NCBI GenBank assembly: GCA_001464625.1
Contig: LNFJ01000016.1
Coordinates: forward strand, 1-64,000
DNA length: 64,000 nt
Source: Bacteroidia bacterium Ga0077558
Lineage (GTDB): Bacteria > Bacteroidota > Bacteroidia > Chitinophagales > Chitinophagaceae
Direction: 5' to 3'
Below, one piece after another: positions 1 to 64,000 of the stretch. The notes beneath the pieces are model-generated. The model had not been told where the DNA came from, searched no databases, and was given only the letters and a program-made list of their open reading frames with translations. The first letter of the stretch is position 1; every line of letters begins with the position of its first letter. The translations under genes and the position numbers were made by a program.

Positions 1-401
1 AAATAAATTACCGGCAAATGATTTTCCATTGCTATCTCCTGCAACCGTAAATTCTTTTTTCCTGTAATGGGAAACCAGGCGCCAGCTTTTACTGTTTGAT
101 CGTTGGCCAGTATCACACATTGCCGGCCACTAACATAACCAACACCGGCAACGGTACCACCTGCGGGGCAACCACCTTGCTCAGCATACATTTCATAACC
201 GGCAAATGCACCTATTTCTATAAACGGTTTATCACTGTCAGTTAAATAGGCGATCCGTTCACGGGGAGTGAGTTTGTTTTTTTCTTTTTGTTTTTCGCTG
301 GCTTTTCTTCCACCGCCTTCATATATCTTATCCAGCCTGCGGCGCATTTCGCTGAGGCTTTGTTTGGCAATGTCTTCGTTTTTGTTGAAGTCAAGATTCA
401 T
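1..401 (-). CDS. acyl-CoA carboxylase, carboxyltransferase (beta) subunit, N-terminal part
   Basis: Partial gene running off the left edge; about 133 N-terminal residues are visible from ATG at 401. The helical start with SLSEMRRRLDKIYEGGGRKASEKQ, then LTPRERIAYLTDSDKPFIEIGAFAGYEMY and GGCPAGGTVAGVGYVSGRQCVILANDQTVKAG, matches the beta subunit of biotin-dependent acyl-CoA carboxylases (methylcrotonyl-/propionyl-CoA type), which transfer carboxyl groups from carboxybiotin to acyl-CoA in the cytoplasm. The exact substrate cannot be told from this fragment. A -7-like box TATCTTTG lies at 430..423, 21 bases before the ATG, so transcription probably begins close by. Confidence 0.88.
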   Translation of the reverse strand, partial: MNLDFNKNEDIAKQSLSEMRRRLDKIYEGGGRKASEKQKEKNKLTPRERIAYLTDSDKPFIEIGAFAGYEMYAEQGGCPAGGTVAGVGYVSGRQCVILANDQTVKAGAWFPITGKKNLRLQEIAMENHLPVIY

Positions 402-422
402 GTCTTATGTTTCGTTATAAGA

Positions 423-430
423 CAAAGATA
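423..430 (-). promoter_or_regulatory. -7 promoter box TATCTTTG for the carboxylase gene
   Basis: On the minus strand the sequence is TATCTTTG, an exact match to the Bacteroidota housekeeping -7 consensus TAnnTTTG, placed 21 bases before the ATG at 401. A TTG lies 23 bases further upstream, slightly long for a -33 element. Confidence 0.5.
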
Positions 431-491
431 GGACTTGCCCGTGTTAGCTTTAGCAAGCAGGGGAAGCACTTTTTTTATTTAATCTCCGGTA

Positions 492-761
492 TTAGCTATT
501 GGTTTTATTATCACTAACATCAATAGCTTCTATTTTTTTCTTAATGGTATTGAGCAGCTCTTTCTTTTCGCCGGGTTCAATATTTTTTTCAGAGAATATT
601 CTGCCAATAAACTCCATCATGTCGGCACGGGGACCCCGTTCTTTTCCTCCTTCAAAAGGCTTTTTGGCATCTTCCTGCAATTCTTTAAAAGTAGCAAGTA
701 TAAAGACCAGGAATAGAATTACAACAATTGTTGTTAGTATGATGAGATCTAAATTTTCCAT
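492..761 (-). CDS. small single-pass membrane protein, unknown function
   Basis: An 89-residue protein starting MENLDLIILTTIVV. One N-terminal membrane helix (about residues 4-22) is followed by a charged cytoplasmic tail with a PFEGGKERGPRADMMEFIGRIF segment and a lysine-rich C-terminal helix. I chose the ATG at 761 because a longer reading from 824 would overlap the upstream small gene, which ends at 770 only 8 bases away; the two are probably co-transcribed. The family is not recognised. The gene sits upstream of and in the same direction as the acyl-CoA carboxylase gene. Confidence 0.7.
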   Translation of the reverse strand: MENLDLIILTTIVVILFLVFILATFKELQEDAKKPFEGGKERGPRADMMEFIGRIFSEKNIEPGEKKELLNTIKKKIEAIDVSDNKTNS

Positions 762-769
762 GGTAATGC

Positions 770-946
770 TTATTTTCTTTTTAAGTTGAAAAAGATGAGT
801 AAGCCCAGGATGGTGGGTGGCCATAACCCAATAAATATTGCTCTCATTGGATCTTTAAGAATTACATAGTAATATTCGGACACAAATATTAATACAATCA
901 CCAGTACGAGTATTAATAACTCTGACACTTTAAATCTGGAGAGCAT
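770..946 (-). CDS. 58-residue two-helix membrane protein
   Basis: Short ORF, ATG at 946, stop at 770. The product has two hydrophobic stretches, LLILVLVIVLIFV (about 10-22) and AIFIGLWPPTILGLLIFF (about 37-53), and a basic end NLKRK, so it should be a helical hairpin in the inner membrane. It lies 8 bases before the 89-aa membrane protein gene on the same strand, which suggests translational coupling and a two-protein membrane unit. Function unknown; composition and the tight spacing are the main reasons to believe it is coded. Confidence 0.6.
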   Translation of the reverse strand: MLSRFKVSELLILVLVIVLIFVSEYYYVILKDPMRAIFIGLWPPTILGLLIFFNLKRK

Positions 947-1088
947 AGCTTATTTTTTATTTATCGATTAATTTATTGCAGCACAAAAAAGTTCAGGGAA
1001 TGGCTTTAAGGTCATTCACATAAAACTGTTCAGGTTAGTAGAACATTTCTTTATTGGTTTTGTTTAGTTTTTATAATAATATCTTCTC

Positions 1089-1733
1089 ATGCAATTTTAC
1101 AATCAGCCAGCAATTGAATCCTGGGAACGATTTTACCGGGCAAATTTTATTAATAGCCTTACAGGCTTTAAATCTGTTAGCCTTATTGGAACTGTTAACG
1201 AGGATAAACAAACCAACCTCGGAGTTTTCAGTAGTATTGTTCATATAGGTTCTGATCCGGCTTTGGTTGGATATATTAACCGGCCCCGGGCGGCAGCTCC
1301 GCATACGTTGGCTAATATTGAGTCAACGGGAGTTTATACCATTAACCATATTCTTCCTTCTTTTGTAGAAAAAGCACACCAGGCCAGTGCTAAATATCCT
1401 GATGGAATTTCAGAATTTGAAGAAGTACAACTCACCTCACAATATATCGGCGATTTTCCTGCTCCATTTGTAGAGGAGAGCCTTGTGAAGTATGGCTTAA
1501 CATTGCAGGAAATAATTCCCTTAACGATCAACAATACCTTTTTAGTGATTGGAAAAATTCAATGTGTAATAATGGAGAATGATCTGTTGCAGCCGGATGG
1601 ATTTATTGAATTGCATAAAGCCGGCACTGTTTGCAGTAATGGAATCGATAGCTATTATAGCACTCATCCGATAGGCCGGTTGAATTATGCAAAGCCCGGA
1701 CAAAAACCAGTATTAAAATCTCACGATGAGTAA
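1089..1733 (+). CDS. flavin reductase family protein (FMN-binding split barrel)
   Basis: A 214-residue protein of the flavin-reductase-like split-barrel family, which bind FMN and reduce flavins with NAD(P)H or use them in redox reactions. The N-terminal part shows SLTGFKSVSLIGTVNEDKQTNLGVFSSIVHIGSDPALVGYINRP, the usual strand-loop pattern in which flavin contacts occur, followed by HTLANIESTGVYTINHI. The C-terminal IGRLNYAKPGQ is also typical of the Bacteroidota branch. No signal peptide, so cytoplasmic. It overlaps the next gene by 8 bases, so the two are one operon. The actual electron acceptor is unknown. Confidence 0.85.
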   Translation: MQFYNQPAIESWERFYRANFINSLTGFKSVSLIGTVNEDKQTNLGVFSSIVHIGSDPALVGYINRPRAAAPHTLANIESTGVYTINHILPSFVEKAHQASAKYPDGISEFEEVQLTSQYIGDFPAPFVEESLVKYGLTLQEIIPLTINNTFLVIGKIQCVIMENDLLQPDGFIELHKAGTVCSNGIDSYYSTHPIGRLNYAKPGQKPVLKSHDE

Positions 1734-2466
1734 TAAAATATTTTTATCGGCCCGTTGGGAATACCTGGCCATGTTCAACTACGAGGTAGACCCACAAATT
1801 TTACAGGAGCATATACCTCCGGGAACAGCGATCGATTATTTTGATGGTAAAGCAATGGTAAGTATTGTTGGGTTTCTGTTTAATAATACAAAGGTGTTAG
1901 GTATCCGTTGGCCTTTTCATGCAAATTTTGAAGAAGCGAATTTGCGTTATTATATAAAACGTTTTGATGGCAGGGAATGGAAAAGGGGAGTAGGCTTTGT
2001 TTCGGAGATTGTTCCCAAACCCCTTGTGTCTACCATGGCTAATTTGTTCTATAACGAACATTACAGTACGGCAAAAATGGACCACCGGGTAGTGGAGAAA
2101 CCGGGTAACTTGTTGGTAGAGTATAGCTGGCAAAAAAGAAATCAGCACCGCAATGTGATCCGTGTTAATGCCACACCGGAACTGCAGGAAATAAAAAATG
2201 GTTCAGCAGCAGAATTTATCTTCGAACATTATTTTGGATACAATCAATACAATTCCACCAGCACTATTGAATATGCGGTGCAACATCCACGTTGGCAAAT
2301 TTATCCCGTAACCAGTTTCACCATTGATTGTGATGTTGAGCAATTGTATGGGAAAGAGTTTGTGCCTTTTATTTCCAACCAACAGCCTCATTCAGTTTTC
2401 CTTGCAAGAGGATCTGCTGTAACAGTAAAGATGCCGGTAAAAATAAAAGGATTAAAAAAGGTGTAG
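1726..2466 (+). CDS. DUF2071 family (YqjF-like) protein
   Basis: A 246-residue protein with the DUF2071 pattern: SARWEYLAMFNYEVDPQILQEHIPPGTAIDYFDGKAMVSIVGFLFNNTKVLG near the start, and a late block ending PHSVFLARGSAVTVKMP. The family has a fold resembling acetoacetate decarboxylase; its reaction is unknown. Translation is coupled to the flavin reductase through the 8-base overlap, which suggests that the two work in the same oxidation or detoxification step. A strong hairpin terminator follows at 2494..2528. Confidence 0.82.
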   Translation: MSNKIFLSARWEYLAMFNYEVDPQILQEHIPPGTAIDYFDGKAMVSIVGFLFNNTKVLGIRWPFHANFEEANLRYYIKRFDGREWKRGVGFVSEIVPKPLVSTMANLFYNEHYSTAKMDHRVVEKPGNLLVEYSWQKRNQHRNVIRVNATPELQEIKNGSAAEFIFEHYFGYNQYNSTSTIEYAVQHPRWQIYPVTSFTIDCDVEQLYGKEFVPFISNQQPHSVFLARGSAVTVKMPVKIKGLKKV

Positions 2467-2493
2467 CTGAAATTTTAAGAATTTAAGTAAATA

Positions 2494-2528
2494 GTAATAA
2501 AGGCTCCTTCATCAGGAGCCTTTATTAT
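2494..2528. terminator. bidirectional intrinsic terminator
   Basis: A 13-bp perfect stem (AATAAAGGCTCCT against its complement) with loop TCATC, flanked by A/T runs on both sides, between the convergent DUF2071 and fasciclin genes. It can serve both. Confidence 0.85.
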
Positions 2529-2545
2529 TATAAATATGTTATTTA

Positions 2546-3061
2546 TTATTTTGGAAGAACAACTGTATCAATAACATGTATGATGCCGTTGCTGCCTTTT
2601 AGATCGGTGGCAGTAACAAATGCCACGCCGCCTTTTTCATCTGTTAATTTCACTTTGCCATTATCTATTGTAGCAGTAAGTGTATTACCACTAACCGTTG
2701 TTAAAACAGCCTTTCCTTTTCCGGATTTAATAGCTGCAATAACTGCGTTAGCATCCAAATTGCCAGCTACTACATGATACGTAAGAACTTTTACCAGTGC
2801 AGCTTTGTTTTCTGGTTTCAGTAAGAAATCAACAGTACCTGCCGGTAGTTTTGCAAAGGCATCATTTACGGGAGCAAATACCGTGAAGGGGCCTGCACTT
2901 TTTAATGTTTCAACAAGACCTGCTGCTTTTACAGCGGCTACCAGTGTTGAATGTGCTTCAGAACCAATTGCGATGTCAACTACATCTTTCTCTTGTGCAG
3001 TAGCAACATTTGATAACAGAACAACTACAGCTACTAAGGCTGATTGCAATAATTTTTTCAT
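2546..3061 (-). CDS. secreted fasciclin (FAS1) domain protein
   Basis: A 171-residue protein with a cleavable signal peptide (MKKLLQSALVAVVVLLSNVATAQ) followed by a single FAS1 domain. Visible landmarks are HSTLVAAVKAAGLVETLKSAGPFTVFAPVNDAFAKLPAGTVDFLL (first conserved FAS1 block) and LTYHVVAGNLDANAVIAAI with the closing GSNGIIHVIDTVVLPK (second block). FAS1 proteins mediate adhesion or protein interaction at the cell surface; one-domain versions are common in Bacteroidota. It stands alone, sharing a terminator with the convergent DUF2071 gene. Confidence 0.93.
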   Translation of the reverse strand: MKKLLQSALVAVVVLLSNVATAQEKDVVDIAIGSEAHSTLVAAVKAAGLVETLKSAGPFTVFAPVNDAFAKLPAGTVDFLLKPENKAALVKVLTYHVVAGNLDANAVIAAIKSGKGKAVLTTVSGNTLTATIDNGKVKLTDEKGGVAFVTATDLKGSNGIIHVIDTVVLPK

Positions 3062-3287
3062 TGATTAATTTTTAATTTTTTAGTTGAGTATTTTATTTGA
3101 ATGCATGAATAACCATTTTGCAGGAAGTTGGTTCATAATGTGTATAAAAGTTGAAGAATATTTTTATTTGTTTATTGTATTTTGAGACACAGTTCAAATC
3201 ATTAAACAATCGGAAAATAACTCAGCCGGTTATCAAAAAGAGGCCGGGTTCTTAAAAATCAAAAACTTCAATAACTTTAGGGTCAAT

Positions 3288-3965
3288 ATGAAAAAACTTC
3301 CGCTCAGTATTTTTGCTTTGTTAGTAGCAACGGTTCTTACGGCACAACAGTTGGAACAAGTAAGTTTTGCAAATGCATCCACCCTTACATCTTTTGGTTT
3401 TATTGCAGACCGCAATGTGCTGATCCGCATTAGCCCCGAAGGAAAAATAATGGAGTGGGGGATCGAAGTAAAAGCCGACCGTGCCGAATATTATGCGCCA
3501 CAATTACAACCCTATATGGGCCGGGTAGAATATTTTACAGACGATATTGATCCTGCTATTAAAGGCAAAGTAAAAAGTATCGGCACCTGTAATTTTACTT
3601 ATTACGGTTCTTCGGAGATTGCCAGCAAGGCCGGGAAAATAAGAACCATTGGCTACCAGGCGGTAGATTATTTTACCAATTTTGATAATGCGGCACAAGA
3701 TGGTAAAATGAAATCAGTTGGCACCACCACTTTCGATTACTATTCTTCGTTTGAAAACGAAATGTTCAAAGGCAAATTAAAATCCGTGGCTAATAATGCT
3801 GTCACTTATCATTCTTCATTTGATGATAAATTGATACGGGGCAGATTAAAATCTATCGGCTCTACCAATTTTCAATGGTACACTTCCCTGGATATTGGAA
3901 GGTCTGGATTAAAATCCGGTAGCTACCGGCAACGCATTGGCAACATCACTTATATTTTGTTATAA
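3288..3965 (+). CDS. secreted protein with five 23-residue tandem repeats
   Basis: A 225-residue protein with a signal peptide (MKKLPLSIFALLVATVLTAQ). From residue 93 it consists of five repeats of exactly 23 residues, starting at G93, G116, G139, G162 and G185, each of the form G(K/R)(V/I/M/L)(K/R)(S/T)(I/V)-x-Y-(Y/F)-x-(S/N)-(S/F)(E/D). A degenerate half copy precedes them and another begins near 207. Such regular Gly-Lys-aromatic repeats suggest a repetitive beta fold, either extracellular or in the periplasm. I do not recognise the family and assign no function. It has its own transcription unit. Confidence 0.8.
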   Translation: MKKLPLSIFALLVATVLTAQQLEQVSFANASTLTSFGFIADRNVLIRISPEGKIMEWGIEVKADRAEYYAPQLQPYMGRVEYFTDDIDPAIKGKVKSIGTCNFTYYGSSEIASKAGKIRTIGYQAVDYFTNFDNAAQDGKMKSVGTTTFDYYSSFENEMFKGKLKSVANNAVTYHSSFDDKLIRGRLKSIGSTNFQWYTSLDIGRSGLKSGSYRQRIGNITYILL

Positions 3966-4083
3966 ATACTTTGTAACTAAGAAATCTCTTTTTCAATAGT
4001 AAGCCTCGCATTTGTTGGGTATTTTTTGCCTGGATTTTTTATATCCGTCGAAGAAAGTATACTTTCAAAACGCTGTTACCTGT

Positions 4084-4662
4084 CTATTCAGCAAGCACCC
4101 TGGTTATTTTTACCAATCGCTTCTTATAATGTTCGTTCAATGAACTGATGGTTACCCCATTCGCTTTTCCGGAAGAAGAATGAATAAACTTTAATGTATC
4201 TGTATTTTGGGTTAAAATGCCCATATGCCCAACAATGCGGATGGTGTCCACCGTTCCGGTAAATAAAATAAGATCGCCTTCTTTGGCTGTTTGCAGGTTT
4301 ACCTCTTTGCCAACATTTGTAAAATCTACAGAAGATCTTGGCACCGCAATACCGAAGTGGTTAAAAACATAAGTGATGAAACCTGAGCAATCAAAGCCTG
4401 CCAACGGATCGGTTGATGCATACAAGTAGGGAACGCCTAATAAGGTTTGAGCATATTCTACCAGCTCGTAGCCGGTGAGGCCCTTTATTTCATCTTGTAA
4501 TGTATGTTCTAATTTTTTTTGTTGGGGGTTTTCCGGTGGTGATGGCTGAATAGAATCTATCCTTACTAATTCTGTGGTTGGCTCATCCGTATTGTTGCCA
4601 GTTGTGTTATTACATGCCAGGCTGATGAATAGTATAAACAAAAAAGGGGTACACTTTATCAT
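4084..4662 (-). CDS. NlpC/P60 (C40) family peptidoglycan hydrolase, lipoprotein
   Basis: A 192-residue protein with a lipoprotein-like signal ending at C17 and a low-complexity linker, then an NlpC/P60 domain from about 65. The catalytic cysteine is C92 in FDCSGFITYVF; the active-site histidine is H146 in GHMGIL, and H161 in FIHSSSG is the probable third polar residue. Members cleave gamma-D-glutamyl or related bonds in peptidoglycan stem peptides. The lipobox has serine at -3, which is off consensus, so lipidation is likely but not certain. It lies downstream of the ABC operon on the same strand, with a gap of 75 bases. Confidence 0.88.
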   Translation of the reverse strand: MIKCTPFLFILFISLACNNTTGNNTDEPTTELVRIDSIQPSPPENPQQKKLEHTLQDEIKGLTGYELVEYAQTLLGVPYLYASTDPLAGFDCSGFITYVFNHFGIAVPRSSVDFTNVGKEVNLQTAKEGDLILFTGTVDTIRIVGHMGILTQNTDTLKFIHSSSGKANGVTISSLNEHYKKRLVKITRVLAE

Positions 4663-4737
4663 TGCAATTGAAAGTAAACAATTTTTAGCCTAAGCAGGTG
4701 TTTGGTACAACTAACCTACCCCAGATAACACAAAAAA

Positions 4738-5418
4738 TTATTTGCTGATGATTTTTCCATCTTCCATTTCGATAGTTCGCTGTGTTCTTTCTGCAAAGCT
4801 CTGGTCATGTGTTACTATCAGCATGGTCTGGTTGTATTCTTCTACCAGCCGTTTGAATATATCAAACACCAGGTCACTATTTTTTTTGTCGAGGTTGCCG
4901 GTTGGTTCATCTCCCATAATAATATGTGGATCGTTAATGAGGGCACGGGCAATAGCTACCCGTTGCTTTTCTCCACCGGATATCAGGTTCGCTTTTTTTA
5001 ATGCCAGTTTTTCAATGTCAAGCATTTTCAATTTTTCCATAGCTCTATGTTCCAGCTCTGCTGCAGTTAATTTATTTAATTTAAGTCCCGGCAGCATTAC
5101 ATTTTTTAATACGTTGAATTCATTGAGCAGGTAATGAAATTGAAATACAAAGCCGATCTTTTCATTACGTATTGAGGCCAGCCCTGCTTCTTTTTTACCC
5201 GTCATCATTTCGTTGTCAATCAATAGTTCTCCTTCATAATCAGTATCCATCGTAGAAAGTATGTATAGCAATGTGGATTTGCCACAACCGGATTTGCCCG
5301 TTACCGATACAAACTCTCCTTTATTGATAGTAAAGTTGATATCTGTTAAAACCTTTACTGTTACCGGATCATGAAAGCTTTTATTAATGTGCTTTGCCTG
5401 TAGTATAAGTTCACTCAT
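4738..5418 (-). CDS. ABC transporter ATPase, LolD/MacB type
   Basis: A 226-residue ATPase. Walker A is GKSGCGKST (41-49), Q-loop Q93, signature ISGGEKQR (146-153), Walker B IIMGDE (166-171) and the H-loop histidine H204. The length and motifs fit the LolD/MacB/FtsE clade that powers mechanotransmission-type permeases rather than solute import. Its start is 2 bases after the permease gene's stop, and the permease overlaps the membrane fusion protein gene, so the three form one operon: fusion protein, permease, ATPase. Confidence 0.93.
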   Translation of the reverse strand: MSELILQAKHINKSFHDPVTVKVLTDINFTINKGEFVSVTGKSGCGKSTLLYILSTMDTDYEGELLIDNEMMTGKKEAGLASIRNEKIGFVFQFHYLLNEFNVLKNVMLPGLKLNKLTAAELEHRAMEKLKMLDIEKLALKKANLISGGEKQRVAIARALINDPHIIMGDEPTGNLDKKNSDLVFDIFKRLVEEYNQTMLIVTHDQSFAERTQRTIEMEDGKIISK

Positions 5419-5420
5419 AT

Positions 5421-6680
5421 TTATTTCCCCCTGATAATAACAACCGGATCGATCTTACTGGCTTTGCGTGCCGGAAACCAACCGGCAAACCAGGTAGTGA
5501 TCAGTGAAAAAATAATACCGATAGCATAAAATACCGGGTTATAATTTACCGGGTAGGTTTTAATAGTTGGAAGTGATGCCGTGTTAAAAGGTACCTGGTC
5601 AATAATAGCCGATAAGCCAAAGCCAAGAAGTAAACCAACGGCGCCCCCAAATAAACCAATGCTCAATGCAATGAAAAGAAATATCCTTTTTACATCTTTG
5701 CCCGAAAAGCCAGTGGCTTTCAAAATAGCAATGGAGTCCATCTTTTCATAGATCATCATATTAAGAATGTTGTAGATGCCAAAGCCTGCTACTATCAATA
5801 ATGTTATGCCCACTGCATAGGATATAAGTGTGCGGATAGAACTGCCGGTTTCAAATTGTGAGTTGGCCGTTTGTATATCTTCTGCATCGGCACCAAACAA
5901 GGCCGTGTATTCTTTCGCCAATGCAGGTGCTATTTCCATATCCTTTAGCCGTACCTGTATATCTGTAATGTAGTTGCCCGGCTTGCCCATTATTTTTTGC
6001 ACCGTGTTTATGGAAGCATAGCTCTGCACTTTGTCAAAATCCTGTATGCCGGATTGAAAGTAGCCCACCACTTTTAGTGAGAATCGTTCTCCTTTCACAG
6101 TAGTTACCTGTACTATATCTCCCATATCAGCCAGCAATTTTTCTGCTAACCCTTTTCCAAGAATGATGCTGTTAGGTATCTTACTGATATCAATGGCGAC
6201 ACCTTCGGTAACATAATCACTAAAATGAAAGAGCTTGCTTTCTGCGATTACTTCAATGCCATTCACCACACCGGTAATATCAACAGCTCCATCATTAAAA
6301 AATACTTGTGCAGTAAGTTTGGGTGAGTAGCCGAGTACACGGCTATCCTGCTTCAATGCCTGCATAATAGGGCCACTATTATAAATCTCCTGACGGCTGG
6401 CACCCGATTTAATGGAACTGATAAAATTGTAAGTGTTTTTATATTCCGGCGATTCATTTACCGGTTGCCGGCTATTTGGTTTTACCTCATTGAACAACCG
6501 GATATGTGGGGTTCGATTAAGGATTAATCCATCAAGCAGATCATTGAGTCCTGCCATGAAACTCAATAAAGTAATGAACATCGTAATACTAAAAGTGACA
6601 CCAATTGCAGCAATAAGTGTTTGACGCCATCTTGCCAATAAAAGAGATTTGGCGATACTGATGATTAACCTTGCATTCAT
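5421..6680 (-). CDS. ABC transporter permease, FtsX/MacB/LolE family
   Basis: A 419-residue permease with one N-terminal membrane helix (about 17-45), a large periplasmic MacB-PCD-like domain (about 46-270) and three C-terminal helices (about 283-400) ending in the typical GWFPARKASKIDPVVIIRGK. This is the FtsX-like topology of mechanotransmission ABC systems that move lipoproteins, peptides or drugs from the inner membrane or periplasm. Its ATG overlaps the stop of the fusion-protein gene (4 bases), so translation is coupled. Substrate unknown. Confidence 0.92.
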   Translation of the reverse strand: MNARLIISIAKSLLLARWRQTLIAAIGVTFSITMFITLLSFMAGLNDLLDGLILNRTPHIRLFNEVKPNSRQPVNESPEYKNTYNFISSIKSGASRQEIYNSGPIMQALKQDSRVLGYSPKLTAQVFFNDGAVDITGVVNGIEVIAESKLFHFSDYVTEGVAIDISKIPNSIILGKGLAEKLLADMGDIVQVTTVKGERFSLKVVGYFQSGIQDFDKVQSYASINTVQKIMGKPGNYITDIQVRLKDMEIAPALAKEYTALFGADAEDIQTANSQFETGSSIRTLISYAVGITLLIVAGFGIYNILNMMIYEKMDSIAILKATGFSGKDVKRIFLFIALSIGLFGGAVGLLLGFGLSAIIDQVPFNTASLPTIKTYPVNYNPVFYAIGIIFSLITTWFAGWFPARKASKIDPVVIIRGK

Positions 6681-7756
6681 TGTTCAGGTTTGTAGATGAT
6701 ATCGTTTACAGTAATGCCAGTCAATATTTCAACTTTTTGATAATCTTTCAGGCCAATGGTTACTTTTCTTTTTTCATCGTTCGCCAGCAATACATACCCG
6801 TCTTCCAGTAAATAGCTCCGGGGTATGGTGAGTGCTTTTTCTTTTACTGCAATAACGATATTCGCTTCTGTAGTTAGGTTGGGGTATAGGGCAGGAGGAG
6901 GTTTTGTAAAGACAGCCTCTACCGTAAAGGATTTTGATTGTGCATTCATCAGCGGGTTGATCTTTTTTACAACGGCTTCAAAGAGCTGGCCTTTATAGCT
7001 ATCCATACTCAATAAAATTTTTTGCCCCGGTTGTATTCTTGCAATGTCATATTCATCCACCTGCAATTCCAGCATAAAGCCGCTGGCATCACCCACTATG
7101 GCTACCGGACTTTGTGTATTCACCATTTCGCCTTTCTCTTTTAGAATGGTATATACTTTGCCGTTGGTTTCACTTTTAATAATATAATCGGCAGTAGAGT
7201 TATTTGCTATCTGCAAATTTTTCTGTGATTGCTTTGCCTGGAAATTCAATTGCTTTTGTAAATCAGTATAACGGAGTTTTGCCGCTTCGTAAGCATTTAT
7301 TGAATTTTTATACGTCAGTTCCCGTTGATCCATTTCATTGCGGGTGCCAATGCCCTGTGTCCACAGGTTACGCTGCCGCTGGGCCAGTGAGGCATCGTTA
7401 TCCATCTTTGCTTTTGCAGTAGAAATTTCAATTTTTAAGGCATTGAGTTTATCGGCATTGGCTGCTACGGATGAATAGTCGGCAGCAATTTGTGCATTTT
7501 CATTATTAAGGCGGGCTGTTATATCTGACACACGGATGATCGGGTCTCCTTTTTTTACAACGTCTCCTTCGGCTACTAACACTTCTTTTACTAATCCATT
7601 TACTAAAGAGAATACCTGATATTGGTTATCACTTTTAATAATGCCGGAAGCATATACCGATTCCGTAATTTTTTCTTCCACGGGATTTATTTTCTCTGTC
7701 TTCTTTTTGCAGGAGAATAGAAGAAATGCAAATAAGAGAAATTTGATTTTGACCAT
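6677..7756 (-). CDS. HlyD-like membrane fusion protein, lipoprotein
   Basis: A 359-residue periplasmic adaptor with lipoprotein signal MVKIKFLLFAFLLFSC (Cys16). The lipoyl half-motif GLVKEVLVAEGDVVKKGDPIIRV precedes a long helical hairpin (about 85-185), followed by the returning lipoyl strand GKVYTILKEKGEMVNTQSPVAIVGD and a beta-barrel domain. It would bridge the MacB-like permease to an outer-membrane exit duct, but no TolC-like gene lies in the window. First gene of the three-gene operon. Confidence 0.92.
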   Translation of the reverse strand: MVKIKFLLFAFLLFSCKKKTEKINPVEEKITESVYASGIIKSDNQYQVFSLVNGLVKEVLVAEGDVVKKGDPIIRVSDITARLNNENAQIAADYSSVAANADKLNALKIEISTAKAKMDNDASLAQRQRNLWTQGIGTRNEMDQRELTYKNSINAYEAAKLRYTDLQKQLNFQAKQSQKNLQIANNSTADYIIKSETNGKVYTILKEKGEMVNTQSPVAIVGDASGFMLELQVDEYDIARIQPGQKILLSMDSYKGQLFEAVVKKINPLMNAQSKSFTVEAVFTKPPPALYPNLTTEANIVIAVKEKALTIPRSYLLEDGYVLLANDEKRKVTIGLKDYQKVEILTGITVNDIIYKPEQ

Positions 7757-8077
7757 AATTAGAAGGATAGTATTATTAGTGAAGCTACTCTTTTTTGAGG
7801 TAGGAGCGGTTGATCAAACTCACTTCGTAAAATGATCATAGTTTTTTTCTTAGATTAAAATGCAGATATAGAGAGTTTGTTTAGTTTGGGTTCCCAAAAG
7901 AGGATTCTCAGCACTTGCTCCCCGGCTATTGGTATAGAATTTTCGAATTACTGACGGCCCTATTTTTTGATAGTCATGAAGTTTATCACCCCATATACTG
8001 AGTTCTGTCATTATTTTTTGTTCTTCTTTTTCAGAATTTTAGTATGATGATTTAATCAGTTACACTTAAAACCTTAA
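7757..8077. other. intergenic stretch between divergent genes
   Basis: 321 bases separating the minus-strand ABC operon from the plus-strand gene at 8078. It must hold both promoters, but I see no exact TAnnTTTG box, no small ORF with credible composition and no strong hairpin. Confidence 0.5.
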
Positions 8078-8461
8078 ATGATGACGTATACAACAGTAGC
8101 GCATTGCGGCACCGACCATTCACATTGGATCAAGGATCTTGGATTCTATGACGAGGAACTGGATACTCTTGAAAAAAGGTTGCTGGAGATTGTAAAAAAG
8201 AATAATGGGCATGAGGTGATGGCTAGTGTAGAGCATTTCCAAAATCAATTTGTAGTGCAGCGAAATAATATTGACGAGTTGCTGCATGCTGTTCATGAAC
8301 ATGATAAGGCAGTAGCAAAAGATGCACAGGAACATGCCGGCAAAATGAAAACGACTGAGTTGGGTCAACACAGTCAATTAAAGGAACAGGTGGAGTCTTT
8401 CGAGAAAATTTTTAATGATTTACGGCATGAGTTCAATGGATTCTTGTCGAAGTGGATGTAA
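8078..8461 (+). CDS. helical His/Glu-rich protein of unknown function
   Basis: A 127-residue cytoplasmic protein, almost all helix by composition, with heptad-like patterns (ELDTLEKRLLEIVKKN; LKEQVESFEKIFNDLRHEF). It is rich in His and Glu in helices (HCGTDHSHW near the start, VEHF, AVHEHDKAVAKDAQEH), a pattern that could bind metal as in helical-bundle proteins, though I cannot place it in a family. Two adjacent Met codons open the gene; either may be used. A decayed C-terminal copy of this gene is found at 22436..22501, which shows it belongs to a paralogous family in this genome. Confidence 0.75.
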   Translation: MMTYTTVAHCGTDHSHWIKDLGFYDEELDTLEKRLLEIVKKNNGHEVMASVEHFQNQFVVQRNNIDELLHAVHEHDKAVAKDAQEHAGKMKTTELGQHSQLKEQVESFEKIFNDLRHEFNGFLSKWM

Positions 8462-8510
8462 GTGTATGCTTCACCTGCCACTGGATAAGCTATAAGATCA
8501 ATAGGCCAAC

Positions 8511-8924
8511 TTACATCTGTCCTGTTTCCACCATCTCCCGTATTTTATACACGGCAAAAATTACAAACAAGAATATGAGAATGGAGAAAATAAGCATTCC
8601 TGCATTACCACCTTTAGAATCAATAGCATATTTGGCAGGTTGCTTTGGCAAATATGCTAAGTCTATAGTGTCGCTGTATTTATATTTTCGATGTGTTACG
8701 GTGGCTTTTGCATAGTAAGGTTTGCCAGTTGCCCTGTCTGTATATTCAATGGTAAGCCGGTCAATCCAGGCACCCTTAGGTATGCGAACCGTATTAATAT
8801 GCTTAATAATGCCATTCGTATGAGTACCTTCTTTTTGAATTTTAGTAGCTACCCACATTTTCCGGCCAACAATAGCAAGGGGTAAAGCACCCAGCAATAT
8901 CATAAAAATATAAATGAACAGCAT
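8511..8924 (-). CDS. DUF3592 family membrane protein
   Basis: A 137-residue protein with an N-terminal helix (about 2-20), an extracytoplasmic beta domain carrying GIIKHINTVRIPKGAWIDRLTIEYTDRATGKPYYAKATV, and a C-terminal helix (about 108-126). This two-helix-plus-beta layout with a closing hydrophobic segment is characteristic of DUF3592. Function unknown. It is convergent with the helical protein gene at 8078. Confidence 0.78.
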   Translation of the reverse strand: MLFIYIFMILLGALPLAIVGRKMWVATKIQKEGTHTNGIIKHINTVRIPKGAWIDRLTIEYTDRATGKPYYAKATVTHRKYKYSDTIDLAYLPKQPAKYAIDSKGGNAGMLIFSILIFLFVIFAVYKIREMVETGQM

Positions 8925-9106
8925 GGTATAAGGTTTTGGTGGAGTAAATGGCCGGTTCTTAAAAGTACAAAAAAATTGAAATTGATTGTTGCATGCGGTA
9001 TTAACTTCTTTGGCATGGCCGGGAAACTGGTAGGGTATTTGTAATATTGCTTTCTTTCACATTTAATTATTTACAATGAAAAATTATAGAAACATTTTCC
9101 CCCGTT

Positions 9107-9718
9107 ATGTGCATACTGTTAGCTAGCGGTATTATTTTTTCCTGCAACACTGCAGATGATAAAACAACAGGCTCCGGATCGTCTGATAGCATTACTAAAT
9201 TAATTGATACCGCTATGCATGATAATAATATGATGCATGATACAATGTCAACGCCTATTGTAACTGCCGCTGTAGCAACGATCACCAGTACATATGCTGA
9301 TACCGTTGTAAATGGAACAGCTACATTTGAAACCACTGCAGATGACAAAGTAAAAATGACCTTGGTTATTACCGTACCTGAAAAAGCAAATAAATCTGTG
9401 GCAGTGCATTTACATGAACATGGCGACTGTGGAGATAATGGTAAAGCATCACATGGTCACTGGAATCCCACTAATGCCCAACATGGTAAATGGGGAACCG
9501 CCAGTTTTCATACGGGTGATATTGGCAATGTAAAGCTGGATGCAAAAGGAAAAGGGACTTTTACAATTACAACTGACCTTTGGACATTGGGAGGAAGTTT
9601 CAATAAAAATATTGTTGGTAAAGCAATCATCGTACACAGTGGAGTAGATGATTTTACTACACAGCCTACCGGCAATGCAGGTAACAGAATTGGTTGTGGA
9701 TTGATAGTGGCGAAATGA
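9107..9718 (+). CDS. sodC: Cu/Zn superoxide dismutase, start disrupted by a frameshift
   Basis: The open frame from ATG 9107 gives 203 residues with a complete SodC domain. Expected copper ligands are H101, H103, H118 and H177; zinc ligands H118, H126, H135 and D138; the disulfide is C108-C197, with GNAGNRIGCGLI closing the domain. It dismutates superoxide in the periplasm. In this frame the signal lacks its basic start. Reading from ATG 9076 and removing one C from the run CCCCC (9099-9103) gives MKNYRNIFPVMCILLASGIIFSC, a complete lipoprotein signal, for a 213-aa protein. So the gene probably starts at 9076 with an indel, real or technical. Confidence 0.9.
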   Translation: MCILLASGIIFSCNTADDKTTGSGSSDSITKLIDTAMHDNNMMHDTMSTPIVTAAVATITSTYADTVVNGTATFETTADDKVKMTLVITVPEKANKSVAVHLHEHGDCGDNGKASHGHWNPTNAQHGKWGTASFHTGDIGNVKLDAKGKGTFTITTDLWTLGGSFNKNIVGKAIIVHSGVDDFTTQPTGNAGNRIGCGLIVAK

Positions 9719-9730
9719 TTTTTATACTTA

Positions 9731-9767
9731 GGGTGCCAGCTTTCTAAAAGGCTGGCACCTTTTTTTT
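9731..9767 (+). terminator. intrinsic terminator after sodC
   Basis: 9-bp GC-rich stem (GGTGCCAGC with GCTGGCACC) followed by eight T residues, directly after the sodC stop. Confidence 0.9.
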
Positions 9768-9901
9768 ATGTTTAGCCTACTCATTACTGCCAGAGATTAG
9801 CAGGCACACTCAATTCATACTAAGTAATATACAATTGGTACAGTTCTACACCACCGTGTATTATTTTCAATGGCTACCTTTCGCAGCTAAAACCTATCAG
9901 T

Positions 9902-10714
9902 ATGAACCCCAACAAAGCACTCTGGGAAAAAGGCGATTTTACCCGCCTTGCGCAAACGATGCGTGAAAGTGGTACTGAATTAGTTGCTAAACTAAGTATC
10001 ACAAAAGGTCTGGATGTACTCGATCTTGGTTGCGGTGATGGCACGACGGCAATTCCTGAAGCAAGACTTGGTGCCAATGTACTCGGAGTAGATATTGCCA
10101 GTAATTTAGTAGCAGCAGGAAATAAAAGAATTAAAGAAGAAGGTCTATCCAATTGCAGCATCCAGGAAGGAGATGCAACCGACTTGAAAGATCTGAAAGA
10201 TCAAAGTTTTGATGTAGTAGTAACCATCTTCGGCGCCATGTTCGCCCCAAAACCAATGGATGTAGCAAAAGAAATGGTTAGGGTTACCCGTCCCGGTGGA
10301 AGGATCATAATGGGTAATTGGATACCCGGTGACCCTACTCTGGTAGCACAGATTTTAAAAATTAGTTCTGCTTATACGCCGCCGCCACCTGAAGGATTTA
10401 TTAGCCCGATGTTATGGGGAGTAGAAGAACATGTTATTGAACGTTTCAGTAATGCAGGCATCGCAAAGGAAAATATCTCTTTCACCAGGGATACATTCAA
10501 TTTCAATGCACCATATTCTCCCGCAGAATTTGTTAGCAACTTCAAAAATTATTATGGTCCTACCATGAATGCATTTGAAGCGGCTGAAAAAAATGGTAAG
10601 GCTGCGGAGTTGCAACAAGAATTAGAAACCTTGTTTAATGCGCAAAATAAAAGTACAGACGAGAATAAAACTTCTATACCGGCTACTTTCTTACGGGTGA
10701 CGGTGAAGTGTTAA
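9902..10714 (+). CDS. class I SAM-dependent methyltransferase
   Basis: A 270-residue methyltransferase. Motif I is VLDLGCGDGTTAIPEA (about 39-54), the acidic end of strand 2 is GVDIASN, motif II-like DATDLKDLKDQSFDVVVTIFGAMFAP follows, and post-motif VRVTRPGGRIIMGNW is typical of the UbiE/Methyltransf_11-25 group. The substrate cannot be inferred. Near-consensus box TACCTTTC lies about 20 bases upstream. A 13-bp hairpin follows at 10734..10771. Confidence 0.87.
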   Translation: MNPNKALWEKGDFTRLAQTMRESGTELVAKLSITKGLDVLDLGCGDGTTAIPEARLGANVLGVDIASNLVAAGNKRIKEEGLSNCSIQEGDATDLKDLKDQSFDVVVTIFGAMFAPKPMDVAKEMVRVTRPGGRIIMGNWIPGDPTLVAQILKISSAYTPPPPEGFISPMLWGVEEHVIERFSNAGIAKENISFTRDTFNFNAPYSPAEFVSNFKNYYGPTMNAFEAAEKNGKAAELQQELETLFNAQNKSTDENKTSIPATFLRVTVKC

Positions 10715-10733
10715 GTGTTTTTTAGAAGTAACT

Positions 10734-10771
10734 GTATTGCTTCTCCGGTAGATATATTGGAGGAGCAATAC
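10734..10771 (+). terminator. probable hairpin terminator
   Basis: A 13-bp stem, GTATTGCTTCTCC pairing with GGAGGAGCAATAC with one G-T pair, lies between the convergent methyltransferase and the 10858 gene. The T-rich tail is weak. Confidence 0.45.
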
Positions 10772-10857
10772 TTCATAACATATGTCCTGTCAAACTTATT
10801 ATGATGGTTATGACATCAAAGCTATCTTTTCTCTAGATATTGGAATTAAAGAATAAA

Positions 10858-11709
10858 TTATTTTCTAAAATAAGTCTTCGAAAATAATTTTACCAAAAGG
10901 CTGATATTGTAAGTTCTCCAGTGGATAATAGGCTTATATGTGCTTTCATCTTCATTGTCGTCTGTATATTTACCGTTTATAAATACAGGGTTATACGAAA
11001 AGCGTATACCTGTCTGCAGACCAAAATTATTTACTTTCCGATATACAGTATTTGCATCGAATTGAAAACCTACACTTCCGTGAAGTATATTTTTATGGAC
11101 TTTACCGGTGAATTTATCAGGTAACAAGTCAAACAATGGGTCCGCTGCTGCATTATTGTTTTTTTTTGTTTGTTTAATGGTATGATATTGCCAGCCAAAA
11201 CCTGCAAATCCATGAAGAATAAATTTATCGGTAGATATAAAAGCATAGCCTTTATCAAAACTAGCACCTCCTCCCCGAAGACTAATAATATACCCTTCGT
11301 TTTCTATTGTATTTCCTGGCGTCACCGTAAAGAGAAGATTTCCTGTAACTCTTTTATTCATACGACTGTAACCAAACACAATGGCCCCAAATCGATCTCT
11401 CATCGAAGTGAAATCAATCGTTTCAAGATCTGCATTTAATCCTTTTATATCAGCCTTACTTATCTCATAACCGATAGTAAAAGCACTAAAACTTTTTGAT
11501 TTGGAAATGATATCAAGATATTCATTCCTGATTTTTGTCAATTCAGCCCGATTGTATGCAGAATCGTAAATTTTACGGGTTCTATTTTGTAATTCTTTGA
11601 GTTGTTTTATTTCTTCTTCTGTCTGCCCATAGCTTTTTAAGTTAATGGCAGCTATAAAAAGAAAAAATAAAACAAGCCTATTGCAAAAGGGATGTAACAG
11701 TATTGTCAT
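10858..11709 (-). CDS. secreted, probable outer-membrane beta-barrel protein, unknown
   Basis: A 283-residue protein beginning MTILLHPFCNRLVLFFLFIAAINLKSYGQ, a signal peptide, then a charged helical segment (about 30-70) and alternating beta strands with aromatic girdles (FTIGYEIS, GYIISLRGGGASFDKGYAFIST, ILHGFAGFGWQYHT, ILHGSVGFQFDANTVYRK, FGLQTGIRFSYNP, YNISLLVKLFSKTYF). This is how small Bacteroidota outer-membrane barrels look. I chose the ATG at 11709; a longer reading from a TTG at 11733 would run into the -7 box at 11738..11731. No specific family recognised. Confidence 0.72.
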   Translation of the reverse strand: MTILLHPFCNRLVLFFLFIAAINLKSYGQTEEEIKQLKELQNRTRKIYDSAYNRAELTKIRNEYLDIISKSKSFSAFTIGYEISKADIKGLNADLETIDFTSMRDRFGAIVFGYSRMNKRVTGNLLFTVTPGNTIENEGYIISLRGGGASFDKGYAFISTDKFILHGFAGFGWQYHTIKQTKKNNNAAADPLFDLLPDKFTGKVHKNILHGSVGFQFDANTVYRKVNNFGLQTGIRFSYNPVFINGKYTDDNEDESTYKPIIHWRTYNISLLVKLFSKTYFRK

Positions 11710-11730
11710 TTTGCAGTGGTTGGTTAAATT

Positions 11731-11738
11731 CAAATTTA
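11731..11738 (-). promoter_or_regulatory. -7 promoter box TAAATTTG
   Basis: Minus-strand TAAATTTG, exact TAnnTTTG match, 21 bases upstream of the ATG at 11709. It supports that start for the outer-membrane protein gene. Confidence 0.5.
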
Positions 11739-11903
11739 ACCAAATAGATACTTGACATAGTATTTTTTCTTCCTTTAGGAGTGTTATATAAATTATAATA
11801 TTTTCTTATTGCCCGTAATATGCCCTACATAAATGGCGCTGTAGTATAAAGAAGAAGATTAGGCAATGTAAGTAAATAGGACTTCTTAAAGAATAAGAAT
11901 TGA

Positions 11904-12698
11904 TTACATCAGCTTACTTAACCACATCAGCAAATAAGCGGAGGCAAGCATCAGCGATAAAATGATAAACGCACCAATGGTGCAGGTAACAGCTATCCGG
12001 GTTTTATTTTTTTGCGGGTTGATAAATTTATACAACGCAAAACTCGCATAGGAAACCATTAAAACTAAATTTACCATTTCCATACTGCGGATAAAAACAC
12101 CGTTGCGAACCCAACCTGTCATAAGATACAGAACACTTTGTATCAATACTCCTTGTGCAAGAATGAACATGATGATAATTGCATTCTCTGCAAAATTGAA
12201 CCTGAGTTTCAAAAAGCGAAAAAAATAATAACAGAAGATGGCACAAACAGGTATCGCCAATAACATGTATAAATAGGTATGTTCTAAAAACCACCACTGC
12301 GAAGCATCATATTCCTTAATGAACTCTATTTCTTTCAGCGACATGGTCAGCAATTCCTGTTCATCGTAATAATGCAGGTTAGTGATCTTCACTGCAAACA
12401 GATTAAGCACCAGCATAATGGCCAGGTAAGTAATAGGATTAAAATAGCGTTTGCGGCGGCCCTCTAAATATTCCCGGATGGCAGCACAGGGCCGCCTGAA
12501 TAGTTGATGCACATTGTAAAAAAAACCACTATCTATATGGAAAATGGCATGCGGGATATCATGCAATAATGATTTCAGGTGGATACGGTGTTCGTCATGC
12601 TTTTGCCCGCAGTGGGAGCAATATTTTTTCTGAATATACTCCCCACAATTGTTGCAGGTAGCAATAGAACTTGTGTTGTTAGTAAATTGGCTGGACAT
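11904..12698 (-). CDS. DUF3667 membrane protein with N-terminal zinc ribbon
   Basis: A 264-residue protein. Two CxxC pairs (C15/C18 and C27/C30) form a small zinc ribbon, followed by the DUF3667 core HLKSLLHDIPHAIFHIDSGFFYNVHQLFRRPCAAIREYLEGRRKRYFNPITYL and then about five membrane helices. DUF3667 proteins are common in Bacteroidota and have no established function. The gene is monocistronic as far as can be seen. Confidence 0.88.
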   Translation of the reverse strand: MSSQFTNNTSSIATCNNCGEYIQKKYCSHCGQKHDEHRIHLKSLLHDIPHAIFHIDSGFFYNVHQLFRRPCAAIREYLEGRRKRYFNPITYLAIMLVLNLFAVKITNLHYYDEQELLTMSLKEIEFIKEYDASQWWFLEHTYLYMLLAIPVCAIFCYYFFRFLKLRFNFAENAIIIMFILAQGVLIQSVLYLMTGWVRNGVFIRSMEMVNLVLMVSYASFALYKFINPQKNKTRIAVTCTIGAFIILSLMLASAYLLMWLSKLM

Positions 12699-12837
12699 AT
12701 ATTCTCTACTACGAGTTGTTTTGCTGAAATCGTAATAATGCCTAAAGCTACGAGTGGGTTGTTTCCGCTTATAGTGCCAGATGTATGAATTGAGAATTCG
12801 TTGGAATGAATTGTAGTACTTACCTATATAAGTATCG

Positions 12838-12878
12838 AATGCCAGATCTACCGGTACAAGTACGGGTGATCTGGCATT
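12838..12878 (-). terminator. hairpin, probable terminator of the small membrane protein gene
   Basis: An 11-bp perfect stem (AATGCCAGATC with its complement) that can be extended inward by ACC/GGT and GTAC/GTAC pairings. It lies downstream of the 12921 gene. No clean T-run follows, so a regulatory role is possible instead. Confidence 0.45.
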
Positions 12879-12920
12879 TTGATAGTATAAAAAATATGAG
12901 AAAAATTGATCTAAACAGGC

Positions 12921-13106
12921 TTATACATTAATTCCTTTTATAGAATCCAGTAAGCCAAAGGCTTTTAATAGCCAAAGCACAATTGCAATAACTACTACAA
13001 TGTTTAAAATGTTTTTGATTTTTGCGTCCATTGGTATGTATGAATTGATAAGCCAAAGCAATACACCAGTGACGATAAGTACAAGAATAATTGTTAAGAG
13101 GGGCAT
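12921..13106 (-). CDS. Thivi_2564-type two-helix small membrane protein
   Basis: A 61-residue membrane protein, MPLLTIILVLIVTGVLLWLINSYIPMDAKIKNILNIVVVIAIVLWLLKAFGLLDSIKGINV by composition: helix, a short loop containing IPMDAKIKNILN, second helix ending WLLKAFGLL. This conserved layout, with IPMD in the loop, is that of the Thivi_2564 family found in many Gram-negative bacteria. Its role is unknown. It is transcribed alone on the minus strand, with a hairpin behind it. Confidence 0.8.
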   Translation of the reverse strand: MPLLTIILVLIVTGVLLWLINSYIPMDAKIKNILNIVVVIAIVLWLLKAFGLLDSIKGINV

Positions 13107-13305
13107 AATAATTAATTTGGTAGCTAAGATTCAAAGTTGGTGCCATATAATTATATTGTTCCAGTACCTGTTAAGTACAATTGCAATGGCTGTTAATTTA
13201 GGGAAATATTTACCGATTATGGGGAATGGGCAATTGGTATAACATTTTTTAAAATGATCTTCCCGGTTAATTTAAGCAAGCAGAACAAGAAAAAAGAAGT
13301 TATAT

Positions 13306-14154
13306 CTATCGACGAATAACTTTTCTCCATTCTTCCTGGCCTTCTTTATTATAAAAGATAATGGAAAGAAGACTCCCTGCTTCGTCATAAAGCTTCCATT
13401 CTCTGATTGGGAGTCCATTTTTGTAAGCTCCAATATAATAATTACCAGCAGGGCTATTCCGATGCAGCCATACTGATTCTTTTAATCCATTTTTATAATA
13501 GCCGGAATCTTTAGTGATACCTCCGGAAAAGAAATTCATATACATACCATGGTGGAGGCATTCGGTGAATACGGGAATGTAGGTGTTCGTACTCCTACTA
13601 TTGCCAGCTACCAATTGCTGAAGCGATTGGGCTGTGTACTTTTTTTCGGGAAATGAAAATGAGTAGGCGGCTGAAATAGCATAAAGTGCCTGCAATCTAT
13701 CGGTCTTGTATAACGAGGTGAGAACATAAAAAGTTCTTTTTGGATTTGCCAATCGCATTTCTTCTTTTACCTGTTGCAATTTTCCTGCATCATATTGTCG
13801 GATAGCCATTAACTGCCCTGCTGAGTCCCAACGTTTCCACTCACCATCAGGAACACCGTTGTGCAAATATCCCGAATCAAGTTTATGGCTATTCCTGTAA
13901 AAGCTGATCCATTCTCCTTGTAGTTTTTGTTTTTTTACCAGCCCCTTAAATAAAACTTGTCCATCAAGATGTTCTGTTACGAGGCCATCTGCCGGAAGAT
14001 GAATAGGATTGCCAATAGCAGGCGAAGAACGGAAATGTATTTTCTTGGAATCAGTTTGATGAATGTTTACTGCGCCAACCCGTTGATGTGGTTGCGCAAA
14101 AGTTTGTAGTGCTATTAATAGTATAATAGCCGGTATGAAAAATCGTTTTTTCAT
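13306..14154 (-). CDS. secreted YwqK/MORN-like repeat protein
   Basis: A 282-residue protein with a signal peptide (MKKRFFIPAIILLIALQTFAQ). Several MORN_2-like repeats are visible: DSGYLHNGVPDGEWKRWDSAGQL, IRQYDAGKL, KDSGYYKNGLKESVWLHRNSPAGN and YIGAYKNGLPIREWKLYDEAG. Proteins with these repeats are often annotated as YwqK-family antitoxins, but the signal peptide and lack of a partner gene argue against a toxin-antitoxin role here. Likely an envelope or periplasmic scaffold. Function unknown. Confidence 0.75.
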   Translation of the reverse strand: MKKRFFIPAIILLIALQTFAQPHQRVGAVNIHQTDSKKIHFRSSPAIGNPIHLPADGLVTEHLDGQVLFKGLVKKQKLQGEWISFYRNSHKLDSGYLHNGVPDGEWKRWDSAGQLMAIRQYDAGKLQQVKEEMRLANPKRTFYVLTSLYKTDRLQALYAISAAYSFSFPEKKYTAQSLQQLVAGNSRSTNTYIPVFTECLHHGMYMNFFSGGITKDSGYYKNGLKESVWLHRNSPAGNYYIGAYKNGLPIREWKLYDEAGSLLSIIFYNKEGQEEWRKVIRR

Positions 14155-14244
14155 TTAGCAAGCACTGTAAATTAAAACAGATTTTGCTTATGGCCAAGAT
14201 AATAGCTGCAGATTTACTTTTAAGTTATGCTCTTAATATCAAAT

Positions 14245-14293
14245 AAAAAGCTGGTAGCAATTTTAGAGATTCTCTTTTTTATTGCACCAGCTT
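14245..14293 (-). terminator. intrinsic terminator overlapping the peptidase stop codon
   Basis: On the minus strand a 13-bp stem with one bulge (AAGCTGGTGCAAT region against ATTGC-T-ACCAGCTT) is followed by TTTATTTG. The 5' arm lies in the last codons of the S9 peptidase gene. Confidence 0.7.
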
Positions 14294-16528
14294 AATATCC
14301 CATATTGGTTTTAATCCTAATAAATGCTCTACAAAGTAATTCCATAGTTTTTTATTGAAATATTCATTGAACTTGCCAGTATAACCATGTCGCTGGCTTG
14401 GAAAGATGAGCATATCAAATTCTTTATCCGCTTTTACCAACGCTTCTGCTAATTTGAATGTAGCGGATGGATTTACATTTTCGTCAATACCGCCATGTAC
14501 GATCAGCAATTTTCCTTTCAGGTTTTTTGCCATCGTAATATTGGATGCATAGTGATAAGAAGAATCAACAGGCCAGCCCATATACATTTCCGGCCACCAA
14601 TCTTTCTCCATTCTGAAATCATGATCGGCAGAACTGGCTACCGCAACTTTATAAAAATTGGGAAACTCCAGCATCGCATGTCCGGCATCATATCCTCCTG
14701 CAGAATGTCCAAATATGCCAACCTTTGTTGTATCTATCCAGGTATATCTTTTACCTAATTCTCTTATAGCAAGAACATGGTCGGTTAAATTCTTTCCCAT
14801 GTTTTTGTAGGACACATTATGAAATGCTTTTGATCTTCCGGCAGTACCCATTCCATCAATGGTAACCACAATAAAACCTAATTCTGCTAATGCCTGGTTA
14901 TTTCTTCCCAATGCATCAGAAAAACTTGCGGGAAACATATTGGTATGAGGCCCGGTATAACTCTGATCAATTACAGGATATTTTTTAGTGTGATCAAAAT
15001 TGGAGGGCTTCCATATGGCACCATATATAGTGGTGGTATCATCTCTTCCAATAGCTGTAAAGGGTTGCGGAAATTTATAGTTCTGTTTCAAAAGATCATC
15101 AATGATGGCTTTACTGAGTTCGTATACAATTTTACCAGAAGCTGTTTCTCTTAGTACTGTTTTTGTTGGTTGATCCAGCGTAGAAATATTATCAACAAAA
15201 TATTTTCCATCTGGCGATACTGAAATATCATGGTTGGCATTTTCGGGAGTAAGTAAAGTTGTGGCGCTGCCATCTGTATTGATACGATAAAAATGCTGAT
15301 AGTAGGGATTGCGGCCATCTTCTTTTCCTTGTGCAGTAAAAAGAATATTTTTTTTATTGTTATCCACAAAAGAAATTCCATTTACATAATAGGTGCCATT
15401 TGTAATGGGCTTTACAGACTTATCTTTTGTATCTAACAGGTACAATTGTTTCCAACCATCTTTTTCTGAAGTAAGAATCATTTTTTCCCATGTCTCCATA
15501 GCCCACCAATTGAAATTATCAATATTAGTAGTACTTTTTTCGGTATATAATAACGTTTGCATTTTAGTAGTTACATCATATTGATACATGTCGATTTGCT
15601 GGTAACCTCTTTTGCCGTTTTGAATTAAAAGTATACCCGGTTCCTTTCCCCAAACGCAACGGGCTGTATTTACATTTCTAAATTCATCTTTTCGTAACTC
15701 TTCGCCAGTTTCTATATTAAATAAAACAGGAGTCATATACACCATATCTGTATCACCTGGAGAACCCCGATAGTAAGAAAGTAGTTTAGGTTTGTATAAG
15801 GTATCAATACTCCAGTCGAGCAAATACATTTTTTGTCCTTTGGTAAGATCGCAGATATAGGTTTGTATCCATTTGGAATCGGGTGACCATTGTACTCCGA
15901 AATGCGGCGGTCTTTCTCCATTTTCTCCTTCAATTATTTCACCCCATCCATAATAAGTCGCATATTCATAATTCTTTTTTCCGGCAGTGCTCAATTGTTT
16001 TGTTTCGCCAGTTTTCACCGATTTGATATACAGATTGTATTTGTCTGAGTAAGCGATCCAGTTACCATCCGGCGATTTTCTTTCCATCAGGTTGGAACGT
16101 TGCACTTCTTTCGGAGTTAGTGTATAATCATTTAAGTTAAGTGTATAGGTTTTTCCATCAGCACTAATACTGATTTGAGACCTATTGATATAGCGTACAT
16201 CAGTAATTGGTAAATCGGCGGCAGAAGTTGGCTTCTTTAATATATCAGTAAGGGCTTTTGCCAATCTATCCTGATCAAATAATGGAGCTGCTTTCATAGT
16301 CGCAAACTCAAACTTTGTAAATCGCTTTTCTTTTTTATCCTGGGTGATATATGAAAAACCAGTACTATCAGCATACCAGTTCACTGCAACATTCAGGTTG
16401 AATATTTTTTTACTCAAATTTCTCATATGAAGCGCAGCAGCCCTGTCATAATCCTGTTTGGTGATTTTTTGTGCAAGTAGTGGTAATTGGAACAAAACAA
16501 TAGTGAGAAGGAGAAGACTTTTTTTCAT
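14279..16528 (-). CDS. S9 family prolyl oligopeptidase, dipeptidyl peptidase IV-like
   Basis: A 749-residue secreted serine peptidase with signal peptide MKKSLLLLTIVLFQLPLLAQ. The N-terminal DPP-IV-type beta-propeller (about 60-480) includes SPDGNWIAYSDKYNLYI and the WGEIIEGENGERPPHFGVQWSPDSKWI block; the C-terminal alpha/beta-hydrolase domain carries S609 in GHSAGG, D682 in GGIDENVNP and H714 in RHGYTG, an intact triad. It would remove X-Pro or similar dipeptides from periplasmic peptides. A TATATTTG box is 19 bases upstream of the start. Confidence 0.93.
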   Translation of the reverse strand: MKKSLLLLTIVLFQLPLLAQKITKQDYDRAAALHMRNLSKKIFNLNVAVNWYADSTGFSYITQDKKEKRFTKFEFATMKAAPLFDQDRLAKALTDILKKPTSAADLPITDVRYINRSQISISADGKTYTLNLNDYTLTPKEVQRSNLMERKSPDGNWIAYSDKYNLYIKSVKTGETKQLSTAGKKNYEYATYYGWGEIIEGENGERPPHFGVQWSPDSKWIQTYICDLTKGQKMYLLDWSIDTLYKPKLLSYYRGSPGDTDMVYMTPVLFNIETGEELRKDEFRNVNTARCVWGKEPGILLIQNGKRGYQQIDMYQYDVTTKMQTLLYTEKSTTNIDNFNWWAMETWEKMILTSEKDGWKQLYLLDTKDKSVKPITNGTYYVNGISFVDNNKKNILFTAQGKEDGRNPYYQHFYRINTDGSATTLLTPENANHDISVSPDGKYFVDNISTLDQPTKTVLRETASGKIVYELSKAIIDDLLKQNYKFPQPFTAIGRDDTTTIYGAIWKPSNFDHTKKYPVIDQSYTGPHTNMFPASFSDALGRNNQALAELGFIVVTIDGMGTAGRSKAFHNVSYKNMGKNLTDHVLAIRELGKRYTWIDTTKVGIFGHSAGGYDAGHAMLEFPNFYKVAVASSADHDFRMEKDWWPEMYMGWPVDSSYHYASNITMAKNLKGKLLIVHGGIDENVNPSATFKLAEALVKADKEFDMLIFPSQRHGYTGKFNEYFNKKLWNYFVEHLLGLKPIWDIKLVQ

Positions 16529-16547
16529 GCAACAGTTTTTTGGTAAA

Positions 16548-16555
16548 CAAATATA
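16548..16555 (-). promoter_or_regulatory. -7 promoter box TATATTTG for the S9 peptidase gene
   Basis: Minus-strand TATATTTG, exact TAnnTTTG match, 19 bases before the ATG at 16528. Confidence 0.55.
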
Positions 16556-16588
16556 TTTCTTACCGGCTGAGAGCTGGCCATAAATTTA

Positions 16589-17878
16589 TCAAACATCGGC
16601 CTGGGTACTCTGTCTTTTCTTTTGCCATTCTACCATGCAATAAATTACCAGCCCAACTCCCAAAGCAATAGAAACATCCGTTAATTCTTTTAGTTTAGAG
16701 CTGCTTAGTAACCAGCAGGCTATCAGTACACCGGCTACTGCAAAAAATTTTCCATACGGGATCTTAAAGAAGCCTGTTTGTGCCGTGTTTCTATTGCGCA
16801 GCCTTATTAAAGCAATGCAGACAATAGCATAGATCATTACTCTTGTAATAGCACTAATGGTAGCTGCATATATAAAGGAGTTGCTGATTGAAATAAGGAT
16901 GGTGACTACCGTAAATAAAATCAACGACCAGGTAGGTGTTTTAAATTTGGGATGCACAAAGGAAAACACTTTGGGGAATTGTTTTTCTTCACTAAAAGCA
17001 AATGGTAGTCTTGAGCCAACCAGCATAATGGCATTTAGTGTTCCTGTTACAGAAAATAATGCGCCAAGAGCAATTAAAGTTGCTCCGGTTTTTCCCATAA
17101 ATATGCCTGCTGCTTCTGCCAACGGCTTATCGGATGTTGCCAGTGAAGGCAAGGTGCCGATACTTACAATTTGTATCAGCATATAAATTACTGCAATAAG
17201 CAGGGCGGATGATAATAATGCAAACGGAATATTTTTTCCGGGATTCTTTACTTCTCCCGAGTTTACCAATACTGATTCAAAACCACCAAATGCAAACACC
17301 AATAACAACACGGTGGGGGAGAAGGAAGAAAAGCCCGGCATTTGCTTTAGTTCAAAATTGGCCGGCTCAATATGCAGAAATCCTACAATGATAAATAGCA
17401 AGAGCGGTAGTAGCTTGGCAATAGTAAGAAAATTATTTACCCTTGTTGAATTCTTTATGCCGATATGATTTATAAAAGCTAGTAGCAAAGTGATTAATAG
17501 AATGCTGATGATGCGGGAAGAGGGTAATGCAAACCAATCGGAAAAAACAGAAAGATAGGTAACCAGCAAATTGATCAACGCTGCATACGTTATAAAACGG
17601 GTAAGCAATAACAACCAACCAGTTAGAAAGGCGGGTAATTTTCCAAAAGATGATAATGCATAGAGATAAGGGCCGCCGGTTTTATCGAAACGGCTGCTAA
17701 CTTCTGCAAAGCATAAAATGATAACAAATACAGCCAATGCACAAACCAGTAGAGCGGCAATACTGTAAACTCCGGTAGCTTTAAAAACTTTGGAGGGCAG
17801 ACCAAAAATTCCGGCCCCTATAACGCCGTTTATGAACAACAGTACAAGAGCCCATTTTCCGATGCTGCGATTTAGCAT
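16589..17878 (-). CDS. APC family amino acid permease
   Basis: A 429-residue integral membrane protein with about 12 helices and the APC hallmark at the N-terminus, VLLFINGVIGAGIFGLPSKVF (broken helix 1 with GAGIFGLP), followed by GGPYLYALSSFGKLPAFLTGW in helices 2-3 and FAFGGFESVLVNSGEVKNPGKNIPFALLSS in helix 6. Members exchange or import amino acids by proton coupling; which amino acid is unclear. A copy of the six-fold 38-bp promoter-like element (17979..18016) faces this gene, and a near-consensus TATCTTTC lies 3 bases before the ATG, so it may have two promoters. Confidence 0.93.
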   Translation of the reverse strand: MLNRSIGKWALVLLFINGVIGAGIFGLPSKVFKATGVYSIAALLVCALAVFVIILCFAEVSSRFDKTGGPYLYALSSFGKLPAFLTGWLLLLTRFITYAALINLLVTYLSVFSDWFALPSSRIISILLITLLLAFINHIGIKNSTRVNNFLTIAKLLPLLLFIIVGFLHIEPANFELKQMPGFSSFSPTVLLLVFAFGGFESVLVNSGEVKNPGKNIPFALLSSALLIAVIYMLIQIVSIGTLPSLATSDKPLAEAAGIFMGKTGATLIALGALFSVTGTLNAIMLVGSRLPFAFSEEKQFPKVFSFVHPKFKTPTWSLILFTVVTILISISNSFIYAATISAITRVMIYAIVCIALIRLRNRNTAQTGFFKIPYGKFFAVAGVLIACWLLSSSKLKELTDVSIALGVGLVIYCMVEWQKKRQSTQADV

Positions 17879-17978
17879 TGGGAAAGATAGGAAAAAAAGA
17901 ATTTGCTACAGTATAACAAACAGCTGATTAGAGAGTTTAGGGGATTGTTACAAAGTTGACCAAAACGGTTGTCTTGTT

Positions 17979-18016
17979 TGTTATATGTATCTGCTGAAAG
18001 TTTACATTATTCACAC
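17979..18016 (-). promoter_or_regulatory. 38-bp bipartite element, copy E (upstream of the APC permease)
   Basis: Minus strand: GTGTGAATAATGTAA, 17-base spacer, ATAACA preceded by T. It matches box 1 at 13 of 15 positions and has the same spacing as the five other copies. The second box ends 101 bases before the permease ATG. Confidence 0.55.
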
Positions 18017-18065
18017 AAATACCAGAAGCCCCTCAAATTGGCGTAACTTATGTTATAATCGATGC

Positions 18066-18105
18066 CTGTTGAATGAAATAGGAGAGATTTAAAATCATTC
18101 AACAG
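18066..18105 (+). promoter_or_regulatory. inverted repeat in the leader of the AraC-type gene
   Basis: An 11-bp perfect inverted repeat, CTGTTGAATGA and TCATTCAACAG, with an 18-base spacer that contains GGAGAG. It ends 8 bases before the regulator's start. It could be an autoregulatory operator or an RNA hairpin exposing a purine-rich loop. Confidence 0.45.
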
Positions 18106-18113
18106 AACCAACT

Positions 18114-18674
18114 TTGAAATTGTACATAAAAAATATGGTCTGCATCCGCTGCAAAATCGTAGTCAAGGATGAACTCGATAAGCTGGGGTTGAAATACCGG
18201 ACCGTAGAACTGGGTGAAGCAGAATTGGTAGAAAATATAACACCAGAGATGCGGGAAAAAATCAGGGAGGCATTGTTGAAGTCGGGTCTTGAGCTTATGG
18301 ATGATAAGAAAAGTGTGCTGATACAAAAGATAAAAAATGTGATCATTGAGTTAGTGCATTATTCTGAAGAGCCGCTTACCATCAACTTCTCCGTTTACCT
18401 GAGTGAAAAATTAAACCACGACTATACCTATCTTGCCAATCTTTTTTCTGAAGTACAGGGAACCACTATTGAACAATTCATTATTGCTCATAAAATAGAA
18501 CGGGTAAAAGAATTGCTGGTATATAATGAACTCAATCTTACTGAAATAGCTTACTTAATGCATTATAGTGGCGTAGCACATCTTTCTACGCAGTTCAAAA
18601 AAGTAACAGGACTTACACCTACCCATTTTAAAAAGCTAAAGGAACTACGCCGTAACATGCTGGATGAAGTGTGA
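18114..18674 (+). CDS. AraC-type regulator with an HMA-like N-terminus
   Basis: A 186-residue protein starting at TTG (MKLYIKNMVCIRCK). The first 65 residues resemble a heavy-metal-associated ferredoxin-like fold: strand MKLYIKNMVC with the CxxC pair C10/C13, a helix, and a second strand YRTVELGEAEL. Residues about 80-186 are an AraC DNA-binding domain with YLSEKLNHDYTYLANLFSEVQGTTIEQFIIAHKIERVKELLVY and LTEIAYLMHYSGVAHLSTQFKKVTGLTPTHFKK. The TTG is chosen because an ATG start at M8 would remove the first strand. This fusion suggests metal or redox sensing; the target genes are unknown. An inverted repeat precedes the start. Confidence 0.85.
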   Translation: MKLYIKNMVCIRCKIVVKDELDKLGLKYRTVELGEAELVENITPEMREKIREALLKSGLELMDDKKSVLIQKIKNVIIELVHYSEEPLTINFSVYLSEKLNHDYTYLANLFSEVQGTTIEQFIIAHKIERVKELLVYNELNLTEIAYLMHYSGVAHLSTQFKKVTGLTPTHFKKLKELRRNMLDEV

Positions 18675-18706
18675 ATTATATAAGTTTATTCAGGTTTTAT
18701 GTAACA
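18669..18706 (+). promoter_or_regulatory. 38-bp bipartite element, copy A (upstream of the 106-aa membrane TPR gene)
   Basis: Plus strand: GTGTGAATTATATAA, 17-base spacer, GTAACA preceded by T. Box 1 overlaps the stop codon of the AraC-type gene. The second box ends 32 bases before the GTG at 18739. Confidence 0.65.
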
Positions 18707-18738
18707 AACTACAGAATAGAATAGCTGAACTTCATTAG

Positions 18739-19059
18739 GTGTTAAAGCAGGAATTACAAGCTTATTATTTCGAAATTTTGCTGTGCTTAATTCTTTTTGT
18801 GCTGCTGGGTCTTTTCATTCTGATAACTCGTTTTTTTATTCAGCGGGCTATGTTGGTGCCAGACAAACTTTTTCATGCGGCATTACAAAAAGAGGATGAT
18901 GGTCGCTTTGAAGAAGCAGAACTGGGCTATCAATCGGCATTGCTTGAGGTTAAAAGCAGGCGGTTTCAAAGCAATAAATTAAAGGGAGCTATTATAGAAA
19001 AGCTAAAAGTATTGAATACCGTAATTGAATACCGTAAAATGTCAAAAGCAAATATTTAA
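18739..19059 (+). CDS. small membrane-anchored TPR-like protein
   Basis: A 106-residue protein read from GTG 18739. One N-terminal helix (about 9-36, FEILLCLILFVLLGLFILITRFFIQRAM) anchors a short cytoplasmic domain, LFHAALQKEDDGRFEEAELGYQSALLEVKSRRF, that looks like one TPR hairpin plus a capping helix. No family recognised. It is preceded by copy A of the 38-bp element and followed by a strong terminator at 19170, so it is a single-gene unit. Confidence 0.7.
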   Translation: MLKQELQAYYFEILLCLILFVLLGLFILITRFFIQRAMLVPDKLFHAALQKEDDGRFEEAELGYQSALLEVKSRRFQSNKLKGAIIEKLKVLNTVIEYRKMSKANI

Positions 19060-19169
19060 ATAATAGAATGTTGTGATGGGACGCTGGAAGAGGAAAGGAA
19101 TACAAAGAAATTAATAGTTAGAGGGCTCTGATTAAAGTATTCATTTTTCTCACACAGTTGGTTTTGGTT

Positions 19170-19200
19170 ATAGCTCCTGTGACTGCAGGAGCTATTTTTT
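19170..19200 (+). terminator. intrinsic terminator
   Basis: 10-bp stem ATAGCTCCTG/CAGGAGCTAT, 6-base loop, then TTTTTT. It separates the TPR membrane gene from the cupin gene. Confidence 0.85.
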
Positions 19201-19226
19201 AAAATACCCTTTAAAATCTTACCGTT

Positions 19227-19619
19227 ATGAAAGAAAATAATTTGCCTGGAAAAAGTGATGATTTGGCTGGTAATGCAGAAAGCAGTACAGCAGAACTGGA
19301 GAAATCGGTCGGGCATATCATTGTGGAAATAATTGAGTATATGCCCAATGCTGTAGTTATTAAAACAATCATCCGAAAGTCAACAGGCAATATAAGTGTA
19401 ATGTCGTTCGATAGCGGCGAAGGGTTAACAGAAAGAAAATCTCCGTTTGACACATTTGCACAGATCATTGAAGGCAAGGCAGAAATTGTTATTGATAAAG
19501 TATCGCATTTGCTTCAATCAGGTCAGGGGATTATTATACCAGCTCATGCATCCAATTTAATTAAACCTAACGGACGGTTTAAAATGATTCAAACAATTAT
19601 TAAAAGCGGCTATGATTAA
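19227..19619 (+). CDS. cupin-domain protein (paralogue 1 of 3)
   Basis: A 130-residue single-domain cupin with a disordered N-terminus. Core: GHIIVEIIEYMPNAVVIKTIIRKSTGNISVMSFDSGEGLTERKSPFDTFAQIIEGKAEIVIDKVSHLLQSGQGIIIPAHASNLIKPNGRFKMIQTIIKSGYD. Cupin motif 1 lacks the usual HxH (SPFDTF instead) and motif 2 has N in place of H (AHASN), so classical metal binding looks lost. Two paralogues lie at 44616 and 48710. Such proteins are often sensory or accessory, not enzymes. It is followed 38 bases later by a lipoprotein gene. Confidence 0.85.
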   Translation: MKENNLPGKSDDLAGNAESSTAELEKSVGHIIVEIIEYMPNAVVIKTIIRKSTGNISVMSFDSGEGLTERKSPFDTFAQIIEGKAEIVIDKVSHLLQSGQGIIIPAHASNLIKPNGRFKMIQTIIKSGYD

Positions 19620-19657
19620 AATCTATTCAAAAATTAATCTTATAAATTATTTATTCT

Positions 19658-20095
19658 ATGATTAGAAAAATTGTAACACCCAAGTTTCTTTTGTCTCTTA
19701 TTGTGTTGATTGCTGTTCTTGTATTATTTAATGCTTGCAGTAAAAAAATTGCATTCCAGGTTTCACCGGTAACGCCGGCAGCGCAAGGTTTTGTAAAGGT
19801 AAAACAGGATAATAATCAGAACTATGCAATAGATATTGACCTTACGAATTTAGCAGCACCAGATAGGTTACAACCACCCCGCAGAATTTATATCGTTTGG
19901 ATGGAAAGTAATGAAGCGTCAATTAGAAATATTGGACAAATCAACAGTTCTTCCAATTGGCTCAGTAGTAAATTAAAGGCATCTTTTGAAACAGTATCAT
20001 CAAACAAGCCCACCCGTATTTTTATTACGGCAGAAGACGATAGCAATGTTCAATATCCCAGCTCAACAATGGTTTTATCAACTGGTAATTTTTAA
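19658..20095 (+). CDS. lipoprotein of unknown function
   Basis: A 145-residue protein with a lipoprotein signal ending LVLFNAC and a mature domain containing PPRRIYIVWMESNEASIRNIGQINSSSNWLSSKLKASFETVSSNKPTRIFITAEDDSNVQYPSSTMVLSTGNF. This C-terminal block is reminiscent of the extracytoplasmic domain of RskA-type anti-sigma factors (IYIVW ... GQI ... FETVS ... ITAEDD), but it has no transmembrane or cytoplasmic sigma-binding part, so the resemblance only suggests a beta-sandwich fold. Confidence 0.65.
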   Translation: MIRKIVTPKFLLSLIVLIAVLVLFNACSKKIAFQVSPVTPAAQGFVKVKQDNNQNYAIDIDLTNLAAPDRLQPPRRIYIVWMESNEASIRNIGQINSSSNWLSSKLKASFETVSSNKPTRIFITAEDDSNVQYPSSTMVLSTGNF

Positions 20096-20106
20096 AATGA
20101 TTTCTC

Positions 20107-20178
20107 ATATCGTATTAAAATATAAACTATAAAATATAAGTCTTTATTTAAGAATGCTGCAACCAAATAATACGATAT
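20107..20178 (+). repeat. long-spaced inverted repeat upstream of the kinase gene
   Basis: ATATCGTATTA at 20107 and TAATACGATAT at 20168 form an 11-bp perfect inverted repeat with a 50-base spacer, between the lipoprotein and kinase genes. It may be two operator half sites or a long hairpin. Confidence 0.35.
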
Positions 20179-20236
20179 TGAGCCCTATGCCGAATAAGCT
20201 TTTTTTAGTAACTGCTTTCACAGTTAAAACAAAAAA

Positions 20237-20971
20237 ATGAAGCCTGACACCACAACCGAAACGACGACTGTGTTTATACCACCGACGCCAAAACAGCAAG
20301 TTGTAGCACAAAATGCTAATCATGAAGAGGCAATGGTTTTATTTACTGCCGCTCATTTGCATGAGATAAGAAATCCATTAACAAATATTAATATGGCGGT
20401 AGAAATGCTGAGCTCAATTATAAGCGGGGAAGATGAAAAATCATGCCTTGATATAATACTGCGATCATCGAACCGTATCAATGCACTGATTACACATCTT
20501 ATTGTTCAACAACATAGCAGGATAGATAAAGTAGAAGAGTTTTCCGTGCATCAATTGCTTGATGAGGCACTTATCAGCATAACTGACCGAATTACCCTAA
20601 AACGAATTACTGTTATTAAAGAGTATGCGCCGCTTGATTATAAAGCGAAAATGGATATTGAGAAAATGAAAATCGCATTGATCAATATACTTATAAATGC
20701 AGTTGAAGCAATGGAAGAAAAAACTGGCCAGCTATGTCTTATTACTACTTTTACTGGCCAGCAATTTATTTTAGAGATCAAGGACAATGGTTGTGGTATT
20801 AGTCCTGCCAGCCTGGAGCATATTTTTAAACCTTATTTTACACAGAAAGTTGGTGGACTTGGAGTTGGATTGGGAGCAACGTATTCTATTCTCCAGGTTA
20901 ATAATATTACGCTAAAAGTAGAGTCAGAAGTAAATAAGGGAACTTGTTTCTTTTTGGAGTTTCCTAATTAA
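20237..20971 (+). CDS. soluble sensor-less histidine kinase
   Basis: A 244-residue protein with only the transmitter: HisKA with the phospho-accepting H42 in AAHLHEIRNPLTNINMAVEML, and a HATPase_c domain with N box INILINAVEAMEE, G1 box DNGCGI and G2-like GGLGVGLGATYSI. It has no membrane segment or recognisable input domain, only a 30-residue Thr/Pro-rich N-terminus. No response regulator gene is adjacent, so it may act on an unlinked partner. The strand and spacing (141 bases) allow co-transcription with the lipoprotein gene. Confidence 0.87.
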   Translation: MKPDTTTETTTVFIPPTPKQQVVAQNANHEEAMVLFTAAHLHEIRNPLTNINMAVEMLSSIISGEDEKSCLDIILRSSNRINALITHLIVQQHSRIDKVEEFSVHQLLDEALISITDRITLKRITVIKEYAPLDYKAKMDIEKMKIALINILINAVEAMEEKTGQLCLITTFTGQQFILEIKDNGCGISPASLEHIFKPYFTQKVGGLGVGLGATYSILQVNNITLKVESEVNKGTCFFLEFPN

Positions 20972-21004
20972 AGAGATTCACTGCTCTTTACATCCTATAT
21001 AAAG

Positions 21005-21037
21005 AAAGCCACCAAATAATACATTTGGTGGCTTTTT
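21005..21037. terminator. bidirectional intrinsic terminator
   Basis: A 13-bp stem (AAAGCCACCAAAT with its complement), loop AATAC, then TTTTTGTT on plus; on minus it is followed by CTTTATATA. It ends both the kinase gene and the 42-aa peptide gene. Confidence 0.85.
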
Positions 21038-21079
21038 GTTGCCTGCACTGGGTAAAATTACTACACGGATATTAGGCGT

Positions 21080-21208
21080 TTATATAGAAGGGGGATTAAG
21101 GGCTTTTTGTTGTTTCTTCACTTTTACTAGTTCGGTATGCCTGTAGTATAACGCAATCGTCAACAGCAATACAAATAATACGATCCGATAAATGTCACTA
21201 AATGTCAT
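21080..21208 (-). CDS. 42-residue single-pass membrane peptide
   Basis: ATG at 21208, stop at 21080. The peptide has an N-terminal amphipathic start (MTFSDIYR), one membrane helix (IVLFVLLLTIALYY), then a basic tail HTELVKVKKQQKALNPPSI. It has its own promoter-like element (copy F, second box ending 44 bases before the ATG) and a terminator 43 bases downstream, so it is a self-contained unit despite its size. Function unknown; a small regulator of a membrane complex is possible. Confidence 0.65.
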   Translation of the reverse strand: MTFSDIYRIVLFVLLLTIALYYRHTELVKVKKQQKALNPPSI

Positions 21209-21252
21209 TTTATAAATCTTTGAACAAAGATGAGGCAATGACAATGCCAGAT

Positions 21253-21290
21253 TGTTATAGCATTTCTGTTTTTTTTTATATTATTCACAT
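21253..21290 (-). promoter_or_regulatory. 38-bp bipartite element, copy F (upstream of the 42-aa peptide)
   Basis: Minus strand: ATGTGAATAATATAA, 17-base spacer, ATAACA preceded by T. It is divergent from copy B, with 29 bases between them. Confidence 0.6.
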
Positions 21291-21319
21291 TGCTTCTTTT
21301 TATATTTCTTTTATTAAAT

Positions 21320-21357
21320 GTGTGAATTATATAATTTATTTTTAAGTGATTGTAATA
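21320..21357 (+). promoter_or_regulatory. 38-bp bipartite element, copy B (upstream of the ncRNA candidate)
   Basis: Plus strand: GTGTGAATTATATAA, identical to copy A, 17-base spacer, GTAATA preceded by T. No ORF follows; the next features are an RNA-like inverted repeat and a terminator. Confidence 0.6.
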
Positions 21358-21363
21358 CTTAAA

Positions 21364-21607
21364 AAAATAAATAGTTACAATTTTATCAAATCATAACAGT
21401 GATAAATATTCTGCCTGTGCAGCATGACTCATTGAAGCTACATTCAGCACTGAGTTAGCGAAAATTGGTTATGCTGCAACAGCGGGCAGATTTATAGAGT
21501 TCAAAATATTTTTATCACTTTTCTGGTTCAGTAGTATCAAAGTTGAGGACTTGGGTTTTCATACACAAAGTCCTGTACCATTCCGGACTCTTCCAGGATG
21601 GTTTTTT
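21364..21607 (+). ncRNA. candidate small non-coding RNA, about 240 nt
   Basis: This gene-free stretch is bracketed by promoter-like copy B (ending 21357) and a canonical terminator at 21577..21607. Inside, 21411..21500 holds nested inverted repeats: TCTGCC with GGCAGA, and GCAGCATGAC with GTTATGCTGC (one G-T pair). Only trivial ORFs (3 and 8 codons) start with ATG on the plus strand. The 5' end is inferred from box 2. I do not recognise tmRNA, RNase P or SRP motifs; a 6S-like RNA cannot be excluded. Confidence 0.45.
21577..21607 (+). terminator. intrinsic terminator on the plus strand
   Basis: A 10-position stem with one mismatch (ACCATTCCGG against CCAGGATGGT), loop ACTCTT, then TTTTTT. No plus-strand gene ends here and the minus-strand side lacks a T run, so it points to an independent plus-strand transcript. 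Confidence 0.7.
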
Positions 21608-21640
21608 ATGTGTAAATGATAGAGAAAAGGAAGAGTATAT

Positions 21641-21832
21641 TTATTCCCTTGTTTTGGGTGCAGGATCTTTCTTAGTAATTCCTGCAGATTTTTTTTCCAC
21701 TAAAGTTTTTGGAGTAATATTTTTTTTGGTGGCGGGTAGATGCGGGAACCCTGGAAAATCCTGGTCAATATGCTGGTCGGGATTTTGCTGCACTTCTTCT
21801 TCTTTTGTAATGGCTTTTGCATTTTTAGACAT
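21641..21832 (-). CDS. small charged hypothetical protein
   Basis: A 63-residue hydrophilic protein, MSKNAKAITKEEEVQQNPDQHIDQDFPGFPHLPATKK at the N-terminus and a Lys/Thr/Pro-rich C-terminus. The HIDQDFPGFPH segment is the kind of short conserved block seen in small proteins of unknown function in Chitinophagaceae. I took the ATG at 21832; a longer frame from 21901 would extend into an inverted repeat. No membrane or enzyme features. Possibly intrinsically disordered and stress related, by inference only. Confidence 0.65.
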   Translation of the reverse strand: MSKNAKAITKEEEVQQNPDQHIDQDFPGFPHLPATKKNITPKTLVEKKSAGITKKDPAPKTRE

Positions 21833-21887
21833 ATAGTATCCTTTTAGGAAAAGAGATATGCAATTTTGTTGCCTATATACTAAATCT

Positions 21888-21919
21888 TGATTATTAAACA
21901 AGAAATTGTTTAATAATCA
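21888..21919. promoter_or_regulatory. 14-bp perfect inverted repeat with GAAA loop
   Basis: TGATTATTAAACAA and TTGTTTAATAATCA flank GAAA. It lies 56 bases upstream of the 63-aa protein gene and between it and the divergent gene at 22130, so it could be a dimeric repressor site; on the plus strand it would also fold as a GAAA tetraloop hairpin. Confidence 0.45.
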
Positions 21920-22129
21920 CAATAAGGATCAACAGTAATAATATTAAGGAGTTAAAGTATTTTTTAAACTGTGTAATATTTTACCCAACAATAGTAATGC
22001 AGAGTTAACATTGGAGTCGGTTTATACTTAATAGCTTTACATATTATTAATAAGGGGTTCACGGATAGAAACTACTCTGTTGCGATTTTTAATTGTATTT
22101 TAATTTTCCGTTCACTTGAAATATATTTT

Positions 22130-22405
22130 ATGATTAAGCCTGATAAAGAAAAAAATAAAGCTGATAAAGAATTTAAGTCAGTGAAACAAAATAAAAAGGG
22201 TAAAACTGCAAAAGAGTTGATGACCCGGCATATTGTTAATGAGGATGATGTAATCTCAGATGAAGATTTTAAGAATTTGATTATTGATGTTGAAATTTCC
22301 AGTGATGTTGCTCATCACCCACTTGAAATTTCAAACGACCCTGATAGACCAAAAGATGAGGACAAAGATCCAAAAGTAGCTACTCCCTGGGATCTTATTA
22401 GTTGA
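22130..22405 (+). CDS. small acidic/basic charged hypothetical protein
   Basis: A 91-residue, highly charged soluble protein. The Lys-rich N-terminus (MIKPDKEKNKADKEF) is followed by GKTAKELMTRHIVNEDDVISDEDFKNLIIDVEISSDVAHHPLEISNDPDRPKDEDKDPKVATPWDLIS; the VISDEDFKNL, DRPKDEDKDP and TPWD-I-S blocks recur in small Chitinophagaceae proteins of unknown function. It is divergent from the 63-aa gene, and both lie in the accessory 18-22 kb stretch. Confidence 0.75.
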   Translation: MIKPDKEKNKADKEFKSVKQNKKGKTAKELMTRHIVNEDDVISDEDFKNLIIDVEISSDVAHHPLEISNDPDRPKDEDKDPKVATPWDLIS

Positions 22406-22435
22406 TAATTTTGAAATAGTTTTGTTTCCACTGTT

Positions 22436-22501
22436 AGTTTTAAAAGTGTATGCAACGACCTTCGGCATATGTACAATGGATTTCTTGCTAAGTGGATGTA
22501 A
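22436..22501 (+). pseudogene. C-terminal remnant of a paralogue of the 8078 gene
   Basis: The frame ending in TAA at 22499..22501 reads SFKSVCNDLRHMYNGFLAKWM, against SFEKIFNDLRHEFNGFLSKWM at the end of the 8078..8461 protein. Fourteen of 21 residues match, with several synonymous base differences, so this is an old copy rather than a recent duplication. There is an in-frame stop just upstream (TGA near 22411) and no start codon, so only the tail survives. Confidence 0.7.
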
Positions 22502-22515
22502 GGCAATTTTTTTTA

Positions 22516-23211
22516 TCACTCTTCCGCCGAGTAATTGATTTTTCTATGAAAAGCTGTTTTATACGTATCTCCTACCGGCAGTTGATGGTGGTGGATGACT
22601 ACTTTGTTCTTTTCAATAAAATTAATTTTACTAAGTGCCACGATATATGATTTGTGAATGCGGGCAAAAAGATGCTCTGGTAATTCCTGAACAAAAGAAC
22701 TCAGGCTCTGCAAGGTGAGTGTTTTAGTGCCATCCGCAAGATGTATGGCTACATAGTCCCGCAAGGATTCCAGGTAAAGAATGCTGTTAAAGTCTACTCG
22801 TAGTAATTTGTATTCGCTTTTTACAAAGAGGTAATCAGGAGGGATTATGTGCTTGCCTGTTAGTAGCACAGGTAGTTTTTTTATGGCTTTGGTAAATCTT
22901 TCAAAAGAGATGGGCTTTAACAAATAATCAGAAACATTATACTCATATCCTTCCAATGCAAATTCAGGATATGCTGTGGTTAAAATGATTTTGCAGGTGC
23001 TGCCCACCCTTTTCATAAATTCCATTCCGGTCATTTCCGGCATTTGTATATCTAAAAATACCAGGTCTGCTTCGCCAGTCTGCACCCGTTGTAATCCTTG
23101 CTGCGGATTGGTGGTAACATCGGCCAGTTGCAGTCCTTCTGTTTGGCGGATATAATCTGCCAGCACATTCAGCGCCAATGGTTCATCGTCTATTACAAGG
23201 CAACGGTACAT
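22516..23211 (-). CDS. LytTR-family response regulator
   Basis: A 231-residue response regulator. Receiver domain 1-120 with acidic pocket D8/D9, phospho-acceptor D54 in LVFLDIQMPEMTG and K103-like lysine in YLLKPISFERF. The C-terminal LytTR DNA-binding domain (about 130-231) shows FVKSEYKLLRVDFNSILYLESLRDYVAIHLADGTKTLTLQSLSSFVQELPEHLFARIHKSYIVALSKI. It is 3 bases downstream of the kinase gene and is its partner. A candidate operator lies upstream of the pair (24281..24343). Confidence 0.95.
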   Translation of the reverse strand: MYRCLVIDDEPLALNVLADYIRQTEGLQLADVTTNPQQGLQRVQTGEADLVFLDIQMPEMTGMEFMKRVGSTCKIILTTAYPEFALEGYEYNVSDYLLKPISFERFTKAIKKLPVLLTGKHIIPPDYLFVKSEYKLLRVDFNSILYLESLRDYVAIHLADGTKTLTLQSLSSFVQELPEHLFARIHKSYIVALSKINFIEKNKVVIHHHQLPVGDTYKTAFHRKINYSAEE

Positions 23212-23214
23212 CGT

Positions 23215-24243
23215 TTAAGATAGTGGTAGTATTATTTTTACAGAAAAGATATTTTCTTTTTTTTCTATTGCAAAGGAATATTCCTCGGGCCGGTAAGTAA
23301 GTTCGAGGCGGCGTTGCAGATTTTTAAGTCCCACACCACCGGGTAAGCTTACTGGTGAAGCTGCAACTTTATTCGTTACCTGTAGTTCCAGTTGCTGTTT
23401 ATTTTTTTGTACTGAAATAGTAAGTGGCAAAGCAGCATCAGCAAGGTCGCCATGTTTTAGTGCATTTTCAACTAGTGGAATTAGCAGCAGCGGCATTACT
23501 TTATAGGTCAAAGTTTCCGGAGCAATATTCTTTTGCACATTCAATTTATAATCATGCCGCAGTTGTTGTATGTCCAGCAAATTATCAAGGTATTCTACTT
23601 CTTTAGACAGTTCTGCTTCTTTATTTTTTTCATAGGTTACATATCGCATCATCTCACTCAGCTTTAAGACGGAGGCGGCCGTTTGCGGATGCTGTTCACT
23701 GGCCAATGAATAAATATTATTGAGTGAGTTGAAAAGAAAATGCGGGTTCATCTGTGCTTGTAAAAAATCCAGTTCTGCTTTTTTTCGCTGTTGCAGCAGT
23801 TCGGCTTTCTGCCTTTGTTGTAAAAACAATTCATCAAAAAGAAACAAGACAAAGCCAAAAAATATTTTGACTGAGCCGAAATACACATTGTCGAAAATAT
23901 AATACCGGAAGGTAGTGTTGGGATTATAATTTCCTTTGCCAATGATCTCTGGATAAATAATTTCTTCCAGCAGGTAACGGAATAAAATAAAAAAAATAAG
24001 TAATGCCAATAATGAAGCCCACAATTTCCATCGGGGCTTAGCGTAATAATATCTTCTGAACACCACAAAATGTGCTAGTAGTACGGTAAGCAGGGTGTAT
24101 ATGTACATGGAAATATCAAAGGGGCCAAACTGTTTTTCCCAATTATACGGGAAGCCAGAATTGACATTACCCAGCCAGCCAAAGCCAAAGAAATACATAA
24201 AGAAAAAAAACAGGTAGGTTAGCAATAGTGCGGCTCTTGTCAT
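23215..24243 (-). CDS. LytS/YehU-type sensor histidine kinase
   Basis: A 342-residue kinase with four N-terminal membrane helices (about 5-145) and a His_kinase domain containing QAQMNPHFLFNSLNNIYSLA, where H is the phosphorylated residue, followed by an HATPase_c segment with LIPLVENALKHG (N box) and GGVGLKNLQRRLELTY. No periplasmic sensor domain of note, so the stimulus is probably sensed in or at the membrane. Start ATG 24243 follows a TAAATTTG box by only 4 bases, suggesting a leaderless mRNA. Confidence 0.94.
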   Translation of the reverse strand: MTRAALLLTYLFFFFMYFFGFGWLGNVNSGFPYNWEKQFGPFDISMYIYTLLTVLLAHFVVFRRYYYAKPRWKLWASLLALLIFFILFRYLLEEIIYPEIIGKGNYNPNTTFRYYIFDNVYFGSVKIFFGFVLFLFDELFLQQRQKAELLQQRKKAELDFLQAQMNPHFLFNSLNNIYSLASEQHPQTAASVLKLSEMMRYVTYEKNKEAELSKEVEYLDNLLDIQQLRHDYKLNVQKNIAPETLTYKVMPLLLIPLVENALKHGDLADAALPLTISVQKNKQQLELQVTNKVAASPVSLPGGVGLKNLQRRLELTYRPEEYSFAIEKKENIFSVKIILPLS

Positions 24244-24247
24244 GCAG

Positions 24248-24255
24248 CAAATTTA
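24248..24255 (-). promoter_or_regulatory. -7 promoter box TAAATTTG, probable leaderless start
   Basis: Minus-strand TAAATTTG, four bases before the kinase ATG at 24243. If used, transcription would begin at or next to the start codon. Confidence 0.5.
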
Positions 24256-24280
24256 CTGGTTGGTAATGGCAAGTAAGGGC

Positions 24281-24343
24281 TTTGTCTGCAAACAGGCTTT
24301 TTTTATCTGCCAGTAAAATAGCAGTCTTGGATTTGCAGACAAA
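24281..24343. promoter_or_regulatory. paired 12-bp operator-like inverted repeats
   Basis: TTTGTCTGCAAA at 24281..24292 and its exact reverse complement TTTGCAGACAAA at 24332..24343. Each is itself a TTTG-N4-CAAA dyad, and the centres are 51 bases apart, about five helical turns. They lie between the divergent kinase and DUF5694 genes. Confidence 0.6.
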
Positions 24344-24415
24344 TACTAAGCGTTTGTCGATTGTCTTTTTTTGTTTTAGCTATAATAGTGAAGTTTGTTT
24401 TCAAAACAATGCATC

Positions 24416-25315
24416 ATGAAGAATAAATATTTGCTGTTTGTTTTCAGTCTTATCAGTTGTACCGTGACAGCACAAAAAGTAAACTGGAAAAAGATAAATA
24501 GTTTTAAGCCGGATAATATCTTGCTTAATGGCGAAAGGAGGCCAACGAAAGTATTGCTGCTGGGAGCATTTCATTTTGGCTATCCCAACCTGGATGGGCA
24601 TAAAACAGATTCTTCAAAATATATAGATGTAAAATCCCCACAACGGCAAAAAGAAATGCAGGAGCTGGCTGATGTAGTCAAGCGGTTTCAGCCCACCCGT
24701 ATTTATGTAGAGTCTAATCATGAAGAGTGGGTTGATTCCTTGTATGAGGCGTATAAAAAGGGTAATTATAAATTAGGCCGAAACGAAATCTTTCAGCTAG
24801 GTTTTCGCATTGCCGGGCAACTCAAGCATTCTAAGATTTATTCAGTAGATACATGGCCATTCTCCAACGAATTTTCCCGGAAATATTCCTGGATTGATTC
24901 TTTATGGGAAAATAATTTACCTGTTGATTCGGTGCGGGATAAGTATTGGGCGGCCAAATACAGTGAATGGTACAAAGCCACTGACTCGGTGGAAACGGGC
25001 ATGACAATGCTGGAGAATTTTTTACTGATGGCGGAACCCACTACGCTACAACGTATGCATGGGCATTATGTAGCTACTGGATTTAATACAGCCCGACCTG
25101 ACAGTGGGGCCAATGGCCAGCAAGGCCCTGATGCACTTTCTATCTGGTGGGTAAACCGCAATCTGCGCATCTTTAATAATATTTTGCGAACGCAGCCTTC
25201 TGCTAATGATCGCATTCTAGTTTTGTTTGGAAATGGACATATGCCCTTATTGAGGCAATGTTTTTATTCATCGCCAGAGTTTGAGATGGTGGAATTAAAA
25301 AGTTTATTGAAGTAG
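24416..25315 (+). CDS. secreted DUF5694 (TraB/ChaN-like) protein
   Basis: A 299-residue protein with signal peptide MKNKYLLFVFSLISCTVTAQ. The domain shows TKVLLLGAFHFGYPNLD, then RQKEMQELADVVKRFQPTRIYVESNHEEW, and near the end NDRILVLFGNGHMPLLRQCF. This arrangement (GAFHF ... VE ... GxGHxxLL) is that of DUF5694, related in pattern to the TraB/PrgY/ChaN erythromycin-esterase-like folds. Biochemical role unknown. A TTG start at 24395 is possible but would hide the signal peptide, so I use ATG 24416. Divergent from the LytS-like kinase. Confidence 0.85.
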   Translation: MKNKYLLFVFSLISCTVTAQKVNWKKINSFKPDNILLNGERRPTKVLLLGAFHFGYPNLDGHKTDSSKYIDVKSPQRQKEMQELADVVKRFQPTRIYVESNHEEWVDSLYEAYKKGNYKLGRNEIFQLGFRIAGQLKHSKIYSVDTWPFSNEFSRKYSWIDSLWENNLPVDSVRDKYWAAKYSEWYKATDSVETGMTMLENFLLMAEPTTLQRMHGHYVATGFNTARPDSGANGQQGPDALSIWWVNRNLRIFNNILRTQPSANDRILVLFGNGHMPLLRQCFYSSPEFEMVELKSLLK

Positions 25316-25558
25316 GTATCATTAATGTGGTTTGCTTTTAAATATGTACATTTTCTCAGGCCTTTTTACACTTTTGCCAAGAGTTTAAAACATGGGTTTA
25401 TTGTTTGTTTAAGATTTTAAATACATATTATTCCAGTTTTTCGCCGGCTTAACAGCCACAAGTAATAAGACAATTATTATAACATTTTTTCGTTTTTAGT
25501 ATGGCGGTTACAAATAGTTAGCTCAACTTTACTAATAATTATCAGCGACTGGATATTT

Positions 25559-27049
25559 ATGGCAATTTATGCGAGGTCTTTTGGGTTTTGGATACTCTGC
25601 TTTGTAAATTTTGAGCCATCAATGGCTCAAAACTATCAGGCCTTACATGGTTCGTCTTATGCAGGTAGCCTGGGTGCAGCCAATAATCCAGCTTCTATTG
25701 CACATATGCCTTTCAAGTGGGATATAACTCCTCTTGCCTTTCAAATAAAGCATAGCACTAATGCTTTTGTAATTAAAGATGCCTCACTGTTGTCGCCGGG
25801 TAATGGCGTGGCAGAAGGTATTCCCGGTAGTCGTAAACGTAATTTAATGGCGAACCAGGATGTTAAGATTTTTAATACCCGAATACGTTTAAGTCCACAG
25901 TCAGCAATTGCTTTTGGCGCTTCAATTCGCAGTTATATTTCAGCTTCAACATCCAGAGTAAACTGGCAGGAAGAGTTTGCCGACCTGCGTAATTTTATTG
26001 ATATTAATAACGGAAATTTTCCGCTTGCCGCTTCTGTAAGAGGAAGCGGCTGGGCTGAGCTGTATGGTACTTATGCCCTTTCAATTATAAATACAGATGG
26101 GGCTATTCTTAATGCAGGGGTTACCCTAAAAGTAAACAGAGGGCTTGGTGGTGCATATGTAACTGCCGATAATCTGAATGTGATTACCGGTATTGTAAAT
26201 AATAGCCCCGGATACTTTACGACAGGTGGTGACGTAGAATATGGCTACTCATCAAATTTTGATGATTTAAAGAGCAATAGTTCTTTTAGTACATCCAGAA
26301 AGCAGTTAATGCAAAGAACTTACTCTACGTTTGCTGCAAGTGTTGGTGCAGAGTTTGTAATTCCGGCAGATATTGACGGGGATGAAGGTAATGCGTACGC
26401 ATATGATTTAAAAGTTGGGGTTTCGATATTAGACATAGGTTATAACACCTTTCAATACAGTACTAATAGCCGGCAGGCAATATTAAATAAAGCCAATGTT
26501 AGCGATTCAGCAATTCAGGCAGTTTTTGAAAATCTTTCTTCCGTAAACGATTTGCCGGATAGCCTGCAAATCGTAGCAGGTGCAATAAGTAGTATAGCTG
26601 GCTATTTTCAATTATTTCAGCCAATGCGGCTGGTGATTAATGCCGATAAACATCTTACAGGTAATTTTTTTATAAATGGAGAAATTTCATTACCACTTAC
26701 ATCAGTACTTACAATTGGGCGTAAAGATAAACTCTTTGTAAGAGATATGAATTTACTGGCACTTACACCCCGGTATGAGAAGAGGACTATTGGCTTTTAT
26801 TTGCCTATGCTTTTTAATACCAATAAGCAATTTTGGATTGGCGGGGCAGTTAAAGCCGGACCTCTTTTACTCGGTATTCATAACTGGGGAAATTTATTTG
26901 GGAAACAGTCATTACAAAACGGTGGAGGGTACCTGGCATTAATTTTTAGACCTGGAAAGAAGCAGCAACAAGCAGATAGTCGTCAGAACTTACAGGCAAA
27001 AAAGCTTTCCCGACAACAACAAAAATATCTTGAATGTCCTGTGTTGTAA
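25559..27049 (+). CDS. DUF5723 outer-membrane protein
   Basis: A 496-residue protein with a signal peptide (cleaved after SMAQ, about residue 23) and a PorV/DUF5723-like barrel. The opening NYQALHGSSYAGSLGAANNPASIAHMPFKWDITPLAFQIKHSTNAF is the classical start of the DUF5723 family, followed by many amphipathic strands and a C-terminal FRPGKK end. Likely an integral outer-membrane beta-barrel with unknown cargo. Its promoter region shows no exact TAnnTTTG box. Confidence 0.85.
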   Translation: MAIYARSFGFWILCFVNFEPSMAQNYQALHGSSYAGSLGAANNPASIAHMPFKWDITPLAFQIKHSTNAFVIKDASLLSPGNGVAEGIPGSRKRNLMANQDVKIFNTRIRLSPQSAIAFGASIRSYISASTSRVNWQEEFADLRNFIDINNGNFPLAASVRGSGWAELYGTYALSIINTDGAILNAGVTLKVNRGLGGAYVTADNLNVITGIVNNSPGYFTTGGDVEYGYSSNFDDLKSNSSFSTSRKQLMQRTYSTFAASVGAEFVIPADIDGDEGNAYAYDLKVGVSILDIGYNTFQYSTNSRQAILNKANVSDSAIQAVFENLSSVNDLPDSLQIVAGAISSIAGYFQLFQPMRLVINADKHLTGNFFINGEISLPLTSVLTIGRKDKLFVRDMNLLALTPRYEKRTIGFYLPMLFNTNKQFWIGGAVKAGPLLLGIHNWGNLFGKQSLQNGGGYLALIFRPGKKQQQADSRQNLQAKKLSRQQQKYLECPVL

Positions 27050-27106
27050 TTTGGTAAACTCAAACAGTTTAATTTATTAAAGGCTATTACAAATAAAACA
27101 GGTTGT

Positions 27107-28432
27107 TTATTTAGCCACAGCAATTTTTACTTTTTTATTCTTTATTTTTTCATCCTTGATCAGCCGAAGTACTTCGCCTACTTTTATTTTTTTTATAGCT
27201 ACAAAAGAGAAGAAATCTTTTACTTCAATGAGGCCAATATCTTCTTTTTTTAATTGTCCTTTATTGGAAAGAAATCCCACAATGTCGATTTTGTTTACTT
27301 TATCTTTTTTGCCCGCAGCAACAAACAAGGTTGACCATTTTGGTTTTTCCGGAAGAATACTTTCTTCAGGTAGTTCTATTTCTTCTGTTGCAGAATCAAT
27401 ATAGGAAGGCAATTTTTCTTCAGGAGATAAAATTAGAATAGCCGTTCCACTGGCATCCATCCGGGCAGTTCTTCCATTGCGGTGGGTAAAGGAGTCTTCT
27501 TTATCCGGTAAATGATAATGAATGATGTAGCGGATGTTGGCAATGTCAAGTCCTCTTGCTGCCAGGTCAGTTGTTACTAGTACGTTGACTGTGCCGTTTC
27601 TGAATTTATTCAATGCCGCATCTCTTTCCTGTTGTTCCAAAGCACCATGATAAAATACATTGAGAATATCTTTATCCTTTAAATAGGTACTGGTTCGTTC
27701 TACTGACTCCCGGTGATTGCAAAAAATAATAGTAGAACGATCACCTAACATGCATATCAACCGGAACAAGGTTTCTAATTTATCTTTTCCATCACTTTTT
27801 ACTGTTTTAATAGTAAGACCGGTATCTTCACTGGCATCGCCTAAAAAATCCAGTTTCTCAAATTCATCCATCCCCACAAAATCAGGAATTTCTACTGCTT
27901 CGGTTGCAGATGTTAATATTCTTTTTTTAATAAACTTTAATGAACCAATGATAAAAGACATTTCCTCCTGGAAGCCGAGTTCGAGTGATTTGTCAAATTC
28001 ATCCAGTATCAATGTTTCAATAGAATCAACCGTAATATTTCCTCTGCGAATATGATCGGCAAGTCGACCGGGTGTGCCTATTAATAATGCAGGAGGTTGT
28101 ATTAAATTATTTTCTTCTGTTTCTCTTTTATGACCACCATAGCAGCAGGTAACTTTAAAATTGGTGCCCATGCTTTTGAAAACAGTTTCAATTTGTAAAG
28201 CCAATTCCCTTGATGGTACAATAATAATGGCCTGTGTTTTTAAAATAGCAGCATCCAGCATTTTTACTATTGGCAGCAGAAATGCAAGTGTTTTACCTGA
28301 ACCTGTTGCTGACAAAAGCAGCACATTATTTTGCTGGCTGATAGCTTCAATAGAAGCCAGCTGCATTTCATTAAGTGATTTAATGTTTAGCTTGGATAAA
28401 ATGCTGTCGGTAGTACTATTTTTTGTGGACAT
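27107..28432 (-). CDS. DEAD-box RNA helicase with DbpA-type RNA-binding domain
   Basis: A 441-residue ATP-dependent RNA helicase. Walker A SATGSGKT (41-48), motif Ia PSRELALQ, motif Ib TPGRLADHI, motif II DEFD in place of DEAD, motif III SAT, motif V TDLAARGLDI and motif VI HRNGRTAR. The last 75 residues (DIVGFLSNKGQLKKEDIGLIEVKDFFSFVAIKKIKVGEVLRLIKDEKIKNKKVKIA) are a DbpA/CsdA RNA-binding domain, so it probably acts on structured rRNA. A TACCTTTG box 5 bases before the ATG suggests a leaderless transcript. Confidence 0.95.
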   Translation of the reverse strand: MSTKNSTTDSILSKLNIKSLNEMQLASIEAISQQNNVLLLSATGSGKTLAFLLPIVKMLDAAILKTQAIIIVPSRELALQIETVFKSMGTNFKVTCCYGGHKRETEENNLIQPPALLIGTPGRLADHIRRGNITVDSIETLILDEFDKSLELGFQEEMSFIIGSLKFIKKRILTSATEAVEIPDFVGMDEFEKLDFLGDASEDTGLTIKTVKSDGKDKLETLFRLICMLGDRSTIIFCNHRESVERTSTYLKDKDILNVFYHGALEQQERDAALNKFRNGTVNVLVTTDLAARGLDIANIRYIIHYHLPDKEDSFTHRNGRTARMDASGTAILILSPEEKLPSYIDSATEEIELPEESILPEKPKWSTLFVAAGKKDKVNKIDIVGFLSNKGQLKKEDIGLIEVKDFFSFVAIKKIKVGEVLRLIKDEKIKNKKVKIAVAK

Positions 28433-28437
28433 AAGTG

Positions 28438-28445
28438 CAAAGGTA
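28438..28445 (-). promoter_or_regulatory. -7 promoter box TACCTTTG, probable leaderless start
   Basis: Minus-strand TACCTTTG, five bases before the helicase ATG at 28432. Confidence 0.5.
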
Positions 28446-28543
28446 CACCGTTGTCAGGTATTTGACTGTTTAAGAATATACAAGCCGGTATGATTTTTTT
28501 TACTGCCTATAATGTGTATGTTCAAAAAAATATAGATTGCAAC

Positions 28544-28987
28544 ATGAATAAATTCCTTATTTATCTGTTATGCGTTAGCTTTTTTTCTAATTGCAAACCG
28601 GGCAACAAAATCAATAAAAAAATCGCTGTAAATAATATCCCTATGGAGATGCTGGGCAATTTCCAGGATGACTACGGTATTCGCTACACCATTTCAGATA
28701 CTACATGGATTCAACAGGCTACAATAAAATATCACTTGTTGAAATATGATAGTGTGGGACAATTTTTTATAGCGAGAAATGCAGCCACCAATCCCAGTGA
28801 ACCCGGATTATATACCCGTATTGATGTGATGCATTTTACAAATATGGAACCCTGGCATTGGGGATTTTGCCTGACTACTTACAATGCTAAAACTATAGAT
28901 GAAGCAATTACAAAACAAGTGGCGGACAGAACGAACCCCAAAAAAGGCTGCAGCGGTTATCCTTTTTCAAGAATGAAAAAGGGATAA
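28544..28987 (+). CDS. lipoprotein of unknown function
   Basis: A 147-residue protein from ATG 28544 with a lipoprotein signal MNKFLIYLLCVSFFSNC. The mature part, MEMLGNFQDDYGIRYTISDTTWIQQATIKYHLLKYDSVGQFFIARNAATNPSEPGLYTRIDVMHFTNMEPWHWGFCLTTYNA, resembles small lipocalin-like or immunity-type beta domains but I cannot assign it. A longer frame from 28490 would precede the lipoprotein signal with charged residues and is unlikely. Confidence 0.72.
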   Translation: MNKFLIYLLCVSFFSNCKPGNKINKKIAVNNIPMEMLGNFQDDYGIRYTISDTTWIQQATIKYHLLKYDSVGQFFIARNAATNPSEPGLYTRIDVMHFTNMEPWHWGFCLTTYNAKTIDEAITKQVADRTNPKKGCSGYPFSRMKKG

Positions 28988-29019
28988 GAAATTAAGGTTA
29001 GCTTATTTCTTATCCCTTT
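28978..29019. terminator. bidirectional intrinsic terminator
   Basis: 15-bp perfect stem (AAAGGGATAAGAAAT and complement), 12-base loop. It overlaps the stop of the 28544 gene and lies just beyond the convergent LEA gene. Confidence 0.85.
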
Positions 29020-29033
29020 AATTTTACTATGAC

Positions 29034-29513
29034 TTACTTTCGGGAGATAATACTTCTCAGCTTGTCAACACTTTCCATTTTTTCATACTTAATAGGAATC
29101 TCTTTCGAAAAACCTGTTTTTGTTAACCGGGCTACACCGTCAATACGAATCATCACCTCTTTTTTCTTGTAGATTTCGTTTTGATTTTTTAAAGCACCGA
29201 TATTATCTATTTTCAAAATAGCCGGAATGGTGAACTCAGCTCTTTTTTTAACTGATACTTTGTCTTCCAGTTCAAACCGGCCTAAATATTTATCATCCAC
29301 ATACACATCTCCACGGGCAGATGAAAGGGTTACATTGAAACTATTGGGATTGTAATAGATCAAATCAGCCCCGGCTTTTGATTCCAGCAGTCCAACATCA
29401 ATGAGGCGCACATTTTCAACTTCCCGGAATTCGGGTTCCTGTACATCTTTATAAGCTTTGCAGGAGGCCAGTGCAAAAACGGCAATTGTAAGTGTAGAAA
29501 TTAGAGCTTTCAT
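29034..29513 (-). CDS. LEA14-like (LEA type 2) lipoprotein
   Basis: A 159-residue protein starting MKALISTLTIAVFALASC (lipobox with Cys18) and continuing in an LEA14/WHy-type beta domain: ADLIYYNPNSFNVTLSSARGDVYVDDKYLGRFELEDKVSVKKRAEFTIPAIL. The NPN segment is the characteristic LEA type 2 signature. These proteins are thought to stabilise membranes or proteins under desiccation or osmotic stress. ATG 29513 is chosen since it begins the lipoprotein signal. Confidence 0.85.
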   Translation of the reverse strand: MKALISTLTIAVFALASCKAYKDVQEPEFREVENVRLIDVGLLESKAGADLIYYNPNSFNVTLSSARGDVYVDDKYLGRFELEDKVSVKKRAEFTIPAILKIDNIGALKNQNEIYKKKEVMIRIDGVARLTKTGFSKEIPIKYEKMESVDKLRSIISRK

Positions 29514-29708
29514 ATAAATGATTTTAGTTAGTAAATGATAAGACATATATCCCCTTTAACTATCAGGCCAGTTTGTGTTAAAGTAGTCAAAAGAAATAGT
29601 TGTGGTTGCTAACTTTTTTTGACCTCGTATCCCCCCGTTTAATACAATTCCCTGTATAAATACTATTTTTAAAGCATCCATTTTTATTAACTTCGCCCAT
29701 CTTCAACC

Positions 29709-31640
29709 ATGGCCGAACATTCACATCAACTGGCTGCAATACTTTTTGCCGATATCGTCGGCTATACTGCTATGATGCAGGATAATGAAGAAGTAGCCGT
29801 CGAAAAAATCAATCGCTTCCGGGAAGTAGTGGAGTTAATCGCCGAAGAATTGAATGGTAAGATCATCCAGTATTACGGCGATGGTTCTTTGCTATTGTTC
29901 AACAGTTCTACTGATGCGGCGGAGTTTGCCAAATTATTGCAGGAGGATTTACAGAACGAACCCCGAATACCGGTTCGCATAGGTATTCACATGGGTGATG
30001 TATTAGTACACAGCGGTAATATTTTTGGTGATGTGGTTAATATTGCCTCCCGCATACAATCGCTGGCTCCGGCAGGCGGAATTTATATATCCGAAGTGGT
30101 ATACCGCAATATTGCCAATAAAAAAGAACTGGAATCTGTTTTTGTAAAAGAAGAGAAATTAAAAAATGTAAAAGCACCGGTTCGCATTTATGAAATACTA
30201 ACGGAAGGTACGGAGCCTTTTCATCAACCAACAGTTGGCAATGCAGAAGCAATAATACCATCAACTAATGCTAATAGTATTGCCGTATTGCCCTTTAGTA
30301 ATCTTAGCAGCGATCAGCAACAAGATTATTTTAGTGATGGACTTACAGAGGATATCATCACACAACTTTCCAAGATAAGAGCTTATAAAGTCATTTCCCG
30401 TACATCCGTAATGCAGTACAAGAATTCACCCAAACCAGTAAAGGAAATTGGGAAAGAACTTGGCGTTGGGTTGATTTTGGAGGGGAGTGTTCAACGCAGT
30501 ACTGACCAGGTTCGGATTACTGCACAGTTAATTAATGCGATAACAGATGAACATGTATGGGCTGATTCCTACGACAGGCCATTGAACGATATTTTTTCAA
30601 TACAACGGGAAGTAGCATTGGCAATTGCGGCGGTATTGAATACGGCGTTGTCGAAAAAAGAAACCCGTGAGCTGGATTATATTCCAACCAGTGATTTGCA
30701 GGCGTATGACTCTTATTTGCGGGGCAAATTATTAACAGAGAAAAGAAACAAAGCAGATATTATTTTAGCAAGAGAGCATTTTCAGCAGGCAGTTAGCAGG
30801 GATAAGTCTTTTGCCGCTGCGTATTCAGGATTGGCAGATACCTATTTGCTTTCCTCCTTCCGTGGATACGAGGATCCGGTAATGATGCTTTGGCAGGCAA
30901 AAAAATATATTGATATAGCTACTGCATTGGATCCTTTTTCTGGTGAAACACAAGCATCACTTGGGTATTGGTATTTTCAAACCTTCGACTGGCATGCAGC
31001 AGAAATTACATACCGGAGAGCCATTAGTTTGAACGCTAATCAATCCAATGTGTATTTGTGGCTGGCTATTTTATTACAAGCAAAGGGGGAATATGAGGCT
31101 GCATTGGGAGTGTATGAACAGGGTATTGAAATAAACCCGATGTGGGATTTTTTGCTGAAAAATAAAGTGATGGTGCTTGCCAATATGAATAACAGGGAGG
31201 GGGCATTGGAAATGCAAAAAAATCTTCTAGCTAAATCCTCGCATGATCCGGTATTACAAAAAAAGAGATATAGCGAACTGGCCCGTTTGCATTGGATGTT
31301 TGGCAATAAATCGGAAGCAATATTGGCGGCTAAATCATCGCATGACCAGGGGTTGGTAAAATATGTTATGGAAGATGATCATTCTATCATGCAGAAAAGG
31401 GTAGATGATCATTTTAATAGTCTAAGAAGCCGCAGTGAATATATTTCTCAGTTATGGATGGGGCTAGAATATGCCCATGCAGGCGCAAGGGAAAAAGCAC
31501 TGGAATGTTTTAATAATGCCATAGCATTGAAGGAAGCCGCAATTTCTTTATTGTTAATACCTGATTTTGAATTTTTGAATATCAAGTACCTCAACATGGC
31601 ATTGATCACCCGTAAGGTGAAACAATTGATCAATTTTTAA
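29709..31640 (+). CDS. class III nucleotide cyclase - TolB-like - TPR fusion protein
   Basis: A 643-residue three-part protein. Residues 1-160 are a class III adenylate/guanylate cyclase catalytic domain with metal-binding D15 (FADIVGYT) and D58 (YYGDGSLLLF). Residues about 190-320 form the TolB/FlgO-like N-terminal domain (NSIAVLPFSNLSSDQQQDYFSDGLTEDIITQLSKIRAYKVISRTSVMQYK ... GVGLILEGSVQRSTDQVRITAQLINAITDEHVWADSYDR). Residues 330-643 are TPR repeats. It probably makes cAMP or cGMP in a scaffolded signalling complex; no membrane segment. Box TAACTTCG is 13 bases upstream. Confidence 0.9.
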   Translation: MAEHSHQLAAILFADIVGYTAMMQDNEEVAVEKINRFREVVELIAEELNGKIIQYYGDGSLLLFNSSTDAAEFAKLLQEDLQNEPRIPVRIGIHMGDVLVHSGNIFGDVVNIASRIQSLAPAGGIYISEVVYRNIANKKELESVFVKEEKLKNVKAPVRIYEILTEGTEPFHQPTVGNAEAIIPSTNANSIAVLPFSNLSSDQQQDYFSDGLTEDIITQLSKIRAYKVISRTSVMQYKNSPKPVKEIGKELGVGLILEGSVQRSTDQVRITAQLINAITDEHVWADSYDRPLNDIFSIQREVALAIAAVLNTALSKKETRELDYIPTSDLQAYDSYLRGKLLTEKRNKADIILAREHFQQAVSRDKSFAAAYSGLADTYLLSSFRGYEDPVMMLWQAKKYIDIATALDPFSGETQASLGYWYFQTFDWHAAEITYRRAISLNANQSNVYLWLAILLQAKGEYEAALGVYEQGIEINPMWDFLLKNKVMVLANMNNREGALEMQKNLLAKSSHDPVLQKKRYSELARLHWMFGNKSEAILAAKSSHDQGLVKYVMEDDHSIMQKRVDDHFNSLRSRSEYISQLWMGLEYAHAGAREKALECFNNAIALKEAAISLLLIPDFEFLNIKYLNMALITRKVKQLINF

Positions 31641-31649
31641 TTGCCTTTA

Positions 31650-32147
31650 TCAGACATCAACTTCATTAAACGATAGAACAATTCTGCTGATAGTAGATGT
31701 AACTTTCCGGTATTTTACTTTGGCTCTGTCCAGCATTAATTTTGAGGCTCTAAAAACATCATTGCCCGCATACTTATCAGACAGGTATATGACTTCTGTA
31801 ATGCCAGCTTGAATAATTGCTTTTGCACATTCGTTGCACGGAAACAACGCCGTATAAATTTTACAACCCCGCAGATCCATACCAATATTATTGAGAATCG
31901 CATTTAATTCTGCGTGACAGATATAGGGGTACTTGGTATCTAAAAACTCACCTTCTTTTTCCCAGGGAAATTCATCATCATCACAGCCAATGGGCAGGCC
32001 ATTATATCCTGCACCCACAATTTTATTCTTATCGTTTACAATACAGGCACCCACTTGTGTGCTGGGGTCTTTGCTTCGTTTAGCAGATAGCAACGCAACA
32101 CCCATAAAATATTCATCCCAGGAAATATAATCTTGTCGCTTTTTCAC
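31650..32147 (-). CDS. deoxycytidylate (dCMP) deaminase family enzyme
   Basis: A 165-residue zinc-dependent deaminase. Zinc ligands and proton shuttle: H78-A-E80 and P103-C104-N-E-C107, in the classical HAE...PCxxC arrangement, with [23 protein letters not shown] upstream and the conserved Y-LSDKY later. It converts dCMP to dUMP for dTMP synthesis; the ComEB-like subfamily fits the length. Its start is 13 bases after the NamZ-type gene stop, so they share a transcript. Confidence 0.9.
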
Positions 32148-32160
32148 AACTCAAAATTTA

Positions 32161-33378
32161 TTAAGGATATAGCAAATACTTTTTCATCATTACTTTATAT
32201 TGACTCAATCCCGGCTCCCAACTGGCCCGTATTTCTTCTTCAGATACTCCATCAATGATTTGTTGGCGTATCAAACCATTCCCAACTCTAAATTCAAAGG
32301 TTCCCATTTCTTTACTGAGCTTATGATCAAAAAACTGTTCCTTATTAGGGGAGGCTTTATATAATTCCATTAACCATTGCAGATTGATCTTTTTGCTCTT
32401 TATTAATAGGTTCACATCATAATTGCGGAGATCAAGCCCATAACAAACCTGGTCCATAAATAAGGGAGTTTCAGACATGCCCTTAATACCGGTAGGAGTG
32501 AAGGAGAAATCGTATTTACCTTTGAGGTAAGGACTACCTAATACCACAAATGGTGAATAAGTGCCACGGCCATGATTAACATAAACTCCTTCGTACATAC
32601 AGGTAGAAGGATAGAGCATGATAGCTTGCTGGGTATTCAAATTTGGTGATGGCTTTACCGGAAGTGTGTAAAGCATTTCATGATTGTAGTTGGAAACAGT
32701 AATTATTTTGAGCGGACATTTTACTTTATCTTTTAACCAACCTTCGCCATTGGCCATTTGTGCAAATTCGGCCACTGTTAATCCATGCGACATTGGTATC
32801 GGAAACATTCCAATACCAGATTTATATTTCATATCTAGAATAGGGCCATCAATAAGGTAGGCATTCGGATTTGGCCTGTCAAGAATCAGCATTTCTTTTC
32901 CATTCTCATAACAGGCTTCCATTAATCTTGATAGTGCATTGATGTTGGTATAAAAACGGCAGCCTACATCCTGCAGATCATAAACCATTACATCCACATC
33001 GGACATGTCTTCTTTACTGGGCTTATTCTTTTTTCCATATAACGAAATGATAGGAATGCCTGTTGCCTGGTCAAATTCATCTACTACTTTTACCCCGGCA
33101 CTTGCATTACCTCTGAAGCCATGCTCCGGCCCAAACACTTTTACGATATTTATCCCAAGGGTCTTTAAGCTATCTACTAAATGTGTGTTGCCAATAATAG
33201 TAGTTTGGTTGGCCATGATGGCCACTCTTTTACCTTTCAGATAAGGGAGGTATTTTTCTGTTTGGTCGGCACCGGTTTTTAATTGGCTATTGTTATCAGG
33301 GATATGGGCAGATGGTTTTTTTGAGCTGCTGCAGAAGCTTAATACCGCAGCAAGAAAGAGAAGAGAAAAAAACTTCAT
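32161..33378 (-). CDS. DUF1343 (NamZ-like) exo-N-acetylmuramidase, lipoprotein
   Basis: A 405-residue lipoprotein with signal MKFFSLLFLAAVLSFC and the DUF1343 family core, in which NamZ is the founding enzyme: KRVAIMANQTTIIGNTHLVDSLKTLGINIVKVFGPEHGFRGNASAGVKV, then ISLYGKKNKPSKEDMSDVDVMVYDLQDVGCRFYTNINALSRLMEA and the later LDRPNPNAYLIDGPILDMKYKSGIGMFPIPMSHGLTVAEFAQMANGE. These enzymes release MurNAc from peptidoglycan fragments for recycling. I start at ATG 33378 because the signal begins there. It overlaps no other gene and precedes the deaminase by 13 bases. Confidence 0.92.
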   Translation of the reverse strand: MKFFSLLFLAAVLSFCSSSKKPSAHIPDNNSQLKTGADQTEKYLPYLKGKRVAIMANQTTIIGNTHLVDSLKTLGINIVKVFGPEHGFRGNASAGVKVVDEFDQATGIPIISLYGKKNKPSKEDMSDVDVMVYDLQDVGCRFYTNINALSRLMEACYENGKEMLILDRPNPNAYLIDGPILDMKYKSGIGMFPIPMSHGLTVAEFAQMANGEGWLKDKVKCPLKIITVSNYNHEMLYTLPVKPSPNLNTQQAIMLYPSTCMYEGVYVNHGRGTYSPFVVLGSPYLKGKYDFSFTPTGIKGMSETPLFMDQVCYGLDLRNYDVNLLIKSKKINLQWLMELYKASPNKEQFFDHKLSKEMGTFEFRVGNGLIRQQIIDGVSEEEIRASWEPGLSQYKVMMKKYLLYP

Positions 33379-33510
33379 GTTTATTTTATTAGGCAATAAA
33401 TATAAGTAATTAACAGTCATTAGCTCATCTTCTCGTTTACTGGCAAAGTCTTTGAATAATGTTTTACTGGGGAGATTATATCCGCCTTATTATTAATATT
33501 AAAAAAAATT

Positions 33511-34062
33511 ATGTTTATGAAATCAATAACCAGAATTGTAAAGCACACTTTTTTGCTGGCTACTTTGTTTATCAGTACCATAGCTGTAGCACAAACTTCA
33601 AGAAAAGATAAAAGGCTAGCAGAAGATTGTGTGGAAGCCAAAGCAGATTTTATTACCACTGACGGACTCATGAAAAATTTATTTGAAAATGCTTATGGCT
33701 ATGTCATTTTCCCCAATGTGGGGAAGGGAGGCATCGGTATAGGTGGTGCGGCAGGTAATGGAATAGTTTACGAAGGTGGAACTGTAATTGGTAAAGCTAA
33801 ACTTACACAAGTAAGTATTGGATTCCAGTTTGGAGGTCAGGCTTACAGGGAGGTAATCTTTTTTGAATCAAAAGCTGACCTCGACCGATTTAAAGAAAAT
33901 AAAATTGAATTCTCTGCACAGGCATCGGCAGTAGCTGTTACTGCGGGAGCTTCTGCCAACGTTAAGTATAAAGAAGGTGTAATGATTTTTACACAGCAAA
34001 AAGGAGGCTTGATGTATGAGGCAAGTATAGGTGGACAGAAATTTAATTATAGCTCATTTTAA
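33511..34062 (+). CDS. SYLF/Ysc84-like lipid-binding secreted protein
   Basis: A 183-residue secreted protein (signal ...STIAVAQ, with a twin-Met start; ATG 33517 is equally possible). The SYLF (DUF4410/Ysc84-like) domain is clear from GLMKNLFENAYGYVIFPNVGKGGIGIGGAAGNGIVYEGGTVIGKAKLTQVSIGFQFGGQAYREVIFFESKADLDRFKENKIEFSAQASAVAVTAGASANV. Such domains bind lipids or associate with membranes. It is monocistronic and shares a long terminator with the gene at 34126. Confidence 0.9.
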   Translation: MFMKSITRIVKHTFLLATLFISTIAVAQTSRKDKRLAEDCVEAKADFITTDGLMKNLFENAYGYVIFPNVGKGGIGIGGAAGNGIVYEGGTVIGKAKLTQVSIGFQFGGQAYREVIFFESKADLDRFKENKIEFSAQASAVAVTAGASANVKYKEGVMIFTQQKGGLMYEASIGGQKFNYSSF

Positions 34063-34084
34063 ATCTCCCGTAAAAACTTAGTAG

Positions 34085-34127
34085 AAATGTATTGCTGACT
34101 TAATCAATAAGTGGGCAGTACATTTTT
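34085..34127. terminator. bidirectional intrinsic terminator, long stem
   Basis: An 18-position stem with one mismatch (AAATGTATTGCT-ACTTA side against its partner), loop ATCAA, between the convergent SYLF and 34126 genes, with TTTTT on the plus side. Confidence 0.75.
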
Positions 34128-34728
34128 AATCTTCATCTGTCCATTGTACTCTTACTTTTCTCCTCATTAATTCTTTAAGGGGTTTGCCATCTTTATCGTA
34201 TTCTTTTACTGCAACAAAATAGAGGTATAACGGGGCATCCATATTTCGCATCTTCAGCACCTTATTGGTGGGAACATCATAAAATTGCTTAATAACCTTG
34301 GTGCAAACATTTCCTCTTTCAGCCATTCCAACAGCATGTTTATTGAAAGAATGCCACTCTGCAGAATCTTTATAAAACCAGTACGACCAGCCCGTTTCAC
34401 TGAGGTTAAGTTCTTTGTTGGTATTATTTTTATCCCCATCCCGAAGCTCTAAAAGATTAAGATATTCAAAGTCTCGTATAGGACTTGTTTCTGTAAAACG
34501 ATATACGGAATCCCTGATACTGGCAAAAACATATACACCTTCCACATTATTTAGCAGTATCTGGAATTTAAAGCCACTTCTTTTTAGCAGCAAGTTTGTT
34601 TCAAAATTATCAAGCCGACTCGATTCATCGTCTTGCACTACTCTTATAATAACATCTTGATCCTGTGCCTGTGCAAGTGCAGGTAATAAAAATGACAGGA
34701 AAACAATTTTTTTTAAAATGTTGGACAT
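34126..34728 (-). CDS. secreted hypothetical protein
   Basis: A 200-residue protein with a signal peptide (MSNILKKIVFLSFLLPALAQAQ) and a mature domain rich in aromatics and charged residues: DESSRLDNFETNLLLKRSGFKFQILLNNVEGVYVFASIRDSVYRF, then GWSYWFYKDSAEWHSFNKHAVGMAERGNVCTKVIKQFYDVP. I do not recognise a family. A TAGATTTG box lies 52 bases upstream of the start. Confidence 0.7.
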   Translation of the reverse strand: MSNILKKIVFLSFLLPALAQAQDQDVIIRVVQDDESSRLDNFETNLLLKRSGFKFQILLNNVEGVYVFASIRDSVYRFTETSPIRDFEYLNLLELRDGDKNNTNKELNLSETGWSYWFYKDSAEWHSFNKHAVGMAERGNVCTKVIKQFYDVPTNKVLKMRNMDAPLYLYFVAVKEYDKDGKPLKELMRRKVRVQWTDED

Positions 34729-34780
34729 TATGGGGTAGTTTTTATTGTGGGTTGCTTTCGCTCTGCCATTCTTCCTTTTA

Positions 34781-34788
34781 CAAATCTA
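34781..34788 (-). promoter_or_regulatory. -7 promoter box TAGATTTG
   Basis: Minus-strand TAGATTTG, exact TAnnTTTG match, 52 bases upstream of the ATG at 34728. Confidence 0.45.
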
Positions 34789-34849
34789 AACTTTATTAGG
34801 AAGAAATTAGAAACAGGTGTTTTAAGCAGTCAATAAGTGCTTAAAAAAC

Positions 34850-34874
34850 AAAACCGCCCAATAAGGACGGTTTT
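34850..34874 (-). terminator. intrinsic terminator after the T9SS cargo gene
   Basis: Stem AAAACCG with an inner CC/GG pair and its complement; on the minus strand it is followed by GTTTTTT. It lies 22 bases beyond the T9SS gene stop at 34897. Confidence 0.75.
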
Positions 34875-34896
34875 ATCAGTAGAAAGTTGCGGTAGC

Positions 34897-35886
34897 TTAA
34901 ATTTTAATATAGCGGAGGTTAGTGTTTTCGCCTGTTATTTTATTAGTAAGGCTGATAACATATAAACCCGGTTTAAGAGTTGGTAATTGAGCCGAGTTGC
35001 TGGTTAGGTTCGATACATATAATGACATACCCGCTGCATTGCGAACAGTTATCGTTGTATTTTTAAAGTCAGTTATACCTTTGAAGTTTACAGTATTCCC
35101 GGTGTTGGGAACAGGGTAAATGTCCACTATGGCACTTCCTGTATATTTCGCAGTTCTTGTCATTGAATATTCAAATGTTCCGTCAATATCAATTTGTTTT
35201 AATCGGTAATAAGCAGTCCCTTTTAAAGGGTTATCATCAGTGACTTCATAATTTAATAACACAGATGAGTTACCGCCAGCTTTAATTGTTTTTATTGCCG
35301 ACCAGCTATTTCCATCCGCAGACCTTTCAACAATAAAATTATCACTGTTAATTTCTGAAGAAGTTGACCAGGTAAGTCTCACTTTTTCTTTTAAAGATTC
35401 AGCATCAAAGCTTACTAACTTAACTGGTAAAGGGCTATTGCTTACGCCATAAGTAACAATGCGGGAGTTAATACCAGGCCCATGAATTTCAATATTAATA
35501 ATATTACAATTAAGCAAAGCAAGAGTAGCTGTACTACAATCGCTAACTCCTCTCCAAACATTTGATCGGCTAGTCACAGTGCCAGCAGACTGGTTATTTG
35601 GAAGGTCGAAGAAGTGTGAAGAAGAACCACAACCTAATGTACCCTGTAAGGTGTACAAGGACGAAGGAATATTGGTGCCGCTAAAAGTAACAGAATAGTC
35701 AAACCTAACATTGTAATTAAATCCATTAACACAAGTGTTGCTTGTTGGAACTATTGCTTTTGGAATAACAACGATATTAACTGAATAGCCAGTAGTGGAA
35801 ACAACAGTAATTTGGGAAAAAACGGAAGTGTTACTTAAAAATGCGAACACTAAAATACATGCAAATAAGGGTAGAGTTTTTTTCAT
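34897..35886 (-). CDS. T9SS cargo protein with C-terminal sorting domain
   Basis: A 329-residue secreted protein with a signal peptide MKKTLPLFACILVFAFLSNTSVFS, a Cys-containing beta-rich head and a fibronectin-like/Por-type linker: LPVKLVSFDAESLKEKVRLTWSTSSEINSDNFIVERSADGNSWSAIKTIKAGGNSS. The C-terminal sorting signal ends SAIVDIYPVPNTGNTVNFKGITDFKNTTITVRNAAGMSLYVSNLTSNSAQLPTLKPGLYVISLTNKITGENTNLRYIKI, a type A T9SS domain. It would be exported by the type IX system and anchored to the surface. Terminator at 34850. Confidence 0.9.
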   Translation of the reverse strand: MKKTLPLFACILVFAFLSNTSVFSQITVVSTTGYSVNIVVIPKAIVPTSNTCVNGFNYNVRFDYSVTFSGTNIPSSLYTLQGTLGCGSSSHFFDLPNNQSAGTVTSRSNVWRGVSDCSTATLALLNCNIINIEIHGPGINSRIVTYGVSNSPLPVKLVSFDAESLKEKVRLTWSTSSEINSDNFIVERSADGNSWSAIKTIKAGGNSSVLLNYEVTDDNPLKGTAYYRLKQIDIDGTFEYSMTRTAKYTGSAIVDIYPVPNTGNTVNFKGITDFKNTTITVRNAAGMSLYVSNLTSNSAQLPTLKPGLYVISLTNKITGENTNLRYIKI

Positions 35887-36238
35887 TGGGTTGAATTGAA
35901 GTGCAAAGGTGTACGGAAAATACGGTAAAAACAATAGTAAAAATACTTATGACTCAATGTTTCTTTTATGCTCTTAATATATTAAAAAAGAAGCTATTGG
36001 AATGATGATTCGTAAATAAACGAATATGGAATTTTTATAAACTAAGGGTATTTCACTAGACTTTCTGTACTAATGTTATAGTATCATTACAAGCCCAAAA
36101 AGAAAAAGTCTCATTTTTTTCTTTAAGAAATACGTACCACCCGGCAGGTAATGTTTCTAGTTTAATTTACCCGGCAAAATTCTTTTTATCTTTTTGTTAG
36201 AGCAACTTCTTTCTACATTTATCTTTAAAACTTTTGAC
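35887..36238. other. intergenic stretch between divergent genes
   Basis: 352 bases between the T9SS cargo gene and the 121-aa gene. On the minus strand at 36166..36056 there is a 36-codon open fragment with coding-like composition, KLETLPAGWYVFLKEKNETFSFWACNDTITLVQKV, but with a stop before it and no start codon. It may be a decayed gene. No exact promoter box seen. Confidence 0.35.
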
Positions 36239-36604
36239 ATGAAAACCTTAGTTCTTGCATTCATTATCACTCTTACATCAGCAGTTGCCTCAGCGCAAGC
36301 TGATACTACTAAAATTGAACAATATTGTACGGTAGTAGCCACACCCAGACTACTCAGTTCCCGGGTTACTATTGATATCGATTATGGCGAAAGAAGAAGT
36401 ATTTGGAAAGATAACCGTGTAAAAGATGAAGAAGGGAGGGCAAAGAAGTTTAATTCTATCATCGATGCTTTAAATTTTATGGGCAATAATGGTTGGTCTT
36501 TGGTAAATGCATTTCCCGTTACAACCGGTAATAATACTTTTGTGTACCACTATGTATTCAGAAAATTCTTTTTAAAATCAGAGGCAGTTGATACAGATAA
36601 TTAA
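36239..36604 (+). CDS. secreted hypothetical protein
   Basis: A 121-residue protein from ATG 36239 with signal peptide MKTLVLAFIITLTSAVASAQ. The mature part contains TKIEQYCTVVATPRLLSSRVTIDIDYGERRSIWKDNRVKDEEGRAKKFNSIIDALNFMGNNGWSLVNAFPVTTGNNTFVYHYVFRKFF; the NGWSLVNAFPVTTGN segment recurs in small Bacteroidota periplasmic proteins of unknown function. Single gene; a TATCTTTA box lies in the leader. Confidence 0.75.
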   Translation: MKTLVLAFIITLTSAVASAQADTTKIEQYCTVVATPRLLSSRVTIDIDYGERRSIWKDNRVKDEEGRAKKFNSIIDALNFMGNNGWSLVNAFPVTTGNNTFVYHYVFRKFFLKSEAVDTDN

Positions 36605-36694
36605 TCCTACCCGTAGCCGCTATTTTAAATTTTATAGTTTACCGTTTCCCATTTACATTTGCACCCTCCCGAAGCAGTTTGGGACTACCAGGAT

Positions 36695-36778
36695 GCCCGG
36701 GTGGCGGAATTGGTAGACGCAGCAGACTCAAAATCTGCCGTTCGCAAGGATGTGAAGGTTCGATTCCTTTCCCGGGCA
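36695..36778 (+). tRNA. tRNA-Leu (anticodon CAA)
   Basis: Cloverleaf of 84 bases: acceptor GCCCGGG (36695..36701) pairs with CCCGGGC (36771..36777), discriminator A36778. The anticodon loop CTCAAAA gives anticodon CAA. A long variable arm and the GGTTCGATTCC T-arm agree with tRNA-Leu. CCA is not encoded. A strong terminator follows at once. Confidence 0.96.
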
Positions 36779-36780
36779 CT

Positions 36781-36813
36781 AAAAAAGACAACTTAATTGA
36801 GTTGTCTTTTTTT
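36781..36813 (+). terminator. intrinsic terminator of the tRNA gene
   Basis: 13-bp stem (AAAAAAGACAACT and complement), loop TAATTG, then a run of seven T, right behind tRNA-Leu. Confidence 0.85.
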
Positions 36814-36925
36814 ATGTGGTATAACAATCAATTAGTGCTTACCCTGCATTTGGACAATTTCCCGAATGGGTTTATCTTCCTATGAAGCAATAGAAAAGCA
36901 ACTTCAATTAAAAATTTTTCAAAAA

Positions 36926-38092
36926 ATGTTGATGCACCAAACAATGAGATGGTTCGGGCCGAATGACCCGGTAAGTTTATCAGATATACGACAAGCAGGC
37001 TGCGAAGGGGTGGTAACGGCATTGCATCATATTCCTGTTGGCGAAATATGGACAGTCGAGGAGATCAACAAACGAAAAAATGTAATTGAAGAAGCGGGGA
37101 TGACATGGACAGTGATAGAAAGTTTGCCGGTAAGCGAAGACATAAAAAAGCAATTGGGCAATTACCAGGTTCATATTGGAAACTATAAAGAGAGTTTGCG
37201 AAACGTTGCCGCCTGCGGTTTAAAAGTGGTGACCTACAATTTTATGCCGATACTGGATTGGATGCGGACAGATGTATCGTACACCATGCCGGATGGAAGC
37301 AAAGCTTTGTATTTTGAACGTTCTGCTTTTATTGCATTCGACCTATTTATATTAAAAAGACCTGGTGCCGAAAATGATTATACAGAAGAAGAAATAAGAA
37401 AAGCAAAATTTCGGTTTGATAGAATGACAGACGACGAGGAAGAAAACTTGTATAGAAATGCTTTACTTGGATTGCCTGGAAGTGAAGAACGATTTACCGA
37501 AGCACAAATATTGGCGGCTTTAAAAACGTATGAAGGGATTGATGCAGCTAAACTAAAGCAGCATTTGTTTTATTTTTTGCAGCAAGTCGTGCCGGTAGCA
37601 GAAGAGTGTGGGTTAAAAATGGCTATCCACCCGGACGATCCGCCTTATGGTATATTGGGCTTACCCAGAATTGTAAGTACAGAACAGGATGCTGCAGATC
37701 TATTAAATGCCGTTCCCTCTTCGGCCAATGGATTATGTTTCTGCACCGGTTCTTATGGAGCCAGGGCAGATAATGATATCATAAAAATGTTGCAACGATT
37801 TGGCGATCATGTTCACTTTCTTCACCTGCGCAATACAAAAAGAGATGCGGAAGGAAATTTTTATGAAGCCGATCATTTAGCTGGTGATACAGATATGTAT
37901 GAAGTGATAAAAGAAATAGTATTGATACAAAGAAGACGAAATATTTCTATTCCTATGCGACCCGATCATGGTCACCAGATGCTGGATGATCTAAAAAAGA
38001 AAACCTATCCCGGATACTCGGCTATAGGAAGATTGAGGGGACTTGCAGAATTAAGAGGCGTAGAGTATGCGCTGAATAAAAGTTTATCATAG
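36926..38092 (+). CDS. uxuA: mannonate dehydratase
   Basis: A 388-residue enzyme matching Uxu[49 protein letters not shown] at the start, [20 protein letters not shown], and the metal-site region [21 protein letters not shown] with later [24 protein letters not shown] and [12 protein letters not shown]. It dehydrates D-mannonate to 2-keto-3-deoxygluconate in glucuronate breakdown. I start at ATG 36926 because the family's N-terminus aligns there; an in-frame ATG at 36866 would add 20 atypical residues. It is isolated from other uronate genes here. Confidence 0.93.
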
Positions 38093-38131
38093 CGTTTGAT
38101 GCACTGATAAGTTCATCCCCAAGGAAATAAT

Positions 38132-38632
38132 TTATTTTAATTCTCGCATAAGTCTGTCCAGGTATTTCTTTTTGTAATAGTATTCTTTTACTTGCAACAA
38201 CTCTTTTTCGTAACTAACACCGTCTTTATAATTCTCAATAACTTCTTTAACAGGAGCATATATTTCGTTTTCAAGATTGGTGATCGAAAATTTAATTTCC
38301 TCCAACTGGCCTGGCTCATCCGAGTCCATTAATAGTTCATTTATTTCCATTACTTCCATCAAAAAAGAAGGAGGGAGGTCGTATTTTTCTTCTTCTTCCA
38401 ACAAGCCCTTTTGCTGCAATACATATTTAATAGTGGCATCGGTGCTTTGAAATGTTTTCCAGGCTTTATTCAATAAAGCAGCTTTCTCTAATGCCTCGGC
38501 CTGTACTTCGTCAGATTCGTTGGCAAAATAGTCCGGGTGAAATTGCTTGCTTAATGCAAAAAATTTTTTTGACAGGGTAGCTGTGTCCACTTTTAATTGC
38601 AAGGGTATTTCAAACAATTCAAAATAATTCAT
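38132..38632 (-). CDS. hscB: Fe-S cluster co-chaperone HscB
   Basis: A 166-residue J-protein. The J domain has MNYFELFEIPLQLKVDTATLSKKFFALSKQFHPDYFANESDEVQAEALEKAALLNKAWKTF with HPD at 32-34, and the C-terminal three-helix HscB domain (PPSFLMEVMEINELL ... LEEIKF) that binds IscU follows. It delivers IscU to HscA for cluster transfer. A TAGCTTTG box is 17 bases before the start. Confidence 0.9.
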   Translation of the reverse strand: MNYFELFEIPLQLKVDTATLSKKFFALSKQFHPDYFANESDEVQAEALEKAALLNKAWKTFQSTDATIKYVLQQKGLLEEEEKYDLPPSFLMEVMEINELLMDSDEPGQLEEIKFSITNLENEIYAPVKEVIENYKDGVSYEKELLQVKEYYYKKKYLDRLMRELK

Positions 38633-38649
38633 GTAAGCTTTTTACCGAA

Positions 38650-38657
38650 CAAAGCTA
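38650..38657 (-). promoter_or_regulatory. -7 promoter box TAGCTTTG for hscB
   Basis: Minus-strand TAGCTTTG, exact TAnnTTTG match, 17 bases before the ATG at 38632. Confidence 0.5.
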
Positions 38658-38797
38658 CGGATTAAGAAGGGAGGCGATATGGATATGTATCTTTTCTAAT
38701 TCAGTTTGTTTTCAATAGATTTTAACGGCAACTTTGCCAGATTGGTTATTGCCAATGCAAAATTTTTAATTCAGTATAGCTAACGATAAATGCTTGC

Positions 38798-40003
38798 ATG
38801 ATGAAAATTGGATTAATAAGAGAAGGCAAAACTCCTGCGGATAACAGGGTAGCTTTGACTCCTTCGCAATGCAAATGGATCGAAAAGAATGCTCCGCAAA
38901 TTCAAGTGGTGGTTCAAACTTCTGAAAGCCGTTGTTTTTCAGATAAGGAATACTTGTCAGCCGGGGCTGAGGTTAAAGAAGATCTTTCAGATTGCGATAT
39001 ATTATTTGGTATAAAAGAAGTACCGGTTGACCAGCTTATTCCAAACAAAACCTATCTATTTTTCTCCCATACCAAAAAGAAACAACCACATAATCAGAAA
39101 TTGTTGCGGGCCATTCTCGATAAGAATATTACACTTATTGATTATGAGTGCCTGGAGCATGAAGATGGCCAACGCATTATCGGGTTTGGTTTTTTTGCCG
39201 GCATTGTAGGGGCACATAATGGCATGATGGCCTATGGGGACAGAACCGGATTGTTTAAATTAGACAGAGTTTATAAGCAACGCAGTTTCAGAGATTTGAT
39301 TCATAATTATTTTGGACTAAGGTTGCCCAATGTAAAGATCGCTGTTACCGGATCTGGTAGAGTGGCGCATGGTATTTTAGAGATCATGAACCTTATGGGC
39401 ATACATGAAGTTGAACCGGATGATTACCTTATTCGTCGTTTTTCGTACCCGGTTTACACACAATTGAAAGGAGCCGAATTGTATCGCCACAAAGAAACCG
39501 GCCACTATTCCCGCATGGAATTTCATGAGCATCCCGAAAAATATGAATGCAAGTTTTTGCCCTACGCTGCTCAAACGGATATATTATTGAACGGTGTTTA
39601 TTGGGATAAGAATGTTCCCCGGCTTTTTGAAAAGCCAGATGTAAAGGCGGATAATTTTATCATACAAACCATTGCCGATATAACCGATGATGCAGATGGT
39701 TCGGTGCCTATTAATGTTGGTGACCAAACTATTGAAGACCCGGTTTATGGGATTGATAAAGCTACTCTAGAAAAGACGGCTGCTTATTTACCCAACTCAA
39801 TTGATATAATGGCGGTTGGAAATTTACCGAACGAGTTGCCGAGAGATGCAAGTCGCTATTTTGGTGAACAATTGATAAAGCATGTGTTAGAAGACTTACT
39901 TGGAAAAGGTTCTGAAGTAATAAATCGGGCTACAATGGCAAAGGAGGGACGGTTGACAAATGAGTTTGAATATTTGAAGGAATACGCTGAAGGCAAGTTG
40001 TAA
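38798..40003 (+). CDS. saccharopine dehydrogenase-like / alanine dehydrogenase-PNT family protein
   Basis: A 401-residue NAD(P)-linked dehydrogenase. The N-terminal AlaDh/PNT-type domain shows MKIGLIREGKTPADNRVALTPSQCKWIEKNAPQIQVVVQTSESRCFSDKEYLSAGAEV, and a Rossmann motif follows in PNVKIAVTGSGRVAHGILEIMNLMG. Later blocks (DITDDADGSVPINVGDQTIEDPVYGIDKATLEK) resemble fungal-type saccharopine dehydrogenase (LYS1) as found in Bacteroidota, which forms lysine. The substrate is inferred by family only. Two adjacent Met start the gene. Confidence 0.82.
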   Translation: MMKIGLIREGKTPADNRVALTPSQCKWIEKNAPQIQVVVQTSESRCFSDKEYLSAGAEVKEDLSDCDILFGIKEVPVDQLIPNKTYLFFSHTKKKQPHNQKLLRAILDKNITLIDYECLEHEDGQRIIGFGFFAGIVGAHNGMMAYGDRTGLFKLDRVYKQRSFRDLIHNYFGLRLPNVKIAVTGSGRVAHGILEIMNLMGIHEVEPDDYLIRRFSYPVYTQLKGAELYRHKETGHYSRMEFHEHPEKYECKFLPYAAQTDILLNGVYWDKNVPRLFEKPDVKADNFIIQTIADITDDADGSVPINVGDQTIEDPVYGIDKATLEKTAAYLPNSIDIMAVGNLPNELPRDASRYFGEQLIKHVLEDLLGKGSEVINRATMAKEGRLTNEFEYLKEYAEGKL

Positions 40004-40044
40004 AATAAACACAGAGCTTAGGAGATTAAGAGTTGCACAGAGGG

Positions 40045-40776
40045 TTACAAGTACAGGTAGTAGTCTTTCAGTAATTCTGTAAATGTCGTAGTGTATTTAT
40101 CGCCTTCGTCCTTAATTGATATCTCATCAATTATTGTTTCGGCCAGGGCATCATTTTGCAACCTTCCCATCAGCATCATTCTAAAATAGCCATGGTTTAC
40201 CGACTGTTTTAATAAAGTTATTTGCTGAATAGCCAGTTCATGTTCTGTAAACAATTTTCGGATTTCTTCATTCCTTTTAAATGGGAGTAAAAGAAAAAAG
40301 ACACCATCATCGGCTAGGTTGTTTTTGATTATGCTGAGTAGTTGCGGAAGCAATAAACCATCATCATGATGGGCAATATTTTTAGTTGAATCAGCTCCTT
40401 TTAATTCCATTTCATAAAAAGGCGGATTGCTGACAATCAAATCATAACGAACGATATTTAAAAATTCAATAGCATCGGCATGATGGATAGTTATCCGTTC
40501 CTTCCATGGCGATGCCGCTACATTTTCCTTTGCTTGCAAAACGGCCTTTTCATCAATCTCCAGGGCATCAATATGGAAGCTATTTTGCTGCGCCAGCATC
40601 AACGACAACAAGCCTGTACCTGCTCCAATATCAAGACAATTATCAACCCCCGCCTCAAGACTCCCGACTCTTTTTGCCACCCAGGCTCCAAACAGGCAAC
40701 TATCCGTCGTCACTTTCATAGCACATTGATCCTGGTGAATGGTGAACTGTTTGAACTGAAAATGAGAATTGGCCAT
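40045..40776 (-). CDS. trmN6: tRNA1(Val) (adenine37-N6)-methyltransferase
   Basis: A 243-residue Rossmann methyltransferase. SAM-binding motif CLDIGAGTGLLSLMLAQQ (about 48-65) and the adenine-N6 catalytic motif NPPFYE (SNPPFYEMEL, about 116-125) identify the TrmN6/YfiC group, which methylates A37 of tRNA-Val. The N-terminal FQFKQFTIHQDQCAMKVTTDSCLFGAWV is the family's usual opening. It lies 80 bases downstream of tsaD on the same strand; both modify tRNA. Confidence 0.88.
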   Translation of the reverse strand: MANSHFQFKQFTIHQDQCAMKVTTDSCLFGAWVAKRVGSLEAGVDNCLDIGAGTGLLSLMLAQQNSFHIDALEIDEKAVLQAKENVAASPWKERITIHHADAIEFLNIVRYDLIVSNPPFYEMELKGADSTKNIAHHDDGLLLPQLLSIIKNNLADDGVFFLLLPFKRNEEIRKLFTEHELAIQQITLLKQSVNHGYFRMMLMGRLQNDALAETIIDEISIKDEGDKYTTTFTELLKDYYLYL

Positions 40777-40856
40777 CGCCGGTTTTTATTTAAAAAAATT
40801 GAATTTATGAATCGGAATGAAATCTTGCTGCGAGAAGCGAAAAACTTGAAGCCTCT

Positions 40857-41900
40857 TTACCATTCTGCCCTTGCAGTAGAACCGACAGATAAATCAGCAA
40901 ATTGCCCGGCCAGGAATTTATAATACCCGGTAATAGCGATCATGCCTGCATTGTCCGTACAATATTGAAAGGCCGGAATAAAGGTTTGCCAGCCATATTT
41001 CTTTCCGGCTTCTTCGAATGCTTTTCGCAAGCCACTGTTGGCGGAAACACCACCAGCCAAACAAATATTTGTGATGCCGGTTAGTATTGATGCTTTTTTT
41101 AATTTATTGATCAGGATGGTAACGATCCGGTATTGAATGGATGCACAGATGTCGGCCAGGTTATTGGCAATAAATTCTTTTTTCTCTTCTTCGGTAGCCG
41201 TAAATTCTTCTTTAAACAAATTGCTTTTGCCGGCATTTTGTAAAAAATATAGTATAGAAGTTTTTAATCCGCTGAAGCTAAAATTGAGTTCGGGTATTTG
41301 TGGCTCCGGAAATTTGAATCTGGTGGGGTCCCCATCTTTTGCATACTTATCGATTAGCGGTCCACCGGGGTAGGGAAGTCCCAACAGCTTTGCCGATTTA
41401 TCGAATGCTTCGCCTGCCGCATCGTCAATGGTTTCACCGATTACTTTCATGTTGGTTGGCGATTCGCATACTACAATTTGAGTGTGCCCGCCACTTACGG
41501 TCAAACATAGAAAAGGAAAAGATGGTTTTGGATCTGCAATTAAGTTGGCCAACACATGCGCCTGCATATGATGTACCGCCATCAGGGGTTTGTTTAATGA
41601 TAAGGCCAGTGATTTTGCAAATTGCCCACCTACAAGCAACGAGCCAATTAAACCCGGAGCTTGAGTAAAAGCAATAGCATCGATATCTTTCAGTTCACAA
41701 TTTGCTTCTTTAATAGCCGCATCAATTACCGGAACTATGTTTTGCATATGTGCCCTCGATGCTAGCTCAGGAACAACACCGCCATATTTTTCATGCACCG
41801 TTTGATTAGCTATATAGTTGGAAAGGATTTTTCCATCTACACAAATAGAAGCCGATGTTTCATCGCAAGAAGACTCTATGGCTAAAATGGTAACTGACAT
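40857..41900 (-). CDS. tsaD: tRNA N6-threonylcarbamoyladenosine transferase TsaD
   Basis: A 347-residue enzyme of the TsaD/Kae1 ASKHA superfamily. The N-terminal signature ILAIESSCDETSASI, the metal-binding HHMQAH (MAVHHMQAHVLA), and the later VSGGHTQIV and GGVSANSGLRKAF nucleotide-binding segments are present. With TsaB, TsaC and TsaE it transfers the threonylcarbamoyl group to A37 of ANN-decoding tRNAs. None of the partners are nearby in this window. Confidence 0.96.
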   Translation of the reverse strand: MSVTILAIESSCDETSASICVDGKILSNYIANQTVHEKYGGVVPELASRAHMQNIVPVIDAAIKEANCELKDIDAIAFTQAPGLIGSLLVGGQFAKSLALSLNKPLMAVHHMQAHVLANLIADPKPSFPFLCLTVSGGHTQIVVCESPTNMKVIGETIDDAAGEAFDKSAKLLGLPYPGGPLIDKYAKDGDPTRFKFPEPQIPELNFSFSGLKTSILYFLQNAGKSNLFKEEFTATEEEKKEFIANNLADICASIQYRIVTILINKLKKASILTGITNICLAGGVSANSGLRKAFEEAGKKYGWQTFIPAFQYCTDNAGMIAITGYYKFLAGQFADLSVGSTARAEW

Positions 41901-41978
41901 TTAATCGGTATATATTTTCGATGAATAATTTGTTCCGCAAAAATATTCAATATTCAATTTTCAATTACTGTGTTTAAT

Positions 41979-43235
41979 TTATTTACTTCTGATAGCGGCT
42001 ACCGGGTCCATTCTTGCAGCTTGCCGTGCAGGAATAAAACCTGCCACTACTCCAACCACGATGCAAATGACAATTGCTAACACCATGTTGGTAGTAGAAA
42101 TATATACAGGAAAATCTAATGCTCCCGTTAGTAATTGTGTGAGAAGAAAAACTAATAATAACCCGATCAGCCCGCCAATGATGCAGAGGAATGCAGATTC
42201 TAATAAAAACTCGGCGAGTATAACACGGCTCTTTGCACCAACTGCTTTTTTTAGTCCAATTTGCCCTGTCCGTTCTCGTACCGTGACAAACATAATATTG
42301 GCTACACCAAACATCCCTACTATCAATGATAAAGCTGCAATAGCCCAGCCACCAATATTTAAACTAACAAATGCAGAACTGATAGCATTGCTGAAATCAT
42401 TGATATCATTGAGTGCAAAATCTTCTTCTTTAACCGGGGTTAATTTATGAATGGCCCGCATAGTTCCGGTTAATTCATCTTTCAAGGCCTTACTGGTTAT
42501 ATTGTCATGTCCCTGCACCATTATTATCGGGTCTGCTCTTCTTTCATTCATCACCGAACGGGCAAAGCGATAAGGAAGAATTATACTTTGATCAAAATCC
42601 CATCCACCAATCATTTGTCGTCCTTGCTTTTTTATTACCCCGGCAATCAATACTTTTTTACCCCTCAGGGTAACCTGTTTATCAATGGCAAGTGATGCTT
42701 GTCCAAATAATTTTTCTGCTACATCATTACCAATAACTGTGATACTATTCCCGTTATCAAACTCGGCAGCTGATAAGTAACGACCGTACACTATTTCCAG
42801 GGGTTGAATAAAAGAGAAATCTTCGCTGATACCATACATATTCACTTTTGATAAAATACTTCCGTTGTACTCTACCTGGTCGTTTACCCGAATACGGAAG
42901 GCCGCATATTTGGCACTGGCAGTTCTTTCTTTTATATGTTTTACTTCTTCATACTTTGGTAACGGCCTGTTGGTATATTTCCACCAGGGATATTCAGATC
43001 CGGAGCCAGCGGTGTAATCCCATTTATCTATATAAATGGTATTAGTGCCCAGCGATTGCACTTCGTTTTGAATGTTTCTTTCAAGACTACCCACTACGGC
43101 CAGCACACCAATTATGCAGAAGATACCTATCGTAATACCAAACAGCGAAAGGAAAGTGCGGAGTTTATTCTTCCACAATTCCTGCAAAGCCATTTTAAAG
43201 CTGCTAGTTATTATTTCTATGGAACGGCGGAGCAT
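41979..43235 (-). CDS. MacB-like ABC transporter permease
   Basis: A 418-residue permease of the FtsX/MacB fold: N-terminal helix KLRTFLSLFGITIGIFCIIGVLAVV, a periplasmic MacB-PCD domain (about 60-270), three C-terminal helices and the closing FIPARQAARMDPVAAIRSK. Unlike the operon at 4.7-7.8 kb it has neither ATPase nor fusion protein next to it. I take ATG 43235; a TTG six bases upstream would overlap the TACATTTG box, which ends 3 bases before the ATG. Confidence 0.9.
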   Translation of the reverse strand: MLRRSIEIITSSFKMALQELWKNKLRTFLSLFGITIGIFCIIGVLAVVGSLERNIQNEVQSLGTNTIYIDKWDYTAGSGSEYPWWKYTNRPLPKYEEVKHIKERTASAKYAAFRIRVNDQVEYNGSILSKVNMYGISEDFSFIQPLEIVYGRYLSAAEFDNGNSITVIGNDVAEKLFGQASLAIDKQVTLRGKKVLIAGVIKKQGRQMIGGWDFDQSIILPYRFARSVMNERRADPIIMVQGHDNITSKALKDELTGTMRAIHKLTPVKEEDFALNDINDFSNAISSAFVSLNIGGWAIAALSLIVGMFGVANIMFVTVRERTGQIGLKKAVGAKSRVILAEFLLESAFLCIIGGLIGLLLVFLLTQLLTGALDFPVYISTTNMVLAIVICIVVGVVAGFIPARQAARMDPVAAIRSK

Positions 43236-43238
43236 CTG

Positions 43239-43246
43239 CAAATGTA
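43239..43246 (-). promoter_or_regulatory. -7 promoter box TACATTTG, probable leaderless start
   Basis: Minus-strand TACATTTG, three bases before the permease ATG at 43235. Confidence 0.45.
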
Positions 43247-43327
43247 CTTGTATTAAAGAGAAAGAAAATGAGCGGCCTATTGGGAAGGTTTTCTAATTAA
43301 TTTATCTTTCGGGTTCATTCTATTACT

Positions 43328-43963
43328 ATGGAGCAAACATTACCGGTTATTTTCAGCGATACTAAATCGAGTAATTTTTTCAGGAAGCGTCATACCAATA
43401 CCATTTCTTTTGCTGTTGGTATTCTACTTTTCCTATTGCCGTTTGCTGAAGTTAAATGTGGTTCAATAACATTGGTAGGTAATACAGGAATAGGCCTGGT
43501 AATGGGAACACCCTGGAAAACAGCCATGGGACTAGGTGATAACGAATACTTCAATAAATTAAAGGGTCCATCAGAAAAAACGACCAGGGAAATGCTGACT
43601 GCTGGCCCAAATGTTTTTGCCATATTAGCCTTGGTGTTTGCAGCGGCGGGAGTGGCCGTTTGTTTTTCTAATCACCGAACAAGATCTATGGCCGGCATGT
43701 CAACAGGAATACTTGCTGCATTGATGTTGATTGCATTGCTGATTCAATATAAACTGGCTATGAATTCTGCATTAAGCAGCAGTGAGGATACAAAAGATAT
43801 TGATATGAGCATGATGGTGAAGTTAAAATTCACCACCTGGTATTATTTGTCGCTGGCATCATTTGCAGCGGCTGCATTTTTTAGCTACCGGCATAGCCGT
43901 ATTGAATTAGAAGATGCAATGGAGAAAGCGGTTGATTTTGAATTTCAGGAACAAAAAGTATAA
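43328..43963 (+). CDS. four-helix membrane protein of unknown function
   Basis: A 211-residue integral membrane protein with helices at about 26-45, 94-115, 121-140 and 168-188, and a polar segment LVGNTGIGLVMGTPWKTAMGLGDNEYFNKLKGPSEKTTREMLTAGPNVFAI between helix 1 and 2. The C-terminal tail is acidic. No family recognised. It is convergent with the PPOX gene, the two stops being only 2 bases apart. Confidence 0.72.
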   Translation: MEQTLPVIFSDTKSSNFFRKRHTNTISFAVGILLFLLPFAEVKCGSITLVGNTGIGLVMGTPWKTAMGLGDNEYFNKLKGPSEKTTREMLTAGPNVFAILALVFAAAGVAVCFSNHRTRSMAGMSTGILAALMLIALLIQYKLAMNSALSSSEDTKDIDMSMMVKLKFTTWYYLSLASFAAAAFFSYRHSRIELEDAMEKAVDFEFQEQKV

Positions 43964-43965
43964 AA

Positions 43966-44520
43966 TCAACTTTGCAATCCAATACTTGTGGGTAAATCAT
44001 CCAAACTCTTTAGATTATTTTGTTGCACATATTCATGCAATCCATCCGCACCTTTCTTTTCAGCCCATTCAAAATGAATATCCCGTTCGCCAACATACTC
44101 ATACAAAGGCACACCAAATCCACAGGAAGTTTGAACTAGATCAATATCCGCAATGATGAGTTGCCTGGTACTGGGATAGATTGTAAAATGCGGAGCATAT
44201 TGTTCCCAATCGGGAGTACCGGGTAATACTGTAATACCTTTTCCATACAAACGGAGAATATTCGGAGCTCCTTCAAAAGAGCAGAACATAATAGTGATGC
44301 GACCGTTTCCCAATGTATGTGCCGATGTTTCATTTCCACTGCTTATCAAATCCATGTAGCCGACTTTGTTTTCGCTCAACACTTTAAAACAATCCAGTCC
44401 TTTTGGTGAAAGATTTACCCGGCCATCAGCACTCAATGGTGCAGTACTTACAAAAAAGATATGTTGCTTTTCTATGAATTCCTTATGTGCTGGTTTAATA
44501 GCATCGTGCAGTTGTCCCAT
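43966..44520 (-). CDS. pyridoxamine 5'-phosphate oxidase-like (PPOX) flavoprotein
   Basis: A 184-residue split-barrel protein: FIEKQHIFFVSTAPLSADGRVNLSPKGLDCFKVLSENKVGYMDLISSGNETSAHTLGNGRITIMFCSFEGAPNILRLYGKGITV. The NLSPKG segment and the SGNETSAH block are typical of PPOX proteins that bind FMN or F420 and act in detoxification or as orphan oxidases, not in vitamin B6 synthesis. Substrate unknown. It lies upstream of a cupin gene on the same strand. Confidence 0.88.
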   Translation of the reverse strand: MGQLHDAIKPAHKEFIEKQHIFFVSTAPLSADGRVNLSPKGLDCFKVLSENKVGYMDLISSGNETSAHTLGNGRITIMFCSFEGAPNILRLYGKGITVLPGTPDWEQYAPHFTIYPSTRQLIIADIDLVQTSCGFGVPLYEYVGERDIHFEWAEKKGADGLHEYVQQNNLKSLDDLPTSIGLQS

Positions 44521-44615
44521 CTTGAATAATTTGAAAAGGAAGGTAATAAGGAAAATAATAATATTCTGGCTGCAGTTAACAAAGGTTCCGGCTCATGTTA
44601 GCTGAAGGCAGATGC

Positions 44616-44996
44616 TTAGTTTTCATATCTACTTTTAATAACAGTAGAAATCATTTTGAACTGTTCATTTGCATGGAAATGGTGCAAGGAGTGGGCAGGG
44701 ATTATTATACCAGCCCCAAGCTTAAGTGTATTTACTTTTTCGTCAATGGTAATTTGTGCTGCTCCATGTATAATTTGAATATAAGTGTCGAAAGGGCTGG
44801 TTTTTTCTGCAAGTTCTTCTCCCTGGTAAAAAGACATAGCAGTAATATTACCAGTTGATTTTTTTATAATGGTTTTGCTGACAACTGCATGAGGAATGTA
44901 TTCAATTATCTCAACGATAATATGAGCTTCTGATTTCTTTAACTCGGTGTTTTGGGTACTTTCATTATTATCGCTTGATTTGGTTTTTTCTATCAT
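44616..44996 (-). CDS. cupin-domain protein (paralogue 2 of 3)
   Basis: A 126-residue cupin, paralogous to the genes at 19227 and 48710. Core AHIIVEIIEYIPHAVVSKTIIKKSTGNITAMSFYQGEELAEKTSPFDTYIQIIHGAAQITIDEKVNTLKLGAGIIIPAHSLHHFHANEQFKMISTVIKSRYEN. Motif 1 again lacks HxH (SPFDTY), though motif 2 keeps histidines (SLHHFH). Together the three form a family with diverged motif residues. Unlike paralogue 3, no copy of the 38-bp element precedes it. Confidence 0.85.
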   Translation of the reverse strand: MIEKTKSSDNNESTQNTELKKSEAHIIVEIIEYIPHAVVSKTIIKKSTGNITAMSFYQGEELAEKTSPFDTYIQIIHGAAQITIDEKVNTLKLGAGIIIPAHSLHHFHANEQFKMISTVIKSRYEN

Positions 44997-45192
44997 AATG
45001 TTATTTTGATGTATAGGTAAGATAAGTCTTTAATTAGTTTAATACTGTTTTAGTTTTAGACCCCGCTAAGTATGAGTCAATAAATTAAAAAGAGGAAAAA
45101 TCAAGGAAAACAACTTATTGCTACCTGTTATAGGGAGGTAGGGAGGAAATATTTTTAAGCAGTACAACCATTAGCTACATTTAAGCCATATA

Positions 45193-45696
45193 TCATCTTT
45201 CTAACGCTGTTACAACCATTAGTACTTCTGTATGGTGATGACCGGTGTGTGCCGAAAAGAAAGTTCCTGTTAGCAGTACTGTGCTTCCGGCATATTTAGC
45301 CATATCAACTGCATCTTTATTATACAGCAATTGGATTTTTGAAATCTTATATTTTGATTCATTTGAATCGTCTTTTGTAATAACATCGATGGGTTTATCA
45401 AGCACCAGTAAATACTGTTCTTCTTTTTTATCTGTTTCAGGTTTTTCGCCAAAACCGGGAGGGCCGTAAAATACTTCTGAAGTAATCTTTCCGCTTATTG
45501 TTGATACGGAAGGTTCATAGGAGTATTCTGCCTGGTTACTGTAGGTTCGGGTGGTATCCTTTTCAGCAGTTTGCTGATTGGAGGCAGTATCATCTTTTGA
45601 TGTAGTACTGGTATTATCAGTGGTTGAACTGTTATTGCAACTGATGCAGATACCAATAGCAGTTGTAATGCATAGTTTTACAAATACGCTTTTCAT
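45193..45696 (-). CDS. DUF4431 lipoprotein
   Basis: A 167-residue lipoprotein (MKSVFVKLCITTAIGICISC) with a Thr/Ser/Asp-rich linker and a DUF4431 domain: SGKITSEVFYGPPGFGEKPETDKKEEQYLLVLDKPIDVITKDDSNESKYKISKIQLLYNKDAVDMAKYAGSTVLLTGTFFSAHTGHHHTEVLMVV. The YGPPGFGE and FSAHTGHHHTEVL blocks identify the family; the fold is an OB-like beta barrel. Function unknown. It is in the 43-47 kb group of stress-type genes on the minus strand. Confidence 0.88.
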   Translation of the reverse strand: MKSVFVKLCITTAIGICISCNNSSTTDNTSTTSKDDTASNQQTAEKDTTRTYSNQAEYSYEPSVSTISGKITSEVFYGPPGFGEKPETDKKEEQYLLVLDKPIDVITKDDSNESKYKISKIQLLYNKDAVDMAKYAGSTVLLTGTFFSAHTGHHHTEVLMVVTALER

Positions 45697-45870
45697 TTTG
45701 TTGTTTTTAGTGCTGTAAAATAAACAAAAGTATAGGGTATTTATATTTTCAGTCGTACTGGAGTCGCAGGGATATTAATTTTGGTTACATCGAAAATAAA
45801 TTTACAACAGTTAAAGTTGATAGTTTATACTCCAAGCTATGTATCGGTGGACTGTTTATCCGGTTTGGCA

Positions 45871-46098
45871 TTAAACAGTTTTTTTCGGCGGCAAATCAAA
45901 AGCAACTGCTTCATGTTCGAAATGGCCATTGTGTGAGCCATCGCAAAATGGTTTATTTTTCGACAAGCCACAGCGGCAAAAAGAAACAATTTCTCTACCT
46001 TGTAAATTATAAACGCCACCGTTTCTATCAACTACTTCAAAATCGCCTTCTACTTTTAATGAGCCGTTATTATTAACGGTGATCTTTGTTTTTGACAT
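45871..46098 (-). CDS. CDGSH iron-sulfur domain protein
   Basis: A 75-residue protein with a single CDGSH motif. The [2Fe-2S] ligands are C41, C43, C52 and H56 (CRCGLSKNKPFCDGSH), the 3Cys-1His set of the mitoNEET family. The N-terminal part KITVNNNGSLKVEGDFEVVDRNGGVYNLQGREIVSF is the usual beta-cap. Such small proteins act in redox or Fe-S handling. Confidence 0.94.
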   Translation of the reverse strand: MSKTKITVNNNGSLKVEGDFEVVDRNGGVYNLQGREIVSFCRCGLSKNKPFCDGSHNGHFEHEAVAFDLPPKKTV

Positions 46099-46260
46099 AT
46101 TACTTTTATTTAAAAGTACTTAACTAAAAGCAGATTATCTGAAATTAAAATTATCTGATATAAAGTTTTTATTGCAGTACATAATTATAATAGCATATTT
46201 ACTAGTGCTGACAATAATTTGCAATAAATATTTGTGAACTTATTCTATAAAAATGTGTCG

Positions 46261-46788
46261 CTATTTTCTTTTAATCCCATTTGCGACTAATACTTTTTCA
46301 AGCGAAGCAATTCCACCCGAAAAAGGATTTCCTTTTGCAAGGCTTAAGGTGCCACCATTCCAGCAAAGCAACAACTCCGGTGAGCTGGAAGTGATTTGCA
46401 TTTTGCGGGTAATGTAAGCCTTGTTAATGGGAGCCAGCATTTTTAACTGACTGTCGAGTAGCATATTATTTTCTATATCTACAATACAGATTGAATGTAA
46501 TAGTTGTAGCGGACGGGCAGCTTGTTTTTTGTGCTGTTTCCATACTAACAAAAAAATAAAGAAAAAAATTATACCAATGCCCATAAGAATGTAGCCTAAT
46601 TTTTCCGAGTCGGGTAGTTGGTCTTTAAAGACCGTTAATTGTAATACACCATTGGCCAATAAAATAATAGCAAGCAACGCTAATACAAAAAGAAAAGTAC
46701 TGGTTCCTGTAGAAGAGCTTTTGCTGATATGTAATTTGTTACCGGCTTTATAAATAACGATACCGGATGATTCTACTAATTTTTCCAT
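46261..46788 (-). CDS. two-helix membrane protein of unknown function
   Basis: A 175-residue protein with two helices (about 30-52 and 65-85) and a cytoplasmic or periplasmic C-terminal domain: QHKKQAARPLQLLHSICIVDIENNMLLDSQLKMLAPINKAYITRKMQITSSSPELLLCWNGGTLSLAKGNPFSGGIASLEKVLVANGIKRK. No family recognised. Its start lies 55 bases after the DUF2200 gene stop, so they may be co-transcribed. Confidence 0.7.
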   Translation of the reverse strand: MEKLVESSGIVIYKAGNKLHISKSSSTGTSTFLFVLALLAIILLANGVLQLTVFKDQLPDSEKLGYILMGIGIIFFFIFLLVWKQHKKQAARPLQLLHSICIVDIENNMLLDSQLKMLAPINKAYITRKMQITSSSPELLLCWNGGTLSLAKGNPFSGGIASLEKVLVANGIKRK

Positions 46789-46843
46789 ATGTGATAATTT
46801 GTTATTTATCTTGCTTTTTCAGAATTGAGGATTTCGCAACAGT

Positions 46844-47209
46844 CTATTCGCTGCGCAAGATCTTTTCCATTTTTTTTCCCTTCGCCAATTCATCTACCAA
46901 TTTATCATGGTTACGAACTTGCTTTGTCAGCTTGTTTTCAATTTCTTCTATTCGGTAGCCACATATCATTCCGGTAATGAGATGTGCATTTGGATGTATA
47001 GTAGCCTGCTTAAAGAATATATCAAAAGTTACTTTTTCTTTTATAAGTTCTTGCAGCTTTTTATTATTGAAGCAAGTTAACCACTCAATAACTGTATGCA
47101 ATTCTTCTTTTGTTCTGTCTTTCTTCTTCACTTTAGTTACATAGTGAGGGTATACCGATGAGAATGTCATTTTGGCCATACGTTCGTTGTGCGTATCAGA
47201 AGTATTCAT
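46844..47209 (-). CDS. DUF2200 family protein
   Basis: A 121-residue protein of the DUF2200 family: MAKMTFSSVYPHYVTKVKKKDRTKEELHTVIEWLTCFNNKKLQELIKEKVTFDIFFKQATIHPNAHLITGMICGYRIEEIENKLTKQVRNHDKLVDELAKGKKMEKILR. The SVYPHYVTKVKKKDRTKEE and ITGMICGYRIEEIENKLT blocks are diagnostic. It is a helical cytoplasmic protein; function unknown. Confidence 0.9.
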   Translation of the reverse strand: MNTSDTHNERMAKMTFSSVYPHYVTKVKKKDRTKEELHTVIEWLTCFNNKKLQELIKEKVTFDIFFKQATIHPNAHLITGMICGYRIEEIENKLTKQVRNHDKLVDELAKGKKMEKILRSE

Positions 47210-47369
47210 ATACTTATTTTAGCTTTAAACTTACCTATTATTTCTATTGCAAATTCACTTTGCATCGGTGAAATTTTAACTGCCTGTAATATGGAAATTG
47301 TTCAATGGCTCAAAGTTCAGTAATAAAAATACTGTAGTATATAACAATTACAAATGAAACTTCAAATGA

Positions 47370-47407
47370 AAAGGACCATACTACGTGGAAACGCAGTATA
47401 GCCCTTT
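47370..47407 (-). terminator. probable intrinsic terminator of the OmpA/TSP3 gene
   Basis: A hairpin with a GGAA loop: outer AAAGG/CCTTT, inner ATACT/AGTAT and CGT/ACG pairings with small internal mismatches. On the minus strand it is followed by TCATTTG. Confidence 0.5.
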
Positions 47408-47456
47408 CTTTCGAAATCGAACTTGGAACATGAAAAAAATTATAACCGCTTTTAAA

Positions 47457-48517
47457 TTATCTTAAATACAATTCAAGTTCTACTCTTCTGTTTAATGCCC
47501 TCGCTGTTGAATTTCCATTAGAACCTGCAGGTCTGGTTTTACCATATCCTGTAAGATCTATTCTGCTTTCAGCTACCCCTTTGCCTGTTAAATAAGACAT
47601 CACCGCATCTGCACGGCTTTGTGAAACGGTAGTTGGATTTTTTTCAATGCCATCAGTATGACCGCCAATGCGCAGATTATAATCCGGGTATTCTTTTAAA
47701 ATATTTGCTACCTCATCCAGCATAGGGTAGGAAGATGTTTTTATCAGCGCATTTCCTGATTCAAACATCACACGACGGGTTGCAAATTGTAAACGCTTTG
47801 GCACTTCTTTTTTTACAACCGGGCAACCATAGTTTGAAATAACGCCTATAACACCCGGGCATTTGTCATCTGCATCCAATACACCATCTCCGTCTGTATC
47901 AGCCGGACATCCCCATGCATCTACTTTTGTTCCTGCATTAGTTGCAGGGCATTTGTCATCCGCATCTAGCACACCATCTTTATCACTGTCGGCATCACAT
48001 CCATTCACATCTGTTTTAATTCCTTTATTGGTATCAGGGCATTTATCGTTGGAATCTGGTACACCATCACCATCTGTATCCGGGCATCCCTGGAACATAT
48101 CCAGTCCTGCTGCATTCGGACATTTATCCTGCGAATCCTGGATGCCATCTGCATCACTATCAGGGCAACCTTTAAATCTTGCATCACCGGGTACATCAGG
48201 ACAACTATCGTTTGGATCGCTTACACCATCTTTATCTTTATCCTGGCAACCGTTCATGCCCGATGAACCAACTATAGACGGACATTTATCTAAATAGTCA
48301 GGCACACCATCCTTATCAGTATCAACAGGGCAACCCGTTCCATCTACCTGCACACCCGGTGGTGTGGATGGACACTTATCTCTTTTATTTTTTACACCAT
48401 CACCATCGCCATCTTTTTTCATTTCAAATTTGGAAGGAGTTTCTTGTGCAAATAGCGGAGTAGTAGCTGTTGCAAATAGAAATACAAAAAAAGCGGAAGA
48501 ATTTTTCTAAAGAACAT
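47457..48517 (-). CDS. OmpA-family protein with thrombospondin type 3 repeats, broken signal peptide
   Basis: A TSP3-OmpA protein. The continuous frame from 48422 encodes 321 residues: seven or so calcium-binding TSP3 repeats (DTDKDGVPDYLDKCP, DSDKDGVLDADDKCP and others), then an OmpA peptidoglycan-binding domain from about 205 (FESGNALIKTSSYPMLDEVANILKEYPDYNLRIGGHTDGIEKNPTTVSQSRADAVMSYL). Upstream in another frame, ATG 48517 starts MFFRKILPLF; adding one A to the seven at 48486-48492 fuses both and gives MFFRKILPLFFVFLFATATTPLFAQ, a clean signal, for 353 residues. Copy D of the 38-bp element precedes it. Confidence 0.85.
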
Positions 48518-48587
48518 AAAGAGTTTGTTTGTGTGAAAAATAGTTTTCAGTACGATATGCAAAGGTTGCTTTTATAATGAGCTTATC

Positions 48588-48625
48588 TGTTACACACTGC
48601 GGGTTTGCAGTTGTATAATTCGCAC
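48588..48625 (-). promoter_or_regulatory. 38-bp bipartite element, copy D (upstream of the OmpA/TSP3 gene)
   Basis: Minus strand: GTGCGAATTATACAA, 17-base spacer, GTAACA preceded by T. The second box ends 70 bases before the likely ATG at 48517. Confidence 0.6.
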
Positions 48626-48709
48626 ATTTTTATTTCAGATGGTTTTTGTCAATTAGATTTTGACGGGGAACAAAAGCTATAGCGCTAAATTGAAATTAAG
48701 TATAGAAGT

Positions 48710-49084
48710 TTATTCTTGCTTAAAGTCTTTAATGATTGTAGTGATCATTTTAAATTGAGAATCAGCAATAAAGCAATGTGGAATATTGGCTGGAATTATT
48801 ATTCCCTCGCCTAAATTAAGGTGATGTAATTCTCTGCCAATAGTAATGCTTGCTTTCCCGTCAATGACCTGCACATAGATATCATGTTCTATTGTTTTCT
48901 CACATAATTTCTCACCTTCATCGAAAGAAGTAGCTGTCACATTGCCGCTGGTTTTATTAACCACTGTTTTGCTAACAATGGAATCGGGAACATATTCTAC
49001 AATTTCAACAACAATATGTTTGTTGGGTCTGGGGGAATCGCTTTTGTTTTTTTGGCAATTTGCCGCTGGTGTATTTGTTTGCAC
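48710..49084 (-). CDS. cupin-domain protein (paralogue 3 of 3)
   Basis: A 124-residue cupin, the third member of the family at 19227 and 44616. Core KHIVVEIVEYVPDSIVSKTVVNKTSGNVTATSFDEGEKLCEKTIEHDIYVQVIDGKASITIGRELHHLNLGEGIIIPANIPHCFIADSQFKMITTIIKDF. Motif 1 has IEHDIY, so HxH is missing, as in the others. Copy C of the 38-bp element lies upstream, with its second box ending 40 bases before the ATG. Confidence 0.85.
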   Translation of the reverse strand: MQTNTPAANCQKNKSDSPRPNKHIVVEIVEYVPDSIVSKTVVNKTSGNVTATSFDEGEKLCEKTIEHDIYVQVIDGKASITIGRELHHLNLGEGIIIPANIPHCFIADSQFKMITTIIKDFKQE

Positions 49085-49124
49085 TTATTTTTTGATGTAA
49101 GCTCGGCTATCCTATTCGCTTTAA

Positions 49125-49162
49125 TGTTACATGAAAATACCTGGCTGTTATATAATTCACAT
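49125..49162 (-). promoter_or_regulatory. 38-bp bipartite element, copy C (upstream of cupin paralogue 3)
   Basis: Minus strand: ATGTGAATTATATAA, 17-base spacer, GTAACA preceded by T. Confidence 0.65.
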
Positions 49163-49365
49163 ACTGAATAATCAAAACACCGCTAAGTCAGTAGCGAACA
49201 ACAGGAATCATGGGGCAAAATCCGGCAGGCTCTTTTTTATTTAATATCTGCTATGCTGCAAAAGGAAAGCAATTGTATTCGTTTATTGGATACAACACCA
49301 TACGATTATGTCTTTCATAGTAAATATGCATTATTTAACCTGATCAATTAATAAGATTTTACGTT

Positions 49366-49494
49366 ATGTTTTCTTTTGTAAGAGAACTAAATAAAGTGAA
49401 TAAACAAACTACTCCACAGAAGAAAAAAATGGAGAAAATTCAGCCTCCTAAAACAGAAGTTAATAATTTGCCATTATTAAAGGGAAAGCTGTAA
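49366..49494 (+). CDS. 42-residue basic peptide, uncertain
   Basis: ATG at 49366, TAA at 49492. The peptide MFSFVRELNKVNKQTTPQKKK at the start, then MEKIQPPKTEVNNLPLLKGKL, is lysine-rich and hydrophilic after a short hydrophobic start. It lies alone between a minus-strand cupin gene and a minus-strand hypothetical gene. The coding-like, low-stop composition is suggestive only; no family and no promoter box seen. Confidence 0.4.
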   Translation: MFSFVRELNKVNKQTTPQKKKMEKIQPPKTEVNNLPLLKGKL

Positions 49495-49571
49495 GTAATA
49501 TGTTTACAGAAAGAATACACTTTACATCAACCAGCAGTTAACATTATTTCAAAGGTATTCTTCCAGATCTG

Positions 49572-50837
49572 TCATTTAATTTTAACAGCGGCTTCGTAAA
49601 AGCGAATGCCTTGATCGGTAGTATTGTTTCCACTCATAAGTGTAAACAATATGTTTTTGTCTTTGTCGTATACATCTAAATACTCTTGACCATCTTTAAT
49701 GATTGATTCAGCTATATATTCTCCTGATTTTACTTTTGCTGCTACCAGTTCTTTTATTTTGCCATATTGTTTGTTTACATCCGGTGTAGCAGCACTGCCC
49801 GACAATTGACAAATCCAACTACTGTCTTTTCTGTTATAATAAATTTTAAAACGGGTCATGCCCAATTTTAATTTGCTGTCAAAAACCTCTTCACCAGTTT
49901 TGTTTGAAAGAATATCACCTTTTAATTCCGAAAATCCATTTTTTGCATGGGTCAATATTTCTTCTATCTCTTTCGCTAAGTTGGTTTTTCTTCTGAAAAC
50001 AATTAAGCCAATCGGTACTTTATTATTTTGTAGACTGGTTATTTTCAATTCATACGAGATTCCTTCAGCTGGTGATTGCATATCATAATAGCAGCTATAA
50101 TATCCGACCGGTAATTCACTCACAAAATTGGCAATTCCTGCTGTTGAGTTATTGATTTTTACTACTGCCCCTGTATCCAATGCCACGGCTATTATGGAAT
50201 AGGTATACTCCCAATCTAATTGCTTGTTGAAATACAAATATTTGGTAGGTGTGTACTCGTAATTTGAGGAGTAGCGTATCCATCCGTTTTTTAATAATCG
50301 TGTTTGCTCCTTTACAAATTGCTCCTTTAGTTTATTAATAATATCAGGAGGCAATTTGGCAACATAATCTTCTTTAGCAAAATCAATCACTTCTCCATCT
50401 TCCTGTTTTCTACGGGCATCTCCATAGATGACTCCGCCATCAGTATTGCCTGTTATTTTATTTCCTGCGCCATCTACTTTAGTATAAGAATTTCGAAATG
50501 CAAGTTTGGAGGAATTAGCACGGGCAATCCTGGCAGCATCATCCCATCGGTATCCAGGTCGCCATTCGTACCGTGCTACAATGGAGTGATTAATCTTATC
50601 TCTTAAATTCTCTACTAACTCACTTTGGGGAATAATTTTACTATCCCATACTTCATATACTTCCCAGGCGTTTATTTCAAGAGCCCTTGATGTGTAATAG
50701 ATAATAAAGCTTCCTAGAGGACGGGGCAGAGGTTTGTCAACAGTTTTTACCGTTACATTTCCTTCCTGAGCGGTAGTTCTTGTCGAGAAAATTAATAACA
50801 GCAGTACAGCGTAAACCGTATTTTTTATTATAGCCAT
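49572..50837 (-). CDS. secreted hypothetical protein
   Basis: A 421-residue protein with a signal peptide (MAIIKNTVYAVLLLLIFSTRTTAQ, ATG at 50837). The mature part is mixed alpha/beta, e.g. PRPLGSFIIYYTSRALEINAWEVYEVWDSKIIPQSELVENLRDKINHSIVARYEWRPGYRWDDAARIARANSSKL, SNYEYTPTKYLYFNKQLDWEYTYSIIAVALDTGAVVKINNSTAG and ELPVGYYSCYYDMQSPAEG. I recognise no domain; beta-sandwich-like repeats are possible. A TATCTTTA box lies about 34 bases upstream. Confidence 0.72.
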   Translation of the reverse strand: MAIIKNTVYAVLLLLIFSTRTTAQEGNVTVKTVDKPLPRPLGSFIIYYTSRALEINAWEVYEVWDSKIIPQSELVENLRDKINHSIVARYEWRPGYRWDDAARIARANSSKLAFRNSYTKVDGAGNKITGNTDGGVIYGDARRKQEDGEVIDFAKEDYVAKLPPDIINKLKEQFVKEQTRLLKNGWIRYSSNYEYTPTKYLYFNKQLDWEYTYSIIAVALDTGAVVKINNSTAGIANFVSELPVGYYSCYYDMQSPAEGISYELKITSLQNNKVPIGLIVFRRKTNLAKEIEEILTHAKNGFSELKGDILSNKTGEEVFDSKLKLGMTRFKIYYNRKDSSWICQLSGSAATPDVNKQYGKIKELVAAKVKSGEYIAESIIKDGQEYLDVYDKDKNILFTLMSGNNTTDQGIRFYEAAVKIK

Positions 50838-51009
50838 TCTCTGAAACAATTTATTTATTAAATATATGTAAAGATACAATTTGATGAAATTTGTATCTAC
50901 CCGCAGAATGGTATTTTTAATGACCTAAAACCAACTGTTTTTTGTTGTTTATGTCAGCACTGTGGGGTCATTTATAGAGGAAAATTTTATAAGCATAAAG
51001 TTCTGTACG

Positions 51010-53457
51010 TTAAAATTCAATAATAACTCCTATCGTTGGCGTTACAAAAGGGTCGTCATTTTTTACTCTGGTAGGAATTGCATTGCTGCCATCTGCTTTT
51101 ATTGCGAAGCCATCTGTCGTTTCAAAAGCGGTATTGCTGGCATTTCTTTTAAAAGTATATTCTGGTATGGCAGGATTTTTTGCCACATACCAGTTAGTAA
51201 CATCTAAAAACAAATCAATAGTTGTTTTGCGGAAGTTCCATTTCTTGTCTATGCGTACATCGCTGCTATTAAATCCGGAAAGACGGTTGCTGTTCAGTTG
51301 TGCATAATTCAGCGTACCCACACCCTGCGATAAATAATTAAGTCTTGACAATGTTTCATCAAACGGTGTATAAGGCGCACCGCCCTGGTAACGAAATTTT
51401 AAACCTAACTCCCAGTTGCGGGGAAATTTATAGCCCCATGTTACACTCAGTAAATGCCTGTTGTCCCAACTGCTGGCTACAAATTTTTCATCAATGCCAG
51501 CATATAAACTTCTGTAAAAGGTATAAGAGAGTATGCCAAAGAATTTATTAGTGAGTTTCTTTTGCACAAAAAATTCAACACCGTAGGCTTTGCCTTTTCC
51601 ATTGGTAGTAACGGCTTCATTGCCGAGTAATGTAAAATCTGTACCCAGGTTGGCTAATGAAATACCATTGCGAACAGATACCGGCACCTGGCTGTATTTT
51701 TTATAAAAGCCTTCAATGGTAAAACGAAGACCATCATTGGGTAAATATTCGAAGCCAGTAGTATAATGATTGCTGCGCTGGTACTTTGTATTTTTATTCA
51801 CCAGCACATTATTATTATCCGCAAAACCAAGAATGGTGTATGGAGGAATTTTATAATAGATACCTGCAGATGAATTCCAGGTCCATTTATCGGCCAGCAC
51901 ATAGCTAAATGAAATGCGGGGCGATAAAGTTTGCAAACCATTCATACCATCAGAAGTAAAAGTATTCATATCAGTACGGATACCGGCACTGATACCAAGC
52001 CTTTCGTCTGCAAAACGTTTTCCTGCCTGTAGAAAAGCACCTAAACGTAGAAATGTCTTTAACGGACTATTGAAATTTACACTAACAGCAGGTTGAACAA
52101 TTGTCCCACCGCCATCCCGGATTTCTTTGCGAATTACACTAAATGTTGTGTTGGAATAATCGGCCAGCTGTGCAGAAGCCCCATAGGCTATCTTCCAGCC
52201 ATTACGATTTTTATTTACATCAAAACGAAGTTTGGTTTCTTTTTCAGCACTTACAATATCTAATGACTTGTTGGCTACTGATGGATTTTGATTGTCCTCA
52301 TACTTTTCAATATCATTATTAAAATCAGTCCGGCTCAAGGCTAAATTCCAAAAGCCGTTGGGAATATTTCTTTTTAATGAAGCACCGATAGTATAGTTCC
52401 ATTGGTTGACCAACACATTGGAGTTGATGGAGTATAATTTTTCTGGCGTAGCTTCTTTTGGCGCAGCAAAACGGAATTTATCAATGGCGCCGATACCAAG
52501 GAAAGTAAGTGTTGTTTTTTTATTGACCTGGTGGGTGATCTTTGTTTGAAAATCCCAATAGTTAGGACGGATAGGAAGATCCAATGCCTTGAACAATAAC
52601 TCCAGGTATGAACGCCGAGCTGATGCAAGGAAAGTAGTTTTCTTATTTTTCGACAAGGGTCCTTCCAATGTTAATGCCGCTTCCGTAGCACTCAACCTGA
52701 AATTACCCTGGAACTGATTGGGATTACCATTTTTTTGCTTGAACTGAAAAACAGAGCTTAAGGCATTATCATAACGGGCATCAAAAGCCGATGAACTCAG
52801 CTTTACATCTTCAATAAAACTTACGTTTAAAATACCTTGTGGACCACCGCTGCTGCCCTGCGTTTGAAAGTGGTTGATAACAGGTACTTCAATGCCATCT
52901 AAATAAAAAACGTTTTCGTTAGGAGCACCTCCACGGATAATGATATCATTTCTAAAACTTCCTCCCTGCTGACCACCACCTACACCGGGAAGTGTTTGTA
53001 TTACTTTACTGATGTCGAAGTTGCCACCGGGATTGCTTTTGATCTCTTCGCTTGTCAGGCGTTGTACACTCAGGGGTGTTTCCAACGTTGCGGCCCGGGC
53101 CGTTCTTTTGTTTGTTTTAATTACTACTTCGCTTAAAGAAGTGGCAACCTGTTCCAGTTCGATTGTATAGTTATTTTCATTGCCGCTATTGATAACGATA
53201 TTATACAGCACAACTGTTTTGTACCCCACTTTACTGATTTCAAGATTGTAACTTTTTACCGGTATGCTGGCAATTCTGAATTTGCCCATACTATCTGCAA
53301 CAGCTCCTTTTATAGTACTATCCAGTTTTATGGAGGCACCTTCCAACGGCTGTTGCGTAGATTTATCAACTACAATCCCTGTAATGCTTCCTGTGTTTTG
53401 CGCATACGAAATCTGTAAAGCACATAAGGCGAGGAGTAAGGATATAAACCGGTTCAT
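51010..53457 (-). CDS. TonB-dependent receptor with carboxypeptidase-like domain
   Basis: An 815-residue outer-membrane receptor. Signal peptide MNRFISLLLALCALQISYAQ, then a CarboxypepD_reg-like domain (GSITGIVVDKSTQQPLEGASIKLDSTIKGAVADSMGKFRIASIPVKSYNLEISKVGYKTV), a plug with GGNFDISKVIQTLPGVGGG and NDIIIRGGAPNENVFYLDGIEVP, and a C-terminal 22-strand-type barrel. It imports an unknown ligand by TonB-driven transport; no SusD-like partner is present, so it is not a typical SusCD pair. It stands alone. Confidence 0.94.
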   Translation of the reverse strand: MNRFISLLLALCALQISYAQNTGSITGIVVDKSTQQPLEGASIKLDSTIKGAVADSMGKFRIASIPVKSYNLEISKVGYKTVVLYNIVINSGNENNYTIELEQVATSLSEVVIKTNKRTARAATLETPLSVQRLTSEEIKSNPGGNFDISKVIQTLPGVGGGQQGGSFRNDIIIRGGAPNENVFYLDGIEVPVINHFQTQGSSGGPQGILNVSFIEDVKLSSSAFDARYDNALSSVFQFKQKNGNPNQFQGNFRLSATEAALTLEGPLSKNKKTTFLASARRSYLELLFKALDLPIRPNYWDFQTKITHQVNKKTTLTFLGIGAIDKFRFAAPKEATPEKLYSINSNVLVNQWNYTIGASLKRNIPNGFWNLALSRTDFNNDIEKYEDNQNPSVANKSLDIVSAEKETKLRFDVNKNRNGWKIAYGASAQLADYSNTTFSVIRKEIRDGGGTIVQPAVSVNFNSPLKTFLRLGAFLQAGKRFADERLGISAGIRTDMNTFTSDGMNGLQTLSPRISFSYVLADKWTWNSSAGIYYKIPPYTILGFADNNNVLVNKNTKYQRSNHYTTGFEYLPNDGLRFTIEGFYKKYSQVPVSVRNGISLANLGTDFTLLGNEAVTTNGKGKAYGVEFFVQKKLTNKFFGILSYTFYRSLYAGIDEKFVASSWDNRHLLSVTWGYKFPRNWELGLKFRYQGGAPYTPFDETLSRLNYLSQGVGTLNYAQLNSNRLSGFNSSDVRIDKKWNFRKTTIDLFLDVTNWYVAKNPAIPEYTFKRNASNTAFETTDGFAIKADGSNAIPTRVKNDDPFVTPTIGVIIEF

Positions 53458-53634
53458 TGTGTCTAGCGTTTAAACTTATTAAGCAGGAACAACATAGGCT
53501 GATAGAAAGCTATGGTATCCCAGTCTCATTTTTGTTTTAAAAAATTGCTGGCAGGAAATAAACAGTTAAACAAAGCAAATGTTCGGTGAATGTTACAAAA
53601 TAATAGCCGGGCAGGTACCCGGACATGAATCAAC

Positions 53635-53922
53635 TTAGCTGGTCGTTTTTAGCCTGTATTTTTCAGGCTTTGTAGTTGTTCTTTCTATTATTTTTCTGGC
53701 TTCCAGGTCAAGTTTTACCGTTTCGCCATACCATTGTACGCCACCTTCAAATTTGTCTTTCACACGGCTGTACAATGCTTCCATGAGTTCGGTATGGGTC
53801 AATTGTTTTTTGCCCAGTGCCTTCAATAAATGCTCTTTTATAAAGTTGTATTTATCCAGCGCAATAGACTTGTTCGTTTTGCCTGGTAACGGATGTAATG
53901 TTTGAATTTTTTCATTTTTCAT
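53635..53922 (-). CDS. DUF6958-like small protein
   Basis: A 95-residue cytoplasmic protein: MKNEKIQTLHPLPGKTNKSIALDKYNFIKEHLLKALGKKQLTHTELMEALYSRVKDKFEGGVQWYGETVKLDLEARKIIERTTTKPEKYRLKTTS. The TLHP-GKTNK-I-L-KY and VQWYGETVKLDLEARK-IER blocks match my recollection of DUF6958, a winged-helix-like family of unknown role. The pattern suggests DNA binding, but no partner is evident. Divergent from the 53973 gene, so both share a promoter region of 50 bases. Confidence 0.75.
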   Translation of the reverse strand: MKNEKIQTLHPLPGKTNKSIALDKYNFIKEHLLKALGKKQLTHTELMEALYSRVKDKFEGGVQWYGETVKLDLEARKIIERTTTKPEKYRLKTTS

Positions 53923-53972
53923 ATTCCTAAATATTTACTTTACCATTTCTGGTCATTTATTCTGCAGCTTTG

Positions 53973-54230
53973 ATGACTACAACCACTGTACTAATTTATG
54001 ATTTCTGTTTCATAGACGATGTATTGAATAAATTTGAGTATCCTGCTGTGCTTAACGGGAGTATTATTTTAATTTGGTTGGTGGAAGATACTTTGACAAG
54101 TTCAGTATATAATTTACGATGGAATACTTTTTTGGAAGATCAACAGCTAAAAAAGTACATAGCTGAAAAAATAAATAAGTTAACTTTCACTATCACAAAA
54201 CCTGGATCTATCAATATAATTTTTTCATGA
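53973..54230 (+). CDS. 85-residue hypothetical protein, coupled to the 544-aa gene
   Basis: Read from ATG 53973. The 85-residue product starts MTTTTVLIYDFCFIDDVLNKFEYPAVLNGSIILIWLVEDTLTSSVYNLRWNTFLEDQQLKKYIAEKINKLTFTITKPGSINIIFS. No membrane segment or domain recognised; beta-alpha composition. Its stop overlaps the ATG of the 544-residue gene (ATGA), so translation is coupled and the two proteins are probably made in equal amounts and may form a complex. Confidence 0.65.
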   Translation: MTTTTVLIYDFCFIDDVLNKFEYPAVLNGSIILIWLVEDTLTSSVYNLRWNTFLEDQQLKKYIAEKINKLTFTITKPGSINIIFS

Positions 54231-55861
54231 AAAAAATTGATCAACTTATACAACAGCTATTTTCTATCCGCAGGTCATTTGGAAAACAACAAACTGCAGA
54301 GAAAATTAAATTGTTAAATAGTATACTGCCTGCTGCTGTGAAAAGTAAAAAATCTTTTCAATTATATTTCGATACTCTTTTGTTTTTAGCAGCCTATCCT
54401 GACAATAAAACAGTTTATTCCCTTTCTAATCAAACACTGCAACAACTTTCTTCATATATACAGGCGAATGAAAAAATAGGGTATAACTTATATAATACTG
54501 GTATTACCGGCACGGCTGTTTGTGCGGCCTATAGTTTTGAAATTGTAAAATGGTTGCAAACGAATTACAGAGATAACATTCGACTTGACTCCTTTGAAGC
54601 TTCGGATGGACAAATACAAGCTATTCTATCTGTCATGATGAGCAAACTGGAATCGGAAATATTGCAGGATTCCTATTTTGATTGGAAAGAATGGATTCAA
54701 CAATCATTACTTCCGGAAGAAAATTTACTGGATGGGTTGTTGGCAATTTTTGAGAACAACGATAGCCGCCCAGAAGTGAAAGATGAGCTTTGGACATCCA
54801 TTGGCGTTAATATTGAAATTAATTTTACAACGCATAGTATGCTACCAGGAGCATTAACAATTCCGTATTCTCATCGTTCGCTTATCCGGAAAAACATACC
54901 GCAGAAAACTATTAATAAACCTATAAAAGTAAAACTTAGTCCAGGCGAAGCTGCTCAGATCATTGATTGCAGCAGGATGATCCTGGTAAGTCATCTTCGG
55001 GAAATAGATCCCATTAGTTTTGCCGATGCTACACTCGTTTCCTATTATCAATTACCAAGGGGAATTAGTATTGCCTTAATGGAAATGAGTCCGGAACGAC
55101 GCCACCCCATTGATAGTTACATTGGATACACTGTTTTTAAAAACGGGTTGCCGGTAGCATATGCCGGCTCCTGGTTATTGTTTGATAGCGGCCGTATTGG
55201 TCTTAATGTATTCCCGGCATACCGGGGAGGAGAATCGCAATATATTTTTCAGCAAGTATTGCAAGTGCATGCACATGTGTACAAGCTAAAAAGGTTTACG
55301 GTAGATCCTTACCAGATAGGTAATAAAAATAGTGATGGCATTTCCTCCGGTGCATTCTGGGTTTACTATCATGCTGGCTTCCGTCCGATGCTTCCGGTAA
55401 TAGCGGAAATAGCAGCAGCAGAAGCAGAGAAAATTAAAAAAATTCCCGGATACCGTAGCCCATCAACGATATTAAAAAAACTGGCTGAAAGTAAACTGGA
55501 AATGGTACTGCAAAAAAGTGCAGTACAGTTTGATGCGAATGACCTGAGCCTTGCCTATGCCTATTTGCTTAAAAACAAGTATAACAATAACCGGCCACTG
55601 TTTGAAAAAGGGAAGGCAAAGAAACTGGCAGCCATGCTGCAGATAAAAAATCATGATGAGCCCCTGATGAAATTTTTTTTACAAAACTGGGCAATGCTAT
55701 TGCTGCATCATGAACCATCATTTCAACAAAACAAGGCTTTAAAGAAAGTTTTGAAAAAGCTTTTTGTCTTGAAGACCGGGGGTAGCGAAGCAGAGTATAA
55801 TATTTTACTGCAAAAGACAGGAACTTTGCGCCAACTGATAGAAAACATACTGGAGAGTTGA
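54227..55861 (+). CDS. large hypothetical protein with GNAT-like segment
   Basis: A 544-residue protein with a helical N-terminus (MKKIDQLIQQLFSIRRSFGKQQTAEKIKLLNS). A region at about 290-400 (DPISFADATLVSYYQLPRGISIALMEMSPERRHPIDSYIGYTVFKNGLPVAYAGSWLLFDSGRIGLNVFPAYRGGESQYIFQQVLQVHAHVYKLKRFTVDPYQIGNKNSDG ... GAFWVYYHAGFRPM) has the strand order and closing aromatic-GF seen in N-acetyltransferases, with RGGES in the pyrophosphate-loop position. This is resemblance only. Coupled to the preceding gene by a 4-base overlap. Unknown. Confidence 0.7.
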   Translation: MKKIDQLIQQLFSIRRSFGKQQTAEKIKLLNSILPAAVKSKKSFQLYFDTLLFLAAYPDNKTVYSLSNQTLQQLSSYIQANEKIGYNLYNTGITGTAVCAAYSFEIVKWLQTNYRDNIRLDSFEASDGQIQAILSVMMSKLESEILQDSYFDWKEWIQQSLLPEENLLDGLLAIFENNDSRPEVKDELWTSIGVNIEINFTTHSMLPGALTIPYSHRSLIRKNIPQKTINKPIKVKLSPGEAAQIIDCSRMILVSHLREIDPISFADATLVSYYQLPRGISIALMEMSPERRHPIDSYIGYTVFKNGLPVAYAGSWLLFDSGRIGLNVFPAYRGGESQYIFQQVLQVHAHVYKLKRFTVDPYQIGNKNSDGISSGAFWVYYHAGFRPMLPVIAEIAAAEAEKIKKIPGYRSPSTILKKLAESKLEMVLQKSAVQFDANDLSLAYAYLLKNKYNNNRPLFEKGKAKKLAAMLQIKNHDEPLMKFFLQNWAMLLLHHEPSFQQNKALKKVLKKLFVLKTGGSEAEYNILLQKTGTLRQLIENILES

Positions 55862-56051
55862 TAAAATTCTGGTAAAGAGTAACGGCCATTACAAGACAGG
55901 CTTTTTGGAACACCAGTTAGAACTGGTAAGTTGGTGTATCTCCTGCTTTTTGTTTGTTAGAAAAACACCCAAGCTCCACATCCTTTTAAATCCCTCTCTT
56001 ACAAAGTAAACAGTGTCACGATGAAGGAAGCTAATGCTGTTGAACTTCCAT

Positions 56052-56059
56052 TAAATTTG
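56052..56059 (+). promoter_or_regulatory. -7 promoter box TAAATTTG, probable leaderless start
   Basis: TAAATTTG four bases before the ATG at 56064 of the HipA-like gene. Confidence 0.5.
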
Positions 56060-56063
56060 CAAC

Positions 56064-56846
56064 ATGTCACTCCCGTCCGATATAAGAACGATCAATGTAA
56101 CCCGTTACCTTGCTCCATTACGAGAGGGTGGTTCACTCCCTGCTATTGCAGAAGGGGATGATGGGTTTTTATATGTATTAAAATTTCGTGGAGCAGGCCA
56201 GGGTATCAAAGCATTGGTAGCAGAATTGATAGGTGGAGAGCTGGCAAGATTGGCGGGACTTAAAATTCCTGAAATTGTTTTTGCCAACCTAGATGAAGCA
56301 TTTGGAAGAACGGAAGCAGATGAAGAGATACAAGACCTGTTGAAAGCCAGCACCGGGCTTAATCTGGCATTGCATTATTTATCAGGTTCCGTAAGTTTTG
56401 ATGCAGCAGTTACACAACCCGATGCCATGTTAGCTTCAAAAATTGTGTGGTTAGATGCATTGTTGTTTAATGTAGATAGAACCGCCAGGAATACCAATAT
56501 GTTATTTTGGAATAAAGAACTCTGGCTAATAGATCATGGGGCAGCTTTATATTTTCATCATTCCTGGGATCAACGTGAAGAGTATATTTTAAAACCTTTT
56601 GAGCTTATAAAAAACCATGTGCTGTTGCGCTATGCTACAGAAATGATTGCGGCAGATGAATACATGAAAAAAGAATTAACACCGGAGGCAATTACAGCTA
56701 TTATAAATTTATTGCCTGATGAATGGCTGCAATGGGCAGAGACAATGAGCCCTACTCAAATAAGAGAAGCCTATATTCATTTCCTAAACAGCCGCATTGC
56801 CAATTCTTCTATATTCGTAAAACAGATCCAGCATGCAGCAAAGTAA
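56064..56846 (+). CDS. HipA-like kinase domain protein
   Basis: A 260-residue protein with a HipA-like kinase fold: YLAPLREGGSLPAIAEGDDGFLYVLKFRGAGQGIKALVAELIGGELARLAGLKIPEIVFANLDEAFGRTEADEEIQDLLKASTGLNLALHYLSGSVSFD, then the catalytic-metal segment KIVWLDALLFNVDRTARNTNMLFWNKELWLIDHGAALYFHH. The LNVDR-N and IDHG elements fit the HipA_C/PI3K-like family, although it is shorter than HipA (about 440 aa). It overlaps the DUF3037 gene by 14 bases, a conserved pairing in other bacteria as far as I recall. Whether it acts as a toxin is unknown. Confidence 0.85.
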   Translation: MSLPSDIRTINVTRYLAPLREGGSLPAIAEGDDGFLYVLKFRGAGQGIKALVAELIGGELARLAGLKIPEIVFANLDEAFGRTEADEEIQDLLKASTGLNLALHYLSGSVSFDAAVTQPDAMLASKIVWLDALLFNVDRTARNTNMLFWNKELWLIDHGAALYFHHSWDQREEYILKPFELIKNHVLLRYATEMIAADEYMKKELTPEAITAIINLLPDEWLQWAETMSPTQIREAYIHFLNSRIANSSIFVKQIQHAAK

Positions 56847-57216
56847 ATTATACGAATTCGCCGTTATACGAATTGTGCCACGGGTAGAACGGGAAGAGTT
56901 TATCAATGCGGGTATCATTGTTTTTTGCAAAAAAGAAAAATACCTCAGTTGTAAGTATGAATTAAACGAAGAAAAGTTATTGTGCCTCTATGCTGATGCA
57001 GACATTGAATTCATCAGGCAAAACCTACAGGCATTTGCCAATATCGCTTTAGGAAAAAAAAGTGATAGTGAAATTGCCGCTTTAGATACGCCGGAACGTT
57101 TTCGCTGGCTTACCGCTACCCGCAGCACGGTGATACAGGCAAGCAAAGTTCATCCCGGCTTATGTTTTAATGAGGATGAAACGCTGGAGAAATTATTTCA
57201 GCAATACGTTAAATGA
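56833..57216 (+). CDS. DUF3037 family protein
   Basis: A 127-residue protein of family DUF3037: LYEFAVIRIVPRVEREEFINAGIIVFCKKEKYLSCKYELNEEKLLCLYADADIEFIRQNLQAFANIALGKKSDSEIAALDTPERFRWLTATRSTVIQASKVHPGLCFNEDETLEKLFQQYV. The RIVPRVEREEFINAGIIVF block and the FRWLTA-RST segment are diagnostic. Overlaps the HipA-like gene by 14 bases, so the pair is a translational unit; it may be the regulator or substrate of the kinase. A hairpin at 57217 ends the unit. Confidence 0.87.
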   Translation: MQQSKLYEFAVIRIVPRVEREEFINAGIIVFCKKEKYLSCKYELNEEKLLCLYADADIEFIRQNLQAFANIALGKKSDSEIAALDTPERFRWLTATRSTVIQASKVHPGLCFNEDETLEKLFQQYVK

Positions 57217-57243
57217 GTTATACTTATTACTAATTAGTATAAC
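57217..57243. terminator. probable bidirectional terminator
   Basis: An 8-bp stem (GTTATACT/AGTATAAC) right after the DUF3037 stop and before the convergent hydrolase gene. AT-rich and short, so only moderately certain. Confidence 0.45.
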
Positions 57244-57275
57244 TATTTCTCAAATCCATAATCCTGTACACCCAA

Positions 57276-58133
57276 CTACTTAATCTGTTCAATCATATCT
57301 GTAATTGCTTTTATTACCATAGCAGGATGTTCTTTTGCAATATGATGCCCACTGTTTTCAAGTACACTGTATTGGAGGTTAGGACGCTTAACAGCCCATT
57401 TTTTTAATTCTTCCACCCACATAAGATTCATCGGGTTATTGGGATCCTTTTCGCCATCACCCGGTATCTTACCATAAGCAGCAATCAGCAAGGTTGTAGG
57501 AGTAGTATGTGCTGTGTCAGATAATTTTGCCTGTTGCATGCTTGTATCAAAAGCTTTCATTTCTTCCTTTTCACCCGGCCTGCCAGTGCTGGTCAATATT
57601 TCCTGCATATAAATGGAATCTTCTTTCATAAGTTCAGGATGTTCTTTTTGCATTCTTGTATAAAAATCTTCCGGGCATGGATCAATTAAAACTAATCCTG
57701 CAACGTCATCAGGATACAGGCCGCAGAAAACTTTGGCAAAAGAACCGCCCATTGACCAGCCCACTAATATATAGGGTGGTGGATAGCCACCAGTTGTTAA
57801 CGCTTCTTTTAATTCTTTAGCAATCGTAACTGCATCTCTTGTCTTGTTGCATATCTCCGATTTTAAATAGCCGGGACGATCATACGAAACAACACGGGTA
57901 ATTTTTGCGAGTGCAGTATCAATTGTTCTATAGCAACGGTGGTTTGAAGATCCACCGGCTTCCAGTACCACGGTATATTTACCGGTGCCGGCAACATACA
58001 TCGACATTTTATGGCTATCAACCGTTACCTGTACGGTATCTTTTCTATTTATTTGTTGCGCCAGTAATATATGGCTATGCACAGTTTGCAAATAGAAACA
58101 TACAACTATTGATATTATTACTCGTATGGGCAT
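57276..58133 (-). CDS. alpha/beta hydrolase, secreted
   Basis: A 285-residue alpha/beta-hydrolase with an N-terminal hydrophobic signal (about 1-25, cleaved after LLAQ). The nucleophile elbow is VGWSMGGSF with S127, preceded by VVLEAGGSSNHRC for the oxyanion strand; the acid is probably D in VLIDPCPEDF and the histidine is in the final ENSGHHIAKEHP. Substrate unknown. It is monocistronic. Confidence 0.87.
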   Translation of the reverse strand: MPIRVIISIVVCFYLQTVHSHILLAQQINRKDTVQVTVDSHKMSMYVAGTGKYTVVLEAGGSSNHRCYRTIDTALAKITRVVSYDRPGYLKSEICNKTRDAVTIAKELKEALTTGGYPPPYILVGWSMGGSFAKVFCGLYPDDVAGLVLIDPCPEDFYTRMQKEHPELMKEDSIYMQEILTSTGRPGEKEEMKAFDTSMQQAKLSDTAHTTPTTLLIAAYGKIPGDGEKDPNNPMNLMWVEELKKWAVKRPNLQYSVLENSGHHIAKEHPAMVIKAITDMIEQIK

Positions 58134-58173
58134 AAAAATATTGATGCAATTAAAGTTACTTTAATTATTCATC

Positions 58174-58214
58174 AGGGCATCTGTTACGAAATATATTTTT
58201 GATACAGATGCCCT
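58174..58214. promoter_or_regulatory. inverted repeat upstream of the hydrolase gene
   Basis: An 11-bp perfect inverted repeat, AGGGCATCTGT and ACAGATGCCCT, with a 19-base spacer, 40 bases upstream of the hydrolase start at 58133. No T run follows on either strand, so an operator is more likely than a terminator. Confidence 0.4.
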
Positions 58215-58226
58215 TAAGAATATGCT

Positions 58227-58258
58227 AAAAAAATAGGCTATCATTATATGATAGCCTA
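58227..58258 (-). terminator. intrinsic terminator of the PQQ dehydrogenase gene
   Basis: A 10-bp perfect stem (TAGGCTATCA and complement), loop TTATA; on the minus strand it is followed by TTTTTTT. Confidence 0.85.
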
Positions 58259-58281
58259 AATAGTAAATTAATTAGTGGTGA

Positions 58282-59484
58282 TTATTCTGTACCGAGGCAA
58301 TACATTCTTCCTTCATCAGTAATGGCATATAGCTTGCCATCTTTGCCCATACCCACATCACGGAATCTTTGATTTTCCGAAGCCAATAAACGTTCCTCAC
58401 CGATTACTTTATTTCCGTCCAATATTAAGCGTATCAGATGTTTGCCACTCAAACTCGCTACAAATAAATTATGCTTCCATTCCGGAATAGTAGCACCAGT
58501 ATAAAAAGCAATGCCGCCAGGCGAAATAACAGGGTCCCAATAATAAACCGGTTGTTCATACCCTGCCTTCTGTGTAAGTCCTTGGCCAATAGTTGCACCA
58601 TTGTATTCAATACCATAGGTAATTACCGGCCAGCCATAATTAATACCGCGGCGTATGATATTGATCTCGTCGCCACCTTTCGGACCCATCTCTGCTTCCC
58701 ACAGTTCGCCAGTAGTTGGATGGACAGCAATACCCAATGGATTGCGATGACCACTAGAAAATATTTCAGGTCTATCGTTCGGTTTAGGTAACATCAATGG
58801 ATCGGTAACAGCTTGCCCTGTTTTCGTAATCAGTAAAATTTTCCCCAAACTGGTGCTATTATCCTGCGCCAGCGGACGGGTTGCCATGTCAGATCGTTCA
58901 CCGGAGCTTACAAATAAATGACCTTCTTTATTAAAAGCCAGTTTACCGCCATTGTGTTTATCTCCTTTATAAGTTGGCGTTACTCTATATATTACTGTTA
59001 CATTTTCTATGGCTGATTCATCATTGTTTAATCTTGCTTTTGCAACGGCTGCATGGTTGCCACCTGCTACCGGTTCACTAAAAACAAAATAGATCATGCG
59101 GTTGTTAGCAAAATCTGGATCTAATGCTAGTCCCAGCAAACCACCTTGTCCCGCTGCATCCACCGTTGGTATACCGGTAATTTTATTACTTACTGTGCCA
59201 TTGGTACTTACAATACGCATACTGCCTTCTTTCTCCGTAACCAGGAAACGACCATCCGGTAAGGCGGCCATACTCCAGGGTTTTGCTAATGCGGAGGTTA
59301 TTACTTTAGTTGTAAAAGCTGTCTCCGTTTTTACCGCAGCGATCCGGGTTTGTCCATCAAAAGCTGGTTTGTATTGCGGGCTGTTGGGAGGCAATGTTTC
59401 TACGGATGATGAAGTTGATGTTTTTGTAGATGAGCAGGCCGATATAAATAAAAGGCCCGCTGCTGCAAATATTATTTTTACCAT
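58282..59484 (-). CDS. PQQ-dependent sugar dehydrogenase (GSDH-type), lipoprotein
   Basis: A 400-residue lipoprotein from ATG 59484 (signal ...LLFISAC). Six-bladed propeller with the GSDH/soluble aldose-dehydrogenase signatures: KPWSMAALPDGRFLVTEKEGSMRIVSTNGTVS near the start, GGLLGLALDPDFANNRMIYFVFSEPV, and HRNPLGIAVHPTTGELWEAEMGPKGGDEINIIRRGINYGWPVITYGIEYNG. The protein oxidises sugars in the periplasm with PQQ as cofactor; PQQ synthesis genes are not in the window. ORF upstream to 59574 would add a 30-residue extension that lacks a signal, so I reject it. Confidence 0.9.
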   Translation of the reverse strand: MVKIIFAAAGLLFISACSSTKTSTSSSVETLPPNSPQYKPAFDGQTRIAAVKTETAFTTKVITSALAKPWSMAALPDGRFLVTEKEGSMRIVSTNGTVSNKITGIPTVDAAGQGGLLGLALDPDFANNRMIYFVFSEPVAGGNHAAVAKARLNNDESAIENVTVIYRVTPTYKGDKHNGGKLAFNKEGHLFVSSGERSDMATRPLAQDNSTSLGKILLITKTGQAVTDPLMLPKPNDRPEIFSSGHRNPLGIAVHPTTGELWEAEMGPKGGDEINIIRRGINYGWPVITYGIEYNGATIGQGLTQKAGYEQPVYYWDPVISPGGIAFYTGATIPEWKHNLFVASLSGKHLIRLILDGNKVIGEERLLASENQRFRDVGMGKDGKLYAITDEGRMYCLGTE

Positions 59485-59831
59485 ATCAAAAGTTTTATTG
59501 ACAGGTACGGTTACAACAATGGTGCTAAAAAAGCTTGAAGTGTAAATGCGGGGGAGGGGTGATATGAACACCAACCACTGTATGTTGCTTTTTCAAGAAC
59601 TGTTAGCAGATGAAAAGGGCTATTCTCCCATTATATTTAGCTTATAGGGACATACACTTACCAAATACATGTCTTTATAATTAGTATCTAAAAAAATAGG
59701 AAGACAACGCTACAGCTTCCTATACATTTGTTTTTTTTAAAATTCACCTGCTTAAAATCTTCCTATAAAGTCAATTTTAAATTGAGTTAATCCAATGTCA
59801 TCCTTTTTTAAACCATCTAATCCACCTCGTT
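59485..59831. other. intergenic stretch between divergent genes
   Basis: 347 bases between the PQQ dehydrogenase and the T9SS cargo. It must hold both promoters, but I see no exact TAnnTTTG box near either start, no credible ORF and no strong hairpin. Confidence 0.5.
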
Positions 59832-60659
59832 ATGCAAAGCCTCAAACTAACACACTTTCTCTTCATTTCTTTTTTCGTTTCTTTTTTGTTTACGTCAATC
59901 GATCTTTTTTCTCAAACAGATACACCATGTTCGGCAGGTGTAGTTTTCGCAACTACAATAACTGTTGGTGGTACTTGTAATTTGCAAGCTGGAACATCTG
60001 TTGGTGCCATTCAACAAACTAATTCAGCAAGTGGGGGTACACCCAGTTGTGGTAGCATGGGCCCTGATGTATGGTACTCGTTTGTAGCACCGGCTACAGC
60101 CACTTATCAAATCAACACGGAACTGGGTACAATGGGTGATGGAGTAATGGCCTTGTATACCGGTATTTGTGGTGACTGGACACAATTGGATTGTAATGAT
60201 GATGCTGTAGGTCTGGCCCCGCAAATTACACAGCCCTTAGCTGCCGGCATCAGGTATTTGATCCGGTTTTGGGGCTACGGTGGTGAAACGGGTACGTTCA
60301 GCATTTGTGTGCAACAGCTTACAGCCTTACCACTAAACCTGCTTTCTTTCAGCGGGCAAAGAGTGGGTAACAGGCATCAGTTGAATTGGGAAACGTCAAT
60401 GGAAGAAAATACCAGCCATTTTGAAATAGAGAAAAGTAGGGATGGTATCAATTTTACTTTTCTTACACAAGTAGCAGCAGCGGGATCGGGTGCTAATAGT
60501 TATACTGCCACGGATGCACAGTTGCAAACAGGTGACAATTACTACCGGCTGAGATCAGTTGATAAAGATGGCCGTTATACCTACAGTAAAATTATTTTGT
60601 TGCAGGTCGTTGCTAATAGTTTAGATAAATCGCTGCAAGTGCATCCCAGTTTGGCCTAA
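59832..60659 (+). CDS. T9SS cargo protein, truncated before its sorting domain
   Basis: A 275-residue secreted protein with signal peptide MQSLKLTHFLFISFFVSFLFTSIDLFSQ. The head has a Cys-rich beta domain, TDTPCSAGVVFATTITVGGTCNLQAG ... GDGVMALYTGICGDWTQLDCNDDAVGLAPQITQPLAAGIRYLIRFWGYGGETGTFSICVQQLT, followed by the linker LPLNLLSFSGQRVGNRHQLNWETSMEENTSHFEIEKSRDGINFTFLTQVAAAGSGANSYTATDAQ. It ends at a TAA (60657) exactly where the type A sorting domain should start (LQVHPS-L-A, with the homologues' HPNPAKG). The sorting domain continues in frame from 60660 to 60872. Confidence 0.85.
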   Translation: MQSLKLTHFLFISFFVSFLFTSIDLFSQTDTPCSAGVVFATTITVGGTCNLQAGTSVGAIQQTNSASGGTPSCGSMGPDVWYSFVAPATATYQINTELGTMGDGVMALYTGICGDWTQLDCNDDAVGLAPQITQPLAAGIRYLIRFWGYGGETGTFSICVQQLTALPLNLLSFSGQRVGNRHQLNWETSMEENTSHFEIEKSRDGINFTFLTQVAAAGSGANSYTATDAQLQTGDNYYRLRSVDKDGRYTYSKIILLQVVANSLDKSLQVHPSLA

Positions 60660-60872
60660 AGGCAAATACAGGTAATAGCCACAGAGGGAACAATTTCCGC
60701 CAATGCTGTTATTACTATCTATAATCTGCGAGGGCAAAAAATGACAAGTATCAATGCCCGTGGTCAGCAACCTACCACTATTAATATTACTAGTTATCCT
60801 GCCGGTACTTATATTGTAGAATTTGTAAGTGGAGAAGTAGCACTTCGAACAAAATTAATTAAAGTAGATTAA
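60660..60872 (+). pseudogene. detached T9SS C-terminal sorting domain
   Basis: Same frame as the preceding gene, after its stop: RQIQVIATEGTISANAVITIYNLRGQKMTSINARGQQPTTINITSYPAGTYIVEFVSGEVALRTKLIKVD. This is a type A sorting domain (Gly-Gln block, YPAGTYIVEF, final KLIKV). Without it the cargo cannot be recognised by the type IX system unless the stop is read through. Confidence 0.75.
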
Positions 60873-60889
60873 GTCCGTATATTGTTTTT

Positions 60890-60928
60890 GCAGCAAGTCG
60901 TTACTACAAATGGCTTGCTGCTTTTTTT
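60890..60928 (+). terminator. intrinsic terminator
   Basis: 8-bp stem GCAGCAAG/CTTGCTGC, 16-base loop, then TTTTTTT, 17 bases beyond the sorting-domain stop. Confidence 0.8.
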
Positions 60929-61234
60929 ATAGAACCCGGGCCACGAGGGCAAAGTGGTTGTTTTAATCAAAATAATATATTCGCAAAGCTGATGCTTCAT
61001 TGCAAACTAAGCATTACAACCTTAAAGTTTTTATAGGATTTATTAGAGGGCAAGACTACGGAGAAAGCAGTATTCAATTACTTTATCAGCAAGCATTATA
61101 ATCAGATAAAAAATATTGTGGTTTCAAATTGATAGGAAGACATTTATTTTTCGCTTTGGTTGTTGCCTGTCTGCCATTAAGAGCTTTGTATTATCACCAA
61201 TCACTACGTGAAGCAACAACACTTTTTCTATTCT
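60929..61234. other. intergenic stretch, no supported gene
   Basis: 306 bases. A 30-codon open fragment ending near 61131 (LLEGKTTEKAVFNYFISKHYNQIKNIVVSN) has a faint resemblance to sigma-factor region 2 but no start codon. Nothing else seen. Confidence 0.4.
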
Positions 61235-61666
61235 TTATTTCAGGTTATTATATTTCAATTGTTTGATTTCACTTATTTGTATGGTGGGCTGAATATTGGT
61301 GTAATTTTTTATATCGTTGAGAATAGCCTCTATGTTTTGTGATACAGCTTTGTTGTAGTCAGCAACATTATAACAATAGAAATAACCAATAGCTACAAAA
61401 GGAGCTTCTGCACCGGGTGTTCTGCCGCCAATGCCCTTATCAATTTCATAAAATTTTAAATTGCTGCCCAGTAATCCCGCCATCATAGGCATATGTGTTT
61501 TTTCATAATAGTCCATGTCAAAGCTTTTTCCTTCTCCGGCCGGGTAAAGTATCGATACTTTAAACATACCTTTTTCCGGGGTGGGTGTATGTTTTAATTG
61601 AGTTGATTTACAACTTAACAATCCCAGTATCGCAAAGTATACAGGCAGGAGTTTTAGTTTATGCAT
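61235..61666 (-). CDS. EthD-domain lipoprotein
   Basis: A 143-residue lipoprotein starting MHKLKLLPVYFAILGLLSC, followed by an EthD domain: FKVSILYPAGEGKSFDMDYYEKTHMPMMAGLLGSNLKFYEIDKGIGGRTPGAEAPFVAIGYFYCYNVADYNKAVSQNIEAILNDIKNYTNIQPTIQISEI. The FDMDYYEKTHMPMM block is the EthD ferredoxin-like signature (originally from ethyl tert-butyl ether degradation); here the reaction is unknown. ATG 61666 is chosen because the upstream reading lacks the signal. Confidence 0.82.
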   Translation of the reverse strand: MHKLKLLPVYFAILGLLSCKSTQLKHTPTPEKGMFKVSILYPAGEGKSFDMDYYEKTHMPMMAGLLGSNLKFYEIDKGIGGRTPGAEAPFVAIGYFYCYNVADYNKAVSQNIEAILNDIKNYTNIQPTIQISEIKQLKYNNLK

Positions 61667-61865
61667 GCTACATATTTGCCTATCGATCGTTTGTTTTTTA
61701 TGAGTTGTTTTCATTGAAGCCAGTGTTAAAACAAATTTACTTTTTAGGTTTAATAATATAGGCAATAGTTAACCGGAGAATACAAGCATTTTTTATTTTG
61801 GTAACACTACGTACAACGGGGCAAAGAATAAGTGTTTAAGCTTACTAGAATTGAAAGCTTCCTCT

Positions 61866-61873
61866 TATATTTG
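61866..61873 (+). promoter_or_regulatory. -7 promoter box TATATTTG
   Basis: TATATTTG, exact TAnnTTTG match, 36 bases before the ATG at 61910 of the T9SS cargo gene. Confidence 0.5.
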
Positions 61874-61909
61874 CAGGTTTAAAATCTAATATATAAAAAA
61901 CACATCTTC

Positions 61910-63727
61910 ATGAAATCAATTTTTCTTTGGGTTAGTCCAAAGTCATTACTTCTAACTGCTTTCTTTTTTTCTTCGCTGCAAATCACATTTGCGCAGTCTA
62001 TTTTTGATGCCAACTATAATAATTTTAATTTTCTTGCGGCAAATAAAATACACAAAGTAGGTGCTAACGGTTCTGCGGCTGGCAATATTACACTGTACAC
62101 CAATGTCATTACTATTGGCGCACAACAAATAGATTGTATTGTAACTACCGTTAGTCTTTCTGGAGGAACGTTTACACTACCGGGTAGTCCGGGGGCAGGT
62201 ACCATCCCTTTTGATTATAGCGCCACAACGGGTTTAGGTATGTCGGACAACCAGGATCGTTTTTTCTCACCCACCTTCAACTGGACAGCTGCAGGCAGTT
62301 GCCGGTTTCGTTTTCAGTTTATTTTGGGAGGTAGTTATAATGATGGTACAAATACCGGAACAGCTGTCATTTTACAAAATGTGTATGTTAATACCTATGA
62401 TATTGATGGCAACGGATCGGGCAGCTCCAATCAAAATAATGAGTTCTCTGCTTTTAATACAGCGCAGTATAAAACAGCTACCGGCGGTGTGCTTGTACCA
62501 AGTTACAATGCTACCACTGGTTTTACAAGGTTCCGTTCTAATACTACTACCAATACCACTGCTGTGGTTAATGATAATACAAGGTTGCGAATAGGGTATA
62601 ATCAAGTAAGCACTCTGGAAATTATTGTAGGTGCAGATGGTGGTGGAGCCGCCTATTATTTTCTTGACCTTGGCCAGGGTCCAGCCTGGACATCCACACC
62701 ACCGGTTATTTCCACACCTGTGTTAGATATGAGTACTACGAATGGCGGGTTGAATAATAATTTGCAAACTTGCTTTTTAGCAACCCGTTTTACTGAAGGG
62801 GCAGGTAATATTACCGGATCATCTAATGCTGTTACAGAAATGGAGATACAAATTCCGACAGCAGAAATTCTTGATGGAAATTCGGAAGTGCTGCTGCCCA
62901 CTACACCAACGGGTGTTACAGATTCAATCAGGTTGGGTACACCTTTTACCGGCACACAGAGTGTAGTCATTAGCGGTGTAACTTACCAGGTTGCACGGTC
63001 TGCAAGTGGCGGTATAAACACAATTAGAATTACGCCTACCAGTGGCACCTTTACTACGGCACAGGCAGAAGCATTTTTTGACGAACTAAGATATATCAAC
63101 AGAAGAGCTTTACCCACCGCCGGTAATCGCAATTTCAGTGTAACAATGAGAGAGAATTTCTTAAAGTCGGTACCTGCAGTTTTTCAAATGAATGTTAACT
63201 GCAGTACGTTGCCGGTAACATGGCTTTCCTTTACCGCTACAAAGCAAACTGCAGGCACTGTTATATTAAACTGGCGTACTACCAATGAAGTGAATGCAAA
63301 AGATTACCTGGTACAGTACAGCACCAATGGTACTAACTGGAGTATATTATCAACTATATCAGCAACCAATAACAGTAGCACTGTTTCCAACTATCAATAC
63401 ATTCATACCACACCTGCGGCGGCAGCTAACTTCTATCGTATTGTACAAAGAGATATGGATGGCCAAACAGATATTAGCATTGTTAGACAACTCTCATTCT
63501 CAAATGGAATACCTGCTTTGCAATTGATGGGCAACACGGTTACAGATGGTAATTTGCAGTTGCGCATCAATGAACCAGCGGTTTTGCAGCTAATAGGAAG
63601 CAACGGACAGGTGTTGCTTAGTAAGATGATGAGCATCGGTACGCAGACTATTGATGTGAGTGGTTATGCAGCCGGTATCTATCACTTGCGGTATAATAAT
63701 ATTGTTACCAAATTATTGATACAATAA
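61910..63727 (+). CDS. T9SS cargo protein, 605 residues, with sorting domain
   Basis: A 605-residue surface protein with signal peptide (MKSIFLWVSPKSLLLTAFFFSSLQITFAQ), a beta-rich N-terminal domain (SIFDANYNNFNFLAANKIHKVGANGSAAGNITLYTNVITIGAQQIDCIVTTVSLSGGTFTLPG), and a middle cadherin-like block. The C-terminal linker LPVTWLSFTATKQTAGTVILNWRTTNEVNAKDYLVQYSTNGTNWSILSTISATNNSS precedes a type A sorting domain ending INEPAVLQLIGSNGQVLLSKMMSIGTQTIDVSGYAAGIYHLRYNNIVTKLLIQ. Intact, unlike the neighbouring cargo. Function unknown. Confidence 0.9.
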   Translation: MKSIFLWVSPKSLLLTAFFFSSLQITFAQSIFDANYNNFNFLAANKIHKVGANGSAAGNITLYTNVITIGAQQIDCIVTTVSLSGGTFTLPGSPGAGTIPFDYSATTGLGMSDNQDRFFSPTFNWTAAGSCRFRFQFILGGSYNDGTNTGTAVILQNVYVNTYDIDGNGSGSSNQNNEFSAFNTAQYKTATGGVLVPSYNATTGFTRFRSNTTTNTTAVVNDNTRLRIGYNQVSTLEIIVGADGGGAAYYFLDLGQGPAWTSTPPVISTPVLDMSTTNGGLNNNLQTCFLATRFTEGAGNITGSSNAVTEMEIQIPTAEILDGNSEVLLPTTPTGVTDSIRLGTPFTGTQSVVISGVTYQVARSASGGINTIRITPTSGTFTTAQAEAFFDELRYINRRALPTAGNRNFSVTMRENFLKSVPAVFQMNVNCSTLPVTWLSFTATKQTAGTVILNWRTTNEVNAKDYLVQYSTNGTNWSILSTISATNNSSTVSNYQYIHTTPAAAANFYRIVQRDMDGQTDISIVRQLSFSNGIPALQLMGNTVTDGNLQLRINEPAVLQLIGSNGQVLLSKMMSIGTQTIDVSGYAAGIYHLRYNNIVTKLLIQ

Positions 63728-63754
63728 TTTAAATTTTACAGGTAAAGAAAAATT

Positions 63755-63785
63755 AAAGCTGCGGTGAGTAACTGCAGCTTTTTTT
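63755..63785 (+). terminator. intrinsic terminator after the T9SS cargo gene
   Basis: 8-bp stem AAAGCTGC/GCAGCTTT, followed by TTTTT. Confidence 0.8.
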
Positions 63786-63857
63786 ATGCCGTGTTGTTTT
63801 TGTGAAACCACTGCCGGGCGGAAATACCAAATGTAAAAGGGTGAGTCTTTAGTTCGT

Positions 63858-63893
63858 GTGGCTGGTGCCTGCCAACCGGCAGGCACCAGCCAC
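63858..63893. repeat. 16-bp perfect inverted repeat
   Basis: GTGGCTGGTGCCTGCC and its exact reverse complement around a 4-base loop AACC. It is much more GC-rich than its surroundings, which suggests a repeated extragenic palindrome. Copies elsewhere in the genome cannot be seen here. Confidence 0.65.
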
Positions 63894-63980
63894 GGCGTGT
63901 TATTTTTTGCGGAATACCCGCCAAGGGGAAAAAAATTATCAACTCAGCCTGATTTTTTTTACATTTAGGAAAACAGCACT

Positions 63981-64000
63981 ATGAGCAATAAACAATTCAA
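63981..64000 (+). CDS. start of an unidentified gene (partial)
   Basis: An ATG at 63981 opens a frame MSNKQF that runs off the edge. Too short to identify; proposed only because an ATG follows a gene-free stretch. Confidence 0.3.

Follow-up and report, generated by a model that had tools for sequence, protein, structure and literature searches.

Putative AraC/XylS-family activator sites ahead of housekeeping-type promoters in Bacteroidia bacterium Ga0077558 and its relatives

The stretch of DNA analysed here (the window, 64,000 nucleotides) belongs to a 106-kb contig of Bacteroidia bacterium Ga0077558 and carries six copies of a 38-bp directional element, two of which, E and A, flank the gene of a 186-aa AraC-family protein (Table 1). 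Copy A overlaps the stop codon of this gene and faces a 106-aa membrane protein that showed no match in Pfam. Farther on lie a cupin-like protein and a histidine kinase, and these neighbours (19227-20971) stay adjacent to the AraC gene in congeners; in relatives, the cupin-like and histidine kinase genes or their homologues sit behind sites of their own (e.g., L035 12068-12105). That every copy is aimed at a downstream gene or RNA, as originally predicted, holds for all six. The OmpA/TSP3 gene ahead of which copy D lies seems, judging from its reading frames, to be frameshifted: a signal-peptide-like start (MFFRKILPLFLYFYL) is found in a different frame at 48419-48517 (within the stretch 48419-48562), and the orthologue in the congener G008 (L037 1763-2827) is one uninterrupted 354-aa frame. 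Elsewhere in the window, a 61-aa membrane protein (12921-13106) has orthologues with an upstream site in the congeners G008 and G027, and no strong site was found upstream of it within the window.

Table 1. Coordinates of the copies, their putative targets and the neighbouring genes in the window. "Whole" includes the -7 box.
Feature	Coordinates	Strand	Details
Copy E	site 17979-18016, whole 17951-18016	-	-7 box CAACTTTG 17951-17958; predicted start ~17946
APC-type amino-acid permease	16589-17878	-	target of copy E
AraC-family protein, 186 aa	18114-18674	+	candidate regulator; TTG start; between copies E and A
Copy A	site 18669-18706, whole 18669-18734	+	-7 box GAACTTCA 18727-18734; predicted start ~18739
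Membrane protein, 106 aa	18739-19059	+	target of copy A
Cupin-like protein	19227-19619	+	beside AraC gene; 79-82% identical in G008 and G027
Histidine kinase	20237-20971	+	beside AraC gene; 45% identical in G027
Copy F	site 21253-21290, whole 21225-21290	-	-7 box CATCTTTG 21225-21232; predicted start ~21220
Membrane peptide, 42 aa	ORF 21080-21244	-	target of copy F; in-frame start ~21208
Copy B	site 21320-21357, whole 21320-21385	+	-7 box CAATTTTA 21378-21385; predicted start ~21390
Predicted structured RNA, ~225 nt	21390-21614	+	downstream of copy B
Copy D	site 48588-48625, whole 48560-48625	-	-7 box AACCTTTG 48560-48567; predicted start ~48555
OmpA/TSP3 protein	47457-48422	-	target of copy D
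Copy C	site 49125-49162, whole 49097-49162	-	weak -7-like box GAGCTTAC 49097-49104; predicted start ~49092
Cupin protein	48710-49084	-	target of copy C

All six 38-bp copies listed in the original prediction were recovered exactly, in position and strand, and their box 1 is identical to that of copy A at 15 (B), 14 (C) or 13 (D, E and F) of 15 positions. The constant spacing also stands, with 17 bases, the final one always T, followed by RTAAYA in the six copies, as does the divergent arrangement of B and F, 29 bases apart. A pattern search of the whole window allowing up to three mismatches returned exactly these six matches, while 100 dinucleotide shuffles averaged 0.01 matches and never gave more than 1. 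A matrix built from the six copies scored them at 30.5-34.6 bits, the next-best position of the window reaching 11.5. Across the genome (4.08 Mb in 196 contigs, 93% complete), a single extra copy was found within three mismatches, located upstream of a fatty-acid desaturase gene (G000:C66:13603-13640). A looser pattern with three mismatches gave 15 matches in the whole genome and 5 in the control, showing that these weaker matches are mostly due to chance.

No plausible gene was found close to copy B, which is predicted to drive a structured RNA. The segment in question has a minimum free energy of -70.6 kcal/mol (z -4.6 against shuffles) and ends in a terminator-like hairpin followed by a U run. 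It corresponds to no Rfam family, and searches in relatives retrieved just short, marginal matches.

The site profile, built from 109 and later 140 sites of Ga0077558 and related genomes, yields the consensus a-n-GTGTGAATnATRYAAC - tnwtt - AATTRTRTAACA - ~20 bases - cAnCTTTR, in which the two long blocks are the upstream and downstream half-sites, respectively. The third element, cAnCTTTR (positions 59-66 from the start of box 1), had been missed in the original prediction; it is present 20 bases past box 2 in all six window copies, those of copies A and C being imperfect. The columns of this box played no part in finding the sites, and its A falls at position 60 in 94/140 sites, at 59 in 27/140 and almost never elsewhere. 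A second set, taken from genome contigs, gave 72/94 and 10/94, so that the box is placed at one of these two positions in 121/140 and 82/94 sites in all. In the 109-site profile, A occupies position 60 in 87% of sites, TT positions 63-64 in 96-98% and T position 65 in 72%, while the first base is mostly C or A, not T, and the last one G or A. By its sequence and placement, cAnCTTTR would be the counterpart of the Bacteroidota -7 box TAnnTTTG, located from -12 to -5 (PMC9723704), although the C or A at position 59, instead of the T of TAnnTTTG, means that a different sigma factor may be involved. The earlier remark that the copies do not match TAnnTTTG is thus true of the 38 bases and fails for the promoters, which hold a -7 box downstream. 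When aligned on this box, the transcription start would lie at about position 71, box 2 would end at about -33, and box 1 would span about -70 to -55. The start is therefore predicted about 33 bases past box 2, and not 7-10 bases past it as had been expected.

Boxes 1 and 2 lie at a constant distance from each other in 101/101 and 55/56 separately scored pairs, with 0 in the reversed controls. Comparing the profile columns at every lag, the best direct repeat was obtained at 21 bp (weighted sum 10.4), the runner-up being lag 9 (6.2), and a reading of the site as an inverted repeat was weaker (6.1 versus 10.4) and was discarded. The repeat unit, aatnaTRTAAC, is present twice, across boxes 1 and 2, and ends at about -33; a tandem site of this period and position has the geometry of AraC/XylS-family sites. 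With the start placed as above, the proximal half-site covers position -35 (-33), its distance to the promoter core being fixed. A rigid pair of half-sites together with a core that has one base of play fits an activator site combined with a sigma site, whereas a -35/-10 pair, from which one would expect no third box and no repeat, was rejected.

Beyond the window, the motif is found in 52/249 genomes of the order, with 250 copies against 2 for a reversed control pattern, and in 56/295 genomes of the class. Rather than being scattered inside genes, 137/140 sites are intergenic and upstream of genes, at a median of 69 nt from the next start. As had been proposed, the element is directional and part of promoters; it is also conserved well outside Ga0077558. 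In the congeners G008 and G027, it lies beside orthologues of the AraC protein of the window (80-82% identical), of the 106-aa membrane protein and of the cupin-like protein, as well as beside those of the histidine kinase (G027) and of OmpA/TSP3 (G008; L037, 74% identical protein). The promoter of copy A has orthologous counterparts at L034 (1078-1115) and L035 (10830-10867). Carriers of the regulator gene include Niastella caeni, Flavihumibacter fluminis, Chitinophaga rupis, and Flavobacterium, Mucilaginibacter and Arcicella species. Matches with two mismatches in loci of the G001, G009, G033 and G047 type were mostly intragenic and had no -7 box, and were set aside as chance. A record titled as a metagenome-assembled genome of Limnohabitans, a betaproteobacterium, contains a Bacteroidota-type AraC locus (L312), probably through bin contamination.

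The candidate regulator (18114-18674) matches HTH_18 in Pfam (2.9e-15, residues 96-174), a DNA-binding domain with two helix-turn-helix units that are both present in the AlphaFold model (pLDDT 90.7), and Foldseek relates this part to the structures of AraT, MarA-DNA, GadX, SoxS and AraC. Its N-terminal domain (~1-61), a candidate for sensing or dimerisation, is HMA-like, with a profile match to ATP7B (9e-4) and a fold match to copper chaperones. The motif MVCIRC of this domain is often MVSIRC in the alignment, leaving the second Cys of MxCxxC (Cys10, with the TTG codon as residue 1) as the sole invariant one. A 43% identical HMA-AraC paralogue (L182, G171:C31) has the full NMVCQRC motif and adjoins a multicopper oxidase gene, and its sequence context suggests copper sensing in that branch of paralogues.

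The linkage of sites and regulator was measured in loci picked for the AraC protein only. A site was present within 1.5 kb of the orthologue in 28/30 of them (reversed pattern, 0/30) and within 2.5 kb in 64/80 of a larger set that shares a few records with the former (reversed, 0/80). Over many families, no gene neighbours the sites as constantly as the AraC gene. Of 94 sites, 26 lie where the AraC gene ends (3' end) and face the next gene, and 19 precede the AraC gene itself. At the genome level, the motif occurs in 39/52 genomes with a close AraC homologue and in 13/197 others (Fisher p 3e-23, with no correction for kinship). Matching sites are fewer beside less similar paralogues of 50-57% identity (7/20 loci, Fisher p 1.6e-5), and a relaxed pattern recovered 11 sites of the same architecture in these 20 loci (L194-L213), with 0 for the reversed one; in several of these sites the upstream half is altered to AATCTTATAA. 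The site and the AraC protein would thus diverge together, possibly as a series of co-diverged regulator-site pairs, and paralogues with similar recognition helices may share sites or compete for them. Sequence, spacing, repeat, -7 box, linkage, conservation and co-divergence were all computed here.

Several genomes have sites (six in G143, six in G175 and two in G187), and protein, PF12833 and profile searches retrieved no AraC orthologue in these three or in G155. The assemblies of G143, G175 and G187 are 89-96% complete, so the regulator could possibly have been lost from them in assembly, or a second reader of the motif may exist. In G137, the AraC orthologue (L184, G137:C69) is truncated after query residue 118 and has an intact site upstream.

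Our preferred explanation, which we consider highly probable, is that the copies are putative dimer sites of an AraC/XylS-family activator ahead of housekeeping promoters, most likely read by the HMA-AraC protein itself. Other explanations have to be weighed against it. The copies could be a complete promoter of an ECF-like alternative sigma factor, with box 1 as -35 and box 2 as -10, since they are directional, intergenic, always ahead of genes and fixed in spacing, and box 2 (TATAACA/TGTAACA) looks like a -10 hexamer. Nevertheless, the conserved housekeeping-type -7 box of nearly all sites would then be idle, the two boxes make up a 21-bp direct repeat, many information-rich positions lie upstream of any possible -35, and an ECF motif described for a flavobacterium carries CGT as its -10 (PMC9723704), unlike box 2; we regard this as very unlikely. 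The original prediction of an undescribed promoter class therefore survives in that these are promoter elements, and not in its pairing of boxes 1 and 2, which are probably no -35/-10 pair, box 2 falling on the predicted -33 position. Between the two readers it had offered, the alternative sigma factor is disfavoured by the housekeeping-type -7 box at a fixed distance and by the direct repeat, and the activator is favoured by this same repeat and by the linked AraC gene. That the copies are a repeat family, mobile sequence or chance resemblance with no regulatory role, as their grouping within 31 kb of one genome could indicate, is extremely improbable, given that the copies share no sequence similarity in the spacers that separate their boxes, that orthologous genes are preceded by copies in other species, that the copies are intergenic and all face their gene the same way, and that 0.01 copies are expected by chance.

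A less remote alternative, although still unlikely, concerns the identity of the activator. Gene linkage by itself fits a regulator and a regulated gene alike, and the AraC gene could be a well-conserved target of some other dimeric activator that binds tandem repeats, such as a LytTR response regulator. Sites of LytTR response regulators, two 9-bp repeats with a 12-bp gap, repeat about every 21 bp, a period similar to that seen here. This idea would also account for the good sites in some genomes in which no AraC orthologue was detected and for the frequency with which a site precedes the AraC gene itself. Against it, the sites have no neighbour more constant than the AraC gene, the paralogues of which have correspondingly altered sites, and the isolated group of sites in G143 (L158) showed no other regulator gene next to it. 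The HMA-AraC protein thus stays the most probable reader.

Regarding the genes under control, the first proteins downstream of the sites (n=116) include, in Pfam, CsbD (6), OmpA with TSP3 (4), AraC itself (4), ice-binding proteins (3), fatty-acid desaturases (3 plus 1), DUF5670 (3), ferritin/Dps (2), GH130 (2), one BON and one DUF892, a list that records occurrence at promoters with sites and not enrichment. When 30 CsbD genes were fetched from 25 genomes carrying the motif or the regulator, regardless of where the motif lay, 16/30 had a correctly oriented site about 60-130 bases upstream, and the reversed sequence gave 0. These target families point to a stress-related regulon. In Ga0077558, we propose that it comprises seven promoters, among them those around the regulator gene itself and that of one structured RNA.

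Binding, activation, the identity of the sigma factor and an inducing signal are what we infer from these patterns. In the mechanism envisaged, an HMA-AraC dimer would sit on the tandem direct repeat of 21-bp period, with its downstream subunit at about -33 replacing a weak or missing -33 element and lying next to the polymerase. The weak -7 box cAnCTTTR, 20 bases on, would be read by the housekeeping sigma factor, and the bound activator would recruit or stabilise RNA polymerase (class II activation), giving a start about 33 bases past box 2. In relatives, the targets would be stress and envelope genes (CsbD, Dps, OmpA/TSP3 and fatty-acid desaturases).

No paper containing the motif strings was found in an open-access search, most subscription journals lying outside it, and no literature linking AraC, CsbD and Bacteroidetes or describing a general stress regulator for Bacteroidota was found in what was searched. 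The regulon, whose sites occur across the phylum, thus appears to be undescribed. A more ambitious reading, which we offer tentatively and which is rather more apt to fail than to hold, is that of a Bacteroidota-wide HMA-AraC stress regulon acting via the housekeeping sigma factor and standing in for the SigB/RpoS regulons, with the paralogues as a family of co-diverged regulators and sites. If true, CsbD, Dps, desaturases, outer-membrane proteins and a structured RNA would be switched on by HMA-AraC. The analysis defines a promoter architecture of 66 bp precisely, names a candidate regulator and lists targets in Chitinophagaceae, Flavobacterium, Mucilaginibacter, Arcicella and others, testable in any tractable member, while the paralogous regulator-site pairs would form a natural series for how AraC-type proteins choose DNA. 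It also carries a caution for the phylum, in that a new promoter class can be mimicked by a strong motif that precedes a degenerate -7 box by 20-40 bases.

Compared with known systems, the -7 box fits the nAnnTTTR of the sigmaA promoters of Bacteroidota (motifs SM1-3, PMC9723704), but its first T is mostly C or A, and the -33 TTG is absent, with an activator half-site in its place. The kinds of targets overlap with those of the SigB and RpoS regulons (CsbD, Dps-like ferritins and small membrane proteins), although control would be exerted here via an activator site and not via an alternative sigma factor. MarA, SoxS and Rob are likewise small AraC-type activators of scattered stress and envelope genes, and the DNA-binding domain matches the MarA and SoxS structures; nevertheless, MarA and SoxS act as monomers on a single site of about 20 bp instead of a tandem repeat, and all three are devoid of the HMA-like domain. 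A further likeness is that to XylS at Pm, where each site is a pair of 15-bp direct repeats, boxes A and B, which reportedly overlap the site of the polymerase (PMC5481539). Common to XylS/Pm, to other AraC/XylS-family activator sites and to the present ones are two direct repeats, each made of two short boxes separated by one helical turn, a 21-bp period, a proximal repeat over the upstream promoter element and an activator gene nearby, and the proposed activation at a weak -7 box would, by analogy, resemble that by XylS at Pm (PMC5481539). In contrast to XylS/Pm, the promoter here belongs to the -7 type of Bacteroidota, conservation is far better in the upstream half-site than in the downstream one, an HMA-like domain replaces the usual ligand-binding domain, and putative stress and envelope targets take the place of a catabolic operon.
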